Position numbers and translations under genes: made by a program
In this document: piece by piece, positions 1-64,000 of the stretch
Layout of the letters: every line of letters starts with the position of its first letter
Position numbering within the stretch: position 1 is the stretch's first letter
The notes under the pieces: generated by a model
Databases searched by the model: none
Told to the model about the DNA's origin: nothing
Seen by the model: only the letters and a program-made list of their open reading frames with translations
NCBI RefSeq assembly: GCF_000258515.1
Contig: NZ_AJLF01000001.1
Location: forward strand, 248,001 to 312,000
Length of the DNA stretch: 64,000 bases
Source: Thermococcus zilligii AN1
GTDB lineage: Archaea > Methanobacteriota_B > Thermococci > Thermococcales > Thermococcaceae
Reading direction: 5' to 3'

Positions 1-1036
1 CCCAAAGCTCGGCGTTGAAAAGACCGTCGAGAGGGCCCTCTACTACCTCCGCGAAGGGGCCGACATAATCGACATCGGCATGGTTTCTGGAGAGACCAAC
101 CTCGACTTCGTTGGGGAAATCCCGGAGATCAGGGAGCAACTCAGGGAGAAAGGCTTCGACGTCCCGATAAGCTTCGACTCGCTCAACACCGCTGAGATTG
201 AGAGGGCTTTAGACCATGCTGATTTATTCCTCAGCGTCGATGCCGGGAACATTGAGGAGCTAATAACTGAGAAGCCCGTCGTTCTAATCCCGACGAACCA
301 GAGGGAGGGCTTCTTTCCGACAAAGCCTGGAGAACGCGTCGAGTTTTTAGAAAGACTCAAGGAGGAGGCCCTGAATCTGGGCTACAAAAGGGTTATCATT
401 GACCCAATCCTCGAGCACGTGCCCCATCTCGCGCGCTCCATAACCGCTTTCCAGCTCTACCGTGAGAGGAACCCCGACGATGTCCTGCTCGCGGGCGCTG
501 GCAACGTGGTTGAGCTCTATGACGCGGACAGCGTTGGAATGAACGCCCTGCTGGCTGGGATCGCGAAGGAACTTTCCATAAGCCTGCTCCTCACCACAGA
601 GGTCAGCGCAAAGGCGAAGGGCTCGGTGAGGGAGCTTAGAAGGGCGATAGATATGAACCTCTTCGACATGCCAAAAGACCTCGGCTTCGACCTTCTGCTC
701 CTCAAGGAGAAGCGCGCGAGCGAGTGGAGGTTTGAGCCGGCTGAGAACATTATCGAAGCGAAGGAAAGGCACGTCCAGCTTGAGCCGGTTTACTTCCGGA
801 TATGGGTGGAAAAAGGAAAAATCTGGGTGAACGCATACCGCGGTGCCGAGGCCGTGCTCACCGTAACCGGGGAGGAGCCCAACGCGATAATGGACACGAT
901 TTTAGAGCACTTCGGGATAAGCCCGAGGCATGCTTTCTACCTCGGCCGCGAGCTGGAGAAGGCTAAGACCGCCCTGAAGTTGAGGAGGAGCTATACTCAG
1001 GAGGCCGAGCTGTTCGGGGAGTTCTACGGGAGTTAA
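1..1036 (+). CDS. Dihydropteroate synthase-like protein, 5' end cut by window
   Basis: The reading frame is open from base 2 and ends with TAA at 1034-1036; the start lies outside the window. The visible N-terminal part (GADIIDIGMVSGETNLDF) and the segment with VVLIPTN and GYKRVIIDPIL resemble the archaeal dihydropteroate-synthase-like family, a TIM-barrel related to bacterial FolP that is widespread in methanogens and Thermococcales. Whether it makes a pterin or has another role is unsettled for the archaeal family. The C-terminal third carries an extra domain beyond the barrel, as is usual for the archaeal form. The gene is followed by a convergent gene on the other strand after only 33 bases. 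Confidence 0.75.
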   Translation, partial: PKLGVEKTVERALYYLREGADIIDIGMVSGETNLDFVGEIPEIREQLREKGFDVPISFDSLNTAEIERALDHADLFLSVDAGNIEELITEKPVVLIPTNQREGFFPTKPGERVEFLERLKEEALNLGYKRVIIDPILEHVPHLARSITAFQLYRERNPDDVLLAGAGNVVELYDADSVGMNALLAGIAKELSISLLLTTEVSAKAKGSVRELRRAIDMNLFDMPKDLGFDLLLLKEKRASEWRFEPAENIIEAKERHVQLEPVYFRIWVEKGKIWVNAYRGAEAVLTVTGEEPNAIMDTILEHFGISPRHAFYLGRELEKAKTALKLRRSYTQEAELFGEFYGS

Positions 1037-1069
1037 GAAAAAACGTCTCTGAGGAAGCGCCGGGCGGCT

Positions 1070-1369
1070 CTACTCCTCTTCCAGTGGTATCCCCGGCTTC
1101 TTGAACCGCTCGTCTAGCTCTTCCCTCCTGCTTTTGACCCTCCCGTGGAGCGCTTCCACCTTCTCTTTTCCTGGATATTTGGCCCTGAGAACCGTCAGGA
1201 CGCCCTCGAGGAAGCCGAGTATGGAGACCTCTATGAAGTCCTTTCCTTTCTTGCTTTCCAGGCCTTCGTTCAGCCTCAAAAAGGAGTCGAGCCTCGCCAC
1301 AAGGGCTTTCTCATTCAGCTCTTCGAGCAGTTTCCTGACTTCTTCAACTTCCGGAACGTCAACGGCCAT
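1070..1369 (-). CDS. Small helical protein, DUF3216-like, Thermococcaceae
   Basis: A 99-residue, highly charged, helical protein without cysteines or membrane segments. I recognise it as probably DUF3216, a family that seems restricted to Thermococcaceae; function unknown. The start ATG at 1369 has a good ribosome binding site (GGGGGTGA). It lies 11 bases downstream of the TatD gene on the same strand, so the two are probably cotranscribed. The family name is from memory. Confidence 0.6.
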   Translation of the reverse strand: MAVDVPEVEEVRKLLEELNEKALVARLDSFLRLNEGLESKKGKDFIEVSILGFLEGVLTVLRAKYPGKEKVEALHGRVKSRREELDERFKKPGIPLEEE

Positions 1370-1380
1370 TTCGTCACCCC

Positions 1381-2139
1381 CTATAGTTTAAGCCCGAAGA
1401 ACTTTATAGCGTTCCTCTCCGTTGCCCTCTCAACTTCCTCCAGCTCCAGCCCCTTAAGCTCCGCTACCCTTTTAACAACGTACTCGACGTTCCACGGGTA
1501 GTTCTTCTCGCCCCTGTACGGGCTCATGTAAGGGGAATCGGTTTCCACGACGATGCTCTCAAGCGGCAGGGCCTCGGCCGCTTCTTTAACGGCTGGGATG
1601 AAGTCTATTCCCGTGTTTATACCGATCATGTGGCCGTTTTCCGCTATCTCGAGGGCCAAATCCCTCGGCCCGCTGTAGGAGTGGAAGTAGGCCCTAACGC
1701 CGGCCCTTTGAATGGCTTCAAAAACCTCCCGCTCCGCCTCCCTCGCGTGGAGAACGACCGGGAGATCCAGCTCGACCGCAACGCCCAGGAGGTGGTGGAA
1801 AATTTCCCTCTGGTTCCTCCTCTCCTCCTCACTCTCCGCGTAGTAAAAATCTAACCCTATCTCCCCGAGGGCGACTATTTCTCCCGCATGCTCGCGGATG
1901 AAGGCTTCAACGTTCCTGACCTTTTCCCAGTTCCCCCTCCTCGCTTCGTTTGGAGCGTAGCCGAGGGTCGGCTGGATGAAGCCGAAGTAAGGCTCCAGAA
2001 GCTCCCAGCTCTTCCAGACGTGGAACTTCCGGTATTCGGTGATGGAATCGACGACCGCTTTAAGGCGCTTCCTGCTCTCCTCCACGACTTCTCCGGCCTC
2101 TCCCTTGAACATCTCAACGTGGGCGTGGGCGTCTATCAT
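1381..2139 (-). CDS. tatD: TatD family metal-dependent hydrolase / DNase
   Basis: 252 residues with the TatD layout: N-terminal metal-binding MIDAHAHVEMF, EIGLDFYY (metal-bridging Glu), LPVVLHAREA (His) and VETDSPYMSP (Asp near the C terminus). The family consists of TIM-barrel metal-dependent hydrolases with DNase activity in characterised members. The substrate of this archaeal branch is not established. Start ATG 2139 lies close to an AT-rich stretch and lacks a strong ribosome binding site, so the message may be nearly leaderless. Probably first gene of an operon with the following small protein. Confidence 0.8.
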   Translation of the reverse strand: MIDAHAHVEMFKGEAGEVVEESRKRLKAVVDSITEYRKFHVWKSWELLEPYFGFIQPTLGYAPNEARRGNWEKVRNVEAFIREHAGEIVALGEIGLDFYYAESEEERRNQREIFHHLLGVAVELDLPVVLHAREAEREVFEAIQRAGVRAYFHSYSGPRDLALEIAENGHMIGINTGIDFIPAVKEAAEALPLESIVVETDSPYMSPYRGEKNYPWNVEYVVKRVAELKGLELEEVERATERNAIKFFGLKL

Positions 2140-2206
2140 GGTGGCGAGTTTGGCAGAGGGTAGAAAAGCTTTTTTGGCGAAGTGGCATATTCATGAGGGG
2201 ATTGTC

Positions 2207-3169
2207 ATGTCAAGCATGCCGCCTGAACTCAAGAAATACATGGAGAAGGTCATCGAGGCCCTCAGGGATAGGCCCGTTAAGGAGGTGCTGAGCTACGCCA
2301 TCTTCAATGAGAAAGAGGAGGTTGAATACTACCGCAAGCTCGCGGAGCGGGCGGGCAGGGAGAGCGTGAGGGTGTTATTCACCCAGATGGCCGACGAGAG
2401 CCAGGGGCACCACGACGAGCTCTACTCGCTTTTTAAAAAGCTTTACCCGGGCGAGGAGCCGGTGAAAGTTGATGCCCCGCCCGTTGAGGTAGCCCCCTTC
2501 TACCCGAAGTTCGAAGCTGTGGATGACTACCTCGAGGCTCTGGAGTACTGCATGCAGAGCGAGCTGTTCGCCGAGGAGACCTACGCGATTCTTGCCCAGA
2601 AGGCAACGCACGAGGAGTCGAAAGTCTTCTTTGCCCAGCTCGCGAGCATCGAGAACAGCCACTACAAACGCCTAAAAAAGGCCTATGACCTGCTCTCCAG
2701 CTTCAAAGCCAAGAAAATGCTCCCGGAGGACATTTCGCCTGGAGGATACCTCTTTCCAGACAAAATTAAGGCCCGCTACATGCTCCTTGACCTGATAGGA
2801 AAAGGACTCAAGCCCTACGTCTTCAGCAGGGACCCTCCAAAGAAGCTCCTTGAGTGGTTCAAGCGCGATGATATGACCACGGTCTGGGTAAGTAAAGCGT
2901 CCGTTAAGGGAGCAATGACCCCCAAATCCCTTGTCGACTCCAAAGAAAGCCTGGCGGAGATCATGAGGGAGGAAAAAGCCCTCATCCTGATTGAGAACTT
3001 TGAGGCGATAGTCGCAAGCGAGGGGTTTCCCAGGGCCCTTGAACTTGTCTCCCTCCTCAGGGACGTGGCCATGGTTTCGGGCTCTTACCTCCTCGTTCAC
3101 GCCAAGAAGAACGCCCTCTCCAGGAGGGAATGGGCCATACTGGAGTCGGAGCTTGAAGTAATAGAATAG
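2207..3169 (+). CDS. Rubrerythrin-like diiron domain fused to DUF835
   Basis: 320 residues. The start ATG 2207 is chosen because GAGGGG lies six bases upstream; a longer in-frame extension upstream overlaps the divergent tatD promoter. Residues 1 to about 165 form two helical repeats with the ferritin-like pattern (NEKEEVEYYRKL, DESQGHHDEL, then SELFAEETYAIL, IENSHYKRL), giving paired Glu/ExxH ligands for a diiron site. Residues about 180-320 match DUF835 (GGYLF, SRDPPKKLLEWF, ALILIENFEAIV), a domain frequent in Thermococcales signalling-like proteins. Rubrerythrin domains commonly act in peroxide or oxygen defence; the role of DUF835 is unknown, so the fusion may be a redox sensor. There is no rubredoxin CxxC module. 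Confidence 0.75.
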   Translation: MSSMPPELKKYMEKVIEALRDRPVKEVLSYAIFNEKEEVEYYRKLAERAGRESVRVLFTQMADESQGHHDELYSLFKKLYPGEEPVKVDAPPVEVAPFYPKFEAVDDYLEALEYCMQSELFAEETYAILAQKATHEESKVFFAQLASIENSHYKRLKKAYDLLSSFKAKKMLPEDISPGGYLFPDKIKARYMLLDLIGKGLKPYVFSRDPPKKLLEWFKRDDMTTVWVSKASVKGAMTPKSLVDSKESLAEIMREEKALILIENFEAIVASEGFPRALELVSLLRDVAMVSGSYLLVHAKKNALSRREWAILESELEVIE

Positions 3170-3170
3170 C

Positions 3171-3416
3171 TCAGATCTTCCGCGTCTCCCAGATCACCCT
3201 CCCATCTTTCCTCACGACCTTCAGAATCCTGTGGTAGGGTATCTGGGCGTCGCCGACGAAGAAGTACCCGTGTCCGAGTTCTATCATATCAACGGGAATC
3301 CTCTTGACGTCTCCGTAAGCTCCCCTGTGCTCGATGAGGATGTAGTAATCGCCCTCATTCTCCCGCGGGTCGTACTTGATCTTAGCCAAAACCTCCTTGA
3401 CGGAGCCCTTCCTCAT
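3171..3416 (-). CDS. DUF504 (UPF0248) family protein
   Basis: 81 residues from ATG 3416; an in-frame GTG nine bases upstream is possible, but ATG has GGGGTGG at good spacing and its ATGA overlaps the stop of the upstream MBL gene. The sequence (VKEVLAKIKYDP, YYILIEHRGAYGDVKRIP, IPYHRILKVVRKDG) is that of DUF504, a small archaeal/eukaryotic domain. In some proteins it is fused to RNA-related domains such as the 2'-5' ligase type. Function unknown. Translational coupling with the MBL hydrolase is likely. Confidence 0.8.
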   Translation of the reverse strand: MRKGSVKEVLAKIKYDPRENEGDYYILIEHRGAYGDVKRIPVDMIELGHGYFFVGDAQIPYHRILKVVRKDGRVIWETRKI

Positions 3417-4114
3417 CGGAGCCACCCCAGTATCTCTCCGAGGTTCCTCTTCCAGTCGTCTATGTACCTTCCGTGGCCGGGGAGGCCGAAATCGACCTCG
3501 AACTCTGAAAGCCTCCCAAGGCTCTCCTTCAGTTCCCGGCCGTTTCCCGTGGGGAGGTCTGTTCTCCCGGCGGTGCCTTTGAAGACAGTGTCCCCCGTGA
3601 ACATGAGCCTCGTCTCCCCGTCGTCCAGGTAGAGGCAGGAGCTTCCGGCGGTGTGGCCGGGGGTGTGGATAAGCTCGAACTCCAGAGAGCCTATTTTTAG
3701 CTTGCTTCCGTCTTTGAGCCTTAGATCCACTCTCTGCGGCTCAAACTTCCGCCCGTAGTAATAGGCAAGGATAACGTAATCGTCTCCTTTCTCCAGCGTT
3801 TCCGCCGTTACCTCGTGGGCCGCGAAGAGGACTTCTATGCCCTTTCCTTCAAGCCACTCCCCCAGCGGCCCGTTTCCCCCCACATGGTCAAAGTGCTCAT
3901 GGGTGTTGAAAATGATCGCCCTCTTTATTCCATCAAGGTAACTCTCCCAGATCCTGGTGTAGACGTGCCAGTTCACCCCAGTGCCGGTGTCGATTATCAG
4001 CGCCTCTTCCTTATCTCGCACGAAGTAAAGGTTGGAGTCCCACGCGATTCCGGGGAGCATTACCGTGTGGGGAGGAATCTCAACCGGCACCAGCTCGCGC
4101 GGGAGCTCCTTCAC
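3413..4114 (-). CDS. Metallo-beta-lactamase fold hydrolase, glyoxalase II type
   Basis: About 233 residues. GTG 4114 is preferred over GTG 4123 because AGGAGG sits eight bases before it. The metal motif is complete: NTHEHFDHVGG (HxHxDH), HTPGHTAGS (His), FTGDTVF (Asp) and LPGHGRYI (last His). The order and spacing fit small glyoxalase II-like hydrolases that cleave thioesters or related substrates. The substrate is not predictable. It overlaps the DUF504 gene by four bases and is probably in an operon with it. Confidence 0.8.
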   Translation of the reverse strand: MKELPRELVPVEIPPHTVMLPGIAWDSNLYFVRDKEEALIIDTGTGVNWHVYTRIWESYLDGIKRAIIFNTHEHFDHVGGNGPLGEWLEGKGIEVLFAAHEVTAETLEKGDDYVILAYYYGRKFEPQRVDLRLKDGSKLKIGSLEFELIHTPGHTAGSSCLYLDDGETRLMFTGDTVFKGTAGRTDLPTGNGRELKESLGRLSEFEVDFGLPGHGRYIDDWKRNLGEILGWLR

Positions 4115-4400
4115 CGTCTCCACCTCCTAAAAGGGCTCGAGGGGGGACCGCCTCTTCATCCCGGGGGAGCAGTCCCGTCAGGAGGGATGAATATCTTCAT
4201 CGCCCTGGAAATCTAAAAGCCCGGAACGGGCTTTATTCTCTGAATACGGCTTTTTGATGGAGGTAGGGCTCATCGCCCCGCCATCAATTCATCGCCTCAA
4301 TTCCGATTAACCCTTCCGATACGGCTTTAAAAGGTTTTACCTCCTCTTAACACTTCTTCAATGCAACCCCTTTCCTCGGGCGGTCAGGCGTTAATCGAGT
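4115..4400. other. Intergenic stretch with a short hairpin, no gene seen
   Basis: No convincing gene in 286 bases. The left part holds the promoter and leader of the minus-strand MBL gene. A perfect 8-bp hairpin (AAAGCCCG, GAA loop, CGGGCTTT) lies at 4216-4234. The right part is AT-richer, with a TTTAAAAGG box near 4325-4333. Confidence 0.5.
4216..4234. terminator. Perfect 8-bp stem, 3-base loop hairpin
   Basis: AAAGCCCG and CGGGCTTT flank GAA and are followed on the plus strand by TTATTCTC. The shape resembles a factor-independent terminator, but no gene ends into it on either strand, so it may be a leftover of deleted DNA. Confidence 0.35.
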
Positions 4401-5045
4401 TTAAAAGGTGTAAAACAGATCGGCTCCTTTCAGGATTGTGAAGGCCTCGTATTTAATCCCCCAGAGCTCAAGAAACTCCCTGAAGCGGTAAGTGTGCTGG
4501 ATGGGCACCACTATCACCCACGCACCCCACTGCTCACCGTTGAGCTCCTTCAGCAGGCCGCTTTTCATGTCCCTTCCCTTCAGCGCGTACTGGAAGCGCA
4601 CTCGCTCTTTTCTTGGGAGGCCGCCCAGGGTGAAGCGGAAGAGGGCGTAGGCTTTCCCGTTCACGAGCTCGGCAAGGTTTTTACCGTGGCGGAGGGAGTA
4701 CCCTTCTATCAGCAACCCCAGGCTCGCGAGGTTGTTGGGGTCGAAGAGCTCTTCAAGGCTTATTGCCTTAATGTCGAGTTTTTCCCGGGGGATTATTGTG
4801 GAGAGTGCCCCTTTCAACTGGAGGATTAGCTCCCTGAGCTGCAGGGGTGGAAGTTTTTTTCGGGTGAGTATCATAAGATCCAGATCGTTGGGCCTCTCCT
4901 TTCCCAGAACCGTCGAACCGTATAAGACTACGTCAAAAACTTCCTCGTGACTTTCGAGAAATGTTCTTACCGCATTCCGGAGGTGCTGAGAGTTGGAAAA
5001 TGGAAAAGGGGGTTCAGATTTTGTCGTAAAGTCCGTGGGCATCAT
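4401..5045 (-). CDS. MNT-type nucleotidyltransferase, partner of a HEPN gene
   Basis: 214 residues. The N-terminal half has the minimal nucleotidyltransferase core: LYGSTVLGKERPNDLDLMIL, with the GS motif and the DLDL acidic pair, and a third acidic candidate in KLDIKAIS. In HEPN/MNT toxin-antitoxin pairs the MNT protein neutralises the HEPN toxin, in characterised cases by AMP transfer. The start ATG 5045 has GGAGGTG seven bases upstream, inside the end of the preceding broken HEPN gene, which it overlaps by 32 bases. The C-terminal half (about 100 residues) is not recognised. Because its partner is broken, this may be an orphan antitoxin now. Confidence 0.7.
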   Translation of the reverse strand: MMPTDFTTKSEPPFPFSNSQHLRNAVRTFLESHEEVFDVVLYGSTVLGKERPNDLDLMILTRKKLPPLQLRELILQLKGALSTIIPREKLDIKAISLEELFDPNNLASLGLLIEGYSLRHGKNLAELVNGKAYALFRFTLGGLPRKERVRFQYALKGRDMKSGLLKELNGEQWGAWVIVVPIQHTYRFREFLELWGIKYEAFTILKGADLFYTF

Positions 5046-5261
5046 TTTTCAGCACCTCCACCCATTCTTTTGTGGCCCTCATGAGATACGCCTTGCGGTA
5101 GTTGTTGAAGTGGAAGTCCACGAGATCATATAGTCGCAGATTGCTATAAGGGCCTTGAAATAGAGGTTTAGAGCCGAGTTGTAATGGCCTTTGCTGAATA
5201 AGTAGTCCGCGTCTTCGAGGTATTCTCGTGCGTTGTCTCTGAGTTCCTGGGGAGTGACCAT
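5014..5261 (-). pseudogene. HEPN-domain gene with internal out-of-frame deletion
   Basis: Two halves of a small HEPN-like protein are found in different frames. From ATG 5261 one reads MVTPQELRDNAREYLEDADY and on to ALIAICDYM, the typical first helices. The second half, in another frame down to the TGA at 5014-5016, reads YDLVDFHFNNYRKAYLMRAT and then KEWVEVLKNDAHGLYDKI. The switch is near 5127, at TATATGAT. Together they give about 82 residues against roughly 110-130 for intact relatives, so the middle (the loop and the helix before YDLV) appears deleted and the frame lost. HEPN proteins are usually RNases. It is the first gene of the unit with the nucleotidyltransferase. Confidence 0.7.
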
Positions 5262-5272
5262 GTCGTTTCCCC

Positions 5273-5364
5273 GTTATCAAGATAACCAACAGCAGGCATA
5301 TAAAGTTTTGTGTTGTCATAATAACAGGAAAGGCTATAATATTGATGGTTGTTATCATGACAAC
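5273..5364. repeat. Three 14-bp palindromes at exact 39-bp spacing, likely operator array
   Basis: Copies: GTTATCAAGATAAC at 5273-5286, GTTGTCATAATAAC at 5312-5325 and GTTATCATGACAAC at 5351-5364. Consensus GTTRTCAWRAYAAC. The start-to-start distance is 39 bases both times. The array lies directly upstream of the broken HEPN gene (start 5261 on the minus strand). A TATA-like TTTATATG (minus strand, about 5296-5303) falls between copies one and two, so a bound protein would block transcription. The regulator is not obvious nearby. Confidence 0.7.
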
Positions 5365-5439
5365 CCCTCGCGGGCAAGGCTGATCCTAAGATAGGACTGG
5401 TTCTGGAGGGCTCTAAAAATCTTTAACCAGGTGAACCCG

Positions 5440-5662
5440 TCACTGGTTATCGAATGGGATTTCCCTCATGGCTTTGCCCATTAAATGCCCGCTCCACTTC
5501 TTCTTGTTCGTGATGAACTTCAGCCTTGGAATGAGCGGCTTGAAGTCGAGGTAGAAGAGCTTTGCTTAACCCCTATCCTCAGCGGGTAGGTCTCATTTAG
5601 GTGTGGCGGGCTTTTGAAGATCCTCGTCGAATCCTCATAAGGCCCGCTAACGGCCTCAAAGA
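5440..5662 (-). pseudogene. Remnant of an EVE-domain (UPF0310) protein
   Basis: The minus strand encodes IFEAVSGPYEDSTRIFKSPP with [13 protein letters not shown], then after a frame change near 5560-5570 [20 protein letters not shown] and [15 protein letters not shown], ending in TGA at 5440-5442. This is the C-terminal two thirds of the archaeal EVE/UPF0310 family, whose Pyrococcus member has a known PUA-like fold. EVE domains are thought to read modified DNA or RNA bases and often sit in defence loci. The N-terminal part is absent: homology begins right at the stop codon of the upstream STAND gene. So one deletion joint and one frameshift are visible. Confidence 0.7.
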
Positions 5663-7926
5663 TGCTCTGGCGGTACCTTATTAACCTTACTTGTCAAAAT
5701 TTTCTCCAGCTCCCCGAGGACAGCATCGTAGAGCCGCTCGTTTCCCCTGAGTTTTTCCCTCCCCCTCCCAAAGTACTCCTCTCCCTCCCTCCCTTCGAGC
5801 CTCTCGGCGGCGCCGAGGAAGAGGTAGCCAGCCCAGCCGAGGGGGTAGTTGGTGCTCTCCGCGATGCGCACGAGCTCCCAGGCGTCTGTCCTGGCCTTTT
5901 CAAGCTCACCGAGGGCAAGGTAAGACACGCACCTGTAGGCAATCGAGTCCGCGGCCCTCCTGTAGTTCCTCAACTTCAGGAAGTACTCCGCGGCCTTCGT
6001 GGCGTATTCCACAGCCTTTCCGTAGTTCTTAAGCCCGTAGTAGGCCTTGGCGAGCTCCATATATGTGGCGTGCTCCAGGAAACGTATTCCATAAGCCTTC
6101 GAAAGCTCCAGCGCTTCCCCGTAGTAAGTTACCGCCCTCTCGTAGCTCTCCATCCCTGCGTATATGTCCCCTATGTGGAGCAGGATCAGCGGTTCCTCCT
6201 GGACGTCCTTCAGCTCCCTCACAATTTCGAGCTCTTTGAAGGCGCTTTCCAGGGCCCCTTCAACGTCTCCCCGACGGTAGTCATACTTTGTCTTCTCCAT
6301 GTAGTAGGAGAGCCACGTGTACAAGTCCTTCAGCTCCTCCGCCAGCTTCCTCGTTTTTTCCAGGTATTCTCCGGCACTTCCCATGTCGCCGAGCTCCATT
6401 GAGAGGTCAGCCAAAAGGGATTCAACCTCGGCTTTAAACACCCCCTCAAGCACCGGCTCGGCCTCAAGCCACAGTTTCTTTGCCTTCTCGTAGAGACCCT
6501 TCTGGAAGTACACCATCCCCATCTCGAGCTTCACGGCGGGCTCTTCCGACAGGGGGGAGAGGATCCGAAGGTACGCCGTTGGAAAGTCGGTTATTACAAG
6601 TTTCATCTTCGTTATCCTAAAGGCCACGAGCTTTCTGACCCTCTCGCGATCTCCGGAGGCGATGGCGTACTTCATTGCCCTGAGGAAGTCGGCTGGAGTT
6701 TCTTTCTCTGCAAGATAGTCGGAGTAGGCCCCGTAGTACTGCGCGCTCTCCAAGTTTGAGACCTCCCTCAGGAAGCCCCTCAGGAGCTCGTGGATTGAAT
6801 ACCCGTCCCCTTTCCTCTCGATCAACCCCCGCCTCAGGAGAGAATACAGGACGGAAAACGCGTTTTTCTTCCTGTAGAGGGCTTTAATGGCCTCGTATTC
6901 CACAGGTTCGTCAAAGAGGGCCAGGATGGACAGCATCAGTCTTTCGTCCTCACCCAGCTCCTTGTAGACCTCCCCGAAGAGGAAGTCGAACAGGTTTTCC
7001 TGCCTCTTTTCCCTGATCTGGCCTTCCAGGAGGAGGTTTAACGCTAAGGGATGCCCTAAGGTCAGCCCGTAGAGACCCGCGAACTCCTCTGGGTCCATTT
7101 TCTCCCCTTTCATCCTCACGAGCTCGTAAGCTTCCTCCGGCTTCAGTCCCCTGAGCTCGAGGTATGTAACACCGTCCGCCCCGAGGTTTGGCTTTACCCT
7201 CGTTGTAACGACGATCCTCCCCTCCCTAAGCCTGGGGGCAAGGTAGGTGAGCATTCTGAGAACCCTCTCGTCCTCGCACTTGTGGAGGTCATCCAGGACG
7301 ACGGTGCCCCTGGTGGCCTCAAGTCCCTCGGTTATCAGCTCAAAAACGTCCGCCTCACTCCTTCCCCCGCCCCTCAGGTACTCGGTCAGTTCACCCCACC
7401 CAAGGGAGTTCAGAAAAAGACCGAACTGCCAGGTCAGGTAGTAAAAGTCCTCGAGGCCTGTGAAGGAATACCAGCAGGCCGAGGGGAAGGCCCTGGCCGC
7501 GAGAAAAGTTTTCCCTATGCCCGCCATTCCGTATATTACCACTACCCCCTTAGAGCCCAGGAGGAGGTCGAGCTCTTCCCTTCTCCCCACGAAGTTTTCT
7601 ACCGGGGGCACTCTTTTGGGCCTCAGGAGGGTCTCATCGAACTCTTCTTCCCCTGCGCGGACCCTGATCTCCCCGGGCTTCAGCTCAACCCTTATCTCGC
7701 CCGTCCGGAGGGAGTACACCCTAACGTTCCTGTCCCCGACGCGAACCCAGCGTCCTGCCACAAGCCCGAGCTTTTCAAGCTGTTTTAACCTCCGAGAAAC
7801 GTCAGTCTCATCCCTCTGGAGTAGCCTGGCGAGTTCCCTCGGGTGAAACGATCCCGATCCGAGCAGGGTGAGTATCTGGAGGTTTGTCTCATTTGAGAGG
7901 GCCTTCAGCAGGGGATGGACTTTCAT
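5656..7926 (-). CDS. ArsR-type HTH / STAND ATPase / TPR transcription regulator
   Basis: About 756 residues. An in-frame GTG at 7947 is rejected because a TATA box (GTATAAATAGG) sits immediately before it; ATG 7926 lies about 25 bases from the box, as expected for a leaderless message. Residues 1-75: winged helix of ArsR type (LKALSNETNLQILTLLGSGS, VSRRLKQLEKLGLV). Residues about 110-140: VGRREELDLLLGSKG and Walker A GMAGIGKT; Walker B VVLDDLHK near 210. The rest is helical with TPR-like repeats (YYGEALELSKAYG, YYGLKNYGKAVEYATKAAEY). This MalT-like design suggests an ATP- and ligand-dependent switch. The C terminus abuts the truncated EVE gene, so it may have lost its original end. Confidence 0.8.
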   Translation of the reverse strand: MKVHPLLKALSNETNLQILTLLGSGSFHPRELARLLQRDETDVSRRLKQLEKLGLVAGRWVRVGDRNVRVYSLRTGEIRVELKPGEIRVRAGEEEFDETLLRPKRVPPVENFVGRREELDLLLGSKGVVVIYGMAGIGKTFLAARAFPSACWYSFTGLEDFYYLTWQFGLFLNSLGWGELTEYLRGGGRSEADVFELITEGLEATRGTVVLDDLHKCEDERVLRMLTYLAPRLREGRIVVTTRVKPNLGADGVTYLELRGLKPEEAYELVRMKGEKMDPEEFAGLYGLTLGHPLALNLLLEGQIREKRQENLFDFLFGEVYKELGEDERLMLSILALFDEPVEYEAIKALYRKKNAFSVLYSLLRRGLIERKGDGYSIHELLRGFLREVSNLESAQYYGAYSDYLAEKETPADFLRAMKYAIASGDRERVRKLVAFRITKMKLVITDFPTAYLRILSPLSEEPAVKLEMGMVYFQKGLYEKAKKLWLEAEPVLEGVFKAEVESLLADLSMELGDMGSAGEYLEKTRKLAEELKDLYTWLSYYMEKTKYDYRRGDVEGALESAFKELEIVRELKDVQEEPLILLHIGDIYAGMESYERAVTYYGEALELSKAYGIRFLEHATYMELAKAYYGLKNYGKAVEYATKAAEYFLKLRNYRRAADSIAYRCVSYLALGELEKARTDAWELVRIAESTNYPLGWAGYLFLGAAERLEGREGEEYFGRGREKLRGNERLYDAVLGELEKILTSKVNKVPPEHL

Positions 7927-7948
7927 GATTGGTTCTTTGTTGTGCACC

Positions 7949-7958
7949 TATTTATACC
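7949..7958 (-). promoter_or_regulatory. TATA box of the STAND regulator gene
   Basis: TATAAATAGG-type box on the minus strand, about 25 bases before ATG 7926. It supports the shorter, leaderless start for the regulator. Confidence 0.5.
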
Positions 7959-8104
7959 TGTCTGTAGCCGCGCCTTTCCCATCTCAACTGGTTCATAAGG
8001 TAAGCCTTCTCGGCCCCCAGCACCAGGGTAGGGGACGTGGTGAAGGTCAGCTGGAAGGCCCCCGCATAGCCGATCAGGGAAGCGGCCAAAGCAAAATCCC
8101 GGCC
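7952..8104 (-). pseudogene. Possible C-terminal gene remnant with a membrane-like segment
   Basis: Fifty codons on the minus strand run from an in-frame TAG to the TAA at 7952-7954. They encode a hydrophobic stretch (FALAASLIGYAGAFQLTF) followed by TSPTLVLGAEKAYLMNQLRW. It has the feel of a protein tail rather than random translation, but I do not recognise the family and there is no start codon with a ribosome binding site. Confidence 0.3.
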
Positions 8105-8165
8105 CTATTGCCCCGGGTTCATGGACTCGCACAACCGAAGAATATTGAGAGGAAAGAGGGGAGCA

Positions 8166-8543
8166 TCAGAAGACGAGGACCGCGTTTATCTGCACTATCT
8201 CGGGGCTTATCGTGTTTCCGCGGACGGTCTTCTTTCTCCTCTCGCCCTTCTCCTTGGGCCTGAAACCCGGGCCCGTTGAAAGGAGGATCTTGACCCTTTT
8301 TGGCCCGTGTATGTCAGGCCTCATGGGGAAGCCGTCCTTGTCGGTACCGCCCCTGATCTTTATCTTCGCGTTTCCCGGTATCTCTTCCCCGAAGATCTCG
8401 TTGAGGTTCATGCCGAGCTCGCCCACCGGGATCTCGTCTCCTATCCTCTTCCCAATGAACTTCTCGGCCACTTCACCCGTTATCTCTATCTGCTTCGCTA
8501 TCCCGTTCTTTGGGTTTGAGAGCACAAGCTTGAAAGTCGCCAT
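8166..8543 (-). CDS. rps6e: 30S ribosomal protein S6e
   Basis: 125 residues, the usual archaeal length. [20 protein letters not shown] at the N terminus, [14 protein letters not shown] and [17 protein letters not shown] are diagnostic of S6e. The start ATG 8543 follows GGTGGGAGGAA; an in-frame upstream start would add 11 residues not seen in the family. It is a small-subunit protein. The C-terminal phosphorylated tail of eukaryotic S6 is absent, as always in archaea. Confidence 0.97.
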
Positions 8544-8678
8544 TTCCTCCCACCTCCATTCATCAGCGGGATTCATTGGGCCCAGCCCTTTCCCGCCACA
8601 AGTTCAGCGGGCGGTTTAAAAATCTTCCCCTGCGCAAACGATATAAACTTGGCCGGGGAACATCCGGATTACCAGTAG

Positions 8679-9662
<984 letters not shown>

Positions 9663-9663
9663 G

Positions 9664-10515
9664 CTATTCTTTTAAATTTTCGAGCAGTCTTGCCTTCTCC
9701 TGCGCCTTTTTTAAGTGCTCCACGGTAACTTTTGTGTAAATCTGGGTCGTCGAGAGGTTGGAATGGCCCAGGAGCTCCTGGATGGCCCTTATGTCCACAC
9801 CGCTCTCAAGCATGTGGGTGGCAAAGCTGTGGCGGAGCATGTGGGGCGTGACCCTGACCCCAACCTTCTCACCGTAGCGCTTCAGGAGGTACCAGACGGT
9901 CTTTGATGACAGCCTGTCCCTCTTCCCCCTCCTGAGCTCGACGATCAGGTACTCACTGTCGTCCGTTCTGGTGGAAAGGTAAGCTTTTACCTCGTCAAGA
10001 AGGGACTGGGGAACCGGAACAACCCTGTCCTTAGCCCCCTTACCGCCTCTGACGACTATGAATCCCCTCTCGAAGTCGACGTCCTTCTTCTTAAGGTTGC
10101 AGACCTCACTGACGCGCAGACCGGCACCGTAAAGGAGGAGAAAGATCACCCGGTCCCTCTTCCTCGTTGGGGGGATAACCGAGAGGATTTTTCTGACTTC
10201 ATCCCTGTTAAGGGCCTTCGGAAGGCTTCTCGGAACCCTTGGGGGCTTCAGCTTCTCCGCCTCCTCTTCTTCCCCCTCAAAGCGAAAGTATGCCCGTAAG
10301 GCCTGAACAACAAGATTTAGACTCCTGTTAGAATAGCCCTCCCTCCTCAGGGACGCCAAAAACCTGAGGGCGGAGCGGGCCTTTAGCTCCCCACCCCACT
10401 CCAAATAGCGCTTCACGTAGTAGGAGTACATCCTAACCGTGTGCCCGCTCTTCCCTTCGAGGTCAAGATAGGTTGCGAACTCCTCAACTATCGCGTCGAT
10501 TTCCCCATTTGACAT
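9664..10515 (-). CDS. xerA: XerA tyrosine recombinase
   Basis: 283 residues with an N-terminal SAM-like core-binding domain and a C-terminal catalytic domain. The full catalytic set is visible: Arg in [14 protein letters not shown], Lys in [17 protein letters not shown] (HxxR), [14 protein letters not shown] (His and the nucleophilic Tyr). The length and the motif set match archaeal XerA, which resolves chromosome dimers at dif without FtsK. No dif-like site was spotted in the window. It is the second gene of a pair with the Toprim protein, eight bases downstream of it. Tyrosine recombinases also move elements, but nothing here suggests an integrase. Confidence 0.9.
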
Positions 10516-10523
10516 AAGCTAGC

Positions 10524-11357
10524 TCAGCCCTCTCTGCCGGCACTCGGGATTGTTTCTTCTCCCGTTTCCTCTCTTTTCCCGGCGAGCTTCTCTAAGATCG
10601 CGATGCCCAGGTAAACCGTCTTGAGGAGCTCGTTAATGGCCTCCTCTTCCTCCGCGTATATGAATCCCTGCCCAACGAGTATCTTCCCATTTAGGCCGAG
10701 CTTATCGACTGCCATGGCAATGTACTCCTCCGGTGGAACCGGTTCGGCCGGGAAGAGGGCCCTCCATGCTTCCTCTATCTTCACGGGCCTCGTTCTCTTC
10801 TCAAGGAGCGCCCTGAGGCTCTCATTCTCCTGCCTTATCCTGAGGTATTCACTTCTGAGATCCTCGTACCTCTTCCTGAGTTCCTCGTAGTCCTTCTTGA
10901 GGGCCTCGTACTGGCTGGCGAGGTTGTTGTAGCTCCCCCTGACGTCCAGGAGCTCTTTCCTTAGCTCCATGTACTCGGGGAGAACCTGGAGGCTCTTGAG
11001 CCCGGCCCTCACGAGGGTATTCCTGAGCTCCTTTCTGACCAGCTCGACGTCTATGTTTTCAAGATCGTGCCCGAGGGGAAGCTTCATTCTCTCTATGTGA
11101 CCGACCATCTGGCCGAGTTCGTTGAAGAGCGCCTCGGCGAGATCCCTGCCGACCCTGTCCGCGTCAGTGGCTATTATGAGGAGGTCGGCCCCGGCGGCGG
11201 CGCTCTTGGCTATCTCAACGTTGGTCGTAGGGATTATCGAGGAGACCGTTATGTTGTACTCACTCCCGAGGGCCAGCCCCTGGAGGGCCTTGCTGATGAC
11301 TTCAACGTCGCTTGCGCCTTCCACGAGAATCCTGACGTCAACTATTGCCATCTTCAT
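10524..11357 (-). CDS. Toprim-domain protein with coiled coil
   Basis: 277 residues. The N-terminal 120 residues look like a Toprim domain: VRILVEGASDVEVISKAL supplies the Glu and LLIIATDADRVGRDLAEAL supplies the DxD-type acidic pair that bind Mg in primases and topoisomerases. Residues about 130-205 form a long coiled coil (YEALKKDYEELRKRYEDLRS). The C-terminal 70 residues are helical. The family is conserved in Thermococcales upstream of xerA, hinting at a joint role in DNA processing; this is inference. Start may be Met1 or Met3. Confidence 0.75.
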   Translation of the reverse strand: MKMAIVDVRILVEGASDVEVISKALQGLALGSEYNITVSSIIPTTNVEIAKSAAAGADLLIIATDADRVGRDLAEALFNELGQMVGHIERMKLPLGHDLENIDVELVRKELRNTLVRAGLKSLQVLPEYMELRKELLDVRGSYNNLASQYEALKKDYEELRKRYEDLRSEYLRIRQENESLRALLEKRTRPVKIEEAWRALFPAEPVPPEEYIAMAVDKLGLNGKILVGQGFIYAEEEEAINELLKTVYLGIAILEKLAGKREETGEETIPSAGREG

Positions 11358-11408
11358 TCACCCCCAGTGATTTCGGAATCTTCTCTTAAAAAACTTAGTC
11401 GCTAGTTA

Positions 11409-11418
11409 GATTTTTAAA
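11409..11418 (+). promoter_or_regulatory. TATA box of tRNA-Arg
   Basis: ATTTTTAAAC lies about 30 bases before the first base of the tRNA, the usual archaeal position. Confidence 0.55.
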
Positions 11419-11444
11419 CGCTCTTCCTTATTAGTTCCGAACCT

Positions 11445-11522
11445 GGGCCGGTGGCCTAGCCAGGATGGGGCGTCGGCCTCCGGAGCCGAAGGTCGCGGGT
11501 TCGAATCCCGCCCGGCCCGCCA
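11445..11522 (+). tRNA. tRNA-Arg (anticodon CCG)
   Basis: A complete cloverleaf can be folded. The acceptor stem pairs GGGCCGG with CCGGCCC, with discriminator G and encoded CCA. D arm GCCT/GGGC. Anticodon stem TCGGC/GCCGA holds the loop CTCCGGA, so the anticodon is CCG (reads CGG, Arg). Variable loop AGGTC, then T stem GCGGG/CCCGC around TTCGAAT. No intron. The defence island starts 73 bases downstream. Confidence 0.97.
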
Positions 11523-11595
11523 GAATTTTCTGTGACAGCGTTGAGTGGAGTCGTGACTCGCGGATCAAACCCCCACAAAGGAAAAAAGAAGGGGG

Positions 11596-14259
11596 TTACT
11601 CTTCTTCAACTTCTTCAACGTCAATCCCAAGCTGTCTGAAAGTCTCAAGCAGATTTTCGTACTCTACCTGGCTCATGTTCCCATTCTCGGCCCTTATTTC
11701 AATGGTAACCTTCTCAAACTTGCTTTTCAGCAGATTCAACGCCCTCAATATGTCCCTCAGCCCCCCAGTTCCGGGGCCAAGTGTCAAGTGCAGGTGAATG
11801 GACTCTACCTGACTTCCCACGGCTTCTTCTCCGCTTTTTGTTTCTGGTGGTACAGGCACGTCCCTGCTCTCCCTGATTGCCGGAAGCTTCCGTTCCTCCA
11901 CGCGAGCTTCATCTACGCTCTCAGCTGTAGCTTCCTCTTGAGCAGCTATAGCTTGAGCTTCAGCTTTTGCTCCTGCCCTCCGCTCTTCACAGTACTTCCT
12001 GTTCACGATGACCTCGCTCTCCTCAAGAGTCACCGTTGGCTTTTCACCGAGGTACTCGCAGGTTACACCCTCATCAGTGAGGTACCCCAATCCAAAGCGC
12101 CCTTCGCTCACCCCCTGCTTTATCGCGTCTATAAGCACACTCTTGCCCTTCAAGAGCGGCATCCCGGGAGTCTTGAGGAAGCTCTCGTAGAGTGCTTTTG
12201 TCTGGACGTACTCCTTCCCATCCAAGTACTTCATCTCAATAATCACGGGAGCCATCTTCTCAATGAGCTTACCCTCCTCCCGGAGTTTCTCATATACGAG
12301 CTCCTCGATGGTCTTCTTGACGCCCACTGGCTTCATGCCGAGGTCAAGCTCTTCGTAGCCCCCACGAGTGGGAAGCAGTATGAGTCTGTAAAGCTCCGCT
12401 ATCTTCTGAACGATGTCTTCCCTTGCCCGCTCCAAATTCTTCTTCACGTCCTCCCTTTGCTCTGCAGTGAGTTCCAGAGAACCTTTCTTTACCTTCTCGT
12501 TAATAGTCTTCCATGCAAGGTATCTCCTTACGAGCCTGTTGAAACTGGCCCTCTCCGTTTCCTTTGGAACGAGAAAGATGAGGGTGTTCTTGTGAACCCT
12601 CTCGTTACCTCCGTGGGATTGCAGGATCTGGAGGACCTTCTCCTTGTCGTATTCAGGGAGAACGACGAGCTTCAAACCTGGATCACTATCGGGGACGTCC
12701 ACCGGTTTACCCGGCCACAGGTAGGCCTTGAAATACTGCTCCTTGAGCTGACCCCTCAGAAGTTCGTGTTCCACCTTCCCTATCTGCTCCTCGCTCACGT
12801 TGTTCATCTCGTCCACAACGAGCTGATTGAGATTTGGTTCGAGGCTGAAGAAGTATCGGCCATCCCGGTAGTGGAGATAGAGGAGGTTGTCCTTGAGGTA
12901 GAGGATGGCGTCTCCCACTATGCTGCTCGAGTATCTTGTATCAGCACAGGAAAGCTTTATCTCCTTCGTAGTGGCTCCTTTTATGTCTCCGCCAGAGAAG
13001 GAGTACATGAAGATGACGGTTGCGGCCCTTGTCCCAACGCGGTAGTGCTCATAGGATTCGCCAAGCATCCTGTCTACCCGCTTTGCGCCCGAGTTCTGTG
13101 AGAGAATATCTGCATCAAGGACAGAATGGTACCTGCTCTCCCCGATGATGTCCATAAGCTCGTCTCTGAGTATTTTGACACCCAAGTCGAAGTCGGAGAG
13201 CCTAATAAAAGGCACATCCCTTCCAATGAGTGAGTGGATCACTATTGAGAGAAGCCTCAGTACGCCCCTTGTCCTCTGGAACTTTGGCAGACTGCCCCAG
13301 CGGTGGTAGAGAACATCGATGACTTCCGGCTGGAAGGGATAGCTCCTGAGGAACCTCTGGCGATACTGGTAAGCGTTGAGACCCTCCGGAATGAGGCCCT
13401 CCTTTTCAAGGTAGTCAACCACACGCTTCACGACGGCTTCCATCTCGGTCTCATCAATCCTCTTGAAGAGTCTCTTTCTGATAACATCGTGGACTTCTTC
13501 TTCATGTACTGGTGAAAAGGGGGTTTCATATCTTCTCAGGAGATGTTGAAGTTTCTGGAAATACTCTTCGCCTTTTTCAGAGTAATGTTCTCGGGGGATG
13601 CTGGAAGGAAGGGTTATTACAAGTAGTGCTCTTCTATTTGGGTCACTTACCTCCACTGTCAGCTCTTGGATAAACGCGATAGTCTGATCTGCAAGTGTTG
13701 TCTCACCAACCTTTACCTCGGAAGCAGCAGTTCCTGAAGTTCCAGATGCCTTTATCATGTACTCCAGTAGTTCATCGATCAGAATGAGTACGGGCTCATT
13801 TTCTGAGAGGAGCTTTCCTATTTTATCTCTTCCAGGGGCAGTTGCCCCTTTGGTGAGTTCTACTTTTCCCGTAAGCTGCTTTTCAAGCTCTTCCCATAGA
13901 CGGACTTCTTTTGCATCAAAGACAGTTCCATCGAGAACAACTACATTTGCTCCCCATTCTCGAGCTTTGTGGTATAGAGCGATCAAAGAGTGGGTTTTAC
14001 CCCCTCCAAAAGGTGTCTGGAGGCTTATAACTCCCTCCCCTTCTCCTCTTTTGAGCCTCATCTCTGCAATTTCAAGTAATTTTCTCAGTCCTTCTGTAAC
14101 GTAAGTTCTTTCCCAGAAAATCTCCGGGTTTCTGTATTCCTCGGGCCCTGTATTTCTGTAGACTTTCCATAGATCTGCTGCAAAGATTCGCGATCCGGCC
14201 TTGCCGGCCTTTATGTCATCGTGAGGAATAGCGATCTGGTAAAATGGCTTCAGCTCCAT
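11596..14259 (-). CDS. DUF499 AAA-type ATPase of Hma-type defence locus
   Basis: About 887 residues. ATG 14259 is chosen because GGAGGTG precedes it and homology (MELKPFYQIAIPHDD) begins there; an in-frame extension to 14421 has no family resemblance. Walker A TPFGGGKTHS is at residues 82-91 and Walker B EPVLILIDELLEYM near 155-168. This matches DUF499, a large ATPase found with DUF1156 methylases and SNF2 helicases in defence islands. The middle and C terminus contain charged helical regions and a low-complexity linker (AGAKAEAQAIAAQEEATAES). The gene is separated from its methylase and helicase partners by a two-gene cassette on the other strand. It probably remodels or translocates a complex on DNA; mechanism not established. 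Confidence 0.85.
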   Translation of the reverse strand: MELKPFYQIAIPHDDIKAGKAGSRIFAADLWKVYRNTGPEEYRNPEIFWERTYVTEGLRKLLEIAEMRLKRGEGEGVISLQTPFGGGKTHSLIALYHKAREWGANVVVLDGTVFDAKEVRLWEELEKQLTGKVELTKGATAPGRDKIGKLLSENEPVLILIDELLEYMIKASGTSGTAASEVKVGETTLADQTIAFIQELTVEVSDPNRRALLVITLPSSIPREHYSEKGEEYFQKLQHLLRRYETPFSPVHEEEVHDVIRKRLFKRIDETEMEAVVKRVVDYLEKEGLIPEGLNAYQYRQRFLRSYPFQPEVIDVLYHRWGSLPKFQRTRGVLRLLSIVIHSLIGRDVPFIRLSDFDLGVKILRDELMDIIGESRYHSVLDADILSQNSGAKRVDRMLGESYEHYRVGTRAATVIFMYSFSGGDIKGATTKEIKLSCADTRYSSSIVGDAILYLKDNLLYLHYRDGRYFFSLEPNLNQLVVDEMNNVSEEQIGKVEHELLRGQLKEQYFKAYLWPGKPVDVPDSDPGLKLVVLPEYDKEKVLQILQSHGGNERVHKNTLIFLVPKETERASFNRLVRRYLAWKTINEKVKKGSLELTAEQREDVKKNLERAREDIVQKIAELYRLILLPTRGGYEELDLGMKPVGVKKTIEELVYEKLREEGKLIEKMAPVIIEMKYLDGKEYVQTKALYESFLKTPGMPLLKGKSVLIDAIKQGVSEGRFGLGYLTDEGVTCEYLGEKPTVTLEESEVIVNRKYCEERRAGAKAEAQAIAAQEEATAESVDEARVEERKLPAIRESRDVPVPPETKSGEEAVGSQVESIHLHLTLGPGTGGLRDILRALNLLKSKFEKVTIEIRAENGNMSQVEYENLLETFRQLGIDVEEVEEE

Positions 14260-14525
14260 GGTTGCACCTCCAAACCATATATTCGCTTGGAGTATTTGGG
14301 CTTTTTGCTTATCTGTCGCCCTCGACCTAAATAGGCCCTTGAGTTTATCCACGGGGTCGTGTCTCTGCATAGCTTTAGAAAGCAGAGAGGCGCTCCTCAC
14401 TGAAAGAATCTCCCTGTCCAACTGTTGTGACGGGTATCAGATAAATCGGGCAATAAAACCCCGGGTTCCCCTCAGGAGGGAATCATTTATAAGGGGCTGT
14501 GCCGGAATGACAAACAGTGAGAACT
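14260..14525. promoter_or_regulatory. Divergent control region between DUF499 ATPase and embedded cassette
   Basis: The 266 bases serve the ATPase gene (minus) and the embedded pair (plus). For the plus side, TTTATAAGG at 14486-14494 sits about 32-40 bases before the GTG/ATG choices at 14517/14526. An inverted repeat CTCTGC/GCAGAG lies near 14360-14386, and an imperfect palindrome around CCCCTCAGGAGGG at 14468-14480 just upstream of the plus-strand TATA box. A shared region would let one regulator control both units. Confidence 0.45.
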
Positions 14526-15275
14526 ATGGAATCTCTTCAGGGTGGGAGCAGCCTTTGGGCACTCCCTGAAGTCATGATTGAGAAGTACAGCGATGACCTG
14601 CTTATGGGGGTACTTGACGCTATAGATCCCCGCTTCTCCGCTATCCCCTATGTGAGGAAGAAGCATCAAACTCACAGATTCAGAGCACTCCTGCGCCTGA
14701 GAGAGCTTCTGGATGAGAAGAGAGACGTCCTCATCTCCCGGATAACCGAAGTATTGCCCAGCGAAGCGAGCAGGATGCACTACCTCAAGGCCCAAGCTGA
14801 AGTACTGAAGATATTCCAGGAAGAGCTTGCGGATGTAATGGACGAGATAGAGGAACTCATGCATATCCTCAATGAGAGAGAGCTCAAGAACTCCATAAGA
14901 ACCGACATCAGAAGGCAGATGGGGCTTTTGAACTCCATGAGGGAGAGCATCCTTGAAATAGCCTCCGATCCGGAGGTGCCGGATGAAGAGTTTGAGAAGT
15001 ACATGACCCTTGACCAGGGAGTAGCGCTTCTCATTAAATTATACGAGAAGATGCTGGAACACTGGAAGAACCCTGAGCTCTCAATATACATTCTCATGCT
15101 CAGCCTCAGGATACTTGCGATACTCAACGGCAAGCTCGAGCACCTTCCACTCCTCAGGAAGGACATAGTCGAAATGGCGCCTGAGCTTGAAAGAGATGCC
15201 AGTCCCGGGGAAATCGAGGAACTCCTCAAACTGGTGGGGAAGGAATGGCCAACCTCGTCGACACCAACATCGTAG
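14526..15275 (+). CDS. Unrecognised helical protein, first gene of embedded cassette
   Basis: About 249 residues from ATG 14526 (a GTG three codons earlier is possible). No known domain recognised. It is predicted almost wholly helical and charged: RFRALLRLRELLDEKRDVLI, IFQEELADVMDEIEELMHIL, SIYILMLSLRILAILNGKLE. A TATA box lies 32-40 bases upstream, so the transcript would have a very short leader. Its 3' end overlaps the next gene by 31 bases, which implies tight cotranslation. It lies on the strand opposite to the flanking ATPase and methylase genes. By position and by pairing with a PIN-like protein it could be an antitoxin, an inhibitor or a sensor; none of these can be shown from sequence. 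Confidence 0.8.
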   Translation: MESLQGGSSLWALPEVMIEKYSDDLLMGVLDAIDPRFSAIPYVRKKHQTHRFRALLRLRELLDEKRDVLISRITEVLPSEASRMHYLKAQAEVLKIFQEELADVMDEIEELMHILNERELKNSIRTDIRRQMGLLNSMRESILEIASDPEVPDEEFEKYMTLDQGVALLIKLYEKMLEHWKNPELSIYILMLSLRILAILNGKLEHLPLLRKDIVEMAPELERDASPGEIEELLKLVGKEWPTSSTPTS

Positions 15276-15961
15276 TGGCCAAAGTCGTTGATACTGATCC
15301 CAACCATGAGCTTGTGGAGGAGTTCTTCAGGGAGCATCAAATGGACATAATGGAGTCCGTTTATCAGGAACTCCGACAGACGTTCTATGAAAAGGCCTTC
15401 AGTGCCCTCACAAAGCTCAAGAAGGCCATGAGCAAGGCGAACAAGATGGAGTTCTCAAGCGAAGAAGAGGAAATAAAGGCCATCAGAGAGCTCACGATCC
15501 AAATCTGCCGGGAAACCGAGCCCAAAATTCTCAACTTCTGCGAGTACATTGTAAACGTCGCCGAGGAGAGAGGCCTTCTCCTCCTCAGAAAGCGGGTGGA
15601 GCTCCTCAGAGAGATGAACGACTTCATAATCGAGCAGACGTCAAAGATAGACAGGCTCAGCGGTACCCACCGGATTATACAGCTAAAGAAGGAAGAGCTT
15701 GAATCCGCAATAGACATCTACGACAGGGTAAGGGACAGATTCAAGGACGACCACGATGCCCTCATCTTCAGTGAGGCGGTGATGTTCTCGGCCAAGACAG
15801 ACGAGTCTTTTATCCTCTATACCCTCGATAGAAACTTCGCACGAACCGCCCGGGAGGTTCTTGAAGAACTGAAAGAGGAGAACCCCGAGATAAAGCTTCA
15901 GGTGGTCTACCTTCCCGAGGAAATTGAAAAGGAAGCCAATAAGACGTTCAGCCCTTTATGA
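15245..15961 (+). CDS. PIN-like nuclease candidate with long helical insertion
   Basis: 238 residues. The ends look like a PIN domain: MANLVDTNIVVA (Asp6), VYQELRQT (Glu42), FKDDHDALIFSEAVMFSAK (Asp168, Asp169, Asp171) and FILYTLDRNFA (Asp195), which gives the usual four acidic residues. Between residues 50 and 155 there is a long, highly charged helical insertion that ordinary VapC toxins (about 130 residues) do not have. PIN proteins are mostly metal-dependent RNases. GGTGGGGAAGGA precedes ATG 15245. The gene overlaps its upstream partner by 31 bases and runs tail-to-tail into the DUF1156 methylase with a 14-base overlap of coding ends. Confidence 0.75.
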   Translation: MANLVDTNIVVAKVVDTDPNHELVEEFFREHQMDIMESVYQELRQTFYEKAFSALTKLKKAMSKANKMEFSSEEEEIKAIRELTIQICRETEPKILNFCEYIVNVAEERGLLLLRKRVELLREMNDFIIEQTSKIDRLSGTHRIIQLKKEELESAIDIYDRVRDRFKDDHDALIFSEAVMFSAKTDESFILYTLDRNFARTAREVLEELKEENPEIKLQVVYLPEEIEKEANKTFSPL

Positions 15962-18710
15962 ACCGCTCAATCGTCTCTTGCTTCCCGGGCTCCTCTTCCC
16001 CGTTGAATACCGAGTAGTCGCCCTTCCCTATGGCCCTCCTTATGTGCTCCCTGCCAGCGAGGAAGCCGTCGAGGAGCTTCTTCTCCTTGCTGTCCTTCGG
16101 GAGAACCTCGCTGATGACCTGCGCTACCTTGTAGAAGACCTCCTTCTCGCCCCAGCCAGTCTCGGCGAGCAGGCCCACCATCTCCCTCTTCTGGTTGGCC
16201 TGCCAGAAGAGCAGGGCCCTGTGGAGAACATCGATGAGGTCGTTGCCTTTTATCTCCTTAAGCTTCCTGTCCTGCGGGCCAAGGACGCAGATGAACTCCT
16301 TCTCCTTCACGATGAACCCCCTGTTCCACTCCCGCTCGAGGTCGAGGCCAACCGAGGTCGCGAGCTTCCTCGCCTCATCGAAGGCAACCTTTGCCTCGCC
16401 GTACGTCCAGCGCCAGAGCACGTAGAACTTCGCGAGCGGTGAGAGCTCCGCCGAGATGTCCTCCCTGAGAACCTGCCTTATAGCGTAGTCACTGACCATA
16501 TCGCGTACGAGCTGGAGTAGCCTGTCACCCCTTACCTCGTTGCCCTCGTAGTCGAGCACCTTCTCGTACTTGCCGAAGACCTCAATGGCCGAGCCTATGG
16601 CCGAGATGAAGAAGTCGGCACCGCTTATGCCCTCACGCCAGAGCTGGTCGAGCTTCTTCTCGAGGGTCTCCCTGAGCTCCCTTTTGATCTCGTCGAACCA
16701 GCCAACGCCCTGCTTCTCTATCTTGCGAGCGACGATGTAGATTGAAGAAGCGAGGGCTGCGGATTCTTTCGCCCTGAGCCTGGTTGCTCTTTCTGTGTGA
16801 ATCGGCCATGAGGCCGTTGGTACAAGACCTGAGTCGAGGAGAGAGTTTATGAGCGTCTCCCAGCCTTCGGTGGTCTTGTGGGCGTAGACGAGCACGAGGA
16901 CTCCACCCGGTTTGAGGACGCGGTGGATTTCCTTCAAGGCCTGTTTCATTCCTTCCTCAAAGTACCTCTTCGCTGCTTCCCAGTCTTGGTTCTGGGTGTA
17001 GGCCACGAGCTCCTTGCTCTTCGGTGTGAGCGGCGTTATGAACAGCTCCGGATAGAGGTCTCCTATGATGCGCTTGAGCCAGACATAGAAGAAGTCACTA
17101 AGATAGGAGTAGGGAACGTTGTCGTAGTATGGCGGGTCAGTGAAGACGGCATCAAAGTAGTTGTCAGGGAATTGGAGGGAAGTTGCGGATCCATGAGTAA
17201 CTTTTCCTACCGAGTCTATTATAGAGTCCACCAAAAATTCAACAACTCTTGAAACCCATTGGAGAGCAGAGTTCCAGTCGCCTGTAGCGTTACTGAATGG
17301 AAATACCTCAAAATAATCCCATACTATTGGTAAAGCATTTCTTCCAAAAGTATTAGACACGAATTCTCCCTCTACCACCCACCTTGTAAGCGTTGTGCTA
17401 TAGTCCGCAAGTCTATCAACTCCAAACGCCAGATACGTCATCACTGCCTTCGCGTACTCCCCGTCATAGCCCTCATCAAGCATCATCTCGTATGCCTGCC
17501 TCACCTTCTCGGCGAAGGTTATCAGGGCGAGCTTCTGCCTGTCGTTGAAGAGGTCTCCCCATTTGGTCATTCCGTAGTTCTGAACCCTGAAGCCGAGAGT
17601 CCCCCTTGGTGGAAGTGGCTCGTCCGGCACCGGGTCAATCCCCCATTCCTCCATCAGCTCCGCCCTTTTCTCCTCCAGGTAGCGCTTTGCCTCCCCGTAG
17701 GCCTTAATGTCTTTCTCCGTTGGTAGACGATAGATTTTACCCCCCTTATCCGGGTGGTAAAGAACAACGGCCACCATCCTCTGCCCGGCCCTGCCCTCGC
17801 GGAAGAGCTTTCTCACGGTCTTCTCGTCGTGGGTCATGCCGCAGACGGGGCAGGTGGCCTTCGCGCCCTTTACAGTCCCCTTCGAAGGGTCAAAATCTCC
17901 TGGCATCGGCTCGTAGCCATCCCCAACTATCCTGAACTTCACTTCCTTGCCCTCCACGTGGGGGTAGAGGGCCACCTTCCTGTTGTTCTTCTTTGCCAGC
18001 CAGAACTGTCTCATCAGCGGTATCTCCGCCCCGCAGGCGGGGTTCTGGCACGTTATCGTTCTCGCCCAGATGTAGCCGACGGGGATATGACCGTCCTCCT
18101 CCTTTGGATAGAAGCGCTCAAGCTCCTTCTTTGCCTCCTGGAGAACCCACTCGCCCCACTTCTTCACGTCCCTCAAGAGGTCGTAGTCCTTCCCTTCCCC
18201 TTTTCCCCCGGCTATCCATTTGTCGAGCGCTCCGTTCTTTTTCCCGTACTTCTGAGGGTACTCAAGGACTGCCTTGAGGATGAGGACTGCGACAGGGTTG
18301 TAGTCTAAGGCGTACGTCTCAAGGCCGAGGCGGAGAGCCTCAAGCGGTATGGAGCCTCCGCCTGCGAAGGGATCAAGTACCCTCGGCCTCTCCTGGTCCG
18401 GGCCATCGCGTATCTGCCTGAAGTACTCCATGATGTCCTCACGGGCCCTCCTTATGACTTCCTCGTCGAGTGAGCTTTCCCACTTCGAGAGCTTTGCTAT
18501 GAACCTCTTCTTCCGCTCGAGCTCTTCCTCGTCTTTTGGGGCCGGAATGAGTGCGGCGTAGTTGGTCGCGCGGGAGGAAGCCAGCGGGCGCCTCGCCCAC
18601 CATATGTGGAGCGTTGAGATGTGGCCGTGCCTTATGTTCTTTTCCCTTGCGGACTCTTCACTCACGGCCTTGACCGGGAAAGCAACCTCGATAAGGCGTT
18701 TGTCTTCCAT
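15948..18710 (-). CDS. DUF1156 DNA adenine methylase with zinc ribbon
   Basis: 920 residues. N-terminal DUF1156 signature (NIRHGHISTLHIWWARRPLA); SAM-binding motif I VLDPFAGGGSIPLEALRLG at about 111-129; a zinc ribbon with Cys221, Cys226, Cys287 and Cys290 (CQNPAC, CPVC); catalytic DPPYYDNVPYS near 525. The DPPY motif is typical of amino-group (N6-adenine or N4-cytosine) methylases. Family members accompany DUF499 ATPases and SNF2 helicases in defence loci. It lies 12 bases downstream of the helicase gene, so these two form an operon. A stretch at about 17160-17400 just upstream of the catalytic motif is markedly AT-richer than the rest, maybe an exchanged target-recognition part. Confidence 0.9.
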   Translation of the reverse strand: MEDKRLIEVAFPVKAVSEESAREKNIRHGHISTLHIWWARRPLASSRATNYAALIPAPKDEEELERKKRFIAKLSKWESSLDEEVIRRAREDIMEYFRQIRDGPDQERPRVLDPFAGGGSIPLEALRLGLETYALDYNPVAVLILKAVLEYPQKYGKKNGALDKWIAGGKGEGKDYDLLRDVKKWGEWVLQEAKKELERFYPKEEDGHIPVGYIWARTITCQNPACGAEIPLMRQFWLAKKNNRKVALYPHVEGKEVKFRIVGDGYEPMPGDFDPSKGTVKGAKATCPVCGMTHDEKTVRKLFREGRAGQRMVAVVLYHPDKGGKIYRLPTEKDIKAYGEAKRYLEEKRAELMEEWGIDPVPDEPLPPRGTLGFRVQNYGMTKWGDLFNDRQKLALITFAEKVRQAYEMMLDEGYDGEYAKAVMTYLAFGVDRLADYSTTLTRWVVEGEFVSNTFGRNALPIVWDYFEVFPFSNATGDWNSALQWVSRVVEFLVDSIIDSVGKVTHGSATSLQFPDNYFDAVFTDPPYYDNVPYSYLSDFFYVWLKRIIGDLYPELFITPLTPKSKELVAYTQNQDWEAAKRYFEEGMKQALKEIHRVLKPGGVLVLVYAHKTTEGWETLINSLLDSGLVPTASWPIHTERATRLRAKESAALASSIYIVARKIEKQGVGWFDEIKRELRETLEKKLDQLWREGISGADFFISAIGSAIEVFGKYEKVLDYEGNEVRGDRLLQLVRDMVSDYAIRQVLREDISAELSPLAKFYVLWRWTYGEAKVAFDEARKLATSVGLDLEREWNRGFIVKEKEFICVLGPQDRKLKEIKGNDLIDVLHRALLFWQANQKREMVGLLAETGWGEKEVFYKVAQVISEVLPKDSKEKKLLDGFLAGREHIRRAIGKGDYSVFNGEEEPGKQETIERFIKG

Positions 18711-18722
18711 CCCCTTACCACC

Positions 18723-21700
18723 TCAAACTTCAGCCTTCTTACCTTTGTTTTTCCACTCTTCAAGCGGAACCTGGAACCTTATCTCGTACTTCTCCACGAC
18801 CTTGAGCGTGTGAGCGGGGTCTTGTATAATGTAGAGGGTCGGGTTCTCGGCGGCGTAGGCCACAACGTAGAGCCAGTACCTGTCGCGGAGTCTCTTCGCT
18901 GTCACGTACTCGTTCCAAGTGAGTTCAACGTCCCCGAGGTGGGCCCTCGCCTTTACTTCTATGTACCTCTTTTCACCGTTGCCCTCGGAGTATATGTCAT
19001 ACCCGAGGTTCTCCTTCGAGACGTCCCTCGGCTCCCTTCCGTGCTTTCTTTCGTACTCCATGGCAACCTGCATCCCTATCTCCTCTATCGCCGGATCCTC
19101 GCCCATCTCTCCCCTCGGTAGCACGTAGATGGCCCCGATGAAGACGGGAGGCCTTACCGTGAGGCTTGTCTCCCTTGTGATCCTCTCTGGCAGTTCTTCC
19201 CGTGCCTTCCGGTAACGTTCCAGCCTCTCCTCGAGGTTCCTTATGGTGAGCGCGTACTGCTTCTTGTGCTCGGGCGGGAGGACTTCGTACTCGGCCAGCT
19301 TGTAGTCGAGGTCGTCTATCAACTTCTCGAGGGATCTAACTCCGTACTTCTCCTTTATCTCTGCCTGTCTCTTCCTCTCCTTGAGAAGCCTCTCCTTGTA
19401 CCCCTCGAGAGCTTTTCTGGCGTAGTTCATCGCGTTCTCTCTCCGGCTGAACTCGACCTTCACATCGGGGGAATCTTTGGCCGGTTCGAGATCCCAGATT
19501 ATCTTGGGATCTACCACCTCAAGGTTCTCGCCATCGTCGTAGACTGCAACGAGCGTCTTTCCGGCCGTCTTGTTGAAGCCGTCCTGGACTTCACCCTCGA
19601 AGAACCAGATAGTACCGTGGAGTCTGTTCCTGGGGTCATAGAAGACCGCTCCACGCTGGAGCTCTTTGAGGTATTCTTCCTGAACCCACTCGCGGAGGGC
19701 TTCGAAGAGTGGGTGCCCGAACGAGACGAACTCCACGTCGTCCCTCTTCTCGGAGATTTTCTTGTCGAAGGTTATGGCCCTGTAAGAGCGCTCCACCGTG
19801 CCGTACTGTTTCCTCTCCGCTATCTCTCTCAGGACTCTGGGGGTTCTTTCTACCGAGTATATGTGTGGTTCTTTCTCATGTACCCTGGCGTTGAGGCGCT
19901 TCATGGCCTTGACAAAGAAGAGCTCAAGGTACTCTGGGGATAGACGGTTCTCTTCCGCCTTTTCGAGGAGCTGCATAATTCTGCTCAGGTCTATGTGCTT
20001 GGTCGCGAGGCTCTCCCCGAGGAGCTCTTCCGCCTTCTTCATTATCTCCTCGGGCTGGAGCTTTGGTTCTTCCTCCTTCAGGACGCTGTCCGGGTCTCTG
20101 AGCATGACGGCGACCTCTGCGAGGAGGGTGTACAGGTTCTCCCCATCGAGGAGTTCCCCGATGACGTCGAAGACCTTATCCCCGAGGGCTTTCCTTATCT
20201 CTTCTATCTTGTGGAGGAGCCTCTCGAGTACCATTCCTTCCCTCGTATTCTTGGCCACGAAGTTGAAGATGTGGACCGGGTACTTCTGGCCGTAGCGGTG
20301 TACTCTTCCTATCCTCTGCTCGAGCCTGTTGGGATTCCATGGGATGTCGTAGTTTATGAGCAGGTGGCAGAACTGGAGGTTTATACCCTCCCCCGCCGCC
20401 TCGGTTGCCACCATGACCTGAGCCCACTCCCTGAAGTCCTTTTCGCGCTGGAGCCTTGTATCCATGTCCATCTCGCCGTGAATGAAGGTAACAGTGTAGC
20501 CCCACTCTTGGAGCTTGTTCACAAGGTGCTCAAGAGTGTCCTTGAACTCTGTGAAGATAAGGATCTTCTCCTTCTCGCCGTGCTCCCCTGCTATGAAGTT
20601 CAGTGTCTCTTTGAGTTTCTTGAGCTTCGTCTCTTCCTCCGATGCTATCAGTTCCTCGCTCATCCTTATGAGCTCGTCAAGTGTTCTTATCTCGGCCTCT
20701 ATGTGCTTCCTCTTTCTCACTATGGGAAGGCCTTCGAGCCTCAGTTCAGCCTTCCACCTTTCCCTCTCCTCTTCATCCTCAAGCTCAAGGAGGTCTTCAA
20801 AGTCAAGTTGGACCCCCGTGGTCTCAAGCTCCCCACTCTCGAGGTACTCCTTGAGGCGTGCTTTTCTACGCCTGAGGGACTGGAGAAGTGCGTACGTGCT
20901 CGATGCAAACCTTCTCTGCAGTATCACAAGCGGAAAGACTATACTCTGCCTGCTCCCCTCAAGAACGGTGTACTGGTAGTGGATGTAACGGGAGAGCTCA
21001 TTGTATAGCCTGATCTCCCTGTCCGTGAGGGTGAAGTTCACCGTATGGGAGTGCCTGGGCTTGAATATCCTCTTTCCTTCGAAGTCCACGAGATCTTCTT
21101 TCATGCGTCTGAGGAATATAGGGTTCTCGTTTCTTCTTATTGCCTCAAGAAGTATCTCTTTATCGCTGAAAAGGCCATGAACGAGGAGGTCAAGAAGGAG
21201 ACGGAAGTTTTCTGGATCTCCCTTGTGTGGGGTGGCAGTGAGGAAGAGCATGTGGGTGGAGTTCCTTGAGAGTACTTCGCCCACTCTGTACCTCTTTGTG
21301 CGGTAGGTCTTCTTTCCGAAGCGGTATGCGGCCATCTTGTGGGCCTCATCAGCTATCACGAGATCCCAGTCAACATTCTCAAGACTCTTCAGAATGTCTT
21401 CCTGCTTGAGGAAGTCTATCGAAGCGATTACCTGCTTTTCACGTCTCCAAACGTCGGTTGTCGTCCGGAAGATCTCTCTGTTGACAATAGTGAACTCTTC
21501 TTGGAACTTCTCTTTCATCTCTCTCCTCCACTGGGGTACGAGGTGACCGGGAACGACTATGAGGACTCTCTCCGCGAGGCCTCTGAGTTTGAGCTCTTTT
21601 ATCACGAGGCCCGCCATAATGGTCTTGCCGGCACCGGGGTCGTCCGCGAGGAGGAAGCGTATCTCAGGGTTCTGGAGGATGTGGTTGTAGACCGCGTCAA

Positions 21701-22016
21701 TCTGGAACGGGAGGGGTGTTATTTTCGAGACGCTGACTGCGAGTATGGGGTCATAGAGAGAAGCGAAGTGGTACCTCTCCCCTTCGATTGCGAGGGCAAC
21801 TGCTTCTGGATCTCCTTTGAAGTCGAGGGGGTTTGTGATGATTTCAATCTCCTCAAGGTCGGCTTTCGTGAGGGTGATAAGGTCGGTCTTTCGGGAGTTC
21901 AGGTAATAGCCTCCTACCATGATGATGTCTCCACTCTCGTTTACGATCTCGACGAGAAAAGGCTCCTTCCATTTTGTGCTCTTGAGGATATAGCCTTGTT
22001 TTATCTTCTCCTCCAT
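18723..22016 (-). CDS. SNF2-family helicase with C-terminal DUF3883 domain
   Basis: 1097 residues. Helicase motifs in order: Walker A LLADDPGAGKTIMAGL (about 122-137), DEAH at 223-226, LFLTATPHKGD, then lobe 2 with ILIFTEFKDTLEHL, VATEAAGEGINLQFC and RIGRVHRYGQ. This is the SNF2/HepA type, a DNA translocase rather than a classical unwinder. A coiled-coil stretch follows. Residues about 970-1080 match DUF3883, including LGYDIYS and RYIEVKARAH, which look like the D and ExK of a PD-(D/E)xK nuclease fold. A TATA-like CTTTTATACAAGG lies about 35 bases upstream of the start. First gene of the operon with the methylase. Such helicases occur in Hma and, as DrmD, in class 1 DISARM. Confidence 0.9.
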   Translation of the reverse strand: MEEKIKQGYILKSTKWKEPFLVEIVNESGDIIMVGGYYLNSRKTDLITLTKADLEEIEIITNPLDFKGDPEAVALAIEGERYHFASLYDPILAVSVSKITPLPFQIDAVYNHILQNPEIRFLLADDPGAGKTIMAGLVIKELKLRGLAERVLIVVPGHLVPQWRREMKEKFQEEFTIVNREIFRTTTDVWRREKQVIASIDFLKQEDILKSLENVDWDLVIADEAHKMAAYRFGKKTYRTKRYRVGEVLSRNSTHMLFLTATPHKGDPENFRLLLDLLVHGLFSDKEILLEAIRRNENPIFLRRMKEDLVDFEGKRIFKPRHSHTVNFTLTDREIRLYNELSRYIHYQYTVLEGSRQSIVFPLVILQRRFASSTYALLQSLRRRKARLKEYLESGELETTGVQLDFEDLLELEDEEERERWKAELRLEGLPIVRKRKHIEAEIRTLDELIRMSEELIASEEETKLKKLKETLNFIAGEHGEKEKILIFTEFKDTLEHLVNKLQEWGYTVTFIHGEMDMDTRLQREKDFREWAQVMVATEAAGEGINLQFCHLLINYDIPWNPNRLEQRIGRVHRYGQKYPVHIFNFVAKNTREGMVLERLLHKIEEIRKALGDKVFDVIGELLDGENLYTLLAEVAVMLRDPDSVLKEEEPKLQPEEIMKKAEELLGESLATKHIDLSRIMQLLEKAEENRLSPEYLELFFVKAMKRLNARVHEKEPHIYSVERTPRVLREIAERKQYGTVERSYRAITFDKKISEKRDDVEFVSFGHPLFEALREWVQEEYLKELQRGAVFYDPRNRLHGTIWFFEGEVQDGFNKTAGKTLVAVYDDGENLEVVDPKIIWDLEPAKDSPDVKVEFSRRENAMNYARKALEGYKERLLKERKRQAEIKEKYGVRSLEKLIDDLDYKLAEYEVLPPEHKKQYALTIRNLEERLERYRKAREELPERITRETSLTVRPPVFIGAIYVLPRGEMGEDPAIEEIGMQVAMEYERKHGREPRDVSKENLGYDIYSEGNGEKRYIEVKARAHLGDVELTWNEYVTAKRLRDRYWLYVVAYAAENPTLYIIQDPAHTLKVVEKYEIRFQVPLEEWKNKGKKAEV

Positions 22017-22251
22017 TTCTACCGACCTGTTGTGAGATTTCTATCCCTTGTATAAAAGAGTTGCGGGATGCTGTTGTTTGGTTAGGTCAATTCGCTCGTT
22101 CATCTCGTGTACGAGCGGTCTCCGCCGCTCCCACGCCATTTCAGCGGAGGAAAATCAGAAAAGGAATATACACGACGATGGGAGAATTCAACATTCGAAC
22201 AAGACGGAGCAAGCATTCGTCTGCTTCTGCTCCAGAGAGCTCACAGTACGG
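22017..22251. other. Left edge of defence island, inverted repeats, no gene seen
   Basis: The 235 bases contain the helicase promoter and two small inverted repeats: GCTCG/CGAGC at about 22093-22115 and GAGCGG/CCGCTC at about 22111-22128. No copy of the tRNA-Arg 3' end is seen here, so no attachment-site duplication is evident. No coding sequence supported. Confidence 0.5.
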
Positions 22252-22593
22252 TCAAGTCCTCCCCAGTATCTGCCCTTCAACTTCGGGGTCTGAGAGGAGT
22301 AGCAGTACGAGGGAGGAGAGCGCAAAGAGCGTTGCCCCCTGGGCCAGAACGCCCAGCATCATCCACAGTACCGAAAACAGGAGGTCAAGAAAAATCAGAT
22401 ATTTCCCCGCTGATAGAGACCACTCCATTCCTTTCCAGAGCCCGATCAGTACCAGCAGGTGGAGGGCTGTAATAAACGCACTGCCAGCAAGTTGCAGTCT
22501 ATCGTTTATTGAGAGCGCCGTTATTCCACCAAAGTACGTCGAAATCATGAGAAATGAGAGGAAAACCGCATGTTTGGCCCCTATGGCCTTCAT
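22252..22593 (-). CDS. Small four-helix membrane protein of unknown function
   Basis: 113 residues from ATG 22593, preferred over GTG 22602 because AGGGTGAT precedes it. Four hydrophobic segments are evident (AVFLSFLMISTYFGGI, FITALHLLVLIGLW, LIFLDLLFSVLWMMLGVL, ATLFALSSLVLLLL). No catalytic or transport motif. It directly follows the GDT1-like gene, 12 bases after its stop, and is likely the last gene of a three-gene operon with the aminotransferase. Family not recognised. Confidence 0.65.
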   Translation of the reverse strand: MKAIGAKHAVFLSFLMISTYFGGITALSINDRLQLAGSAFITALHLLVLIGLWKGMEWSLSAGKYLIFLDLLFSVLWMMLGVLAQGATLFALSSLVLLLLSDPEVEGQILGRT

Positions 22594-22605
22594 CGGGATC
22601 ACCCT

Positions 22606-22887
22606 TCATATTTTCCCGCTTATAAGGAGTATCCCAAAGGCTATGAAAATAGCCCCCGCCACCTTCTGGAGAAGCCCGTGGGGAATTATATGTCCAACTT
22701 TCTCCCCGATTAATGCCCCAACAAGGTTGACCAGGACGAGAGCGAGTGCGGATCCGATAAAAGCTTTTTCCCATCCGTACTTTGTTGCAAAAAGCATGGT
22801 TGTTATCTGCGTCTTGTCCCCCAGTTCCGCAAGAAAGACGGTAACAAAAACCAAAAGGATTGCACTTTTCACCCCCGACCACCTCAC
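22606..22887 (-). CDS. GDT1/TMEM165 (UPF0016) half-size cation transporter
   Basis: 93 residues with three hydrophobic segments and the signature ELGDKTQ (E-x-G-D-K-T). Full-length members carry two such repeats, so this one-repeat form probably works as a homo- or hetero-dimer. Eukaryotic and cyanobacterial relatives move Mn2+/Ca2+ against protons across membranes. It overlaps the end of the aminotransferase gene by four bases, a sign of translational coupling. Substrate not known here. Confidence 0.8.
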   Translation of the reverse strand: MRWSGVKSAILLVFVTVFLAELGDKTQITTMLFATKYGWEKAFIGSALALVLVNLVGALIGEKVGHIIPHGLLQKVAGAIFIAFGILLISGKI

Positions 22888-24071
22888 AGCTTTTCCATTG
22901 CCCTCTTTATTCTTTCAAAGGCCTCGGTTAGGAGTTCCTCTTTTGTGGCGTAGCTTATCCTTATCCATCCCTCTCCCTGTTTCCCGAAGGCAGTTCCCGG
23001 TATCACAACTACCCTTGCCTCCTCCAGGAGCCAGTTGGCGAAGTCCTCACTCGTCATGTTTAGCTCAGGGTCGATCTTTGCCCATATGTAGAACGCTCCC
23101 TTTGGTCTGAACACTTTCAGGTGGGGTATCTCGGATAGGTGCTTTAAGGCCAGATTTCTCCTTTCGGCATAGGTCTTCTTCATATTTTCAACGGCTTCCC
23201 AGCTTCTCTTGTCGCGGAGGGCTGTTACGCCCGCTATCTGGACAAAAGATGTCACGTTTCCAACTATGTACGCGTGGAGCTTTGTCATACCATTTATGAC
23301 CTGCTCCGGTGCTATGGTAAAGCCAAGTCTCCATCCCGTCATCGCGAAGGTCTTGGAGAAACTGTTCGCGAGGATTGTGTTGTCCGGGGCGTATTTTATC
23401 ATCGGATAATGCTTTGCATCATCGTAGAGGAAATGTTCGTAGGGTTCATCGCTCAGGACGTATATGTTATAATCCTCCGCTATCTGCCCAATCGCTTTGG
23501 CCGTTTCCTTGTCAAGGATGGCACCGGTCGGATTGTTTGGATAGTTTATGACTATCATTCTGGTCCTTTTGGTTATCATCTCAACGAGCTCATCGGGGTT
23601 TATCATGAAGTCGTTTTCTTCCCTCAGGGGGATGCGAAGGATTCCGGCCTCTGAAAGCTTTGCATCCTCAACGTAACAGACGAAGGCCGGATCCGGGATT
23701 ATGACATCGTCCCCCGGCTCCAGAAGGGATTCAAAGGCCAGATACGTGGCCTCATAGGCGCCGGCCGTGACTATTACGCTGTTGGGGTCGACATCAACCT
23801 GGTAGAATTCCTTATAATATTCCGCAATTGCCTCCCGTAACTCGGGTATCCCCGCGTTCGGAGTGTAGTGGGTGTAGCCTTCGTCAAGAGCCCTTTTAGC
23901 GGCCTCTTTTATTACCTGAGGGGTGTCAAAATCAGGTTCTCCAATCCCGAGGGAGATCACGTTTTCCATTTTTCTTGCCTTTTCGAAGAGTTCGCGTATC
24001 TTTGAGCGCTGAATCGAGTTTATCCTACCGGCCAGGAAGTATTTCCGCTTTTTATACTTCACGGACACCAC
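22884..24071 (-). CDS. Class I PLP aminotransferase (aspartate aminotransferase-like)
   Basis: About 392-395 residues; GTG 24071 or GTG 24062 are both possible starts. Fold-type I hallmarks: ISLGIGEPDFDTP, YPNNPTGAILD, DEPYEHFLYD, SFSKTFAMTGWRLGF with the PLP lysine in SFSK, and WIRISYAT with the substrate carboxylate arginine. This is the aspartate/aromatic aminotransferase branch common in Thermococcales; the exact amino donor cannot be told. The product acts in cytoplasmic amino-acid metabolism. The gene heads an operon with the GDT1-like transporter. Confidence 0.88.
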   Translation of the reverse strand: MVSVKYKKRKYFLAGRINSIQRSKIRELFEKARKMENVISLGIGEPDFDTPQVIKEAAKRALDEGYTHYTPNAGIPELREAIAEYYKEFYQVDVDPNSVIVTAGAYEATYLAFESLLEPGDDVIIPDPAFVCYVEDAKLSEAGILRIPLREENDFMINPDELVEMITKRTRMIVINYPNNPTGAILDKETAKAIGQIAEDYNIYVLSDEPYEHFLYDDAKHYPMIKYAPDNTILANSFSKTFAMTGWRLGFTIAPEQVINGMTKLHAYIVGNVTSFVQIAGVTALRDKRSWEAVENMKKTYAERRNLALKHLSEIPHLKVFRPKGAFYIWAKIDPELNMTSEDFANWLLEEARVVVIPGTAFGKQGEGWIRISYATKEELLTEAFERIKRAMEKL

Positions 24072-24146
24072 CCCGGGTGTAACGTAGCTCTTGGCGCGCT
24101 TTTATAAACTTAACCCGATTAATTGTCAGTTTGTCTGCGATTTGGA

Positions 24147-24554
24147 CTAAAGGACTTCAACAAGGGCGGAAATCTCAAAGTATTTTTTCGCCCTTTCGGG
24201 GTCGCAGTTCTGCATGGGTGCTTCTTTTAATCCCAGCTTTTCCAGTATTTCCTTGAGTTCTCCCTTTGACCCAAAGAAAACGAGGTAGTTAACGCCTTTT
24301 GTGAGCCCCACTTTTTTTATCGCTTCCTTTATCTGGGGTGATCCGGCGAGTCGTATCAGGAGTTCTCCCCCAGGAGTTTTTGCACGGTTCGTTCCCCTTT
24401 CGAAGGATCTCTTCGCCAATATCGCCGAGTGTGCAACTGCTTCAAAGCAGGGCCCGCTCACCGCCTGAAGTTCGGATCCAAGGTGAGGTATTAGCTTCTC
24501 AACTTCATCAACATAGACCGCAGTCACGACTATCCCGGGTACTACTTCCTCCAT
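24147..24554 (-). CDS. cgi121: KEOPS complex subunit Cgi121
   Basis: 135 residues. The conserved core SAILAKRSFERGTNRAKTPG followed by GELLIRLAGSPQIKEAIKKV matches Cgi121/TPRKB, the KEOPS subunit that binds Bud32 and the tRNA 3' end. KEOPS makes the universal t6A37 modification in ANN-decoding tRNAs. The start ATG 24554 follows GGGTGATTCA. It stands alone, divergent from the RHH-ftsZ unit, separated by an AT-rich region with several TATA boxes. Confidence 0.85.
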   Translation of the reverse strand: MEEVVPGIVVTAVYVDEVEKLIPHLGSELQAVSGPCFEAVAHSAILAKRSFERGTNRAKTPGGELLIRLAGSPQIKEAIKKVGLTKGVNYLVFFGSKGELKEILEKLGLKEAPMQNCDPERAKKYFEISALVEVL

Positions 24555-24758
24555 TGAATCACCCTATTTCCTGTTTCCGTGTGCGGCTACGTTATAATCC
24601 TTGCCCCCCTTGGTTCTAAAATAACTTTTGAGTTAGCCACATATATTTAAAAAGTTTTTAAGGAACATATTATTGTCATATTATAATGCGACCGCAAAGT
24701 ATTTAACTAATTAAACCACCAACTAAAGTAGTGACTGCTCCACAGGGTGATACATCTC
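24555..24758. promoter_or_regulatory. AT-rich divergent promoter region, cgi121 / RHH-ftsZ
   Basis: The 204 bases include ATATATTTAAAAAG (about 24640-24653) and AGTATTTAACTAATTAAACC (about 24699-24718). The latter is about 50 bases before the RHH gene and could hold its TATA box together with a near-palindromic TTAACTAATTAA that an RHH protein might bind. Confidence 0.4.
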
Positions 24759-24947
24759 ATGCCAAAAATGCGCATAATAAGCGTTCAGCTCCCCCAGAGT
24801 TACATAAACGCCATGGACCAGCTCGTAAGGAGGGGGCTTTACCCCAATAGAAGCGAGGTAATTCGCACGGCCCTCCGGGAATTCCTCAAGAGAGAGCTCA
24901 ACTCAGAGATCCCAGAGGACGAGGTTCCCGGGTACATCATAAAGTAA
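24759..24947 (+). CDS. CopG-type ribbon-helix-helix regulator upstream of ftsZ
   Basis: 62 residues from ATG 24759, with GGTGAT eight bases upstream; GTG 24747 is a weaker alternative. The RHH signature is clear: [20 protein letters not shown] (beta strand and helix 1), then [20 protein letters not shown]. Such proteins act as dimers binding short palindromes. It lies 34 bases before ftsZ, and this pairing recurs in Thermococcales, so it probably regulates the cell-division gene and itself. Confidence 0.9.
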
Positions 24948-24981
24948 GCTTCCGTCTTTAGATCTGGAGGGGGTAGAGAGG

Positions 24982-26232
24982 ATGGTGTTCAAACTCCTGG
25001 AACAGGCCGGGATTAAACTTGATTTGGATGATGAAAAAAAGGTAGAGAAGAAGCAGGATTTCGCTGGTGAGGAGTTTGATGAGGACCTCATAAAGATTTC
25101 AATTGTGGGTGTCGGTGGCTCCGGAAACAACACCATAACGAGGCTTTACGAGTTGGGTGTTGAGGGGGCGGAGTTAATAGCGATGAACACTGATGCCCAG
25201 GCCCTTAGGCACGCTAAGGCCCACAAGAAGCTTCTCCTCGGAAAGGAAATAACCCAGGGTAAGGGATCCGGCGGCGACCCGGAGGTCGGCTACAGGGCCG
25301 CTGAAGCGAGTGCCCATGAGATAGCTGAAACTATCGGTGATGTGGATCTCGTTTTCATAACCGCTGGAATGGGCAACGGTACTGGAACCGGAGCCGCTCC
25401 TGTCGTCGCAAAGGTGATAAAGGAACGTGCCAGACACAACGGCCGTTTCAGGGAGCCCCTGGTTGTCAGTGTCGTCACGTTCCCATTCAAGACGGAAGGA
25501 ACCGTCAGGGTGGAAAAGGCAAGGGCCGGTATAAAGGCTCTCCTCCACTACTCGGACACCGTTGTTATAATTGAGAATGACAAACTTCTCAAGCTCGTGC
25601 CGAATCTTCCGATAAACGCCGCCTTCCGCTTTGCCGACGAGATAATAGCCAGAATGGTCAAGGGCATAACCGAGACCATAAAGCTCCCCTCCATGGTGAA
25701 CATTGACTTCGCCGATGTTTACAGCGTCATGAAGGAAGGTGGTGCTGCCCTCATAGGAATCGGCGAGAGCGACTCCAAGAACAGAGCTGTTGAGGCCGTC
25801 AAGGCCGCCCTTGAGAACAAGATGCTCGACGTCAAGTTCGGAAGCGGTAGCAAGGCCCTGGTTCACTTCACCGTTGGTCCGGACGTTAACCTCGGGGAGA
25901 TCAACGAGGCGATGGAGGTAGTCTACAGCAACCTCGGTGCCAAGTCCGAGATAAAGTGGGGTGCCAGGGTAGACGAGGACATGGGTAAGGTCGTCAGGGC
26001 AATGGTCATAATGACAGGTGTTGAGAGCCCGCACATACTCAGCGGGCAGAATGCACTTCAGACTGAGTCCAACGTAATCGTTCCGAAATCCGGGCCCATT
26101 CCCTTTGAAAAGAAAGCGACCTCCGATGATATATACAGGATCATCTCAAGGCAGGAAAATCCAGCCGGCTCTAATCCTGAGGCTGAAACCAGAAGGAGAT
26201 TAAATAAGCTCTTTGAGCCCTACGAGTTCTGA
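24982..26232 (+). CDS. ftsZ: Cell division GTPase FtsZ
   Basis: 416 residues. The tubulin signature GNGTGTGA is at about 131-138, [12 protein letters not shown] at the nucleotide pocket and [11 protein letters not shown] as the catalytic T7 loop. An N-terminal extension of about 38 charged residues precedes the GTPase core, as in euryarchaeal FtsZ1. The C terminus lacks the bacterial FtsA/ZipA-binding tail. It polymerises into the division ring at the membrane. It follows the RHH gene and precedes the ParA-like gene by 74 bases. GGAGGGGGTAGAGAGG lies upstream of ATG 24982. Confidence 0.97.
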
Positions 26233-26306
26233 TTCTTTTTCGCCTTTTTGCTCCCTTCGCCTCTACACTAACCTTCAAGGAATCAGTCCTGTAGGTCGGT
26301 GGTAGG

Positions 26307-27080
26307 ATGGCAGCTGTGATCAGTGTTGCCAATCAGAAGGGCGGCGTTGGAAAAACAACTCTGACCTTAAACCTCGGTTACGGGCTTGCAAGGACTGGCA
26401 GGAAAGTCCTTCTGATAGATGTGGATCCCCAGTTCAACTTAACTTTTGGGCTCATTGGAATGGACGTCCTAAACTACGAGACTAACAACGTTGGAACGCT
26501 GATGACAAAGGAGAGCAACGTGGAAGAAACGATAGTCGAGATCACCGAAAACCTCCACCTCATTCCCAGTCATCTCAATTTGTCCGCCAAGGAGATAGAG
26601 ATAATCAACGCTTACAACCGCGAAAGAAGGCTTGAAAAGGCTATAAGCCCCGTTCTCCCCGACTACGACTATGTCCTCATAGACAATCCCCCGAGCATGG
26701 GGATATTCCTCGTAAACTCGCTGACGGTCTCTGACTACGTTCTAATCCCCCTGGAGCTCAGCTATTTCGGCGTTATAGGCATGCAGCTCATGTTTGGCCT
26801 GATGGCAATGATCCGGGAGGAGACCAATGAGAGCCTAACCCTTATGGGTCTGGTCCCCAACAAGTTCACCCGCCAGACCAAGGTTCCCCAGACCAGGCTT
26901 AAGGAACTCAGGAAAACGTATCCGGATGCTCCCATACTCACAACGATCCCGAGGGCCATAGCCCTGGAGAAGGCCCAGGGGGAGGGGGTTAGTATATTTG
27001 ATTACGAACCTGGAGGAAGGGCTGCCCGTGCGTTTGAGAAGCTTACCCGTGAGGTGATCTCCATTGTCGAAGGAGGGTGA
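26307..27080 (+). CDS. ParA/SegA-family ATPase
   Basis: 257 residues. The deviant Walker A of ParA is intact (VANQKGGVGKTTLTLN, with the signature Lys), followed by LLIDVDPQFNLTFGL (Walker A') and YDYVLIDNPPSMG (Walker B). This is a chromosome- or plasmid-partition ATPase that binds non-specific DNA as an ATP dimer. It overlaps by 17 bases with a small RHH protein gene, exactly the layout of archaeal SegAB and of plasmid ParA-centromere-binding pairs. Here it sits on the chromosome beside ftsZ, suggesting a role coupling segregation and division. Confidence 0.88.
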   Translation: MAAVISVANQKGGVGKTTLTLNLGYGLARTGRKVLLIDVDPQFNLTFGLIGMDVLNYETNNVGTLMTKESNVEETIVEITENLHLIPSHLNLSAKEIEIINAYNRERRLEKAISPVLPDYDYVLIDNPPSMGIFLVNSLTVSDYVLIPLELSYFGVIGMQLMFGLMAMIREETNESLTLMGLVPNKFTRQTKVPQTRLKELRKTYPDAPILTTIPRAIALEKAQGEGVSIFDYEPGGRAARAFEKLTREVISIVEGG

Positions 27081-27402
27081 AGGTAAGATCCCCAGGCTTT
27101 TTGCTGGATCGGTTAACGATCTGACCAGGCCATCTAAACCCCGGAAGGAGAAAGAAAGCGACGATCTCAAGAATCAGAAGAAGCAGAAAACCCTCTATAT
27201 AAGCCTTGACATCAACAGAAAACTGATTGAGCTGTACGGCGAGGAGGGGAGGAGGCAGAGCATAATAGTGGAGGACGCAGTTAACCTCTACTACTACCTT
27301 AAGAAGGCCCTGGGCGAAAAGAAGTTTGATGAGCTCATGAGCGCTGTTAGGAGGGAAGACCCCGAGTTCCTCCGGGATTATATGGGGCGTTTCCGCACCT
27401 GA
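27064..27402 (+). CDS. SegB-like ribbon-helix-helix partner of the ParA ATPase
   Basis: 112 residues. The start is a TTG at 27064 with GAGGTGAT five bases upstream, inside the end of the ParA gene. About 40 N-terminal residues are basic and probably flexible (RPSKPRKEKESDDLKNQKKQ). The C-terminal part has an RHH pattern (KTLYISLDINRKLIELYGEE, then RRQSIIVEDAVNLYYYLKKA). The size and the order (flexible arm, then RHH) match Sulfolobus SegB, the site-specific DNA-binding partner of SegA. A basic arm in partition proteins can stimulate the ATPase. Centromere-like repeats were not found close by. Confidence 0.7.
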   Translation: MSKEGEGKIPRLFAGSVNDLTRPSKPRKEKESDDLKNQKKQKTLYISLDINRKLIELYGEEGRRQSIIVEDAVNLYYYLKKALGEKKFDELMSAVRREDPEFLRDYMGRFRT

Positions 27403-27409
27403 TTTTTGA

Positions 27410-27871
27410 TTATTCGCAGAACTCTTCTATTATTCTTTCGATTATCTTGCTCGTCTTTGCCCTATCGCTCTTGTAGAGGTAGGGTATTCTTATTACCTCT
27501 GCCTTGATTCCGTTTTTCCTGAGCTCCTCCTTCAGTCTCTCGCTGTCGAAGTTCTGGTCAGGACCGATTGCTATGACGTCTGGGTTTATCTTCTTGACGA
27601 GGTTCAGGTCTATCGTGCCGGGGGTTCCTATGTAGACCTCGTCCACGTATCTAATCGCCCTGAGAAGTTCTGCCCTGTCCTCGGCGGGGTTTACAGGATC
27701 GCGCCCCTTCTGCGCTCTGACAGTCTCGTCGTGGGCAACTATAACAGTGAGTTCGTCCCCGAGTTCCTTCGCATGTTTCAGAAAATGAATATGGCCAACG
27801 TGGAGGATGTCAAATACTCCGCCCACAAGGACCCGTATCTTTTTTCTTTCCTTCTCTTTCATTTCCTCCAT
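27410..27871 (-). CDS. ribL: Archaeal FAD synthase RibL (cytidylyltransferase fold)
   Basis: 153 residues. [20 protein letters not shown] carries the HxGH nucleotidyltransferase motif; [20 protein letters not shown] and [15 protein letters not shown] complete the active site. This matches archaeal RibL, which transfers AMP from ATP to FMN to form FAD; glycerol-3-phosphate cytidylyltransferases are close relatives. Start ATG 27871 is one base after the stop of the PUA gene. It is the last gene of a four-gene operon with pyrF. Confidence 0.85.
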
Positions 27872-27872
27872 T

Positions 27873-28394
27873 TCATCCCACCGTGAGCTCCCAGATCTTG
27901 TCCTTCGCGTGGTGGATGTTCTTGACGGCCTTTCCCTTGGGCTTTTCTTTCATGGTCTTTCCGTCCATCAGCGCTATTCCAATGGCAAGTGGCCTTCCGT
28001 AGTTCTCTTCGACCACAAACACAAAGTCCCCCTCCTTTATGTTCTCATCAGCGTCCGTTATTCCCGCGGCCATAACGTCGGCTCCATTGAGGATATACTG
28101 AACGGCACCTTCGTCAACCACAACACGCCTCGGCCACTTCCTTAGGTCATCCTGGCCGGAGAGCTCATAGAGCGCTATCACCAGGGGGAACACCAGGTCT
28201 TTTCGTCTTATGAAGAGTGGTTTCCCGTTTACCAGGAGTATCTCGGTTGTTTTATCGAACTCGGCGACCTCTACATTATCCTTCTTGTTTAACATCTTCT
28301 CAGCTATCTCCTCACCAAATATCTCGCTCATCTCTTTGAGGATTTCCCTTACCTCCTTCTTGCTGAGGGGGTGTTTGACCTTGAGCTCCATCAT
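27873..28394 (-). CDS. PUA-domain RNA-binding protein (DUF1947 / MCT-1-like)
   Basis: 173 residues. An N-terminal DUF1947-like domain ([20 protein letters not shown]) is followed by a PUA domain near residues 80-160 ([39 protein letters not shown]). Relatives include MCT-1/Tma20, which act with DENR-like factors in translation or ribosome recycling. The start overlaps the pyrF stop (ATGA); a second ATG follows immediately. Part of the DUF4443-pyrF-PUA-ribL operon. Confidence 0.82.
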
Positions 28395-29026
28395 ATCGCC
28401 CCCATTAGCTCTTCATGTAACTCTCTGGCTTTTTCACGCGGATTCCTGCTCTCATATATTGAACGGCCGACTATTACGTAATCGGCCCCGGCCTCAAGGG
28501 CCTTTTTTGCGCTTCCTCCCTGCGCCCCAACACCGGGGGTTAGGATTTTTATTTCGCCCCTAAGCTTTGAGCGGATGTATGATATTCTTTCGGGCCGTGT
28601 GGCCGGGGCTATTACTCCGAATGGCCTGACGTCGTTGGCAAGCTCTATGAGCCCGTCCACGGCTGGCTGAATGAATTCCCCGGCACCGGGGTGGCTCATC
28701 TCCACTACAATTATCACTTCCCCGAGTTCTTTCACGGCATTTACGCTATCTCTTCCCGTAAAACCGTGAACTATCACATAGTCGGCCCCGGCCTCAAAGA
28801 CTTTGCCCGCTACAAGCCTGTTGGTGTTGGGGATATCGGCCAGCTTGAGGTCAGCTATTAGGGGTAAGTTTGCCGTCTCTTTCAGCTCTTTGATGATGCC
28901 CACCCCCGCCCCCAGAATGAGGGGCCAGTTCACCTTTATTGCCCACAGGTATTCCGAGGTTTCTCTGGCTATTTCAAGCGCTCTCTCCCTCTCGTACACA
29001 TCGAGGGCCAAAACAAGTCGCTTCAT
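28391..29026 (-). CDS. pyrF: Orotidine 5'-phosphate decarboxylase
   Basis: 211 residues. The decarboxylase core is plain: LVLALDVYERERALEIA, ADLKLADIPNT (the Asp-Lys-x-x-Asp catalytic array), TPGVGAQGGS and ADYVIVGRSIYE for phosphate binding. It catalyses the last step of UMP synthesis. GAGGTGA lies upstream of ATG 29026. The coupling to a PUA protein and FAD synthase recurs in Thermococcales and does not imply a shared pathway. Confidence 0.97.
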   Translation of the reverse strand: MKRLVLALDVYERERALEIARETSEYLWAIKVNWPLILGAGVGIIKELKETANLPLIADLKLADIPNTNRLVAGKVFEAGADYVIVHGFTGRDSVNAVKELGEVIIVVEMSHPGAGEFIQPAVDGLIELANDVRPFGVIAPATRPERISYIRSKLRGEIKILTPGVGAQGGSAKKALEAGADYVIVGRSIYESRNPREKARELHEELMGAI

Positions 29027-29030
29027 GTGT

Positions 29031-29633
29031 TCACCTCACCAGCGATTTGATCTCTTCAGGGATCTCCTCTCCCCTGAGGACAACCGCGACGTGATAGGCA
29101 CTTTTGATGGCATCTGCAGGATTCTCTGCCCAGGTTACAACCACTGTATCGCCCTCCGAAAAATCCAGAACTTCTTCGATCCTCCCCGCGAGCTCCCCCA
29201 TGGTCTCTTTCAGAGGCCTGTTGTCCTCGGGGAATACTATTTCCTCTCCTTTCACCCTGAGTATCATGGCACCCCTCGCAAAGAATCTGATGGCTTCGTC
29301 CCTCAGGTCTATACTCTTGAATTCGGGGGCGTTCTTCACGACCAGGGCATACGCCGGCATGTCCTCCACTTCACCCACAAAGTGGGCCTCTGAAAAGAGT
29401 TCTTTCAGTTTTTTCGCAAGTTCAATTCCCTTTCTGTTCAGCAAATGTCCCCTCTGGGCGGATTCTATGATGCCTATACCCTCGAGCTTCTTAAGAAGCG
29501 TCCTTACACTGCCCTCCCCGAGATCCAGGGCCTCTGCCATTGTCTTTCTGCCAACCGGTTCCATCAGCATGAATATCGACGCTATGAAGTCTTCGAGGGT
29601 GAATTCGGGATACGCTCCCCTCCTCCAGCTCAT
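29031..29633 (-). CDS. Winged-helix / DUF4443 putative regulator
   Basis: 200 residues. Residues 1-75 form a winged helix (RKTMAEALDLGEGSVRTLLK, KLEGIGIIESAQRGHLL). The remainder matches DUF4443 (PAYALVVKN, DLRDEAIRFFARGAMILRVK), an archaeal domain of unknown ligand. ATG 29633 is preceded by GGAGGGAAA. It stands first in the pyrF operon, with a TATA-like CTTTTTAACG upstream, so it may autoregulate and control pyrimidine or flavin genes; this is inference. Confidence 0.78.
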   Translation of the reverse strand: MSWRRGAYPEFTLEDFIASIFMLMEPVGRKTMAEALDLGEGSVRTLLKKLEGIGIIESAQRGHLLNRKGIELAKKLKELFSEAHFVGEVEDMPAYALVVKNAPEFKSIDLRDEAIRFFARGAMILRVKGEEIVFPEDNRPLKETMGELAGRIEEVLDFSEGDTVVVTWAENPADAIKSAYHVAVVLRGEEIPEEIKSLVR

Positions 29634-29683
29634 CGATTTCCCTCCAGAGCGAGTATACTTATTCGTTAAAAAGATTTTAGCCC

Positions 29684-29735
29684 TCTGTCGGTAGGTGGCT
29701 CATCACCGGTCAGACGGGAGTAGATCTTCATCGGG
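29684..29735 (-). ncRNA. Weak C/D-box sRNA candidate
   Basis: Minus strand between two divergent genes. C-like CGATGAA (29727-29733), D' CTGA (29710-29713), C' GTGATGA (29700-29706); the D box would be a poor match (ACAGA near 29684-29688). D' and C' are four bases apart, as in archaeal C/D RNAs. The missing canonical D box is the main doubt. Confidence 0.25.
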
Positions 29736-29804
29736 CCATCAACTTGCCGGTTGTTCCCACCGATAGCGTTTTAGACCCTACTTCTAAAAGCTTTTGGTGG
29801 TAGC

Positions 29805-30536
29805 ATGATAAGGGTTGGAACCTGCGGCTTCTGCGGGGCTAAGAAACGATACTTCCTCGATTTCGATGTCGTTGAAGTTCAGCAGACTTTCTACCGTCTC
29901 ATTGATGAGAAAACCCTGGGAAACTGGAAAAGGGAAGCTCCTGAGGACTTCGTTTTCTCCATAAAAGCGTTTCAGGGGGTGACACACCCTTTCACCAGCC
30001 CGACCTGGAGGAGGAGTAACGTAAGGCCCTCGCGGGATGTTGGTCTTTTGAGGCCGAACTCAACGGTTCTTCATTTCTGGAGACTGACGCTGAGGGAAGC
30101 GGAAGTTCTTGGGGCCAGGTTTGTTCTGATACAGCTTCCCGGAAGTTTTAAGGAGACCGAAGAGAGCTTTGCCAACGCGGAAAGGTTCTTCGGCACGATC
30201 GACAGGGGAGGTTTCGAAATAGGGGTTGAACTCAGGGGGTGGAGTGAAAGGGGAGTAAAACGCTTTGTTAGGGAATTTGATGTGATAGACGTCACCGATC
30301 CTCTGGTAAGGGTACCCCTTCACAGGGGGAACGTTAATTACTACCGTCTCCACGGGAGGTATGAGAACGGCAGGATCATTTACAATCACACCTACACGGA
30401 TGAGGAGCTTGAAAAGGCCCTCGGAAGGGTCCTTGGATGGAACAGGGAGGAGAGCTTTGTCCTGTTCAACAACTCAAGTATGTGCAACGATGCGAGGCGG
30501 TTCAAAGGCCGGCTAAAGCAGCGTTTGGCGGGTTGA
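29805..30536 (+). CDS. DUF72 (YecE-like) family protein
   Basis: 243 residues. IRVGTCGFCGAKKRYFLDFD and VVEVQQTFYRL at the N terminus, FVFSIKAFQGVTHPFTSPTW, and NYYRLHGRYENGR followed by FVLFNNSSMCNDARRF near the C terminus are the conserved points of DUF72, a TIM-barrel family of unknown activity. GGTGGT precedes ATG 29805 and a TTCTAAAAGC TATA-like box lies at about 29780-29790. Monocistronic. Confidence 0.85.
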   Translation: MIRVGTCGFCGAKKRYFLDFDVVEVQQTFYRLIDEKTLGNWKREAPEDFVFSIKAFQGVTHPFTSPTWRRSNVRPSRDVGLLRPNSTVLHFWRLTLREAEVLGARFVLIQLPGSFKETEESFANAERFFGTIDRGGFEIGVELRGWSERGVKRFVREFDVIDVTDPLVRVPLHRGNVNYYRLHGRYENGRIIYNHTYTDEELEKALGRVLGWNREESFVLFNNSSMCNDARRFKGRLKQRLAG

Positions 30537-30537
30537 G

Positions 30538-31365
30538 TTATATCTCTTTTGGTGGGATCAGAACTCCGAACTCCGTTATTATCCCCCGGATGTACTTCCA
30601 GGGTGTTATATCGAAGAGGTAGTTCCTAACCCGGAAGCCCTGCCGGGTGTAAGGCCTTTCCGTAATATCGACCTCTTCACTTTTCAGTTCCGGGTGGATT
30701 TTGAAGCTTTCGGCGGCCCCGTAAAACGGTACCGAGTTGTCGTGACACGCCAGCGCCAGAGGGTACGTCCCGGCCTTGTTTATCAGCGCCCCATCCCGGG
30801 TGATGCTGTCCGCCCCCACTAAGGCGAGGGTTGCCCTCTTTGAAAACAGCCCAATCTGGGCATCGGTTATAACTTCAAAGGGAACATCGAGCTTTTCCAG
30901 TTCTCTGGCAAGGGCGATTCCTTCGTAGTCCGGGCTGCTCTCCGTCAGGATAACCCGGAACCTCTTTCCTTTTCTCCTGGCCGATTTCAGTATCTCCAAA
31001 ACAGCAGATGAAAACGAATGGGTTATTATCACCTCGTTCTCGTCGATGAGCTCGCTTCCTATGTTCCCGATCTCCCGCTTCGCTTCTTCGGAGAGCCGTA
31101 TGAATTCTTCGGCCTTGGATTTTACGAGGGCAGGGTTGCCCGTTATTGGGATGAACCTGGTTAGGTTGTAGAGTGAGGCCATCGTCCTGTTGACGTTGAT
31201 TATCTCCTCTCCGATTTCCTCCAGGGCCTTCTCGAGCTCGTCCCCTTCCATCGTTTCCGCTAAAAGGTGATAGGCTTCAGCACCCTTCCTGGCGAGCCAG
31301 CTGGCACCCTGTATCCTCTCGGCCTTCATCTCCTCTATTATCATTTTGACTTCAGCGGGCAGCAT
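30538..31365 (-). CDS. eIF2B-like protein (aIF2B II family)
   Basis: About 275 residues from ATG 31365, which has GAGGTGT seven bases upstream; the in-frame extension to 31404 lacks family similarity. The fold is that of eIF2B alpha/beta/delta and related sugar-phosphate isomerases: IITHSFSSAVLEIL, VILTESSPDYEGIALAREL, LVGADSITRDGALINKAGTY. It lacks the cysteine-containing motif seen in the ribose-1,5-bisphosphate isomerase at 8.7 kb. Archaeal members are annotated as initiation factor 2B subunits, but a metabolic role is equally possible. Convergent with the DUF72 gene. Confidence 0.8.
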   Translation of the reverse strand: MLPAEVKMIIEEMKAERIQGASWLARKGAEAYHLLAETMEGDELEKALEEIGEEIINVNRTMASLYNLTRFIPITGNPALVKSKAEEFIRLSEEAKREIGNIGSELIDENEVIITHSFSSAVLEILKSARRKGKRFRVILTESSPDYEGIALARELEKLDVPFEVITDAQIGLFSKRATLALVGADSITRDGALINKAGTYPLALACHDNSVPFYGAAESFKIHPELKSEEVDITERPYTRQGFRVRNYLFDITPWKYIRGIITEFGVLIPPKEI

Positions 31366-31429
31366 GTCCGAACACCTCGATAAGTTGGACGTCCGGTTTA
31401 TCACTTTTTCCTTGGTGAACAGGGGTTTA

Positions 31430-31446
31430 TTTCACCGCCAGTGAAA
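31430..31446. promoter_or_regulatory. Thermococcales glycolytic motif upstream of GAPDH
   Basis: TTTCAC-CGCCA-GTGAAA fits the TGM pattern (TATCAC-N5-GTGATA with two changes) bound by Tgr/TrmBL1. It lies upstream of the BRE/TATA region (CTTAAGTAT at 31452-31460). That placement goes with activation under gluconeogenic conditions in Thermococcus kodakarensis. Confidence 0.65.
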
Positions 31447-31490
31447 ACAAGGCTTAAGTATTTTACAGCTGTAAAACTTCCGGTGGGAGC

Positions 31491-32495
31491 ATGAGAGTTA
31501 GGGTCGGTGTCAACGGTTACGGAACCATTGGAAAGCGCGTTGCCTACGCGGTCTCAAAGCAGGACGATATGGAGCTCGTTGGGATAACAAAGACGAAGCC
31601 GGACTTTGAAGCCTACCGCGCTAAAGAGCTCGGAATCCCGGTTTACGCCGCGGGCGAGGAGTTCCTGCCAACGTTTGAAAACGCCGGCTTTGAGGTTGCC
31701 GGAACTCTCAACGACCTCCTGGAGAAGGTTGACGTCATCGTTGATGCAACGCCCGAGGGGATGGGGGCCAGGAATAAAGCGCTCTACGAGAAGGCCGGCG
31801 TTAAAGCTATCTTCCAGGGCGGTGAAAAGGCGAGCGTTGCCGAGGTTTCCTTTGTCGCTCAGGCCAACTACGAGAAGGCCCTCGGGAAAGACTACGTCAG
31901 GGTTGTCTCCTGCAACACGACCGGCCTAACCAGGACCCTTTCCGCTTTGCAGGATTACATTGATTACGCCTACGCTGTGATGATAAGGAGAGCCGCCGAC
32001 CCGAACGACTCCAAGCGCGGCCCGGTGGACGCGATAACGCCGAGCGTGACAGTTCCCTCGCACCACGGGCCCGATGTGCAGACGGTCATTCCAATAAACA
32101 TCGAGACCTCCGCCTTCGTCGTGCCGACGACTCTGATGCACGTCCACAGCATAATGGTTGAGCTGAAGAAGCCGCTGACCGAGAAGGACGTCATTGACAT
32201 CTTTGAGAACACCACCAGGGTTCTCCTCTTCGAGAAGGAGAAGGGCTTTGAGAGCACGGCGCAGATCATAGAGTTCGCCAGGGATTTACACCGCGAGTGG
32301 AACAACCTCTATGAGATCGCTGTCTGGAGGGAGAGCGTCAGCGTGAAGGGTAAGAGGCTCTTCTACATCCAGGCGGTGCACCAGGAGAGCGACGTGGTTC
32401 CTGAGAACGTCGATGCGATAAGGGCCATGTTCGAGCTGGCAGAGAAGTGGGAGAGCATAAGAAAGACCAACCGCTCCCTTGGAATTTTGAAGTGA
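31491..32495 (+). CDS. gap: Glyceraldehyde-3-phosphate dehydrogenase, archaeal type II
   Basis: 334 residues, the family's length. N-terminal Rossmann motif [17 protein letters not shown]; catalytic cysteine in [28 protein letters not shown] and [11 protein letters not shown] downstream. This phosphorylating NAD(P)-dependent enzyme works mainly in gluconeogenesis in Thermococcales, because glycolysis uses the ferredoxin-dependent enzyme GAPOR. The upstream TGM palindrome fits that role. GGTGGG precedes ATG 31491. Confidence 0.96.
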
Positions 32496-32532
32496 GGATT
32501 GAAAAGGTTAAAACCCCTTTATCCCTTTTCTG

Positions 32533-32904
32533 ATGAGGCATATGGACGCCGAAGAGTTACTTATGGTAGCTGGTATCGCCATCGCGCTCGCCACCCTTTT
32601 AATGCCGGGCCAGCAGCTCAGCGGAACGTTTTGCGATGGGCAGTCCGGAAGGCTCGGTGACTACGTGGTGAGCGTTTCCGGCGGCTACCTGAGGGTCTCC
32701 TCCCAGAGCGGCGATGTTTTCGTCGCGTGGAAAGATATGCCCATCCTCAGAAAGGTGTGGCTGGATTACACCTACTTCGAAGATGGGGACTGCTACACCG
32801 TCGAAATCCGTTACAAGGGAGTTCACTATATCTACGCCTTCGCCGCGGGGCTCTCTCTAACGGGTGGAGCGTTCTTCTACATGGCGTTTCTGAAGTACCG
32901 CTGA
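32533..32904 (+). CDS. Small membrane protein with two transmembrane segments
   Basis: 123 residues. An N-terminal hydrophobic helix (LLMVAGIAIALATLLMPG) and a C-terminal one (YIYAFAAGLSLTGGAFFYM) enclose about 75 polar residues with two cysteines, presumably outside the cell. A TTAAAACC box about 25 bases upstream of ATG 32533 suggests a leaderless transcript; ATG 32542 is an alternative. Family not recognised; it resembles other short Thermococcales proteins of unknown role. Confidence 0.6.
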   Translation: MRHMDAEELLMVAGIAIALATLLMPGQQLSGTFCDGQSGRLGDYVVSVSGGYLRVSSQSGDVFVAWKDMPILRKVWLDYTYFEDGDCYTVEIRYKGVHYIYAFAAGLSLTGGAFFYMAFLKYR

Positions 32905-32906
32905 GC

Positions 32907-33191
32907 TCAGAGGCCGAGCTTCTTCCTCACATCTTCCTCGCTCAGACCCTTCACGAGGAGGTCCTTCTCCCTGCTCGCCTCGCCCTTCACGATCTCGACC
33001 TCTGCCCCAAGGAGCCTCGAGAAGAACTTCACCACTTCTCTGTTCGCCTTCCCCTCAACGGGTGGAGCTTTGATTTTGACCTTCAGACGACCGCGCCACT
33101 CGTCTATTCCTTCAATGGCGTTCTCCTTCGCATTCGGCTGGACGTGGATGAAGAGGAGAGTCCCGTCCTTTCCCTCCTTCAGGAACTTCAT
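32907..33191 (-). CDS. DUF167 (YggU) family protein
   Basis: 94 residues from ATG 33191, which has GGGTGGTGGG upstream. [40 protein letters not shown] and [16 protein letters not shown] are the conserved DUF167 segments. The structure of the family is known (small alpha/beta) but its function is not. Divergent from trmY. Confidence 0.9.
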
Positions 33192-33249
33192 CCCACCACC
33201 CCTCCCGGGTAGGTTAAGCCCTTTAAACCCCTTTACCTTAGTTTCCCCC

Positions 33250-33858
33250 ATGAGGACTTTCATAATCAAGGCGAAGGAGGCCCATACGAGGGCGGATTTC
33301 AGGTTAGATGACCTTCCCGGGACGAGCGGGAGGATCGACCTCCTCTGCAGGGTTCTGAACTCCGCCTTTCTCCTTTCCCACGGCTTCAGAAGGAACGTCA
33401 GGGTCTGGCTTCTCCTCTACGGCCCGCCGGATCCTCCCAAGGCGATACGGTTTGATGGGCCGGAGCTGAAGGTTCGCCTCAACCCGGACGAGGGGAGCAC
33501 GGCCAAGCTGATAATGAAGGCATTGAAAGCTGGTGAAGGCCTCAGGGAACCGGGAAAAGAGGTTGAGGTTTACCCCGGCCTCTCCGTGAGCAACAGAACC
33601 TTTGAAGACGTGATACGGCTGACCGTGAAGAACTCCGCGCTCTATTACCTCCACGAGGAGGGAAGGCCAATAGGTGAGTTGAGCTTCCCCCAGAACGTTG
33701 CCTTCGTCCTTGGCGACCATAATGGCTTGAGCAGGGAAGACGAGGCCTTTTTGGACGGCATAGCCGGGAGAGTGAGCGTTGGGAGAAAAAGTTACCTCGC
33801 GTCGCACGTCGTTGCCTACGTAAACATCTTCCTTGACTCCCTTCCAAATCCCCCCTAA
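33250..33858 (+). CDS. trmY: tRNA pseudouridine-54 N1-methyltransferase TrmY
   Basis: 202 residues from ATG 33250. SPOUT-type methylase with a C-terminal trefoil knot: FSQNVAF-like [20 protein letters not shown] and [20 protein letters not shown], and N-terminal [20 protein letters not shown] with [17 protein letters not shown]. TrmY makes N1-methylpseudouridine at tRNA position 54 in archaea. The stop overlaps the end of the convergent DUF402 gene by four bases. Confidence 0.92.
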
Positions 33859-34349
33859 TACCTCCAGATCACCTCCGGTGGAAACTCACCTCTCTTGAGC
33901 CTCTCGAGGATTCCCTGAGCAGCTGAGCGGGCGAGGTCAAAGGTTTCCTTGTCTATTAACCCGTAGTTCAGGGCCATCTCAAGCTCGTCTTCATCGAGGA
34001 GGAAAGCTTCTCCGTCAGGAAAGACGAAGATGTCGAGGAAAAGGTCGAGCATCTCTAAGGTGTTCCCTTCGCGTTTTGTGTATGCCAAAATGTCAATGTA
34101 GAGCCCCTTAAAGTTCCCCTCTCCGTCGTAGACCTTGAGGATGTCATAGTTCTCCCCGATGAATGCGAAGTAGACCATTCCATAGCCGTTGTCTATAACT
34201 TTAACGCCCTTCACTTTCAAAGGCGCGGGCATGCCCTCAAAGCGGGATCTGGCGACGATAATGTTTCCAAGATCTGCTATTACTTCATCGTCCCGCTCGA
34301 GGACGCGGTTGGGGATGCGTTTGTAGACGAGGTGGATTTTGGCCGTCAT
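33855..34349 (-). CDS. DUF402 family protein
   Basis: 164 residues from ATG 34349 with GGGGAG upstream. [75 protein letters not shown] and EELEMAL-like [20 protein letters not shown] fit DUF402. This beta-barrel family includes the C-terminal part of FAU-1/RNase AM, and some members act as nucleoside di/triphosphatases. The N-terminal RNase E/G-like domain of FAU-1 is not present here. Substrate unknown. Confidence 0.82.
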
Positions 34350-34569
34350 TGGACTCCCCTTTAAGTAGGTAGCCGGGGTTAAAAAGCTGGCTGATTGAAT
34401 TGTAACCAAGGCGTTTAGGAGAATCTATTTTGCTCGCCTCGGCTTCGCGTCGTTTCTCTCTTGACTGATGGTGGCCGAAAGTGGGCAGGAGAGGGCTGCG
34501 GGAACACCCTAAGGGGGATTTGGTCATCCTAATTGAAGAGGAAATTGAGAGAATCATCGAGAAGGAGTG
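34350..34569. other. Intergenic, short possible gene tail
   Basis: No complete gene. On the plus strand a 19-codon tail ending in TAG at 34571-34573 reads GDLVILIEEEIERIIEKEC, with GGGGG before a TTG; it could be the end of a lost gene or chance. The promoter of the minus-strand DUF402 gene (TTTTTAACCCC near 34374-34384) is also here. Confidence 0.35.
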
Positions 34570-36282
34570 CTAGCTCCCGAAGATCAGCTCCCTCAGCTTT
34601 CCGGGAAGCTCCTCGACCTTCACCCTCATCTGCTCCCTTGTGTCGCGGTCGCGGATTGTAACGGTGCCGTCCTCGGGCGTCTGGTTATCCACCGTCACAC
34701 AGTAAGGCGTACCTATCTCGTCGTAGCGGAGATAGCGCTTTCCTATAGTGTCCTTCTCGTCGTAGACGACTATAAAGCCGGCCTTCTGGAGGGCCCTGGA
34801 GATCTCGTAGGCTATGCTCCTGAGCGGCTCTTTAGCAACGAGAGGAAGCACGGCCACCTCAATCGGCGCCATGTCCTTCTTGAGCCGGAGGTAAGTCCTG
34901 TCCTCCTCGATGACGAGGCTGTTCTCCAGGAGCAGGTAGAAGGGCCTGTCTATGCCGAAACTCGGCTCAAGGACGTGCGGGACTATTTTCTCCCCCGTTA
35001 TCGTCTCCTCGACCTCCCTGATTATGAAGTCTTCCCGCTCAAGCTCGTAGCCCTCGATTGTAACCCTGCCCTCCCTCTCAAGGAGCTCCACAAGCTCGCG
35101 CTTCTTCTCCTTGTCCCAGCCCAGTATAAGGTCGCTTATCCTCTTGGCGTCATTCTTGAGCTTCGGCCCGACGCGCTTCATGTTGAGGCCCACTTCGAGC
35201 CTCTTCACGATTTTTGGCTCGTCGTAGTGGATGAGAACCGTCAAGTCAGCCCCGCTCTCGCGCATGTGCCTGCTGAGGTCGTAGTCGCCGCGGTTGGCTA
35301 TTCCAACGCACTCCACCCAGCCGAAGCGCTCGCTGTGAATTTCTGCATCCCAGGTGTCGCGCGAGTAGTGGGCCCTCTCCTCGGGAAGCTGCTGGCGGAA
35401 CCTTATCTTGTCCTCGGGGATGCCGATATCCAGGAGAACCCGCTTGACCATGACCATGTAGTAAGCAAAGAAGGTGTTCATGATGTAGCCCTTCCTGACG
35501 GCCTCCTCCGCTGTAATCTCCACCATTCCGAGGTTCTTGCGCTGGTGCTCCATCGGGTAGAGCCTGAGAACCTCGTCTTTAACCTCGTCGAAGTGCGGGT
35601 GCTCCGTTTCGTTTGGGTTGAAGAATATCTCAGCTTCAGCCTGTGTGAACTCCCTGAGGCGAAGCATCCCCTGCCTCGGAGAAATCTCGTTGCGGTAGGC
35701 CTTTCCAATCTGGAAGACGCCGAAGGGGAGCCTGTCCCTCGCGAAGGCGTTTAAGCGTCTGAAGTTGACGAAGATGCCCTGGGCAGTCTCGGGCCTTAGA
35801 TAGCCCTTCTGGTCCCCGTAGGGGCCTATCTTTGTCTCGAACATGAGGTTGAAGTACCAGACGTCGGAGAGCTCGCCCCCGCATTCGGGGCAGCGGATGT
35901 CGTGCTCCCTGATGAGCTGGGTGAGGTGCTCCGCGGAGAGGCCCTCGGTGTCTATGCCCAGGGCCTCTTCAACTATGTGGTCGGCCCTGAACCTCGTCCC
36001 GCACTTCTTGCACTCAACCAGGGGGTCAACAAACTTCTCAACGTGGCCGCTCGCTATGAAGACCTTTTCCGGTGTTATATCGGGAGTTTCAACCTCGAAG
36101 AAGCCCTCCCTCTGGAAGGCTTCCCTGATTTTCTGCTCGATTTTACGCTTTATCGTCGCACCAAGCGGGCCGTAGTCATAGAATCCGCGTGAACCACCGT
36201 ATATCTCAAAGCTACTCCAGGCAAAGCCTCTCCTCCTCATCAAATCCTGCAGAACCTCGTACTTGTCGGGCTTTTCTCCCAT
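34570..36282 (-). CDS. glyS: Glycyl-tRNA synthetase, class II
   Basis: 570 residues, the eukaryote/archaeal alpha2 type. GFAWSSFEIYGGSRGFYDYG followed by PLGATIKRKIEQKIREAF at the N terminus; motif 2 FRNEISPRQGMLRLREFTQA; motif 3 LEPSFGIDRPFYLLLE. An inserted zinc site is visible (CKKCGTRFRADH, RCPECGGE). A C-terminal anticodon-binding domain starts with PIEVAVLPLVAKEPLRSIAY. It charges tRNA-Gly in the cytoplasm. GGTGGTGAGCG precedes ATG 36282. Confidence 0.97.
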   Translation of the reverse strand: MGEKPDKYEVLQDLMRRRGFAWSSFEIYGGSRGFYDYGPLGATIKRKIEQKIREAFQREGFFEVETPDITPEKVFIASGHVEKFVDPLVECKKCGTRFRADHIVEEALGIDTEGLSAEHLTQLIREHDIRCPECGGELSDVWYFNLMFETKIGPYGDQKGYLRPETAQGIFVNFRRLNAFARDRLPFGVFQIGKAYRNEISPRQGMLRLREFTQAEAEIFFNPNETEHPHFDEVKDEVLRLYPMEHQRKNLGMVEITAEEAVRKGYIMNTFFAYYMVMVKRVLLDIGIPEDKIRFRQQLPEERAHYSRDTWDAEIHSERFGWVECVGIANRGDYDLSRHMRESGADLTVLIHYDEPKIVKRLEVGLNMKRVGPKLKNDAKRISDLILGWDKEKKRELVELLEREGRVTIEGYELEREDFIIREVEETITGEKIVPHVLEPSFGIDRPFYLLLENSLVIEEDRTYLRLKKDMAPIEVAVLPLVAKEPLRSIAYEISRALQKAGFIVVYDEKDTIGKRYLRYDEIGTPYCVTVDNQTPEDGTVTIRDRDTREQMRVKVEELPGKLRELIFGS

Positions 36283-36546
36283 CGCTCACCACCTGAGACT
36301 GGAGTATGGCCAGTTCATAAAAAGCTTTTGGGGACGCTATCGTCAGTTTGTCAAGGAAATTGGGAACGGGCGGAGGGACTCACCCCAGCGCGAGAAAAGA
36401 TTATCATGCCGTTCTTTACACCCAGGTGATACAGACTTGTACCCTCTCAGCCCTGGAAGTTCCGAAAATGGGGGGAGAACGGAAAGAGTTATAAACCGTT
36501 CTCCTCGTTATCGCTATGAGCTTTGATTGTTTGGAGGTGCGTGAAA
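36283..36546. promoter_or_regulatory. Divergent promoter region, glyS / LSm
   Basis: No gene seen in 264 bases. A TATA box GTTATAAACC lies at about 36488-36497 for the LSm gene, and TTCATAAAAAGC at about 36315-36326 for glyS on the other strand. A GGAGGTG site precedes the LSm start. Confidence 0.5.
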
Positions 36547-36777
36547 ATGGCGGAAAGACCACTCGACATTATCCACAGGTCCCTCGACAGGGACGTGCTC
36601 GTACTCCTGAAGAAAGGAGGGGAGTTCAGGGGGAAGCTCATCGGTTATGACATCCACCTGAATGTTGTCCTCGCCGATGCTGATTACATTCAGGACGGCG
36701 AGGTCGTTAAAAGATACGGTAAAATTGTCGTTAGGGGAGACAACGTTCTGGCAATTTCCCCGGTTGACATTGAGTGA
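36547..36777 (+). CDS. LSm (archaeal Sm-like) protein
   Basis: 76 residues from ATG 36547; the in-frame upstream extension is the leader with GGAGGTG. Sm1 motif (VLVLLKKGGEFRGKLIGYDI, HLNVVLADA) and Sm2 motif (IVVRGDNVLAISP) are complete. Archaeal LSm proteins form heptameric rings that bind U-rich RNA. The gene is immediately followed by that for L37e, an arrangement conserved across archaea. Confidence 0.96.
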   Translation: MAERPLDIIHRSLDRDVLVLLKKGGEFRGKLIGYDIHLNVVLADADYIQDGEVVKRYGKIVVRGDNVLAISPVDIE

Positions 36778-36796
36778 ACCCTCGTGAGGTGATACC

Positions 36797-36988
36797 ATGG
36801 GAGCGGGGACGGCAGCAAAGGGCGAGCGCAATAAAACTCCGACCCACATAAGGTGCAGGCGCTGCGGCAGGAAGGCCTTCAACATCAGGAAGGGCTACTG
36901 CGCCTCCTGCGGCTTCGGCAGGAGCAGAAGGATGAGAAAATACAGCTGGTCCCACAAATGGAGAAAGGGGAGGAACCTCTCCTACTGA
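36797..36988 (+). CDS. rpl37e: 50S ribosomal protein L37e
   Basis: 63 residues, very basic. The zinc finger [20 protein letters not shown] followed by [18 protein letters not shown] is diagnostic (CxxC...CxxC). It follows the LSm gene by 19 bases with GTGAGGTGAT before ATG 36797, so the two form an operon. Confidence 0.97.
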
Positions 36989-36998
36989 GCTTTTTCTT

Positions 36999-38222
36999 TT
37001 ATATTCCCGCACTCAGTAGCTTCTCTATCTCCTCCCAGAGTCTTTCTGCAAGCTCCCTCTTGCTCATTCTCGGGAGTCTCTTGTGGATGTCCCTGCTGAT
37101 GAGGATAACTTCGTTTTCATCGCTCCCGAAGGCCCTGAGCGTGTTGGCCACAACTAAATCACTTCCCGCCCTGGATATCTGTTTCCGGGCCTCAATGATC
37201 AGCTCTTCTTCATTTAATCCGGTCTCCGCCTTGAACCCTACCAGGAAAACCTCTGGCTGGAGTTCCTTTATCCTGCTGATGATTTTTGGGGCCGGTTCAA
37301 GTTCAAGGGTTAGGGCCTGGTCGCTCTTGATCTTTACCTTGCTTTTCTCCTTAACCCTAAAATCGCTGACCGCTGCGGCCATAACAACGACATCGTACTT
37401 CCTTGAGCCGAGCTCGGATTCTATGGCGTTCATCATTTCCTCGACTGTGTCCACTTCTATTTGCCTCTCCACGAAGCTTGGGACGCTGCTTCTGGTTCTT
37501 ATCAGCGTTACCTCTGCCCCCCTCAGCTCGGCCTCCTCCGCTATGGCAACACCCATTTTGCCGCTGCTCGAGTTCGTTATGAACCTTATGGGGTCGATGT
37601 ACTCTCTTGTTGCTCCAGCCGTGACGAGGATGCGTTTTCCCTTCAGGGGTTTTGGGTGGAGCTTTTTGATGACCCTGTAGACTATCTCGTCTACTGACGC
37701 AACCTTTGCTTTTCCCTCCTCAAAACGCGGCCCTATGAATTCGACGCCAAGTTTCTTGAGCTTTTCAATGTTCTCTTTTATTATGGGATGGTCGTACATT
37801 GTGGAGTGCATCGCAGGGGCTATCATTATCGGCGTGTGGGAAAAAGCCGTTGTCACGACGGTTGTAACGGGCGTGTCGTCTATTCCGCTGGCTATCTTTG
37901 AGATCGTGTTTGCCGTTGCGGGACAGACGAGGATTAGGTCGGCTTTGTTCTCATGCTCTCCGGCCAGTTCTACATGTTCGACAAACCCGGTTATCTCTGT
38001 AACAACGGGGTTTCCAGTTGCAAACTCCATGGCATAGGGATGTATTATCTTGGTTGCGTTTGGACTCATGACCGCGTGAACCTCAGCACCGTGCCGTATT
38101 AGCTCCCTCGCCAGCTTAACGCATTCAACTGCCGCTATGCTCCCAGAAATTGCAAGCACTATCTTTTTTCCAACCAGCTTTCTGCTCTTAGAGGCATGTA
38201 TAAGTTTGACGTGGTGTAACAT
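36999..38222 (-). CDS. coaBC: Bifunctional CoaBC (PPC decarboxylase / PPC synthetase)
   Basis: 407 residues from ATG 38222, which follows a GGTGGTACC site. N-terminal flavoprotein CoaC domain: VLAISGSIAAVECVKLAREL, the His in HPYAMEFATG, PAMHSTMYDHP and the lid. C-terminal CoaB: RILVTAGATREYIDPIRFIT, NSSSGKMGVAIAEEAELRGA and VVMAAAVSDFRV. It makes 4'-phosphopantetheine from phosphopantothenate and cysteine for CoA synthesis. Archaea feed it by a different upstream route, but this enzyme is conserved. Follows an unknown gene by about 33 bases. Confidence 0.95.
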   Translation of the reverse strand: MLHHVKLIHASKSRKLVGKKIVLAISGSIAAVECVKLARELIRHGAEVHAVMSPNATKIIHPYAMEFATGNPVVTEITGFVEHVELAGEHENKADLILVCPATANTISKIASGIDDTPVTTVVTTAFSHTPIMIAPAMHSTMYDHPIIKENIEKLKKLGVEFIGPRFEEGKAKVASVDEIVYRVIKKLHPKPLKGKRILVTAGATREYIDPIRFITNSSSGKMGVAIAEEAELRGAEVTLIRTRSSVPSFVERQIEVDTVEEMMNAIESELGSRKYDVVVMAAAVSDFRVKEKSKVKIKSDQALTLELEPAPKIISRIKELQPEVFLVGFKAETGLNEEELIIEARKQISRAGSDLVVANTLRAFGSDENEVILISRDIHKRLPRMSKRELAERLWEEIEKLLSAGI

Positions 38223-38255
38223 GGTACCACCATAGAAGAGTGTGGAAAGGAACAT

Positions 38256-38777
38256 TTAAAACCTACTCTGAACTGGCTGTGCCCTCGGGGAGGACTTTAC
38301 GATTATCTTAATCATGTTGGGTTCATTAACTATCTTGATGTTCGAGGGGTCTTCCAGGGTAAAGGGGCCAATTTGAGATCCCAGGATAGCTTTGATGATG
38401 TCCTCTGAGCGCTCCTTTTCCGTTATGATAACAACCTTTGAGGGGACCCTCGGGTTGAAGTCAAACTCCATAAAAACAACAACGGGGTACTTTGAGTCTC
38501 CAATCTCGAGGGGAACCAGAAAAGCCTGGTCAATTTTTTCTAAGTGTTTCTCGCCGTAAACTATGTGGACTATGCTTATTTCAACGTTCTCGTTGAGAAT
38601 CCTGGCAAGATTGAGGAGGATTTCCTCCATTCCAACATTGGGGACTACAAGTCTGATTGAAAAAGTCCCCCTATCTTCGTTTAGAAAGAGCCAACGGATA
38701 AAAATCCCCTTCTCAACCAGGAGGTCCATTACCGGGTTTAGTGAATGCACTGGTATTTCAAAGTCGAGCTCTGGCAT
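38256..38777 (-). CDS. Hypothetical protein, two-lobed alpha/beta, before coaBC
   Basis: 173 residues, soluble, no cysteine clusters, no membrane segments. Pattern of alternating strands and helices (FSIRLVVPNVGMEEILLNLA, YPVVVFMEFDFNPRVPSKVV). I do not recognise the family. The start ATG 38777 has GGGGGTTACCTGA upstream and TATA-like TTTTAAAAG near 38810. Likely cotranscribed with coaBC. Confidence 0.6.
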   Translation of the reverse strand: MPELDFEIPVHSLNPVMDLLVEKGIFIRWLFLNEDRGTFSIRLVVPNVGMEEILLNLARILNENVEISIVHIVYGEKHLEKIDQAFLVPLEIGDSKYPVVVFMEFDFNPRVPSKVVIITEKERSEDIIKAILGSQIGPFTLEDPSNIKIVNEPNMIKIIVKSSPRAQPVQSRF

Positions 38778-39056
38778 TCAGGTAACCCCCTGTTTTATTA
38801 TTTTTGTTCTTTTAAAACTTTTGTCTCCCATCCTCGCAGTAGCAATTATGAAAGAAAGCGGCACAAAACGCACACCTTACTCCACCCAGTCCTCCCGGAG
38901 GGTCGGGCCTTATTTACAGCGGGGTGATTTGACCTCCATATTCAAGACGGGGGTGCCACCCACCCGCTGGATTTTTGGTTTCATCGTATATAAGCTTTTT
39001 CCCGAAAATTGTGGGATTTTTAATATTCACTAAAAATTTTTCCAATTTAATGAAAA
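38778..39056. other. Intergenic region with an unassigned TATA-like box
   Basis: No gene supported in 279 bases. The left end holds the promoter of the minus-strand gene before it. A strong CGTATATAAGC box at about 38987-38997 has no obvious gene on either side within promoter distance. A small hairpin CCTCCCGGAGG is at about 38891-38901. The right 80 bases are very AT-rich. Confidence 0.4.
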
Positions 39057-39724
<668 letters not shown>

Positions 39725-39801
39725 GGTGTTCACCCTGCTTCAAATCCACGTCAAATCGCCAACTCCGGGGGCTTAAAAATTTTGAGTTGAACTCAAAATC
39801 C

Positions 39802-40506
39802 TCAATAACCCTCGAAAAGCCTCTCGGCCAGAAACCTTGGCAGGCCCGCTTCGATTATTTTTCTCGCCGCTTTTTCAACGTCGTATTCAACGCGGTGGAA
39901 TTCAACGTTATCGGGGGGCTCTTCTTCGGTGTCTATAACAGCGTACGCCGCCCTCCAGTCGCCGTCGCGGGGCTGGCCGACACTTCCGGGGTTTATCACC
40001 CTCTTCACCATCACCTTCAGCACCGGCACGTGGGTGTGACCGACGAGCAGGTCGTCCTGCGTGATGTAGTTGAGAACGGCCTGGAACTCGCTATCCGGGA
40101 GCCAGGGGAAGAGATACTCATCGAGGGGCGCCCGTGGTGAGCCGTGGATGAGCAAATAACTCCTCCCTGTGTCGTCGGTGAAGAGCTGCCTCACTGGGAG
40201 CCTTCTCAGGAATTCAAGGTTTTCGGTGCTCATTACCCGCTGGTGCCACCTTACAGCTTCCCTCGCGTAGGGGTTGAAGCCCCAGTCGGCACCGAAAGCG
40301 ACAGCATTATCGTGGTTTCCGCGAACGCAGAGGAAAGTCCTATTCTCCATCTCTTTTTTCACGAACTCAACAACCTCGTTTGGAGAAGCGCCGTAGCCAA
40401 CCAAATCCCCCATGCAGAGGATTGCATCCGCTTTCTTAATCTCCTTCCACACGGCCTGAAGGGCCTCAAGGTTGGAGTGGATGTCGGAAATGAGGGCGAT
40501 GATCAT
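39802..40506 (-). CDS. Metallophosphoesterase, YfcE/MJ0936-like
   Basis: 234 residues from ATG 40506 with GGGAAGTG upstream. All calcineurin-type motifs are present: ALISDIHSNLEALQAV (DxH), ILCMGDLVGYG (GDxxG), CVRGNHDNAV (GNHD), LIHGSPRAP and LVGHTHVPVLK (GHTH). Archaeal and bacterial homologues show phosphodiesterase activity on artificial substrates; the natural one is unknown. Followed by an intergenic gap before crcB. Confidence 0.9.
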   Translation of the reverse strand: MIIALISDIHSNLEALQAVWKEIKKADAILCMGDLVGYGASPNEVVEFVKKEMENRTFLCVRGNHDNAVAFGADWGFNPYAREAVRWHQRVMSTENLEFLRRLPVRQLFTDDTGRSYLLIHGSPRAPLDEYLFPWLPDSEFQAVLNYITQDDLLVGHTHVPVLKVMVKRVINPGSVGQPRDGDWRAAYAVIDTEEEPPDNVEFHRVEYDVEKAARKIIEAGLPRFLAERLFEGY

Positions 40507-40795
40507 GGCACTTCCCAAAACCGTCTGGGAAGCCCGTGTTAAAATACTTTGAGGAAAAACTGTGCCCCTTTAGAAGTTCTGCTACATAGAGATAAAGGGC
40601 GGAAAGGTCAGAAAGCCCTTTGGTATAGTCCGGTTTTTGTCATTTCGTCAAGAAACTCCCCGATTTTTTTTATTTTTCTTGACGATTTTTATCAAGAAAG
40701 TCCATTATACTTAAAAAACGTCAATCAGTTCCAAATAAACTTTTATAATCCTTCAGATGAAAGTTCTTAATTGATTAGCCTTGGAGGTGTTAAAA
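40507..40795. other. Regulatory region upstream of NSS transporter
   Basis: 289 bases without a gene. It holds an inverted repeat AAAGGGC/GCCCTTT (40594-40600 and 40615-40621), then an 11-bp inverted repeat TCGTCAAGAAA (40645-40655) / TTTCTTGACGA (40675-40685), plus related half-sites ATCAAGAAAG (40691-40700) and CGTCAATCAG (40719-40728). A TTTTATAATCC box at 40741-40751 follows, with GGAGGTG before the transporter start. Confidence 0.55.
40645..40728. promoter_or_regulatory. Putative operator: CGTCAAGAA inverted repeat and half-sites
   Basis: Four related elements within 84 bases just upstream of the transporter's TATA box; the first two form a perfect 11-bp inverted repeat with 19 bases between. 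The regulator is unknown. Confidence 0.5.
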
Positions 40796-42085
40796 ATGGA
40801 CAGGCTGAGCTTTGGGTATCTAAGCCTGGTCGTGGCGGCTTTTATGATAGGCCTCGGCAATATATGGAAGTTTCCGGCGTTGTTGCTCCGGTATGGGCTC
40901 GGTGGTTTGGTGGTTTACCTTCTATCCGTGGCTATAATAGTGCCCCTGATAGCGGTTGCTCTGGAGAGCACCAAGCACAAAAGGTACGAGATACTGGAGT
41001 ACTACTTCAAAGAGTATGGCAGACCAGCCTTCGCCTTGCTGTTCCTAGTGTTTGACTTACTGCTGATAAGCTATTACACCATAGTGGGAGGCTGGACTAT
41101 CAGTAGCCTTTTCATCAAGGACGTCACCGGGAGCCTCACTGGAAACCTCGTGACGCTTGTTATCGTCTTTGTGATCCTGATCCTCATCCTCATGAGGGGT
41201 AAGGAAAAAACCCTCGATGTCATGGTCGTCTCAGTGGTGCTTTTCTTCCTGGCCCTGGTAGTCTCAGAGCTCAGTATGTATCTCAACGTTCCAAACAAGA
41301 CGGCGATAGGGGAGACACTCTCAAAGGCATTCACGTGGAGGGGTATAACCTTAGGTATGATCAAGGACATGGTGATACAGGCGGCGTACTCACTGAGCCT
41401 CGGTATGGGCTTCTACCTTGTCCTGGGTGAGTTCCTCCCCGAGAAAGTATCCGGCATGAAACTAGCCGCGGCAGGAGCAGTACTCGATACCACAGCCTCT
41501 CTCATTGCGACAGTCAGTATCTCAACGGTACTGGCCGTGGATCCGACAATCCCCATAGAGGGCACCGCGTTGCTCTTCAAGGGACTTCCGAAGGCCATGC
41601 TCGAAGTTCTTAATCTCCCAGTCCTGCTTTACCTGCTTAGCTTTGCAGCCTTCCTGGCGGCCCTCTCAAGCATGATACCCGTCGGCGAAACCATTGTTAG
41701 GGTTTACAGCAATCTCACCCGCATACCCAGGGAAAAGAGCGTCCCCTTCATGCTGGGATTAGGCCTTGTTCTTGGAGTGGTCAACGTCCTTGGAATGAGC
41801 TTGGGGGTAGACACTATAACGATCCTTGACAGCGCCGTCTCGACCTTTACTCTCTTTGGGGGCATAGTAGCAGCCTGGGCGATCATCGAACGCAGAGAAT
41901 ATCTCCAGGAGAGCGTAAGAAAAGCGGCCTATTCGGGAATACTAACAGTGGCAGTCCTCGGCCTCTACTCACTTTACACAATGCTCAGGACAAAACAGTA
42001 CGCGTCCTTCCTCTTACTAGTGGGCGTGGTTGTGATAGTCCTGGGGATCAACGGAAAGTTAAAGAGCCATCTTGAGTCCAGGTGA
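40796..42085 (+). CDS. Sodium-dependent neurotransmitter-symporter (NSS/SNF) family transporter
   Basis: 429 residues from ATG 40796 with TTGGAGGTG upstream. It has about 11 hydrophobic helices. The first helix carries FMIGLGNIWKFPALLLRYG, the conserved NSS Na+/substrate site. NSS proteins (LeuT fold) import amino acids or related compounds with sodium. The length is short relative to LeuT (about 510), but usual for the archaeal group. Substrate unknown. A repeat-rich regulatory region precedes it, so expression is probably controlled by amino-acid supply. Confidence 0.88.
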   Translation: MDRLSFGYLSLVVAAFMIGLGNIWKFPALLLRYGLGGLVVYLLSVAIIVPLIAVALESTKHKRYEILEYYFKEYGRPAFALLFLVFDLLLISYYTIVGGWTISSLFIKDVTGSLTGNLVTLVIVFVILILILMRGKEKTLDVMVVSVVLFFLALVVSELSMYLNVPNKTAIGETLSKAFTWRGITLGMIKDMVIQAAYSLSLGMGFYLVLGEFLPEKVSGMKLAAAGAVLDTTASLIATVSISTVLAVDPTIPIEGTALLFKGLPKAMLEVLNLPVLLYLLSFAAFLAALSSMIPVGETIVRVYSNLTRIPREKSVPFMLGLGLVLGVVNVLGMSLGVDTITILDSAVSTFTLFGGIVAAWAIIERREYLQESVRKAAYSGILTVAVLGLYSLYTMLRTKQYASFLLLVGVVVIVLGINGKLKSHLESR

Positions 42086-42247
42086 CGCCCCCCATCTCCG
42101 CTCTTCTGTTCTTTTCAATCCTTTTAAGCCGGAGTTCCTAAGGGTATTTTCGCCAGCACCGGGGCCTCAGTTGCAAATGGCGTCGATACCCAGAATTGCC
42201 ATGAAGAAAAGGGATAAAAGATTTCGGGCAAATATCCCGGAAGAAAG
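42086..42247. other. Short intergenic region, no gene seen
   Basis: 162 bases between convergent genes. A minus-strand fragment MAILGIDAICN near 42169-42204 is too short to interpret. Nothing else supported. Confidence 0.35.
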
Positions 42248-43645
42248 TCACTCCCCCTTCTGCTTTGCCTTCCAGTTGCTCCAGCGGTAGAGGGCCGCCA
42301 GGGCCTTTATCGCCCTCTCCGGCTCCGGATAGGCAGGAATGCCCTCTTCGTTGAGCCTGTCGATGGCTTCCTTGGCCTCTATCCCACCGACGATAGCTAC
42401 CACTAGCGGTTTCTTCCTTCCGCTCCCGTTGTACTCGCGGATGACGATGTTGGCCAGGTCACGCGGGTCGAGAACGGCCGTCTGGCAGTAGAGGACGGCT
42501 ATGCTGTGCATGTTCGGGTTGGCCAGGGCGTCCCTGATGGCCCCTTCATAGCTCTGAGCTCCCGCCATACCCGTCAGATCGACCGGGTTCTTGTAGGAAC
42601 CGAAGGGCGGCATGTGTTTTGCAAAGACCTTGAGCTCCTCCAGGTTGTCGTAGAGGTGCAGGCCAGCCTCTTCAGCGGCGTCTGTTGCCATAACGCCTAT
42701 TCCACCGCCGTTGGTGAGGATGACGACGTTCTCGCCCTCTGGCTCGGGCAGGTTGCTGAGCGTTCTGGCCCAGTCGAAGGCTTCTCCAATTGTCGAGGCC
42801 CTGAGAACACCGCTCTGCTTGAATGCCGCGGTGTAGATGCTGTCCGCTCCAGCAAGGCTTCCGGTGTGTGAAGCAGCCGCCTTTGCACCGCGCTCGCTCC
42901 TTCCGGCCTTTATTATGATGATGGGCTTCTTCATGCTGACCTTCTTTGCAGTCTCCATGAACTTCCTCCCGTCCTTGACGCCTTCCATGTAGATGAGGAT
43001 GGCCTTGGTATTCTCGTCCTCCTCGAAGTATTCGAGCAGGTCGGCGTCGTCGATGTCGCTCTTGTTTCCGATGCTAACAACGGCGGAGAGGCCGACCTTC
43101 TCAAGTATCGTCCAGCCCATGAGGGCTATACCCAGGGCCCCGCTCTGGCTGATCAGGGCAAGCGGTCCGGGGAGAACGTCCGTTGGACCAAAGGTTGCGT
43201 TGAGCTTCTGGGGGGTGTAAACTACACCGAAGATGTTCGGGCCAAGGATCCTCATCCCGTACTTGCGGGCCGTCTCGACGAGCTGCTCCTCCACCTTTTT
43301 GCCTTCTTCACCAAGCTCTCCAAAGCCCGAGCTGATGATCGGGAGAACCTTAACGCCCTTCTGTCCGCACTCCTCAACGACCTGCGGCACGAACTTAGCC
43401 GGGACAACTATGACGGCCATGTCAACCTCATCTGGAACTTCGAGGATGCTCCTGTAGACGGGGAACTTCCTTCCGCTGATCTCCATCTCGCCGCCATTAA
43501 CGTTGACGGCGTATATCTTCCCCTCATAGCCGTACTCGACGAGGTTCTTCATGATAGCATAGCCTATCTTCCCCGGCTTATCTGAAGCGCCTATAACTGC
43601 GACGCTCCTCGGCCTGAAAAGGGCTTCGATTTTCGGGTCAGCCAT
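42248..43645 (-). CDS. ADP-forming acyl-CoA synthetase, alpha subunit
   Basis: 465 residues from ATG 43645 with GGGGTGAT upstream. CoA-binding domain first (LFRPRSVAVIGASDKPGKIG), then two succinyl-CoA-synthetase-like domains: SQSGALGIALMGW, then IKAGRSERGAKAAASHTGSL with the phosphorylated histidine in SHTGSLAG. In Thermococcales these alpha subunits pair with a separate beta subunit to make ATP from acetyl- or branched/aryl acyl-CoA during sugar and peptide fermentation. No beta gene is in the window, and the acyl preference cannot be read from the sequence. Confidence 0.93.
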   Translation of the reverse strand: MADPKIEALFRPRSVAVIGASDKPGKIGYAIMKNLVEYGYEGKIYAVNVNGGEMEISGRKFPVYRSILEVPDEVDMAVIVVPAKFVPQVVEECGQKGVKVLPIISSGFGELGEEGKKVEEQLVETARKYGMRILGPNIFGVVYTPQKLNATFGPTDVLPGPLALISQSGALGIALMGWTILEKVGLSAVVSIGNKSDIDDADLLEYFEEDENTKAILIYMEGVKDGRKFMETAKKVSMKKPIIIIKAGRSERGAKAAASHTGSLAGADSIYTAAFKQSGVLRASTIGEAFDWARTLSNLPEPEGENVVILTNGGGIGVMATDAAEEAGLHLYDNLEELKVFAKHMPPFGSYKNPVDLTGMAGAQSYEGAIRDALANPNMHSIAVLYCQTAVLDPRDLANIVIREYNGSGRKKPLVVAIVGGIEAKEAIDRLNEEGIPAYPEPERAIKALAALYRWSNWKAKQKGE

Positions 43646-43860
43646 TGTTATCACCCCTGATGACATTCGCGCTTTTACGTCTGTAAAATGCAGTTAAAAC
43701 CTTTCTCTTCCCTTTTTGCCGATTAAAGGTTCGGCAGACGTTAAAACGCCGAAGATGGGTTTTAGCCCACTGAAATAAGTTGGGCTGCCCCCAATAATCC
43801 GGAGAGCCAGGCGCGGGAAAATCTTTAAAAGCAAACCGGCAAAAAAGTTAGGGTGGTCTA

Positions 43861-44216
43861 ATGGCAATACTGCCCGAGCCCAAGAAAGAGCTAACGCCGT
43901 TGGAATCATGTTTCATGGTTTTGACGTCGAGGGGGCGCTTCATGAGTTTCTTCTCGTCATAATACTCCTTGAGCTGTTTGAGCTTCTCACCCTCTACATA
44001 AAGGAGCACCACGTGAGCATGCGCCTTGTGGCCGAGCTGGGCGTCGTTGCCCTGGTGAGGAAGCTCGTGATAACCGTTGACTATAAATCCCTCGGCTGGG
44101 AAGTCATGCTTGGAATGGCCCCCCTGATATTCGTCCTTGGCTGGATATACGTCTAGGAAAGGCGGAGGGTTTCGGAAGAGGAGAGGTTCATCGTAGAGCA
44201 CGGGCTAAACCGATGA
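43861..44216 (+). pseudogene. PsiE-like membrane protein gene, deleted and nonsense-mutated
   Basis: From ATG 43861 the first codons read MAILPEPKKELTPLES. Then in another frame from about 43908 follow FHGFDVEGALHEFLLVIILL, EHHVSMRLVAELGVVALVRK and GWEVMLGMAPLIFVLGWIYV, a PsiE-type core. An in-frame TAG at 44154-44156 interrupts it, and the expected tail ERRRVSEEERFIVEHGLNR continues to TGA 44214-44216. Full-length PsiE relatives have four helices; the first helices are missing here, so an internal out-of-frame deletion near 43900 plus a nonsense mutation are inferred. A 82-residue product could still be made from ATG 43908. Confidence 0.65.
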
Positions 44217-44264
44217 TGAGCCTTCCCCTCCCCGAGCGGTGAGGAGCAATCCGGTAGGCTGAGG
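44211..44264 (+). ncRNA. C/D-box sRNA candidate
   Basis: Box C ATGATGA (44213-44219), D'-like CCGA (44232-44235), C' GTGAGGA (44239-44245) and box D CTGA (44259-44262) lie in the right order, with 12- and 13-base guide spaces, about 52 bases in all. Such RNAs direct 2'-O-methylation of rRNA or tRNA. It overlaps the last codons of the PsiE-like pseudogene and lies upstream of fen1. Targets were not determined. Confidence 0.5.
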
Positions 44265-44308
44265 CAAAGGCTAAATACTTCCCTTCCCCATCTTTTTTGG
44301 TGGTGGGC

Positions 44309-45331
44309 ATGGGAGTTCAGATCGGTGAGCTCGTGCCGAGGAAGGAGATAGAGCTGGAAAACCTTCATGGGAAAAAAGTTGCAGTTGACGCCTTCAACGC
44401 CATGTACCAGTTTCTCTCGACGATAAGGCAGCCGGATGGGACTCCTTTAATGGACTCGAAGGGCAGGATAACCTCTCATCTGAGCGGCTTCTTCTATAGG
44501 ACAATAAACCTGATGGAGGCCGGAATAAAACCCGCCTACGTCTTCGACGGGAAGCCGCCGGAGTTCAAGAAGAAGGAGATAGAGAAGAGGAAGGAGGCAA
44601 GGGAAGAAGCCGAGGAAAAGTGGCAGGAGGCCCTTGAGAAGGGCGACCTGGAGGAGGCGAAGAAGTACGCGATGAGGGCAACCCGCGTTAACGAGGAGCT
44701 CATAAGCGATGCCAAGAAGCTTCTCGAGCTAATGGGAATTCCAGTCGTCCAGGCACCGAGCGAGGGAGAGGCCCAGGCGGCCTACATGGCCGCAAAGGGC
44801 AAGGTTTACGCCTCAGCGAGCCAGGATTATGACTCACTCCTCTTCGGCGCGCCGAAACTCGTGAGAAACCTCACGATAACGGGAAGAAGGAAGCTACCGG
44901 GGAAGGAGGTCTACGTTGAGGTGAAGCCCGAGCTGATCGTCCTGGAAGAGGTTCTCAAGGAGCTTGGCATAGACAGGGAGAAACTTATAGAGCTGGCCAT
45001 CCTCGTTGGGACGGACTACAACCCCGGGGGGATAAAGGGCATCGGGCCCAAGAAGGCCCTTATGATAGTCAAGAGAATCAATGACCCGCTCAGGAAGTAC
45101 AGCAATGAGAGTGAGGTCGACCTCTACGCGATAAAGGAGTTCTTTCTCAATCCCCCCGTTACGGATGACTACGAGCTGACATGGCGCGAGCCCGATGAAG
45201 AGGGGATTCTAAGGTTTCTCTGTGAGGAACACGACTTCAGCGAGGAGAGGGTTAAGGGTGGCCTTGAAAGGCTGAGGAAAGCGGTGGAGAGTGGAAAGCA
45301 GAGAACGCTTGAGAGCTGGTTCGGAAGGTGA
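44309..45331 (+). CDS. fen: Flap endonuclease FEN1
   Basis: 340 residues from ATG 44309. N domain: [20 protein letters not shown] and [17 protein letters not shown] domain: [20 protein letters not shown] and [12 protein letters not shown]; helix-hairpin-helix [18 protein letters not shown]. All the acidic metal ligands are kept. The C terminus ends in [10 protein letters not shown], a PCNA-interacting PIP box. It cuts 5' flaps in Okazaki fragment maturation and repair. It is convergent with the TFB gene, with no gap between the stops, an arrangement I recall from Thermococcus kodakarensis. Confidence 0.97.
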
Positions 45332-46234
45332 TCATGTCAGCGGGACCTTCAGGTTTAGTTTTTCCACGAGCTCTTTGTACCTGTTCCTCACGGTTACCTC
45401 GGTGACCCTTGCCACCTCGGCCACTTCCCTCTGGGTTCTGCGCTCTTCCTCCATGAGTCCGGCTATGTAGAGAGCCGCCGCAACCAGGCCGGCGGGGCTC
45501 TTTCCGCTTGTTAGCCCCCTGTTGTAGGCTTCCTCGAGCAGTTCTATGGCCCTCTTTCTGACCTTTTCGCTCAGGCCAAGTTCGTCCGCAAATTTATTGA
45601 CATAGTCGCTGGGCTTGACGAAGAGCTTTTTGGGGGTAAGGTTCAGGTGCCTCGCTATGAAACGGAAGCTCCTCCCGATCTCTTTCTTATCGACTTTTGA
45701 AACCTCGGCTATCTCGTCCAGAGTACGCGGTATTTTGAGAAGCCTGCAGGCGGCGTAAACACAGGCGGCTATGACGCTCTCTATAGACCTTCCCCTTATG
45801 AGGCCTTTCCTGACCGCCTCACGGTAGAGCCTTGCCGCCTCTTCTTCAACGTGCCTCGGGAGAGCTAAGTGGCTTGCCAGTCTGTCCAGTTCGCTTAGGG
45901 CAAAGGCGAGGTTTCTCTCCGCGGCGTCACTAACCCTGAGCCGGGACTGCCACTTCCTGAGACGGTACATTTTCTCTCTCATTAAGCCCGTGACGGAGCG
46001 GTCAATACCAATGTCGGTGGAGAGTCCTTTATCGTGTAGAAGAATGCTCTCGGGGGCGCCAACGCGTGCCCTTTTTTCTCGCTGTCCGGGGTCGAAGGCC
46101 CTCCACTCGGGGCCCTCATCCACAACGTTCTCCTCAACAACGTAGCCGCACTTGGCGCAGACGATTTCTCCCCTGCTGGGGTCGTATATAAACTCCTCGG
46201 AGCCGCAAACCGGGCAAACCCTTCTTTTTTCCAC
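45332..46234 (-). CDS. tfb: Transcription initiation factor TFB
   Basis: 300 residues from GTG 46234. The longer frame to 46270 is rejected because the TATA box GGTTTATAAGG lies directly before it. Zinc ribbon CPVCGSEEFIYDPSRGEIVC and AKCGYVV; B-finger/linker NVVDEGPEWRAFDPGQREKR; two cyclin-like repeats (LASHLALPRHVEEEAARLYR, LSEKVRKRAIELLEEAYNRG); C-terminal recognition helix RTQREVAEVARVTEVTVRNR. It recruits RNA polymerase to TBP-bound promoters. Thermococcus has two TFBs; the fen1 neighbourhood suggests TFB1. Confidence 0.95.
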   Translation of the reverse strand: MEKRRVCPVCGSEEFIYDPSRGEIVCAKCGYVVEENVVDEGPEWRAFDPGQREKRARVGAPESILLHDKGLSTDIGIDRSVTGLMREKMYRLRKWQSRLRVSDAAERNLAFALSELDRLASHLALPRHVEEEAARLYREAVRKGLIRGRSIESVIAACVYAACRLLKIPRTLDEIAEVSKVDKKEIGRSFRFIARHLNLTPKKLFVKPSDYVNKFADELGLSEKVRKRAIELLEEAYNRGLTSGKSPAGLVAAALYIAGLMEEERRTQREVAEVARVTEVTVRNRYKELVEKLNLKVPLT

Positions 46235-46271
46235 CCCAACACCCCCACGGCGGGCCCTATCTGGATGCACC

Positions 46272-46553
46272 TTATAAACCTTCTCCCCTCTTGGGGATAT
46301 AGCGGAGGATCCAGACTATGTCCTCTTTCTTGAACGTGATCCTCTCCAGTATCCGGACGTCCGGCCTCTCTTCCTCGACGACGTTGGCATACACCCACAG
46401 GAAAACAGGATCGTCATCTGACCCAACGTGAAGGTTCTTATAGAGCACATCCACCGTGCCATCACTGTTCTTCTTGACGGAGACGGCCTTCCACGTTTCC
46501 CTGCTTACGAGGTTTCTCTGGTAGATTAGCTCAACGATGTCCCTGGCGTCCAT
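46272..46553 (-). CDS. Hypothetical protein between PDCD5 and TFB
   Basis: 93 residues, acidic, alpha/beta (SRETWKAVSVKKNSDGTVDV, FLWVYANVVEEERPDVRILE). No family recognised; similar short proteins occur at this place in other Thermococcales as far as I recall. It lies 21 bases after the PDCD5 gene and just before the TFB promoter. No cysteines or membrane segments. Confidence 0.6.
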   Translation of the reverse strand: MDARDIVELIYQRNLVSRETWKAVSVKKNSDGTVDVLYKNLHVGSDDDPVFLWVYANVVEEERPDVRILERITFKKEDIVWILRYIPKRGEGL

Positions 46554-46574
46554 GAGCAGGCATCACCATCCGCT

Positions 46575-46913
46575 CTACCATTTTATCCTGAACTCCTTTC
46601 TGGTTCTCTCCTCTATCTGGGCCAGTATCCTCTTCAGCTTTTCATCACTCAGCGGTTCCTTTATCTGGCCTGCCTGATAGAGCTGGGCTAAAATGAGCTC
46701 AACCTGTCTCGCAAGCTCGGGCCTCACAAGCTTGACTCTCCCAAGCCTCTCCCGGGCCTCCGGAGTTAGAACCTTCCTCATTATGGCGTTAAGCTGGGCC
46801 TCAAGCTCCATCTCCTGCCTTATTGCCTCTTCCTGCGCCTTTTGCTGCTCGAGGTACTTCCTTTGAAGCTCCATGAGCTTTCGCTTCTTGATCTCCTCCA
46901 CGTCCTCTGCCAT
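46575..46913 (-). CDS. PDCD5-family DNA-binding protein
   Basis: 112 residues. The helical bundle with EIKKRKLMELQRKYLEQQKA, EAQLNAIMRKVLTPEARERL, RVKLVRPELARQVELILAQL and LSDEKLKRILAQI matches the archaeal/eukaryotic PDCD5 family, a small DNA-binding or chaperonin-interacting protein. It often follows the S19e gene in archaea, as here, 81 bases downstream. TATA-like ATTTTTAACC is in that gap. Confidence 0.93.
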   Translation of the reverse strand: MAEDVEEIKKRKLMELQRKYLEQQKAQEEAIRQEMELEAQLNAIMRKVLTPEARERLGRVKLVRPELARQVELILAQLYQAGQIKEPLSDEKLKRILAQIEERTRKEFRIKW

Positions 46914-46994
46914 ATTCTCACCCCAATCTCACCTCGGAGTCCAGGTTAAAAATGTATCTTCGGGGACAAAAACGTAAGGGAACAAGAGCGGGGC

Positions 46995-47447
46995 TCAGTA
47001 CTTCTTGAGCTCCGGAATCCGCTCTTCAAGCTCCTTCTTGAGCTCGGTGGCGATCGTGTCGAGGAAGCTCTGGCCCTTGGGTGTTACGGCCCTTCCCTCG
47101 CCGGGAACCTTCTGGATGAAGCCGGCCTGCTCCAGCTGCTGGAGGGCTTTTCTGACTATGCTTCCGCTGGCCTTGTAGAAGCGCTCGGGAGCGTGCCCGC
47201 GGTTCTTCCTTCCGCCGTACCAGGTGCGGAGCCTCTCGATGCCGACCGGCCCGTCGACGTAGACCTTCCTGAAGACGCTTGCTACTCTGTAGTACCACCA
47301 GTCTTCCTGCTCCGGGAGCCTCTCCTTGTGCCTGCCGGTCTTTACGAACTTGGCCCACTCCGGGGGCTTTATCTCCTCGATCTCCTTGAGCTTTTCCGCG
47401 ACCCTCTTAACGAGCAGGTCACCGGGAACGTCATAAACCGTGGCCAT
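46995..47447 (-). CDS. rps19e: 30S ribosomal protein S19e
   Basis: 150 residues, normal for archaeal S19e. [60 protein letters not shown] and [16 protein letters not shown] are diagnostic. Four bases separate it from the preceding YhbY-like gene, so they are cotranscribed. Confidence 0.97.
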
Positions 47448-47450
47448 CCT

Positions 47451-47867
47451 TCAATCCCTCCCTTTCTTAAACTTCTTCCTGAAGTTAGCGATATCGAGCC
47501 TGACTTTTTTAACGGGCTTCTCTTCCCGCTTTTCTTCCGAAAGCTCCTTTCTCTGGAGCTTCCTTAAATACTTTTCCCAGCCTTCCCTCGGCTTGAACAA
47601 TATAAACCTTTTGCCCCTGACCTCGATGAGCTCGCTGTCCGTGAGCTCGGCCACCCTCTCCGCCAGGGCTTTTCTGTCGAGACCGGTTGAGATGAGCGCG
47701 CCCTTCCTTATCTCGACCTTGAGGATGCCATCCCTTTCGAGCTGGGTGTTTATCTCCTCGATGACCCCTTCATCGAGTCCGTTCTTCCCTATCCAGGCTC
47801 GCGGTTCTATATCGTAATACATCGCGCGAAGTGCTCTCCTCACCTTACCGGGTAAGCGTTTCTCCAT
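47451..47867 (-). CDS. YhbY/CRM-domain RNA-binding protein
   Basis: 138 residues from ATG 47867. The N-terminal 90 residues form a CRS1-YhbY domain (ALRAMYYDIEPRAWIGKNGL, DEGVIEEINTQLERDGILKV, ALAERVAELTDSELIEVRGK). Bacterial YhbY binds pre-50S ribosomes. The basic C terminus (RKLQRKELSEEKREEKPVKK) is an archaeal extension. It is the first gene of the S19e operon, with a TATA box CTTTTATAAGG near 47899-47909 that could also serve the divergent gene. Confidence 0.85.
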   Translation of the reverse strand: MEKRLPGKVRRALRAMYYDIEPRAWIGKNGLDEGVIEEINTQLERDGILKVEIRKGALISTGLDRKALAERVAELTDSELIEVRGKRFILFKPREGWEKYLRKLQRKELSEEKREEKPVKKVRLDIANFRKKFKKGRD

Positions 47868-47952
47868 GCCTCTCACCACTAACCCCTCGCGGGGGATGAC
47901 CTTATAAAAGTTGGCCTTTTAAAGGTGTGGGGTGCAAGTGGAGGGTCAAACG

Positions 47953-48555
47953 ATGCTCGTCTATCACCTCTACTCGGGCGGAAAGGACTCCAGTCTGGCC
48001 GCCTGGATGCTGACGAGGCTCGGCTACGATGTCAGGCTGGTGACTGTGAGCTTTGGCATCCTTGATAACTGGCGCTTCGCGAGGGAAGCGGCTGAAAACC
48101 TCGGCTTCGAGCACAGGGTTCTCTACATGCCCGGGGAGATCCTCGAAAAGGCCGCGGACATGGCAATAGAAGACGGCCACCCGAGCAACGCGATACAGTT
48201 CATCCATGAGAAAGCTCTGGAGGCTCTTGCTTCTCTCCCGGAAGTTGAAAGGATAAGTGACGGCACCAGGAGGGACGACCGCGTTCCCCTCCTCGACCTG
48301 CCAAAGGCCCGCTCGCTGGAGGACAGATTCAACGTCGCCTACATAAGGCCCCTCCTCGGCATCGGCTACAGGACGATTAAAGAACTCACGGAGAGGCTCT
48401 TTGTAGTTGAAATCCGCGAGAGCGAGCAGCTTGAGAAGGCCGACTATGAAGTGGAGCTGAGGCACCTCCTCCGCGAGAGGGGCGTCGACCCGCTCACCAT
48501 CTTCCCGAAGAGCCACTATCAGTCGAGGGTTCTGGGCTGGAGGGGGCAACTGTGA
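47953..48555 (+). CDS. PP-loop (alpha-hydrolase) ATPase
   Basis: 200 residues from ATG 47953, with GAGGGTC upstream. The N terminus has the PP-loop YHLYSGGKDSSLAAWMLTRL and a second ATP-contact SDGTRRDDRVPLLDLPKARS. PP-loop enzymes adenylate carbonyls or RNA bases (TilS, ThiI, QueC type). This short archaeal member lacks a zinc site or an RNA-binding domain, so its substrate is unknown. The stop overlaps the next gene by four bases. Confidence 0.8.
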   Translation: MLVYHLYSGGKDSSLAAWMLTRLGYDVRLVTVSFGILDNWRFAREAAENLGFEHRVLYMPGEILEKAADMAIEDGHPSNAIQFIHEKALEALASLPEVERISDGTRRDDRVPLLDLPKARSLEDRFNVAYIRPLLGIGYRTIKELTERLFVVEIRESEQLEKADYEVELRHLLRERGVDPLTIFPKSHYQSRVLGWRGQL

Positions 48556-49421
48556 TCTTTGACCTCGAAAAGATTGCCCGCGAGATGATAAGGAACGGCA
48601 CGTGGAAGTTTGAAGGGGGAGTGTTTTACCAGGCCCTCCGCCTCCCCAGCGGGGAAATAACCGTGGCCGGCTACGACGGGGAAAACTTTCTGCTTCCTGA
48701 TGACCTTGGGGAGGGGGACAAAAAGTTCGTTGAGGAGAAGCTCTCCTTCATCCTCGGCCTTGACACTGACCTGGACTCCTTCTACGCGGAGATAAGCGAT
48801 TCGCCCTTTGCCTTCCTAATTGATGAATTCAGAGGTTTAACCATCCCCGCCGCTCCAGGCGAGTATCAGGCCCTTGTTGAGGTCATAGCACAGCAGCAGG
48901 TGAGCTTCGACTTCGCCCAGAGGACGATTGCCAACCTTGTGAGAATAGCCGGGAAGCCTGCGGGGGACATTTATGCCTTTCCAAGGCCAGAAGAGATAGC
49001 CCAACTGGGTGAGGAAAAGCTCGGGGAGGCGAAGCTCGGCTACCGCGCTCACTACATAAAGAACCTGACCGCCCTCTACCTTGAGGGGAAGCTCAGCCTC
49101 GAGCTGTGGGACTGGGGCGTGGAGGAAGCGCTGGGATACCTCACGAAGTTCCGAGGGATAGGGAAGTGGACGGCCGAGCTCTTCCTCGCCTATGGTTTAA
49201 GGAAGAACGTCTATCCCGCCGGTGACCTCGGGCTTAGGAGGGGAATAGCGAAGATTTTCGGGAAGAGCGTGAAGGAAGTGAAAGAGCGAGACGTTCGAGA
49301 AATAATCGAGCCCTACGGGAAGTGGAAGGGCCTGCTGGCCTTTTATGTGACCTGCTACGACAGGAAGACCGAGCTGGAGAGGAAAGTTAAAATACAAAAC
49401 CGGCGAAAAAGTCACGGGTGA
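48552..49421 (+). CDS. HhH-GPD DNA glycosylase (AlkA type)
   Basis: 289 residues. Helix-hairpin-helix and GPD: YLTKFRGIGKWTAELFLAYG followed by PAGDLGLRRGI with the catalytic Asp. QQQVSFDFAQRTIANLVRIA is typical of DNA-3-methyladenine glycosylase II. It removes alkylated bases in base-excision repair. No C-terminal FeS cluster cysteines. ATG 48552 overlaps the PP-loop gene stop. The C terminus ends very close to the small VapB-like gene. Confidence 0.88.
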   Translation: MIFDLEKIAREMIRNGTWKFEGGVFYQALRLPSGEITVAGYDGENFLLPDDLGEGDKKFVEEKLSFILGLDTDLDSFYAEISDSPFAFLIDEFRGLTIPAAPGEYQALVEVIAQQQVSFDFAQRTIANLVRIAGKPAGDIYAFPRPEEIAQLGEEKLGEAKLGYRAHYIKNLTALYLEGKLSLELWDWGVEEALGYLTKFRGIGKWTAELFLAYGLRKNVYPAGDLGLRRGIAKIFGKSVKEVKERDVREIIEPYGKWKGLLAFYVTCYDRKTELERKVKIQNRRKSHG

Positions 49422-49425
49422 TGAA

Positions 49426-49593
49426 ATGCTCATTGACATGAAAACCCTCTCCGTGCTGATGGAGATCAGGTCTAAGAGGGGAGGCAAAAAAAGATCTGCT
49501 GAGAGGATGCTGGGCATACTGGAAGGAAAGCTCCCCGAGGGAATGACCAGCATGGAACTGCTCAGAAGGATGAGGGAGGAGGAGTATGATTAG
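49426..49593 (+). CDS. Small VapB-type antitoxin
   Basis: 55 residues, too short for automatic length filters. MLIDMKTLSVLMEIRSKRGG, ERMLGILEGKLPEGMTSMEL and LRRMREEEYD form a charged helical protein. GGGTGAT is located upstream of ATG 49426, five bases beyond the glycosylase stop. It overlaps the start of the PIN toxin gene by eight bases, the usual order of VapBC. The DNA-binding fold is not obvious. Confidence 0.7.
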   Translation: MLIDMKTLSVLMEIRSKRGGKKRSAERMLGILEGKLPEGMTSMELLRRMREEEYD

Positions 49594-50041
49594 GGTCTAT
49601 CTCGACACAAACGTCCTCCTGAACGTCTGGTTCAAAGAAGAGAACCCTAAAACTGGGGAAAAGCTGTGGAATGCTCCCCTCCAGATTTTAGAACTTGTCG
49701 AAAACGGAAAGATTGAAGGTGTCGTTTCGATATTCACGCTGATGGAAAGTGTCCAGGTGTTCAAAAGAAACAAGTTGGATCCCGAAAGGGTCAAAGAGAT
49801 TGAGGACGTTGGTATTGAGGTTTACATCCCCAACGAACTGACCCTGATTGATGCGTTCTCTTTTCAGTTGAAACTTGGCACTGACCCTTACGATTCTGTG
49901 GCACTGGCATCAGCACTGGCGTCGGGGTGTGATGTCCTGATAACGCGAGACGAAGACTTCAGGAAGAAAGCAGAGGAGCAGATAAGGATTTTGAGTCCCG
50001 AAGAATTCCTCGAATGGATCGCCACGAGTGATGAGTCATGA
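49586..50041 (+). CDS. VapC-type PIN-domain toxin
   Basis: 151 residues. PIN acidic residues are in place: RVYLDTNVLLNVWF (Asp7), TLMESVQVF (Glu), GTDPYDSVALASALASGCD (Asp) and LITRDEDFRKKAE (Asp). Such toxins are Mg-dependent RNases, often cutting tRNA or rRNA. It overlaps its antitoxin upstream and the next gene downstream by four bases, so it belongs to a compact cotranslated row. Confidence 0.88.
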   Translation: MIRVYLDTNVLLNVWFKEENPKTGEKLWNAPLQILELVENGKIEGVVSIFTLMESVQVFKRNKLDPERVKEIEDVGIEVYIPNELTLIDAFSFQLKLGTDPYDSVALASALASGCDVLITRDEDFRKKAEEQIRILSPEEFLEWIATSDES

Positions 50042-50367
50042 AGATAGAAGTCTTTCTTTCCAGCGAGAGGTTCAAAGCCCTCAAGGGTAAGGATATAAGC
50101 GCCCTCCTCAGAGAAAACCTGCCGGGGGCGGAAGAGACGCTGAAGGCCGAGCGGGAGGAGCTCCTCCGCGGGAAGATTGCTAAACTGGAGGAAAAGCTCC
50201 GCGAGATGGAAGGCGAAATTGGGGAGCTCAGGGAGTTCTACCAGAAAGCCCTGAGGGACAGGGAACTTATGATTGCAGAGCGCGAGGAACTGAGAAAGGA
50301 GAACGCCGAGCTCGGGGCAAAGGTCGGGGAGAAGAAAAGTGGGCTGGAGAAAGTTCATGAATCGTGA
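50038..50367 (+). CDS. Small coiled-coil protein of unknown function
   Basis: 109 residues. A short beta-rich start (MKIEVFLSSERFKALKGKDI) is followed by one long coiled coil (KAEREELLRGKIAKLEEKLR, ELREFYQKALRDRELMIAER). It begins within the PIN gene stop (ATGA) and its last codons lie in the first operator palindrome of the next unit. No known family. Its likeness in design to the protein at 51387-51782 suggests a related role, perhaps antitoxin or scaffold. Confidence 0.65.
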   Translation: MKIEVFLSSERFKALKGKDISALLRENLPGAEETLKAEREELLRGKIAKLEEKLREMEGEIGELREFYQKALRDRELMIAEREELRKENAELGAKVGEKKSGLEKVHES

Positions 50368-50413
50368 ACGAATAGTTCATGGAGTGTGAACGAAAAGTTC
50401 ATAAATCGTGAAC
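50353..50413. repeat. Three 17-bp palindromes at exact 22-bp period, operator array
   Basis: GTTCATGAATCGTGAAC (50353-50369), GTTCATGGAGTGTGAAC (50375-50391) and GTTCATAAATCGTGAAC (50397-50413). Each is GTTCA-N7-TGAAC; start-to-start distance is 22 bases, two helical turns, so dimers would line up on one face. The array sits directly before the HTH-nucleotidyltransferase gene, which likely binds it as an autorepressor. Confidence 0.8.
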
Positions 50414-50426
50414 GAGAGTGTTTATC

Positions 50427-51035
50427 ATGCACGAACTGCTCTCAACTGAGGAAAGAATAAAGGTGCTCCAGTACGTTTTAGAGCGTAGTCTCATCGGCGT
50501 GGAAGAGGTAGCCAACGCCACCGGACTGAGCAAGGGGCTTGTCTCGAAGACCCTTTCACTCCTCGTGAAATATGGGATAACGAAAAAAGAGGGGAGGAAG
50601 TTCAAAATTCTGGAAACCCCTCAGAAAAGGGAGCTCAAAAGGTTCCTGAACTTTGTAACACTATATCCAAAGCTCAAGGCACTGAAAGAGGACTGGATTA
50701 TTTCCCTTGGAGTCTACGGAAGCTTCGCGAGGGGGGAAAACAGGCCGGAGAGCGACCTTGATGTCTGGGTTTTCACCAAAAAGCCGGGAATTTCGAGGTC
50801 AGCCAAACTAAAGAGGGCAATAGAGCTTGCCGTAGGGAGGGAAGTTAACCTGCTCCTGCTCACATCAAACCGCCTGAATGCCCTGAGGGAAAACGACCCG
50901 GTGTTTTACTACTCCTTGGTTTACGGTTCGCTGATAATATGGGGGGAGCCCCTTGACAGGATTTCAAGCCTGCGTGGAGAGGGGACTGCTCAGAAGGGTA
51001 GTGCCGTCAAAGGAGAAAGGACTGCTGAGCATTAA
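50427..51035 (+). CDS. HTH-MNT fusion: DNA-binding nucleotidyltransferase antitoxin
   Basis: About 202 residues from ATG 50427 (GTG 50418 is an alternative). Residues 1-70 form a winged helix (IGVEEVANATGLSKGLVSKT, LLVKYGITKKEGRKFKI). Residues about 90-190 form the MNT core with VYGSFARGENRPESDLDVWV (GS and DLDV) and VGREVNLLLL. This fusion lets the antitoxin control its own promoter, most likely via the three palindromes just upstream. In HEPN/MNT systems the MNT enzyme modifies the HEPN toxin. It overlaps the HEPN gene by about 62 bases. Confidence 0.85.
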   Translation: MHELLSTEERIKVLQYVLERSLIGVEEVANATGLSKGLVSKTLSLLVKYGITKKEGRKFKILETPQKRELKRFLNFVTLYPKLKALKEDWIISLGVYGSFARGENRPESDLDVWVFTKKPGISRSAKLKRAIELAVGREVNLLLLTSNRLNALRENDPVFYYSLVYGSLIIWGEPLDRISSLRGEGTAQKGSAVKGERTAEH

Positions 51036-51390
51036 ACGCGCCGAGGAGTGGCTCTCCGAGGCACGGAAGACCCTCGGATTCGGCTCTTACAGGAGCTCGC
51101 TCATTGCATCATACATGGCGATGTTCCACGCCGCCAGGGCACTCCTCTTCAAAGACGGCTGGAGGGAAAAGAGTCACTACTGCATAGCGCGCTATCTTGA
51201 TGAGTTTTATGTAAAAACCGGAAAGCTCGATGGGAGCTGGGTGGAACTCTTGGATAGGATGCGCGAGCTTAGGCACGAGGACCAGTATGATATCGTTTAC
51301 ACTCCAGAGGCTGAGGAGGCCGAGGAAGCTTTGGAAATAGCAGGGAAGTTTATTGATGTTGTCAAAAAGCTCTTGGAGGAGTTGGAATGA
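50974..51390 (+). CDS. HEPN-domain toxin
   Basis: About 138 residues if GTG 50974 is used; TTG 50953 would add seven. Helices: LLSIKRAEEWLSEARKTLGF, YRSSLIASYMAMFHAARALL, DGWREKSHYCIARYLDEFYV and then RMRELRHEDQYDIVY. The Rx4-6H catalytic motif of HEPN RNases is plausible in RELRHEDQY (R followed by H). Toxin of the pair with the HTH-MNT protein, whose gene it overlaps by about 62 bases. The next gene overlaps its stop by four bases. Confidence 0.85.
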   Translation: MERGLLRRVVPSKEKGLLSIKRAEEWLSEARKTLGFGSYRSSLIASYMAMFHAARALLFKDGWREKSHYCIARYLDEFYVKTGKLDGSWVELLDRMRELRHEDQYDIVYTPEAEEAEEALEIAGKFIDVVKKLLEELE

Positions 51391-51782
51391 AGCTCATCAT
51401 AAGACCCGAGGAGGGCTTTGGGAAGATCGAGGTCGAGCTTGATGAAGGGCTTGAAAGGGAAATCCTGGGGCTGGCAAGGCGCTACGGCTTTTCCCCGGAA
51501 AGGGTTGTCGAGATTGCTTTAACAGGAGAGTTTAGGGGGCCAGAGGGGGACGTTGACGGGCTGGAGGAAAGGGCCCGGGAACTTGAAAAACGGGTGTGGG
51601 GGCTGGAGAGGGAGTACGCCCCGCTTAGATACAGGGCCTACGGCGTCAGCGAAGACAACAAAATCCTCGCCATCGAGCTTTCCGGCTTAATAGCGGAGAA
51701 CAACCAGCTGAGGCGCTTCCTGGGGCTTTCCCCCGACAGGGACCCCGAGCTGAGAAAGCTTATATCCTATTACATGAAATAG
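51387..51782 (+). CDS. Small charged protein with coiled coil, unknown
   Basis: 131 residues. A beta-rich N terminus (MKLIIRPEEGFGKIEVELDE) is followed by an RHH-like helical pair (GLEREILGLARRYGFSPERV, VEIALTGEF) and a coiled coil (LEERARELEKRVWGLEREYA). It is the last gene of the toxin-antitoxin row, with an ATGA overlap to the HEPN gene. The helical pair recalls RHH antitoxins, but this is weak. Not recognised as a family. Confidence 0.65.
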   Translation: MKLIIRPEEGFGKIEVELDEGLEREILGLARRYGFSPERVVEIALTGEFRGPEGDVDGLEERARELEKRVWGLEREYAPLRYRAYGVSEDNKILAIELSGLIAENNQLRRFLGLSPDRDPELRKLISYYMK

Positions 51783-51787
51783 CCCAC

Positions 51788-51842
51788 GCGGATGATGAGA
51801 GCGAATTGCGCGGAGCTGTGAAGAGAAGCACCCTCTGACGCC
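51788..51842 (+). ncRNA. C/D-box sRNA candidate
   Basis: Box C ATGATGA (51792-51798), D'-like CGGA (51811-51814), C' GTGAAGA (about 51818-51824) and box D CTGA (51835-51838), with guide spaces of 12 and 10 bases. It lies in an otherwise non-coding stretch directly after the toxin-antitoxin row. Targets were not determined. Confidence 0.5.
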
Positions 51843-51924
51843 GTCCCGGGCGGGCCGTGAGGAATCCAAGACGGGATGAGCGAAGGCGATGATATACCCT
51901 ATGAGCGCCGAGCCCGTCCGGGAC
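51843..51924. repeat. GC-rich long hairpin with nested alternative stems
   Basis: GTCCCGGGCGGGC (51843-51855) pairs with GCCCGTCCGGGAC (51912-51924) as 13 bp with one G-T pair. Inside, GACGGG (51870-51875) could instead pair with CCCGTC (51913-51918), and GGCG (51885-51888) pairs with CGCC (51906-51909) around an ATGATA...ATGAG loop that resembles a kink-turn. It ends two bases from the stop of the minus-strand radical SAM gene. It may be a structured RNA or a transcription stop. Confidence 0.55.
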
Positions 51925-51925
51925 G

Positions 51926-53005
51926 TTAAATTGCCCCGACCTTCTCAAGAACCTTAGGAATCTCGGCCGGCTCAAGTGCGCTCTCGACCATGTATCCCTT
52001 CCCAACGAGTATCCTCGAGATGAGCTCATCCCTCGTGTAGCCGTCGAGCGTTTTATCGCCGTAGAACATGAGCTCCGGAAGAAGAATCAGGCCGAGGTCA
52101 ACTTCGGGGAGGCCCTCAACGGTTCTCAGGACATCTCTTCCGGTAAGAAGACCGGCCGTCCCAATGTTGCCCCCGAAGAACTCGTTCTTCACCATAACCA
52201 CAGGAATCCTCGGGAAGATCCTCCTGAGCTCCGGATAGGCCAGCTCGCCCGTGAGGATGTAAGTCGGGATTGCCGGCTCAACCTCAAAGGGCCCAAAGTC
52301 GAGCCTCAGCTCCCCGAGGAGGGCCCTGAACACCGGGGGAATGACGACCTTTATACCGGTTTCATCCCCGGCTTCCACCGCTGTCTCCTTAACGAAAACC
52401 AGCTCCTCCCTCGTGAGCGGTCTGACGTTTTTGTTGTACCTTGTCACGCCGACGGGGAACAGCCTGACCTCCGCGACCTCCATAGAGGCCAGATCCCTTA
52501 TTATCTCACCTATGTCGTCAACGTTGTAGCCCGGGGTGAGGATTATGTCCGCTATGACCCTGAAAGTTTTAGCGACCAGCGGGAGAAGGTCTATAAGCCT
52601 GCCCGCGAGCGGGCTCCTCATCAGCGCAATCCTCTTCTCCTTCTTCGTCGTGTGGACTGAAATCTGCATTTCATCGAGCCCTGCCCTGGAGAGGCTTTTG
52701 ATCCTTTCCTCGTCGAGCCCAACGTTTCCAGCGGTATCTGTAATGCGGATCCACAGCTCCGGGTAGTGCTCGCTGACGTAGGCTATCCTCTTCTCGAGCT
52801 CCCGGTCATTGAGGGTGTCGTGGAAGGAGACGCGGTAAATCATCTCCGGCGGATTCTGGCGGAGATAGCAGAAGAGGCAGTTGCTCCCGCAGGGGCCGGC
52901 CCTGCTCGACGGGGGGATGACAACTAAGTCCTCCCTCTCATCGACTCCATCGAGCCCGTACTTTGTGATCTGCCTGAGTTTGAAGTCCTCGGTGAACTCA
53001 TACAT
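51926..53005 (-). CDS. Radical SAM protein with DUF512 domain
   Basis: 359 residues from ATG 53005; an in-frame extension to 53086 crosses the palindromic TATA element and is rejected. The cluster motif [14 protein letters not shown] is intact. [29 protein letters not shown] and VSRYN-like [20 protein letters not shown], then the DUF512 C-terminal part ([12 protein letters not shown]-like [20 protein letters not shown]) mark the family. Bacterial relatives are of unknown function (some linked to GTPases). The message is likely leaderless. Confidence 0.85.
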
Positions 53006-53021
53006 GGTGGGAACTCTGGAC

Positions 53022-53037
53022 AGGCTTTTAAAAGCTT
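53022..53037. promoter_or_regulatory. Palindromic TATA element shared by divergent genes
   Basis: GCTTTTAAAAGC is self-complementary and lies about 25 bases from the radical SAM start on one side and about 33 from the Fap7-like start on the other, so it can serve both directions. Confidence 0.5.
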
Positions 53038-53063
53038 GAGGGTGATAAAGGGGAGGTGATGGC

Positions 53064-53597
53064 ATGATCATAGCGGTAACCGGCACGCCGGGAGTTGGAA
53101 AGACAACCGTTTCAAGGCTTTTAGCTGAAAAGCTCGGCTATGAGTACGTAAATCTCAGGGACTACGCGGTTGAGAAGGGAATCGGTGAGATGAAGGGGGA
53201 TGAGCTCGAGGTTGAGGTGGACGAGCTGGCCTACAACTTCGAGCGGGACTTCGCCGGAAGAGATGCCGTCGTCGACGGGCACCTGAGCCACTTCCTCAGG
53301 GCCGACCTCGTGGTTGTTCTGCGCGCCCATCCCAGGCTGATAGGCGAGAGGCTAAAGGAGAGGGGCTATTCGAGGGAGAAGGTCGGGGAAAACGTCGAGG
53401 CTGAGCTCGTTGATGTCATCCTCGTGGAGGCCCTTGAGGAAAACGAGAACGTAATCGAGGTTGATACAACTGGGAAAACCCCGGAGGAAGTCGCTGAGGA
53501 GATCCTCGGGCTCATCGGGGGGGGCGTTAAGAGAAGGGTCGGCGTCGTTGACTGGAGCGAGGTTTACGACGAGGTTATTCCCTATCTACGTCTTTGA
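53064..53597 (+). CDS. Fap7/AK6-type adenylate kinase, ribosome maturation factor
   Basis: 177 residues. P-loop [54 protein letters not shown]. It matches the Fap7/AK6 family, whose members have adenylate kinase/ATPase activity and act with uS11 in late small-subunit maturation. GGAGGTGATGG precedes ATG 53064. Its 3' end overlaps the convergent Nob1 gene by 16 bases. Confidence 0.9.
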
Positions 53598-54076
53598 TGA
53601 CCTTTTTTCGGGATCAGCCTCACGGGGCTTCCGCAGTCGGGGCAGAACCCCTCGGGAGGCATCTCCCCAAATTTTTTCCCGCAACCTATGCAGACGTAGT
53701 TCCAGCGGATTGTCCTTTTTATGCCCCGCTTTAGCGTTCTGAACTCTATGCCGAGGGTTCTGGCTACGTTCTGGAGGTTGTAGTCGTCGGTGAAGAGGAC
53801 GCCGTTAAGCTCGTAAGCTAAGGCGAGAACCTCTATATCAGCCTCGCTCAGCTCGCTCAGCTCGCCCGTCCTCCTCGCGGCGTCTTTGATGGCCTCCATG
53901 CTCCCCTTCGAGGGGGCCAGAACCCTGACCTTGCCCGCGCTGATCAGGCCTTCTAAGAACAGCCTCGACTCGGGGTCCTTCACCTCTTCAGCGACCTTTG
54001 GCGTGGTTACGCCTTCCACGTCAACGCCCTGGATGAATATCGCCGCGTCGATCACCCTAACTTTTTCCTCTTTCAT
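53582..54076 (-). CDS. nob1: Nob1-like PIN endonuclease with zinc ribbon
   Basis: 164 residues from ATG 54076. PIN domain: [13 protein letters not shown] (Asp), PKVAEEVKD (Glu), [17 protein letters not shown] and [12 protein letters not shown] (acidic). Zinc ribbon [20 protein letters not shown] at the C terminus. Nob1 cuts the 3' end of 16S/18S pre-rRNA. It lies tail-to-tail with the Fap7-like gene, so two factors of the same maturation step are neighbours. Confidence 0.9.
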
Positions 54077-54134
54077 GGCCTCCAGTTGGGGAAACCCTTT
54101 TTTAGATTTCCGTCGAAAGGGGAGCGGTGGGAAC

Positions 54135-54902
54135 ATGAAGGTTGACCTCAACTCTGATCTGGGGGAGAGCTTTGGGAGGTACAGGCTCGGCCTCGATGAG
54201 GAGGTTATGAAGTACATAAGCTCGGCCAACGTCGCCACCGGCTGGCACGCGGGGGATCCCCTCGTCATGAGGAACACCGTAAGGCTCGCGAAGGAGAAGG
54301 GCGTGGCCGTCGGAGCACACCCCGGCTATCCAGATTTGCTCGGCTTCGGGAGGAGATACATGGAGCTTTCTCCGGAGGAAGCGAGGAACTACACCCTCTA
54401 CCAGATCGGGGCACTTTACGCCTTTGCCAGAGCGGAAGGCCTCGAGTTACAGCACGTCAAGCCGCATGGTGCCCTTTACAACGCCTTAGCAAAGGAGGAA
54501 GAGCTCGCGAGGGCGGTCATTGAGGGGATAGCCGACTTCGACAGAAGGCTCATCTTCGTGACGCTTTCCGGCTCAAAGCCTGCTGAGATAGCGGAGGAGA
54601 TGGGGGTAAAAGCGGCCCACGAGGTCTTTGCCGACAGGGCCTACAACCCGGACGGAACGCTGGTTTCACGCTCGAAACCGGAGGCGGTGATACATGACAA
54701 AGACGAGATAGCCGAGCGCGTGGTTTCCATGGTCAGGGACGGCGGAGTTAAGGCGATAAACGGCGAGTGGGTGGAGCTCAAAGTCGACACAATCTGCCTC
54801 CACGGGGACAATCCTAAGGCCGTGGAGATAGCGGCCCACGTGAGGAGGGCACTCGAAGAGGAGGGAGTGAGGATAGTGCCGATGAGGGAGGTAGTCCGTT
54901 AG
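54135..54902 (+). CDS. pxpA: 5-Oxoprolinase subunit A (LamB/YcsF family)
   Basis: 255 residues from ATG 54135; the long upstream in-frame extension is antisense to nob1. [65 protein letters not shown] and [20 protein letters not shown] are the PxpA landmarks. With PxpB and PxpC it hydrolyses 5-oxoproline (pyroglutamate) to glutamate with ATP. Normally next to pxpB; here a VapBC pair lies between. Confidence 0.93.
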
Positions 54903-54940
54903 GTTTTAAGGCCAGATTACTAAGTAAGTGCGGTGGGAGT

Positions 54941-55138
54941 ATGGGGGTTGTGGAGGCGATTTACGAGAACGGGGTTTTCAAGCCGCTGAAGAAGCTCAAC
55001 CTTCCTGAGAAGAGGAAGGTGAAGCTGATAATCCTGGACGAGTTCATCAGAGACCTAGACGATGCCTTTGGGATACTGGAGGCGGACATAGATTTAGAGA
55101 AGCTCAGGAAGGAGTGGGACAGGGATGTATCTCCTTGA
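54941..55138 (+). CDS. DUF104 (AF2212-like) antitoxin
   Basis: 65 residues. VVEAIYENGVFKPLKKLNLP followed by EKRKVKLIIL is the typical DUF104/AF2212 beta-strand start, and the C terminus is an acidic helix. Such proteins are VapB-type antitoxins. ATG 54941 has GGTGGGAG upstream and follows pxpA by 38 bases. It overlaps the PIN gene start by 14 bases. Confidence 0.88.
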   Translation: MGVVEAIYENGVFKPLKKLNLPEKRKVKLIILDEFIRDLDDAFGILEADIDLEKLRKEWDRDVSP

Positions 55139-55502
55139 TACCGACGTTCTGATTGACGTTCTCAGGGGTGTTGAGGGGGCCAGAGAATTTTTGATAGAAA
55201 TCGTGGAGAGAGGGGCATTTATCTCCACCGTTACGATAGCGGAGCTGTTCTCAGGCAGGGAGACGAGAGATCCAATTAAGAAGGAGAAGATAACGAGGCT
55301 TCTTGGCCACTTTGAGGCCCTGCCGGTAACTCCTGAGGTGGCAATGCTCGCGGGAGAGATCAGAAGGGACTACCAAGTGTCACTGGGAGATGCGATCATA
55401 GCCGCCACTGCGGCTGTTCATGGGCTTACAGTTGTCACTGGAAACACCAGGCACTTCGCAGGGGTTGAAGGCGTTTCCGTACTAAAGCCCCCGTACCGGT
55501 GA
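55125..55502 (+). CDS. VapC-type PIN-domain toxin
   Basis: 125 residues. MYLLDTDVLIDVLRG (Asp6), TIAELFSGRE (Glu), YQVSLGDAIIAATAAVHGLT (Asp) and VVTGNTRHFAGVEGVSVLKP form the PIN fold. The last motif has Asn in place of the usual acidic residue (TGNTRHF), a common variant. Its stop codon overlaps the possible GTG start of pxpB, so it is inserted without gap in the pxp operon. Confidence 0.9.
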   Translation: MYLLDTDVLIDVLRGVEGAREFLIEIVERGAFISTVTIAELFSGRETRDPIKKEKITRLLGHFEALPVTPEVAMLAGEIRRDYQVSLGDAIIAATAAVHGLTVVTGNTRHFAGVEGVSVLKPPYR

Positions 55503-55507
55503 ACCCC

Positions 55508-56203
55508 ATGAGGCCCGAAATAAAGCCTGCGGGCGACTCTGCCCTCCTCATATCCTTCGGTGAGGCCATAGACGGGGAGGTAAACGCCAGGGTTCACTCG
55601 ATAGCGAGGGCGATAGAAAAGGCGGGCTTTGAATGGCTGGTTGAGGTGGTCCCGGCTTACTCCTCGCTCCTTGTGATCTACGACCCCCTCAAAGTCACCT
55701 GCGCCGGAGTTGAGGCCTCGATAGGGCCCCTGCTGGATACAAAGGGCGAGACCTCCGGGGGCAGGCTCGTTGAAATACCCGTGGTCTACGGCTCTTCCTA
55801 CGGGCCGGACATCGGGTTTGTTGCCGGGCACAGCGGCCTCACCGTTGACGACGTCATTGAAATCCATTCGAGGCCGGTCTATCTCGTTTACTTCCTCGGC
55901 TTCCTTCCCGGCTTCGCTTACCTCGGCGGAATGGATAAGAGAATAGCAACGCCCCGTCTGGAAAAACCCCGCCTGAAAGTTCCCGCCGGTTCGGTTGGCA
56001 TAGCGGGAAAGCAGACTGGCGTTTACCCTCTCGAAAGTCCGGGCGGCTGGCGGTTAATAGGGAGGACGCCGTTGAGGCTTTTTAACCCCACAAAAGAGCC
56101 CCCAACCCTTCTCCGGCCGGGTGACAGGGTGAAGTTCGTGCCGATAGACGAGGGCGAGTTCAGGGAGTTATACGCGGAAGAATGGGGTGAAGGCGTTGAT
56201 TGA
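55508..56203 (+). CDS. pxpB: 5-Oxoprolinase subunit B (KipI-like)
   Basis: 231 residues from ATG 55508 with GGTGA upstream; GTG 55499, overlapping the vapC stop, is possible too. IKPAGDSALLISFGEAIDGE, VHSIARAI, VVPAYSSLLVIYDP, YFLGFLPGFAYLGGMDKRIA and PAGSVGIAGKQTGVYPLESP are the PxpB/KipI landmarks. It overlaps pxpC by 17 bases. Confidence 0.93.
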   Translation: MRPEIKPAGDSALLISFGEAIDGEVNARVHSIARAIEKAGFEWLVEVVPAYSSLLVIYDPLKVTCAGVEASIGPLLDTKGETSGGRLVEIPVVYGSSYGPDIGFVAGHSGLTVDDVIEIHSRPVYLVYFLGFLPGFAYLGGMDKRIATPRLEKPRLKVPAGSVGIAGKQTGVYPLESPGGWRLIGRTPLRLFNPTKEPPTLLRPGDRVKFVPIDEGEFRELYAEEWGEGVD

Positions 56204-57197
56204 GCTCCTCAGGGTTCCCTCCCTTCTGACGGTCCAGGATTCCGGCAGGGAAGGCTACAGAAAGCTCGGAGTTCCAGTCTCTGGTTACATGGATGACTAT
56301 TCGGCGAGGATAGCCAACTACCTCGTCGGAAACCCCGGAAACAGCCCGCTCCTTGAGTTCCTCCTCGCAGGGCCGACGCTGAGGTTCAACGCCTCCTCCG
56401 TCTTTGCCACCGCCGGTGATGTCGACGTCAGGCTCAACGAGGTTCCAATAGAGCCCTGGGAGAGCCACTGGGCGAAGAGGGGCGACGTTCTTGAGGTGGG
56501 AACTTTAAGGAGCGGCCTCTACGGCTACATAGCCTTCGCGGGCGGAATAAAGCGCGAGAGGCTTTTGGGGAGTTGCTCTGCTTACCCGAGGGCGAACCTC
56601 GGAAGGCCGCTGAAGGCTGGGGATACGCTCAGCCCGGGTTATGCAGTCCTAACAGGTAGGGAGGGGCGCCATCTTCCCGGGGAGCTCAGACCGGATTATT
56701 CGGACAATAGGAGAGAAATAAAGGTCGTCCTCGGGCCGAACCTCGAGCACTTTACCGGGGAAGGCGTTGAGACGTTTCTGAGCGAGACGTACACCGTAAC
56801 CCCCGAGTCCGACAGGATGGGCTACCGCCTGGACGGGCCGGCAATAGGGCACTCTTCTCTGGGAGCCGATATCGTGACCGAGCCCCTCGTACCCGGGGCC
56901 GTCCAGGTTCCAGCGGATGGAAGGCCGATAGTTATGATGCGCGACGCTCAGACAACCGGTGGATACGCAAAGGTGGCGACGGTGATAAGCGCTGATCTGC
57001 ACCTCTTAGCCCAGAGCAGGCCGGGGACGGGAGTGCGCTTTAGAGCGGTAACCGTTGAGGAAGCCTTAGAAATCCTGAGGGGGCGCGAGAAGACGCTGGG
57101 AGCTATAGAGGCCTTTTTGGAGGGGGAGATGAGGGCTTACAAAGTGAAGGCGGGAGAAAAAGAGTTCACGGCCTTCGCGGGAAAGGTTAAATATTGA
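56187..57197 (+). CDS. pxpC: 5-Oxoprolinase subunit C (KipA-like)
   Basis: 336 residues from GTG 56187. LLTVQDSGREGYRKLGVPVS, GYMDDYSARIANYLVGNPGN, YIAFAGGIKRERLLGSCSAY and MMRDAQTTGGYAKVATVISA identify the PxpC/biotin-dependent-carboxylase-like subunit. It forms the catalytic complex with PxpB and PxpA. Confidence 0.93.
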   Translation: MKALIELLRVPSLLTVQDSGREGYRKLGVPVSGYMDDYSARIANYLVGNPGNSPLLEFLLAGPTLRFNASSVFATAGDVDVRLNEVPIEPWESHWAKRGDVLEVGTLRSGLYGYIAFAGGIKRERLLGSCSAYPRANLGRPLKAGDTLSPGYAVLTGREGRHLPGELRPDYSDNRREIKVVLGPNLEHFTGEGVETFLSETYTVTPESDRMGYRLDGPAIGHSSLGADIVTEPLVPGAVQVPADGRPIVMMRDAQTTGGYAKVATVISADLHLLAQSRPGTGVRFRAVTVEEALEILRGREKTLGAIEAFLEGEMRAYKVKAGEKEFTAFAGKVKY

Positions 57198-57224
57198 TAG
57201 CACCCTCTTAGCCCGGGTGAGGAG

Positions 57225-57968
57225 ATGGGGATAAAGGCTATCTCGCTCGACATAGACGGCACGATAACTTACAGGGATAGAACCCTGAGCGTAGAAGCCC
57301 TCGAGGCCATAAGGCTCGCCGAAAGGCTCGGCATTCCGGTCATGCTCGTCACGGGCAATTCCGTCCCCTTTGCGGAGGCTGCTTCCGTGTTAATCGGCAC
57401 GAGCGGGCCGGTTATAGCTGAAGATGGCGGCGCGCTCTCCCTCAAGGGTGGAGGGACAAGGAGAAGGGTTTTTCTCACCGACATGGACGAGGAGTGGATA
57501 CTCTGGAGCGAGCTCAAAAGGCGCTATCCCGGGGCGGAGCTGAGCTATTCGATGCCGGAGAGGAAGGCCGGCCTCGTGATAACCCGGGGAGTCCCCGTGG
57601 AGGCGGTGAGGGAGATTATAGGGGAGCTCGGGCTGGATTTAATCGCGGTGGATTCCGGCTTTGCGATACACATCAAGAAGCCCTGGATAAACAAGGGCAC
57701 CGGCATAGAGAAGGCCTGCGAGTTTTTGGGGATAAGCCCGAAGGAGGTTGCCCACGTTGGGGATGGGGAGAACGACCTCGATGCCTTCCGCGTCGTTGGC
57801 TACCGCGTTGCCATAGCCCAGGCCCCCGAAAGTTTGAAGGAGAAGGCCGACTACATAACGAAAAAGCCCTACGGCGACGGCGGTGCCGAGGCAATACTGC
57901 ACATCCTGAGGAAGTTCGGCTACCTCGGTGAGGGTGACAACCAGGAGGGTGAAGATGTTGAGGAGTAA
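57225..57968 (+). CDS. Phosphoglycolate phosphatase, archaeal HAD type
   Basis: 247 residues. The HAD nucleophile motif [24 protein letters not shown] (motif II), [16 protein letters not shown] (Lys, motif III) and [20 protein letters not shown] (motif IV) are complete. The C2 cap and length match the archaeal phosphoglycolate phosphatase (TA0175 type). GGTGAGGAG precedes ATG 57225. It lies 27 bases after pxpC and may be cotranscribed, though no pathway link is clear. Confidence 0.9.
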
Positions 57969-57974
57969 CGTCCT

Positions 57975-59129
57975 CTATCCTCTCAAAAACTTGAAGGCCA
58001 GGGCAACTTCCATCGCCGTGCCGAGGTGGAGAACCTCCTCATCGACGTCGAACTTCGGATGGTGGTGCGGGTAGATTATCCCCTTCTCCTCGTTCCTGAT
58101 TCCCAGGGCAAGGAAAGCTCCTGGAACCTTCTGGAGGTAGAAGGCGAAGTCCTCAGCGCCCATGGTCGGGGGGACGTCGCCGTATTTGAGGCCGTACTTC
58201 TCCGCCACTTTCCTCGCGAAATCGACCATTTCCCTGGAGTTTATCGTCGGCGGAGTTAGCTCCTCTATGCTGAGCTCATATTTAGCCCCATGGGCCTTTG
58301 TCACGCCTTCCAGAACCTCGCGCATCCTTCTTTGAATCAGCCCGCCGATTTCGGGCTTGAAGAAGCGGAAGGTGCCCTTGAACTCGACCTCCCCCGGGAT
58401 GACGTTGAAAGCCTTTCCCCCGTGCACGCTCGTGACGCTGACGACTCCCGTCTCTATAGGCGGGACGTTCCTGCTCACGATGGTCTGGAAGGCCATGATA
58501 GCCTCCGCCATTATTGGGATTGGGTCAACCGTCTCGTGGGGAGAAGCGCCGTGGCCGCCCTTTCCGATTATCTTTCCGCCGAATATCCCCGCCCCTGCCA
58601 AGAAGGGGCCGTCCCTTATCCCTATCACCCCGCCCGGCAGTTCCATCCAGACGTGGAAGCCGAAGATGGCGTTGACCCCCTCCAAAGCTCCCCCCTCGAT
58701 CATCTTAACGGCCCCATTGCCCCCTTCTTCAGCGGGCTGGAAGATCAGCCTTACCCTGCCGTTGAGTTCTTCTCTATGCTCGGCGATTATCTTTGCCGCC
58801 CCCAAAAGCATCGCGGTGTGGGCATCGTGGCCGCAGGCGTGCATTTTGCCGGGGATTTTCGATTTGTAGGGGACGTCGCTCTCCTCCTGGACTGGCAGGG
58901 CGTCCATGTCGGCGCGGAGGGCCACCGTCTTCTCACCCTCCCCAATGTCTGCTATAATCCCTGTTCCGACGCGCCTGATTGAGTAACCCCACCCGCGCAG
59001 GTGTTCTTCAACAACTTTCGAGGTTCTCTCTTCTTCATAGCCCAGCTCCGGGTGCATGTGGAAGTCCCTGCGCCAGGCTATAATCTCCTTTTCAATCCTC
59101 TTAGCCTCAGAGAGCGGGTTGAAGTCCAT
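57975..59129 (-). CDS. M20 amidohydrolase / carboxypeptidase
   Basis: 384 residues from ATG 59129 with GGTGGTGGT upstream. WRRDFHMHPELGYEEERTSK; RADMDALPVQEE; HACGHDAHTAMLLGA (metal ligand His-Asp); PAEEGGNGAVKMIEGG (catalytic Glu pair); HGGKAFNVIPGEVEFKGTFR; and TMGAEDFAFY mark the M20D family. Related Thermococcus/Pyrococcus enzymes act as aminoacylase or carboxypeptidase. It follows the DUF2095 gene by 52 bases. Confidence 0.92.
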   Translation of the reverse strand: MDFNPLSEAKRIEKEIIAWRRDFHMHPELGYEEERTSKVVEEHLRGWGYSIRRVGTGIIADIGEGEKTVALRADMDALPVQEESDVPYKSKIPGKMHACGHDAHTAMLLGAAKIIAEHREELNGRVRLIFQPAEEGGNGAVKMIEGGALEGVNAIFGFHVWMELPGGVIGIRDGPFLAGAGIFGGKIIGKGGHGASPHETVDPIPIMAEAIMAFQTIVSRNVPPIETGVVSVTSVHGGKAFNVIPGEVEFKGTFRFFKPEIGGLIQRRMREVLEGVTKAHGAKYELSIEELTPPTINSREMVDFARKVAEKYGLKYGDVPPTMGAEDFAFYLQKVPGAFLALGIRNEEKGIIYPHHHPKFDVDEEVLHLGTAMEVALAFKFLRG

Positions 59130-59181
59130 ACCACCACCTGAGAGGGGTGGGAGGAGGTGGATATTACCTTTTCGCTTGATG

Positions 59182-59580
59182 TCAGTGCCTCCCGTGCCTC
59201 TCGTACCAGCCCCATTCCTTTTTGGGGCCAAAAGCCCTGACCCCCTTCTTCGCCAGCGTGATCCTGAGGTCTTTTGCCATCTCAGGCGTTATCTCCCCCC
59301 TTTTCTCCATCCAGTTGATTATCTCCAGGGCCTCCTCGTCGGTCTCGCAGCGCCGGAGAAAGTCTATAACCGTTGGGTTATAGCCTGAAAAATCCTGAAG
59401 TTCAGGTTCTTCCTCTTCAAGGGCCTCTTCCTCCGAGGTGCGGTATGCTTTTATTTGCAGTTCTGCACCCTCTTCAAGCTCCTTCGCCAGCGCCGGGAAG
59501 TTTCTTTCGAACTCCTCTCTGTCGTACTCCTGCCAGGCGAAGTCTTCTACAGGCCGCTTCTTTTTCTTTTCCTCCGCCAT
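59182..59580 (-). CDS. DUF2095 family protein
   Basis: 132 residues. A basic start (MAEEKKKKRPVEDFAWQEYD) is followed by FERNFPALAKELEEGA and FSGYNPTVIDFLRRCETDEE, with a C terminus ITLAKKGVRAFGPKKEWGWY. It matches DUF2095, an archaeal family of unknown function. ATG 59580 with GGTGTAAGGA upstream. Likely first in an operon with the M20 enzyme. Confidence 0.82.
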   Translation of the reverse strand: MAEEKKKKRPVEDFAWQEYDREEFERNFPALAKELEEGAELQIKAYRTSEEEALEEEEPELQDFSGYNPTVIDFLRRCETDEEALEIINWMEKRGEITPEMAKDLRITLAKKGVRAFGPKKEWGWYERHGRH

Positions 59581-59640
59581 TCCTTACACCGATCCCGGTT
59601 GGGGTTAAGGGTTTATAAACGGTTGGCCGCAGGGGCATCC

Positions 59641-60084
59641 ATGAAGGGTTCCTACCTCCTCGTGATACGGCTTGATGGTGACAGGAAAATAAAAACGAAG
59701 GCCAGGGAGTTCCCCCTGAAGAAAGGCTACTACGTATACGTTGGTTCGGCCATGAACTCCCTCGAAAAGAGGGTCAGGCGGCACTTCTCAAAGGAAAAGC
59801 GGCCCCACTGGCACATAGACTATCTCCTCATGGAGGCCGAGCTTTTGAGGGCTTATCTAATCCCGAGCGGGGAAAGGCTTGAGGAGAAGCTGTCCCTTGA
59901 AGTGGCAAAGCACGGCGAGCCGGTTGGGGGCTTCGGCGCCGGCGACGTTAAGGTTAGTGCCAACCTCTACCGGTTTGAGGGGGAACCGGACGGGGTTTTA
60001 GTGGGGATCCTGGGGGAGCTTGGCCTGGGGTGGAAAAGCGTTAAAAGTGAGGAGGAAATTAGGGAGTTCGGTGAAAGAAAATGA
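59641..60084 (+). CDS. GIY-YIG (DUF123) family protein
   Basis: 147 residues from ATG 59641; an in-frame extension upstream is antisense to the DUF2095 gene. GSYLLVIRLDGDRKI, KKGYYVYVGSAMNSLEKRVR (GxY...YVG of GIY-YIG), RHFSKEKRPHWHIDYLLMEA and VGGFGAGDVKVSANLYRF match DUF123. These are small nuclease-like proteins; activity unproven in archaea. The stop overlaps the next start (ATGA). Confidence 0.88.
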   Translation: MKGSYLLVIRLDGDRKIKTKAREFPLKKGYYVYVGSAMNSLEKRVRRHFSKEKRPHWHIDYLLMEAELLRAYLIPSGERLEEKLSLEVAKHGEPVGGFGAGDVKVSANLYRFEGEPDGVLVGILGELGLGWKSVKSEEEIREFGERK

Positions 60085-60842
60085 AGCTTCAGCTCGGGAA
60101 GGTCGAGTCCTACATCCACGAAAAACTCACGAAAGAAAAGCTCCACTTCGTTCTGCTGGATCCTGACGATGTTCCTCCCGAAACCGCCGGGAGGATAGCG
60201 GAGATGGGCGAGGAAATCGGCGTTGACGCGATGATGATAGGCGGCTCCACGGGAGCAGAGGGGGAGGTCCTTGACGGCGTCGTTAAAGCTATTAAGGAGT
60301 CCTCGTCGTTACCGGCGATACTCTTCCCCGGCTCCCACGGGGGGATAAGCAGGTACGCAGATGCCATATTCTTCATGAGCCTGCTCAACTCGCGCAACCC
60401 CTTCTTCATAACGGGCTCCCAGGCGTTGGGGGCGTTCACAGTCAAGCGCTACGGCATAGAGCCCATTCCGATGGCCTACATCATCGTCGAGCCCGGTGAA
60501 ACCGTTGGCTGGGTTGGGGATGCAAAGCCAATCCCGAGGCACAAGCCGAAGATAGCGGCCGCCTATGCTTTGGCGGGCCAGTACCTTGGGATGAGGCTCG
60601 TTTACCTGGAAGCGGGGAGCGGCGCTCCCCAGCCGGTTCCGCCGGAGATGATTGGTCTGGTTAAGCGCGTTATCGATGTCCCCCTTATAGTCGGAGGGGG
60701 CATAAGAACCGAAGAACAGGCCAGAACCGCCGTTGAGGCTGGCGCCGACATAGTGGTAACGGGGACGGCAATAGAGAAGGCAGGTTCCCTTGAGAAGGCC
60801 AGGGAAAAACTCGAGGAACTGAACAGGGGAATAAAGGGATGA
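60081..60842 (+). CDS. (S)-3-O-geranylgeranylglyceryl phosphate synthase
   Basis: 253 residues. FVLLDPDDVPPETAGRIAEM, MIGGSTGAEGEVLDGVVKAI, LFPGSHGGISRYADAIFFMS, YLEAGSGAPQPVPPEMI and VPLIVGGGIRTEEQARTAVE are the PcrB-type TIM-barrel signatures of GGGP synthase. It makes the first ether bond of archaeal membrane lipids from sn-glycerol-1-phosphate and GGPP. Its start overlaps the GIY-YIG gene. Confidence 0.95.
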   Translation: MKLQLGKVESYIHEKLTKEKLHFVLLDPDDVPPETAGRIAEMGEEIGVDAMMIGGSTGAEGEVLDGVVKAIKESSSLPAILFPGSHGGISRYADAIFFMSLLNSRNPFFITGSQALGAFTVKRYGIEPIPMAYIIVEPGETVGWVGDAKPIPRHKPKIAAAYALAGQYLGMRLVYLEAGSGAPQPVPPEMIGLVKRVIDVPLIVGGGIRTEEQARTAVEAGADIVVTGTAIEKAGSLEKAREKLEELNRGIKG

Positions 60843-61079
60843 TCAGGCCCCGGAGAGAATCTTGAACTTAATTTTTGCGTTTTTGATGCTCTCCAGCTCT
60901 TTTACAAGCCTCTGGGCGTCGCTCACTATGAGCTCAAGCCTGACCTTGCTCAGGCCCTTCGCGTTGGGCGGGAAGAAGTGTACGTCCCTAACCTTGCCCC
61001 CCGCCTTCTCAAGTATCGACTTCAAAATTTTCCCCCTGCCATCATAGGGCAGGCTGAGGTCTATTTCCACAACTTGCAT
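60843..61079 (-). CDS. Small ACT/NIL-like hypothetical protein
   Basis: About 78 residues from ATG 61079 (or three codons longer). MQVVEIDLSLPYDGRGKILK, KAGGKVRDVHFFPPNAKGLS, KVRLELIVSDAQRLVKELES and IKFKIL show a beta-alpha-beta pattern like an ACT or NIL domain. No enzyme domain attached. TATA GGTTATATAGCCC (palindromic) lies about 32 bases upstream. Family name uncertain. Confidence 0.55.
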   Translation of the reverse strand: MQVVEIDLSLPYDGRGKILKSILEKAGGKVRDVHFFPPNAKGLSKVRLELIVSDAQRLVKELESIKNAKIKFKILSGA

Positions 61080-61132
61080 GCTCATCACCGGTTTATTTTA
61101 AGAAAAAAGGGCTATATAACCTTTTTCATGCG

Positions 61133-61169
61133 CCGTGGTAATGGGCCGGAGGGGTAGATATTACCACGG
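61133..61169. promoter_or_regulatory. Perfect 10-bp inverted repeat upstream of smc
   Basis: CCGTGGTAAT (61133-61142) and ATTACCACGG (61160-61169) with 17 bases between. It lies between the divergent small gene and the smc TATA box (TTATATAAG, about 61199-61207). Possible operator; the regulator is unknown. Confidence 0.5.
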
Positions 61170-61240
61170 GTTATTGATTCTGGGCCCGTTGCGGCAAACT
61201 TATATAAGAAGTGCCGCAGTTTCGGTTTTAGGTGTAGGGC

Positions 61241-64000
61241 ATGCCATACATTGAGAAGATTGAAATGAAGGGCTTCAAATCCTACGGTAACAAAAAAGTT
61301 GTGGTTCCCCTCTCGAGGGGCTTTACGGCTATAGTTGGCGCGAACGGTTCTGGTAAGAGCAACATCGGCGATGCCCTTCTCTTCGTTCTCGGGGGGCTTT
61401 CTGCCAAGGCCATGAGGGCAACGAGGATCAGCGACCTCCTCTTCGCCGGCAACAAGAGTGAGCCCCCTGCAAAATACGCTGAGGTTGCCGTGTACTTCAA
61501 CAACGGGGACAGGGGCTTCCCCATAGACGAGGATGAGGTAGTCATCAAGAGGCGCGTTTACCCGGACGGGAGGAGCGCCTACTGGCTCAACGGGAAGAGG
61601 GCGACGAGGAGCGAGATACTCGATCTTCTGAGCGCCGCCATGATATCCCCGGAAGGCTATAACCTCGTTTTGCAGGGGGATATAACGAAGTTCATCAAGA
61701 TGTCCCCCCTCGAGAGGAGGCTCCTGATTGATGAAATCTCCGGAATAGCCGAGTACGACGCCAAGAAGGAAAAGGCCCTGGAGGAGCTTAAGCAGGCCGA
61801 GGAGAACCTGGCGAGGGTCGATCTCCTCATAAATGAAGTTAAGAAGCAGCTGGACAAGCTTGAGAAGGAACGCAACGACGCCCTTCGCTATCTCAACCTC
61901 AAGGAGAAGGTGGAAAAGGCGAGGGTGGCCCTCCTTCTCGGGGAGATAAAGCGGCTTGAGGGTCTTCTGAAAGAGGGGAGGGAGAATGATTCTCGCCTGG
62001 AGTCGGAGATTGAGAAAACTGAGGAGGCACTCAAAAATCTTGTGGCGGAGATAATAGCAAAGGAGAGGGAGCTCTCGTCTGTTGAGGGAGAACTTGAGGA
62101 GAAAAGCGGGGGCGGAATCCTTGAAGTAAACAGAAAGATCAGCGAGGTTAAGTCCAGGCTTGAGGTGGCCAGAAGAAACATCGAGAGCGCCCAGAAGGAG
62201 ATAGAGGAAAGCCAGAGGAGACTTGTAAAGGCCAAGGAAGAGCTTAAGCGGGTTTCGGATGAAATAGAGAAGAGCACGGGTGCGATAGCGAGGTGGGGCA
62301 AGCGCAGGGAAAAGCTGGTGGCTGATATAAAAGAGAAGGAAACGGCCAGGAATGAGCTGTTGGTTAAACTCGGTGAGATAGACAGGAGCTACGCGATCGC
62401 CAGGGAGGAGTTCGACAGGGTCGCTGGGGAGCTCGATGAGGCCAGGAGGGAGCTCTACACGAGGGAGACTGAGGTGAAGAAGTTCGAGGAGGAGATAGAG
62501 AGGGCCAGGGCTAAAATAGTCCAGGCAACGGTCAGGAAGAAGGCCCTGAAAGAGGCAGTAGAGGAGTCCAGAAAGGCCTTGGAGGCCAAGAAGTCTGAAC
62601 TTGCTGAGATAGAGGGCAGGATGGAAAGGGCACAGGTCCGTCTTAAGAAAGCGGAGAAAGAGCTTGAGGAGAGAACAAAGGCATTGAAGAAGGTTGAAAA
62701 AGAGCTGGAGGGGGCAAAGGAAGAGCTTATCAAGGCGGAGGCCCAGACTGAGGTCAGGGGGAACAGGGCAGTTGAGTTCCTCAAGTCGCAGCAGATTCCG
62801 GGCCTCTACGGAACCTTAGGGGAGCTCATAAGCGTTCCGGATTCGACTTACGCTATCGCCGTTGAAGTGGCCCTGGGCGGGAACTACGATAACGTTGTCG
62901 TTGAGGACGACCGTGTGGCTGAAAAGGCGATAACGCTCCTCAAAGAGAGAAAACTGGGAAGGCTGACCTTTCTGCCCCTCAACAAAATAAGGCCGAGATC
63001 AATGAGCGAGAGGCCAGAGCTTGGAACCCCTGCCATGGAGGTCGTTCAGTACGATCCAAAGTTCCAGAAGGCTGTGGCCTATGCCCTCGGGGACACGCTC
63101 ATCGTTGGTGACATGGAGGAGGCCAGAACTGTAGGCATAGGAAACGTCAGGATGGTTACCTTAGGAGGGGAACTCCTGGAGAAAAGCGGTGCCATAACCG
63201 GTGGACATTACAAACCGAGGGGGATGTTCGGCGTTAACGTGGATGAACTGAAGAAGAAAGTGGAGAGGCTGGAACGGGAGAGGGAGGCCCTTGAATCAGC
63301 GATAAACGCCCTGAAAGCTGAAATCAGGGGCATTGAAAACGAGCTCTTTGAGCTGCGCATGAGGAAGAGCGATGTGAACAAGGATCTTGAGGTACTCCAG
63401 AGGGACCTCGAGAGGCTTCTCCGCGAGGACAGGGGAATTGACGAAGAGGTCAGGAGCGCCGAGGGGGCAATAGAGTCCCTCAACGCTAAGATAGAGGAGT
63501 ACCGCGGCGAGATGGCCAAGCTCAGGGGGAGAATAGAGCGTCTTGAAAAGACCCGCGAGAAGCTGAAAAAGGCCCTTGAAAACCCAGAAGCCAGAGAACT
63601 GAACGCGAGGATCAGGGAGGTCGAAGCGGAGATAGCCAAACTCCGCGAGGAGCTCAGTGGGGTTGAGAGCAGGCTTGAAAGCCTCAACAGCATGATAAAC
63701 GGGGAACTCCTGCCAAGGAAGGCCGACCTTGAGGAGGAAATAAACGGTCTGGTGAACAGGATCAACGCCCTCAGGGCAAACATAAAGGAGAACGAGGAGG
63801 CAATAAAGAAGCTTGAGGCAGAGCTGGAGGAGCTTGAAAGGGTCGAGGAGAGAGTAAAGGAGGAACTCAGGGGGCTCCGTGAGAGGCGCGAAAGCCTTAG
63901 GAACGAAATAGCAGAACTCCGCGGGAGGAAGGACGAACTTACCAATAAGCTCCAGGAGATGAGGATCCAGGCAAACACATTGAAGATAAAACTGGCCCAG
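61241..64000 (+). CDS. smc: Chromosome segregation protein SMC, 3' end cut by window
   Basis: 920 codons are open from ATG 61241 to the window end; full-length SMC is about 1190. Walker A IVGANGSGKSNIGDALLFVL at about 28-47; N-terminal EKIEMKGFKSYGNKKVVVPL; a first long coiled coil from about 165 to 500; the hinge about 510-660 (FLKSQQIPGLYGTLGELISV, VVVEDDRVAEKAITLLKERK, GGHYKPRGMFG); the return coiled coil follows. The ABC signature and Walker B lie beyond the window. The TATA box is about 35 bases upstream. SMC organises and separates chromosomes with ScpA. Confidence 0.97.
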   Translation, partial: MPYIEKIEMKGFKSYGNKKVVVPLSRGFTAIVGANGSGKSNIGDALLFVLGGLSAKAMRATRISDLLFAGNKSEPPAKYAEVAVYFNNGDRGFPIDEDEVVIKRRVYPDGRSAYWLNGKRATRSEILDLLSAAMISPEGYNLVLQGDITKFIKMSPLERRLLIDEISGIAEYDAKKEKALEELKQAEENLARVDLLINEVKKQLDKLEKERNDALRYLNLKEKVEKARVALLLGEIKRLEGLLKEGRENDSRLESEIEKTEEALKNLVAEIIAKERELSSVEGELEEKSGGGILEVNRKISEVKSRLEVARRNIESAQKEIEESQRRLVKAKEELKRVSDEIEKSTGAIARWGKRREKLVADIKEKETARNELLVKLGEIDRSYAIAREEFDRVAGELDEARRELYTRETEVKKFEEEIERARAKIVQATVRKKALKEAVEESRKALEAKKSELAEIEGRMERAQVRLKKAEKELEERTKALKKVEKELEGAKEELIKAEAQTEVRGNRAVEFLKSQQIPGLYGTLGELISVPDSTYAIAVEVALGGNYDNVVVEDDRVAEKAITLLKERKLGRLTFLPLNKIRPRSMSERPELGTPAMEVVQYDPKFQKAVAYALGDTLIVGDMEEARTVGIGNVRMVTLGGELLEKSGAITGGHYKPRGMFGVNVDELKKKVERLEREREALESAINALKAEIRGIENELFELRMRKSDVNKDLEVLQRDLERLLREDRGIDEEVRSAEGAIESLNAKIEEYRGEMAKLRGRIERLEKTREKLKKALENPEARELNARIREVEAEIAKLREELSGVESRLESLNSMINGELLPRKADLEEEINGLVNRINALRANIKENEEAIKKLEAELEELERVEERVKEELRGLRERRESLRNEIAELRGRKDELTNKLQEMRIQANTLKIKLAQ

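Follow-up and report, generated by a model that had tools for sequence, protein, structure and literature searches.

Gene order at the pxpA–pxpB junction

The window, a stretch of 64,000 nucleotides from Thermococcus zilligii AN1 (contig NZ_AJLF01000001.1), contains a 5-oxoprolinase operon in which five codirectional genes lie on the forward strand in the order pxpA, vapB, vapC, pxpB, and pxpC. The first gene, pxpA (54,135–54,902), encodes 5-oxoprolinase subunit A, a member of the LamB/YcsF family (PF03746, 354 bits; NF003814, 418 bits, over cut-off). It is followed by vapB (54,941–55,138), which encodes an AF2212-like (DUF104) antitoxin of 65 residues (PF01954, 59.3 bits versus a cut-off of 21.6), and by vapC (55,125–55,502), which overlaps vapB by 14 bases and encodes a PIN-domain ribonuclease toxin of 125 residues (PF01850, 71.3 bits versus a cut-off of 23.6). 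The operon is completed by pxpB (55,508–56,203; PF02682; TIGR00370, 234 bits, over cut-off) and pxpC (56,187–57,197; PF02626; TIGR00724, 337 bits, over cut-off). The PxpA subfamily model and the PxpB equivalog model are both passed, and PxpC passes its domain model, TIGR00724, and falls below the cut-off of the equivalog model NF045499 (203.7 versus 500). The original prediction, which had placed a DUF104 antitoxin and a PIN toxin between pxpA and pxpB, is borne out by the PF01954 and PF01850 scores together with the gene coordinates, and its 38-base gap between pxpA and vapB is correct.

Residues 3–34 of VapB match the solved structure of AF_2212 (2nwt; E 3e-6). The candidate active-site residues of VapC are D5, E40, and D89; D5 and D89 are present in all 20 aligned rows and E40 in 19, the exception being a genome (G005) in which this stretch is deleted. 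VapC toxins usually have four conserved acidic active-site residues, whereas in the family found here the presumed fourth acidic position, 110, is occupied by His in 20 of 20 rows. Classification as a tRNA(fMet)-specific VapC by NCBIfam models was rejected (NF047863, 43.6 versus 140; NF010285, 25.4 versus 143). A PIN toxin and, directly upstream of it, an antitoxin of a known family are both present. By its sequence the window pair is a type II VapBC module comprising an AF2212-like antitoxin and a PIN toxin, for which toxicity, neutralization, and autoregulation are predicted.

The toxin stop had been described as overlapping pxpB, an arrangement that holds only if pxpB begins at the alternative GTG at 55,499. 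The ATG at 55,508, 5 bases past the vapC stop, is the preferred start, because a start codon lies 4–7 bases after the vapC TGA in 18 of the 19 loci with the pair (16 ATG and 2 GTG) and only three of the 19 have a GTG in frame that overlaps the stop of vapC; GTG 55,499 was accordingly rejected as the likely start. In the remaining locus (G081), the vapC frame is shifted, and candidate pxpB starts are found 0 and 9 bases past the new stop. The sequence GGTGA, formed by the end of the toxin gene (55,498–55,502 in the window), precedes the pxpB start codon by 4–7 bases in the same 18 loci and is the likely pxpB ribosome-binding site. It is plausible that pxpB is translationally coupled to vapC, since GGTGA precedes the pxpB start in 18 of 19 loci and no promoter-like box is found before pxpB in the window; pxpB might depend on read-through from vapC, as originally proposed, and an overlap of the coding regions is not needed for coupling. 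This arrangement is shared by 19 of 83 loci, drawn from four genus groups, which is more than chance.

A promoter-like box (54,897–54,910; motif score, 6.7) is located upstream of vapB. Its first bases fall within the final sense codon of pxpA; it spans the TAG stop, contains a TATA-like core, TTTTAA (54,904–54,909), and ends 30 bases ahead of the vapB start, and a candidate vapB ribosome-binding site, ggtgggag, is located at 54,932–54,939. A genome closely related to the window's organism, G020, has the same box. The motif was learnt from 125 divergent first genes, with crude gene calls and many orthologous training rows, and on this scale the window box outscores 93% of 136 tight inner genes but only 36% of the divergent first genes. 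A TATA-like box follows the pxpA stop in many vapBC loci. Altogether, 21 vapB upstream regions, which are not independent rows, score higher than the tight inner genes (median, 3.9 versus −1.5; p 9e-6) and lower than the divergent genes (median, 3.9 versus 10.6). Poor boxes are seen in G024 (−2.3) and G007 (−1.1), and by motif scoring no convincing vapB box is present in G024 or in either g3 locus. The original prediction had named a separate promoter and transcript for pxpBC as the observation that would count against it: by motif score there is no promoter-like box directly before pxpB in the window (−0.1), and a weak one precedes vapB. The six pxpB upstream regions that were scored range from −4.5 to 4.1, two of them at about 4, equal to the median vapB box. 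These scores suggest that vapB probably has its own weak promoter.

Distribution and history of the pair

The comparison of pxp operons proposed in the original prediction was carried out over 94 Thermococcaceae genomes, with gene order examined around pxpB in all 85 genomes that have it. Among genomes of at least 90% completeness and no more than 5% contamination, pxpB is present in 72 of 74. Both pxpA and pxpB are found on one contig in 83 loci, several of them from draft assemblies; this set leaves out L092 and L093, whose contigs lack pxpA, and L095, an additional partial copy in G061. The pair occupies the pxpA–pxpB junction in 19 of the 83 loci, and the others comprise one broken pair, two loci with vapB only, one with a scrap of vapC, nine with a truncated antitoxin, and 51 with none. 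The 19 vapBC loci, which include G081 despite its frameshift-altered vapC end, are spread over four genus groups (g1, g3, g4, and g5). Four loci are partly decayed: G005 has the broken pair, G059 and G083 have vapB without vapC, and G080 has the vapC scrap. Two loci with unrelated inserts in the gap (L048 in G046 and L089 in G076) are classed as having no pair. The genome of G064 groups with g1 and its operon falls among g5, which may reflect contamination.

All 19 vapBC loci contain a full vapB. Toxin-less forms exist among the 83 loci, and a full-length vapC without vapB is found at the pxpA–pxpB site in none of them. The pxpA stop codon is TAG in 13 and TAA in six of the vapBC loci; it is TGA in 49 of the 51 loci without the pair and in all nine with the truncated antitoxin. 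In loci without the pair, pxpA and pxpB are mostly a few bases apart.

Relatives of VapC with at least 59% identity are found in 20 of the 94 genomes, and all are at the pxpA–pxpB site beside pxpB; in G005, this identity extends only over residues 59–125. Apart from these, no match in the 94 genomes that covers most of the length exceeds 39% identity, and shorter ones go up to 49% over 35 residues. At E 1e-12, a search covering 115 genomes of the phylum gave no further close relative. Named genomes were also scanned with short exact patterns, an approach that reaches close relatives only; besides one such relative (Thermococcus sp. S013_22), the scan gave 55 distant loci whose identity is at most 39%, and no pxp gene is found beside these 55 in flanks of up to 3 kb. 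Phages gave no match, none of 14 pattern matches in viral contigs was confirmed, and plasmid matches are below 60% identity (37–41% among the matches listed, 10 of 195). In the literature searched, nothing joining 5-oxoprolinase, toxin–antitoxin systems, and Thermococcus was found, and, judging by titles, none of the literature retrieved for Thermococcus and pyroglutamate is on this subject.

On an operon tree built from PxpA, PxpB, and PxpC (83 rows, quick search), the presence and absence of the module require at least 21 changes. A loss-only model gives a log likelihood of −53.9, a model with gain and loss −52.3, and a gain-only model −69.5, and under the two-way model the root state is nearly balanced (probability of presence, 0.53). 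The pair looks old, a site-bound resident that appears to have been often lost and sometimes exchanged, since gain only fits far worse than loss only. These data do not support the suggestion that the operon is protected from loss by the pair: pxpB is near universal in the good genomes and mostly occurs without the pair, the pair is in a minority of loci, and loss fits the pattern better than gain.

Protein distances of VapB and VapC follow those of the operon (Spearman 0.69; Mantel p 1e-4; n = 19). The operon tree is rejected by the VapBC data (AU p 7e-5; 0.006 without three rows), so inheritance has not been purely vertical. An exchange is visible in one species pair, G014 and G072, for which pS is 0.02 in vapB and vapC and 0.40 in pxpA. 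Only seven differences are found over about 600 bases, from −7 to approximately +605 relative to the pxpA stop, a segment that coincides with the module. The 200 bases before the module contain 28 differences, and differences are dense again after it. Further out, the flanks form a mosaic in which the majority of 100-base windows are 66–92% identical and some 97–100%. Because other near-identical windows occur in these flanks, the exchange may be ordinary patchy recombination in which the module is the longest patch.

Truncated antitoxins at the same site

The nine truncated forms retain the C-terminal part of VapB, corresponding to approximately residues 34–62 (55,040–55,126 in the window), either in a separate short ORF or in a frame continuous with PxpB. 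Seven genomes have the short ORF, which is 43–49 codons long; it starts at an ATGA overlapping the stop of pxpA, and its end lies 4 bases ahead of the pxpB ATG (four genomes) or overlaps this ATG by 4 bases (three genomes). In the other two, G018 and G028, the frame of the antitoxin tail continues into PxpB. An internal ATG is usable in G018. In G028 there is no ATG, GTG, or TTG between the arm and PxpB, and the arm is therefore translated with PxpB if only these codons serve as starts.

An HMM of the 19 VapB sequences finds all nine truncated forms among 10,841 reading-frame segments from loci not classed as vapBC (E 8e-12 to 2e-8). A profile of the truncated antitoxin matches 31 of the 94 genomes at E <1e-6, each at the pxpA–pxpB site, and gives four weak matches elsewhere (E 0.03–0.09). 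Antitoxin remnants lacking an intact toxin are common: 12 loci retain the tail, nine of them in the truncated form. No close VapC relative is found in the nine truncated-form genomes, which thus carry an antitoxin relative without its cognate toxin; a distant VapC of 36–38% identity is present in five of them (G019, G023, G028, G061, and G062).

The truncated antitoxin looks to be preserved by selection in the two pairs of genomes compared, because the changes fall mostly at silent sites. In the pairs G019–G063 and G056–G061, which were picked as the closest and span 43–47 codons, 12 of 52 silent sites and 10 of 218 amino-acid sites are changed (rounded counts; Fisher p 1.1e-4). Other close pairs, which share rows with these, have ratios of 0.13–0.27, and for most pairs across different truncated forms the silent sites have diverged too far to give a ratio. 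Between such forms, with silent sites near saturation, the motif DL..AFG.F ... LR.EWDR is mostly retained.

In VapB antitoxins generally, the C-terminal part covers the toxin. By analogy with VapB in general, the tail of the AF2212-like family would be expected to bind its toxin as well, and a lineage holding the tail would then stay protected from the toxin allele of its relatives. Neutralization and protection of this kind are the most likely role of the retained tail. Selection could instead act on the open frame for coupling, and the main alternative, although it is considered rather unlikely, is that the truncated antitoxin is a deletion scar whose frame has been kept open to couple pxpA translation to pxpB, the peptide itself being irrelevant. 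The tight fit of the seven short ORFs to the pxpA stop and pxpB start, the close spacing of pxpA and pxpB in loci without the pair, and the two loci that read the tail directly into PxpB all agree with such a scar. Against it, the amino-acid changes in the close pairs are too few relative to the silent ones, and the motif is mostly retained between the diverged forms.

A probable resident module within a metabolic operon

The preferred reading, to which a probability of about 0.6 is assigned, is that a VapBC module has long resided at the pxpA–pxpB junction as a nested unit, has been lost repeatedly, and has left a C-terminal remnant that serves as protection. It builds on the observed position and distribution of the module, the decay series, the exchange between two species, and the bias towards silent changes in the truncated antitoxin. 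The module would have been fixed at this junction of the Thermococcaceae 5-oxoprolinase operon for a long time as a partly self-standing unit, probably bringing a weak promoter and the ribosome-binding site of vapB, and its end would supply the ribosome-binding site of pxpB, such that the operon could still function with the module inside. The locus would be polymorphic, with the module mostly inherited with the operon, at times swapped across species, and lost repeatedly. In several lineages, the toxin and the N-terminal domain of the antitoxin would have gone and the C-terminal part remained, as a short ORF or as an arm of PxpB, most likely kept as protection from a toxin allele circulating in relatives.

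Two further explanations concern the tie between module and operon. That the module regulates the operon, with VapB/VapC autorepression at the vapB promoter setting the levels of pxpBC and thereby linking 5-oxoproline use to stress, is doubtful: in the window vapB, unlike pxpB, is preceded by a promoter-like box, and the likely ribosome-binding site of pxpB lies within vapC, which would suit such control, but the operon mostly occurs without the module, the vapB box is weak, and two of the six pxpB upstream regions score as high as the median vapB box. That the pair is instead a selfish mobile module of recent insertion, unconnected with the operon and accidental in its location, is improbable, for despite its patchy distribution, which requires at least 21 changes along the operon tree, and the recent G014/G072 exchange over the module, all 20 close relatives are at one site and none is elsewhere in the 94 genomes, the deep branching largely agrees with that of the operon, and gain only is 17 log units worse than gain with loss.

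Chromosomal toxin–antitoxin pairs are usually regarded as modules that drift, and there is dispute over what leftover antitoxins are worth. Here, a single site in related genomes displays several stages side by side: the whole pair, the toxin lost, the C-terminal remnant, the tail within an enzyme, and no pair. The protection that orphan antitoxin fragments might give against an old toxin thereby becomes directly testable in one family. More tentatively, the junction might carry competing alleles, a vapBC pair exchanged between species at precisely this site and an immunity allele consisting only of the toxin-covering part of the antitoxin, made either by itself as a short protein or at the N-terminus of PxpB as an arm. 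If so, the immunity allele would let a lineage lose or refuse the pair unpoisoned, and addiction and counter-addiction would be played out inside one metabolic operon.

Similar to pxpABC 5-oxoprolinase operons, the window has the three subunits in order, with family models matched; it differs in having a toxin–antitoxin pair between pxpA and pxpB and in a PxpC that scores under the equivalog cut-off. Makarova et al. 2009 (PMC2701414) predicted the combination of a COG2880/DUF104 (AF2212-like) antitoxin with a PIN toxin as type II VapBC, and the window pair shares both the antitoxin family and the PIN partner. Relative to the VapBC systems described there, the window pair is fixed within a metabolic operon, no close relatives of it were found elsewhere among the 94 genomes, and its toxin has His at the usual fourth acidic position. 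A review (PMC7354431) proposes that orphan antitoxins may protect against an incoming toxin, an effect termed anti-addiction. The truncated forms resemble these orphans as antitoxin relatives without a toxin gene and with possible protection. They differ from the orphans described there in that only the C-terminal part is retained, at the same site at which relatives have the whole pair, and in that two genomes read this tail in frame with a metabolic enzyme subunit.

The VapC active site and the distant VapC copies

The fourth active-site position of PIN toxins is usually acidic. In the VapC toxins encoded between pxpA and pxpB, this presumed fourth acidic position is occupied by a histidine in all 20 rows of the alignment, one for each of the 20 genomes. 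The distant paralogous toxins encoded at other loci carry an aspartate at the same position in each of the five inspected (L144, L145, L146, L150, and L152). These five and the toxin at L153 are distant copies of VapC (35–38% identity) and are preceded by another kind of antitoxin-like gene. The end of this antitoxin-like gene (e.g. LREEWER) is similar to the kept tail (LRKEWDR), the C-terminal part of VapB that remains in nine genomes, either as a short ORF or read into PxpB. Given this resemblance in sequence, cross-binding is conceivable.

Genes upstream of and divergent from pxpA

Within the window, an additional PIN gene (49595–49975) and a gene pair judged by eye to be nucleotidyltransferase-like and HEPN-like (50418–51390) lie 3–5 kb upstream, making this region a cluster of toxin-antitoxin-like pairs. 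Divergent from pxpA, the minus strand encodes a PIN_6/zinc-ribbon protein of the PRK12496 family (53582–54076), which is Nob1-like. In some relatives, genes that appear transporter-like by eye separate pxpA from this gene.

Other inserts at the pxp junctions

The gap between pxpA and pxpB, occupied elsewhere by vapBC, instead holds an antisense ORF at L048 (G046; 552 residues) and at L095, the second partial copy in G061 (496 residues). The N-terminal segments of both ORFs appear hydrophobic by eye, and searches of Pfam and PADLOC returned no matches for either. At L089 (G076), the same gap contains an insert of ~0.95 kb with ORFs resembling, by eye, transposase fragments. Between pxpB and pxpC, L052 (G063) and L054 (G025) have an insert that encodes a minimal CRISPR polymerase (mCpol), matching PF18182 with E values of 2e-24 and 5e-23, along with a CARF-like protein. 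The second junction of the pxp operon thus also accepts defence-type genes.
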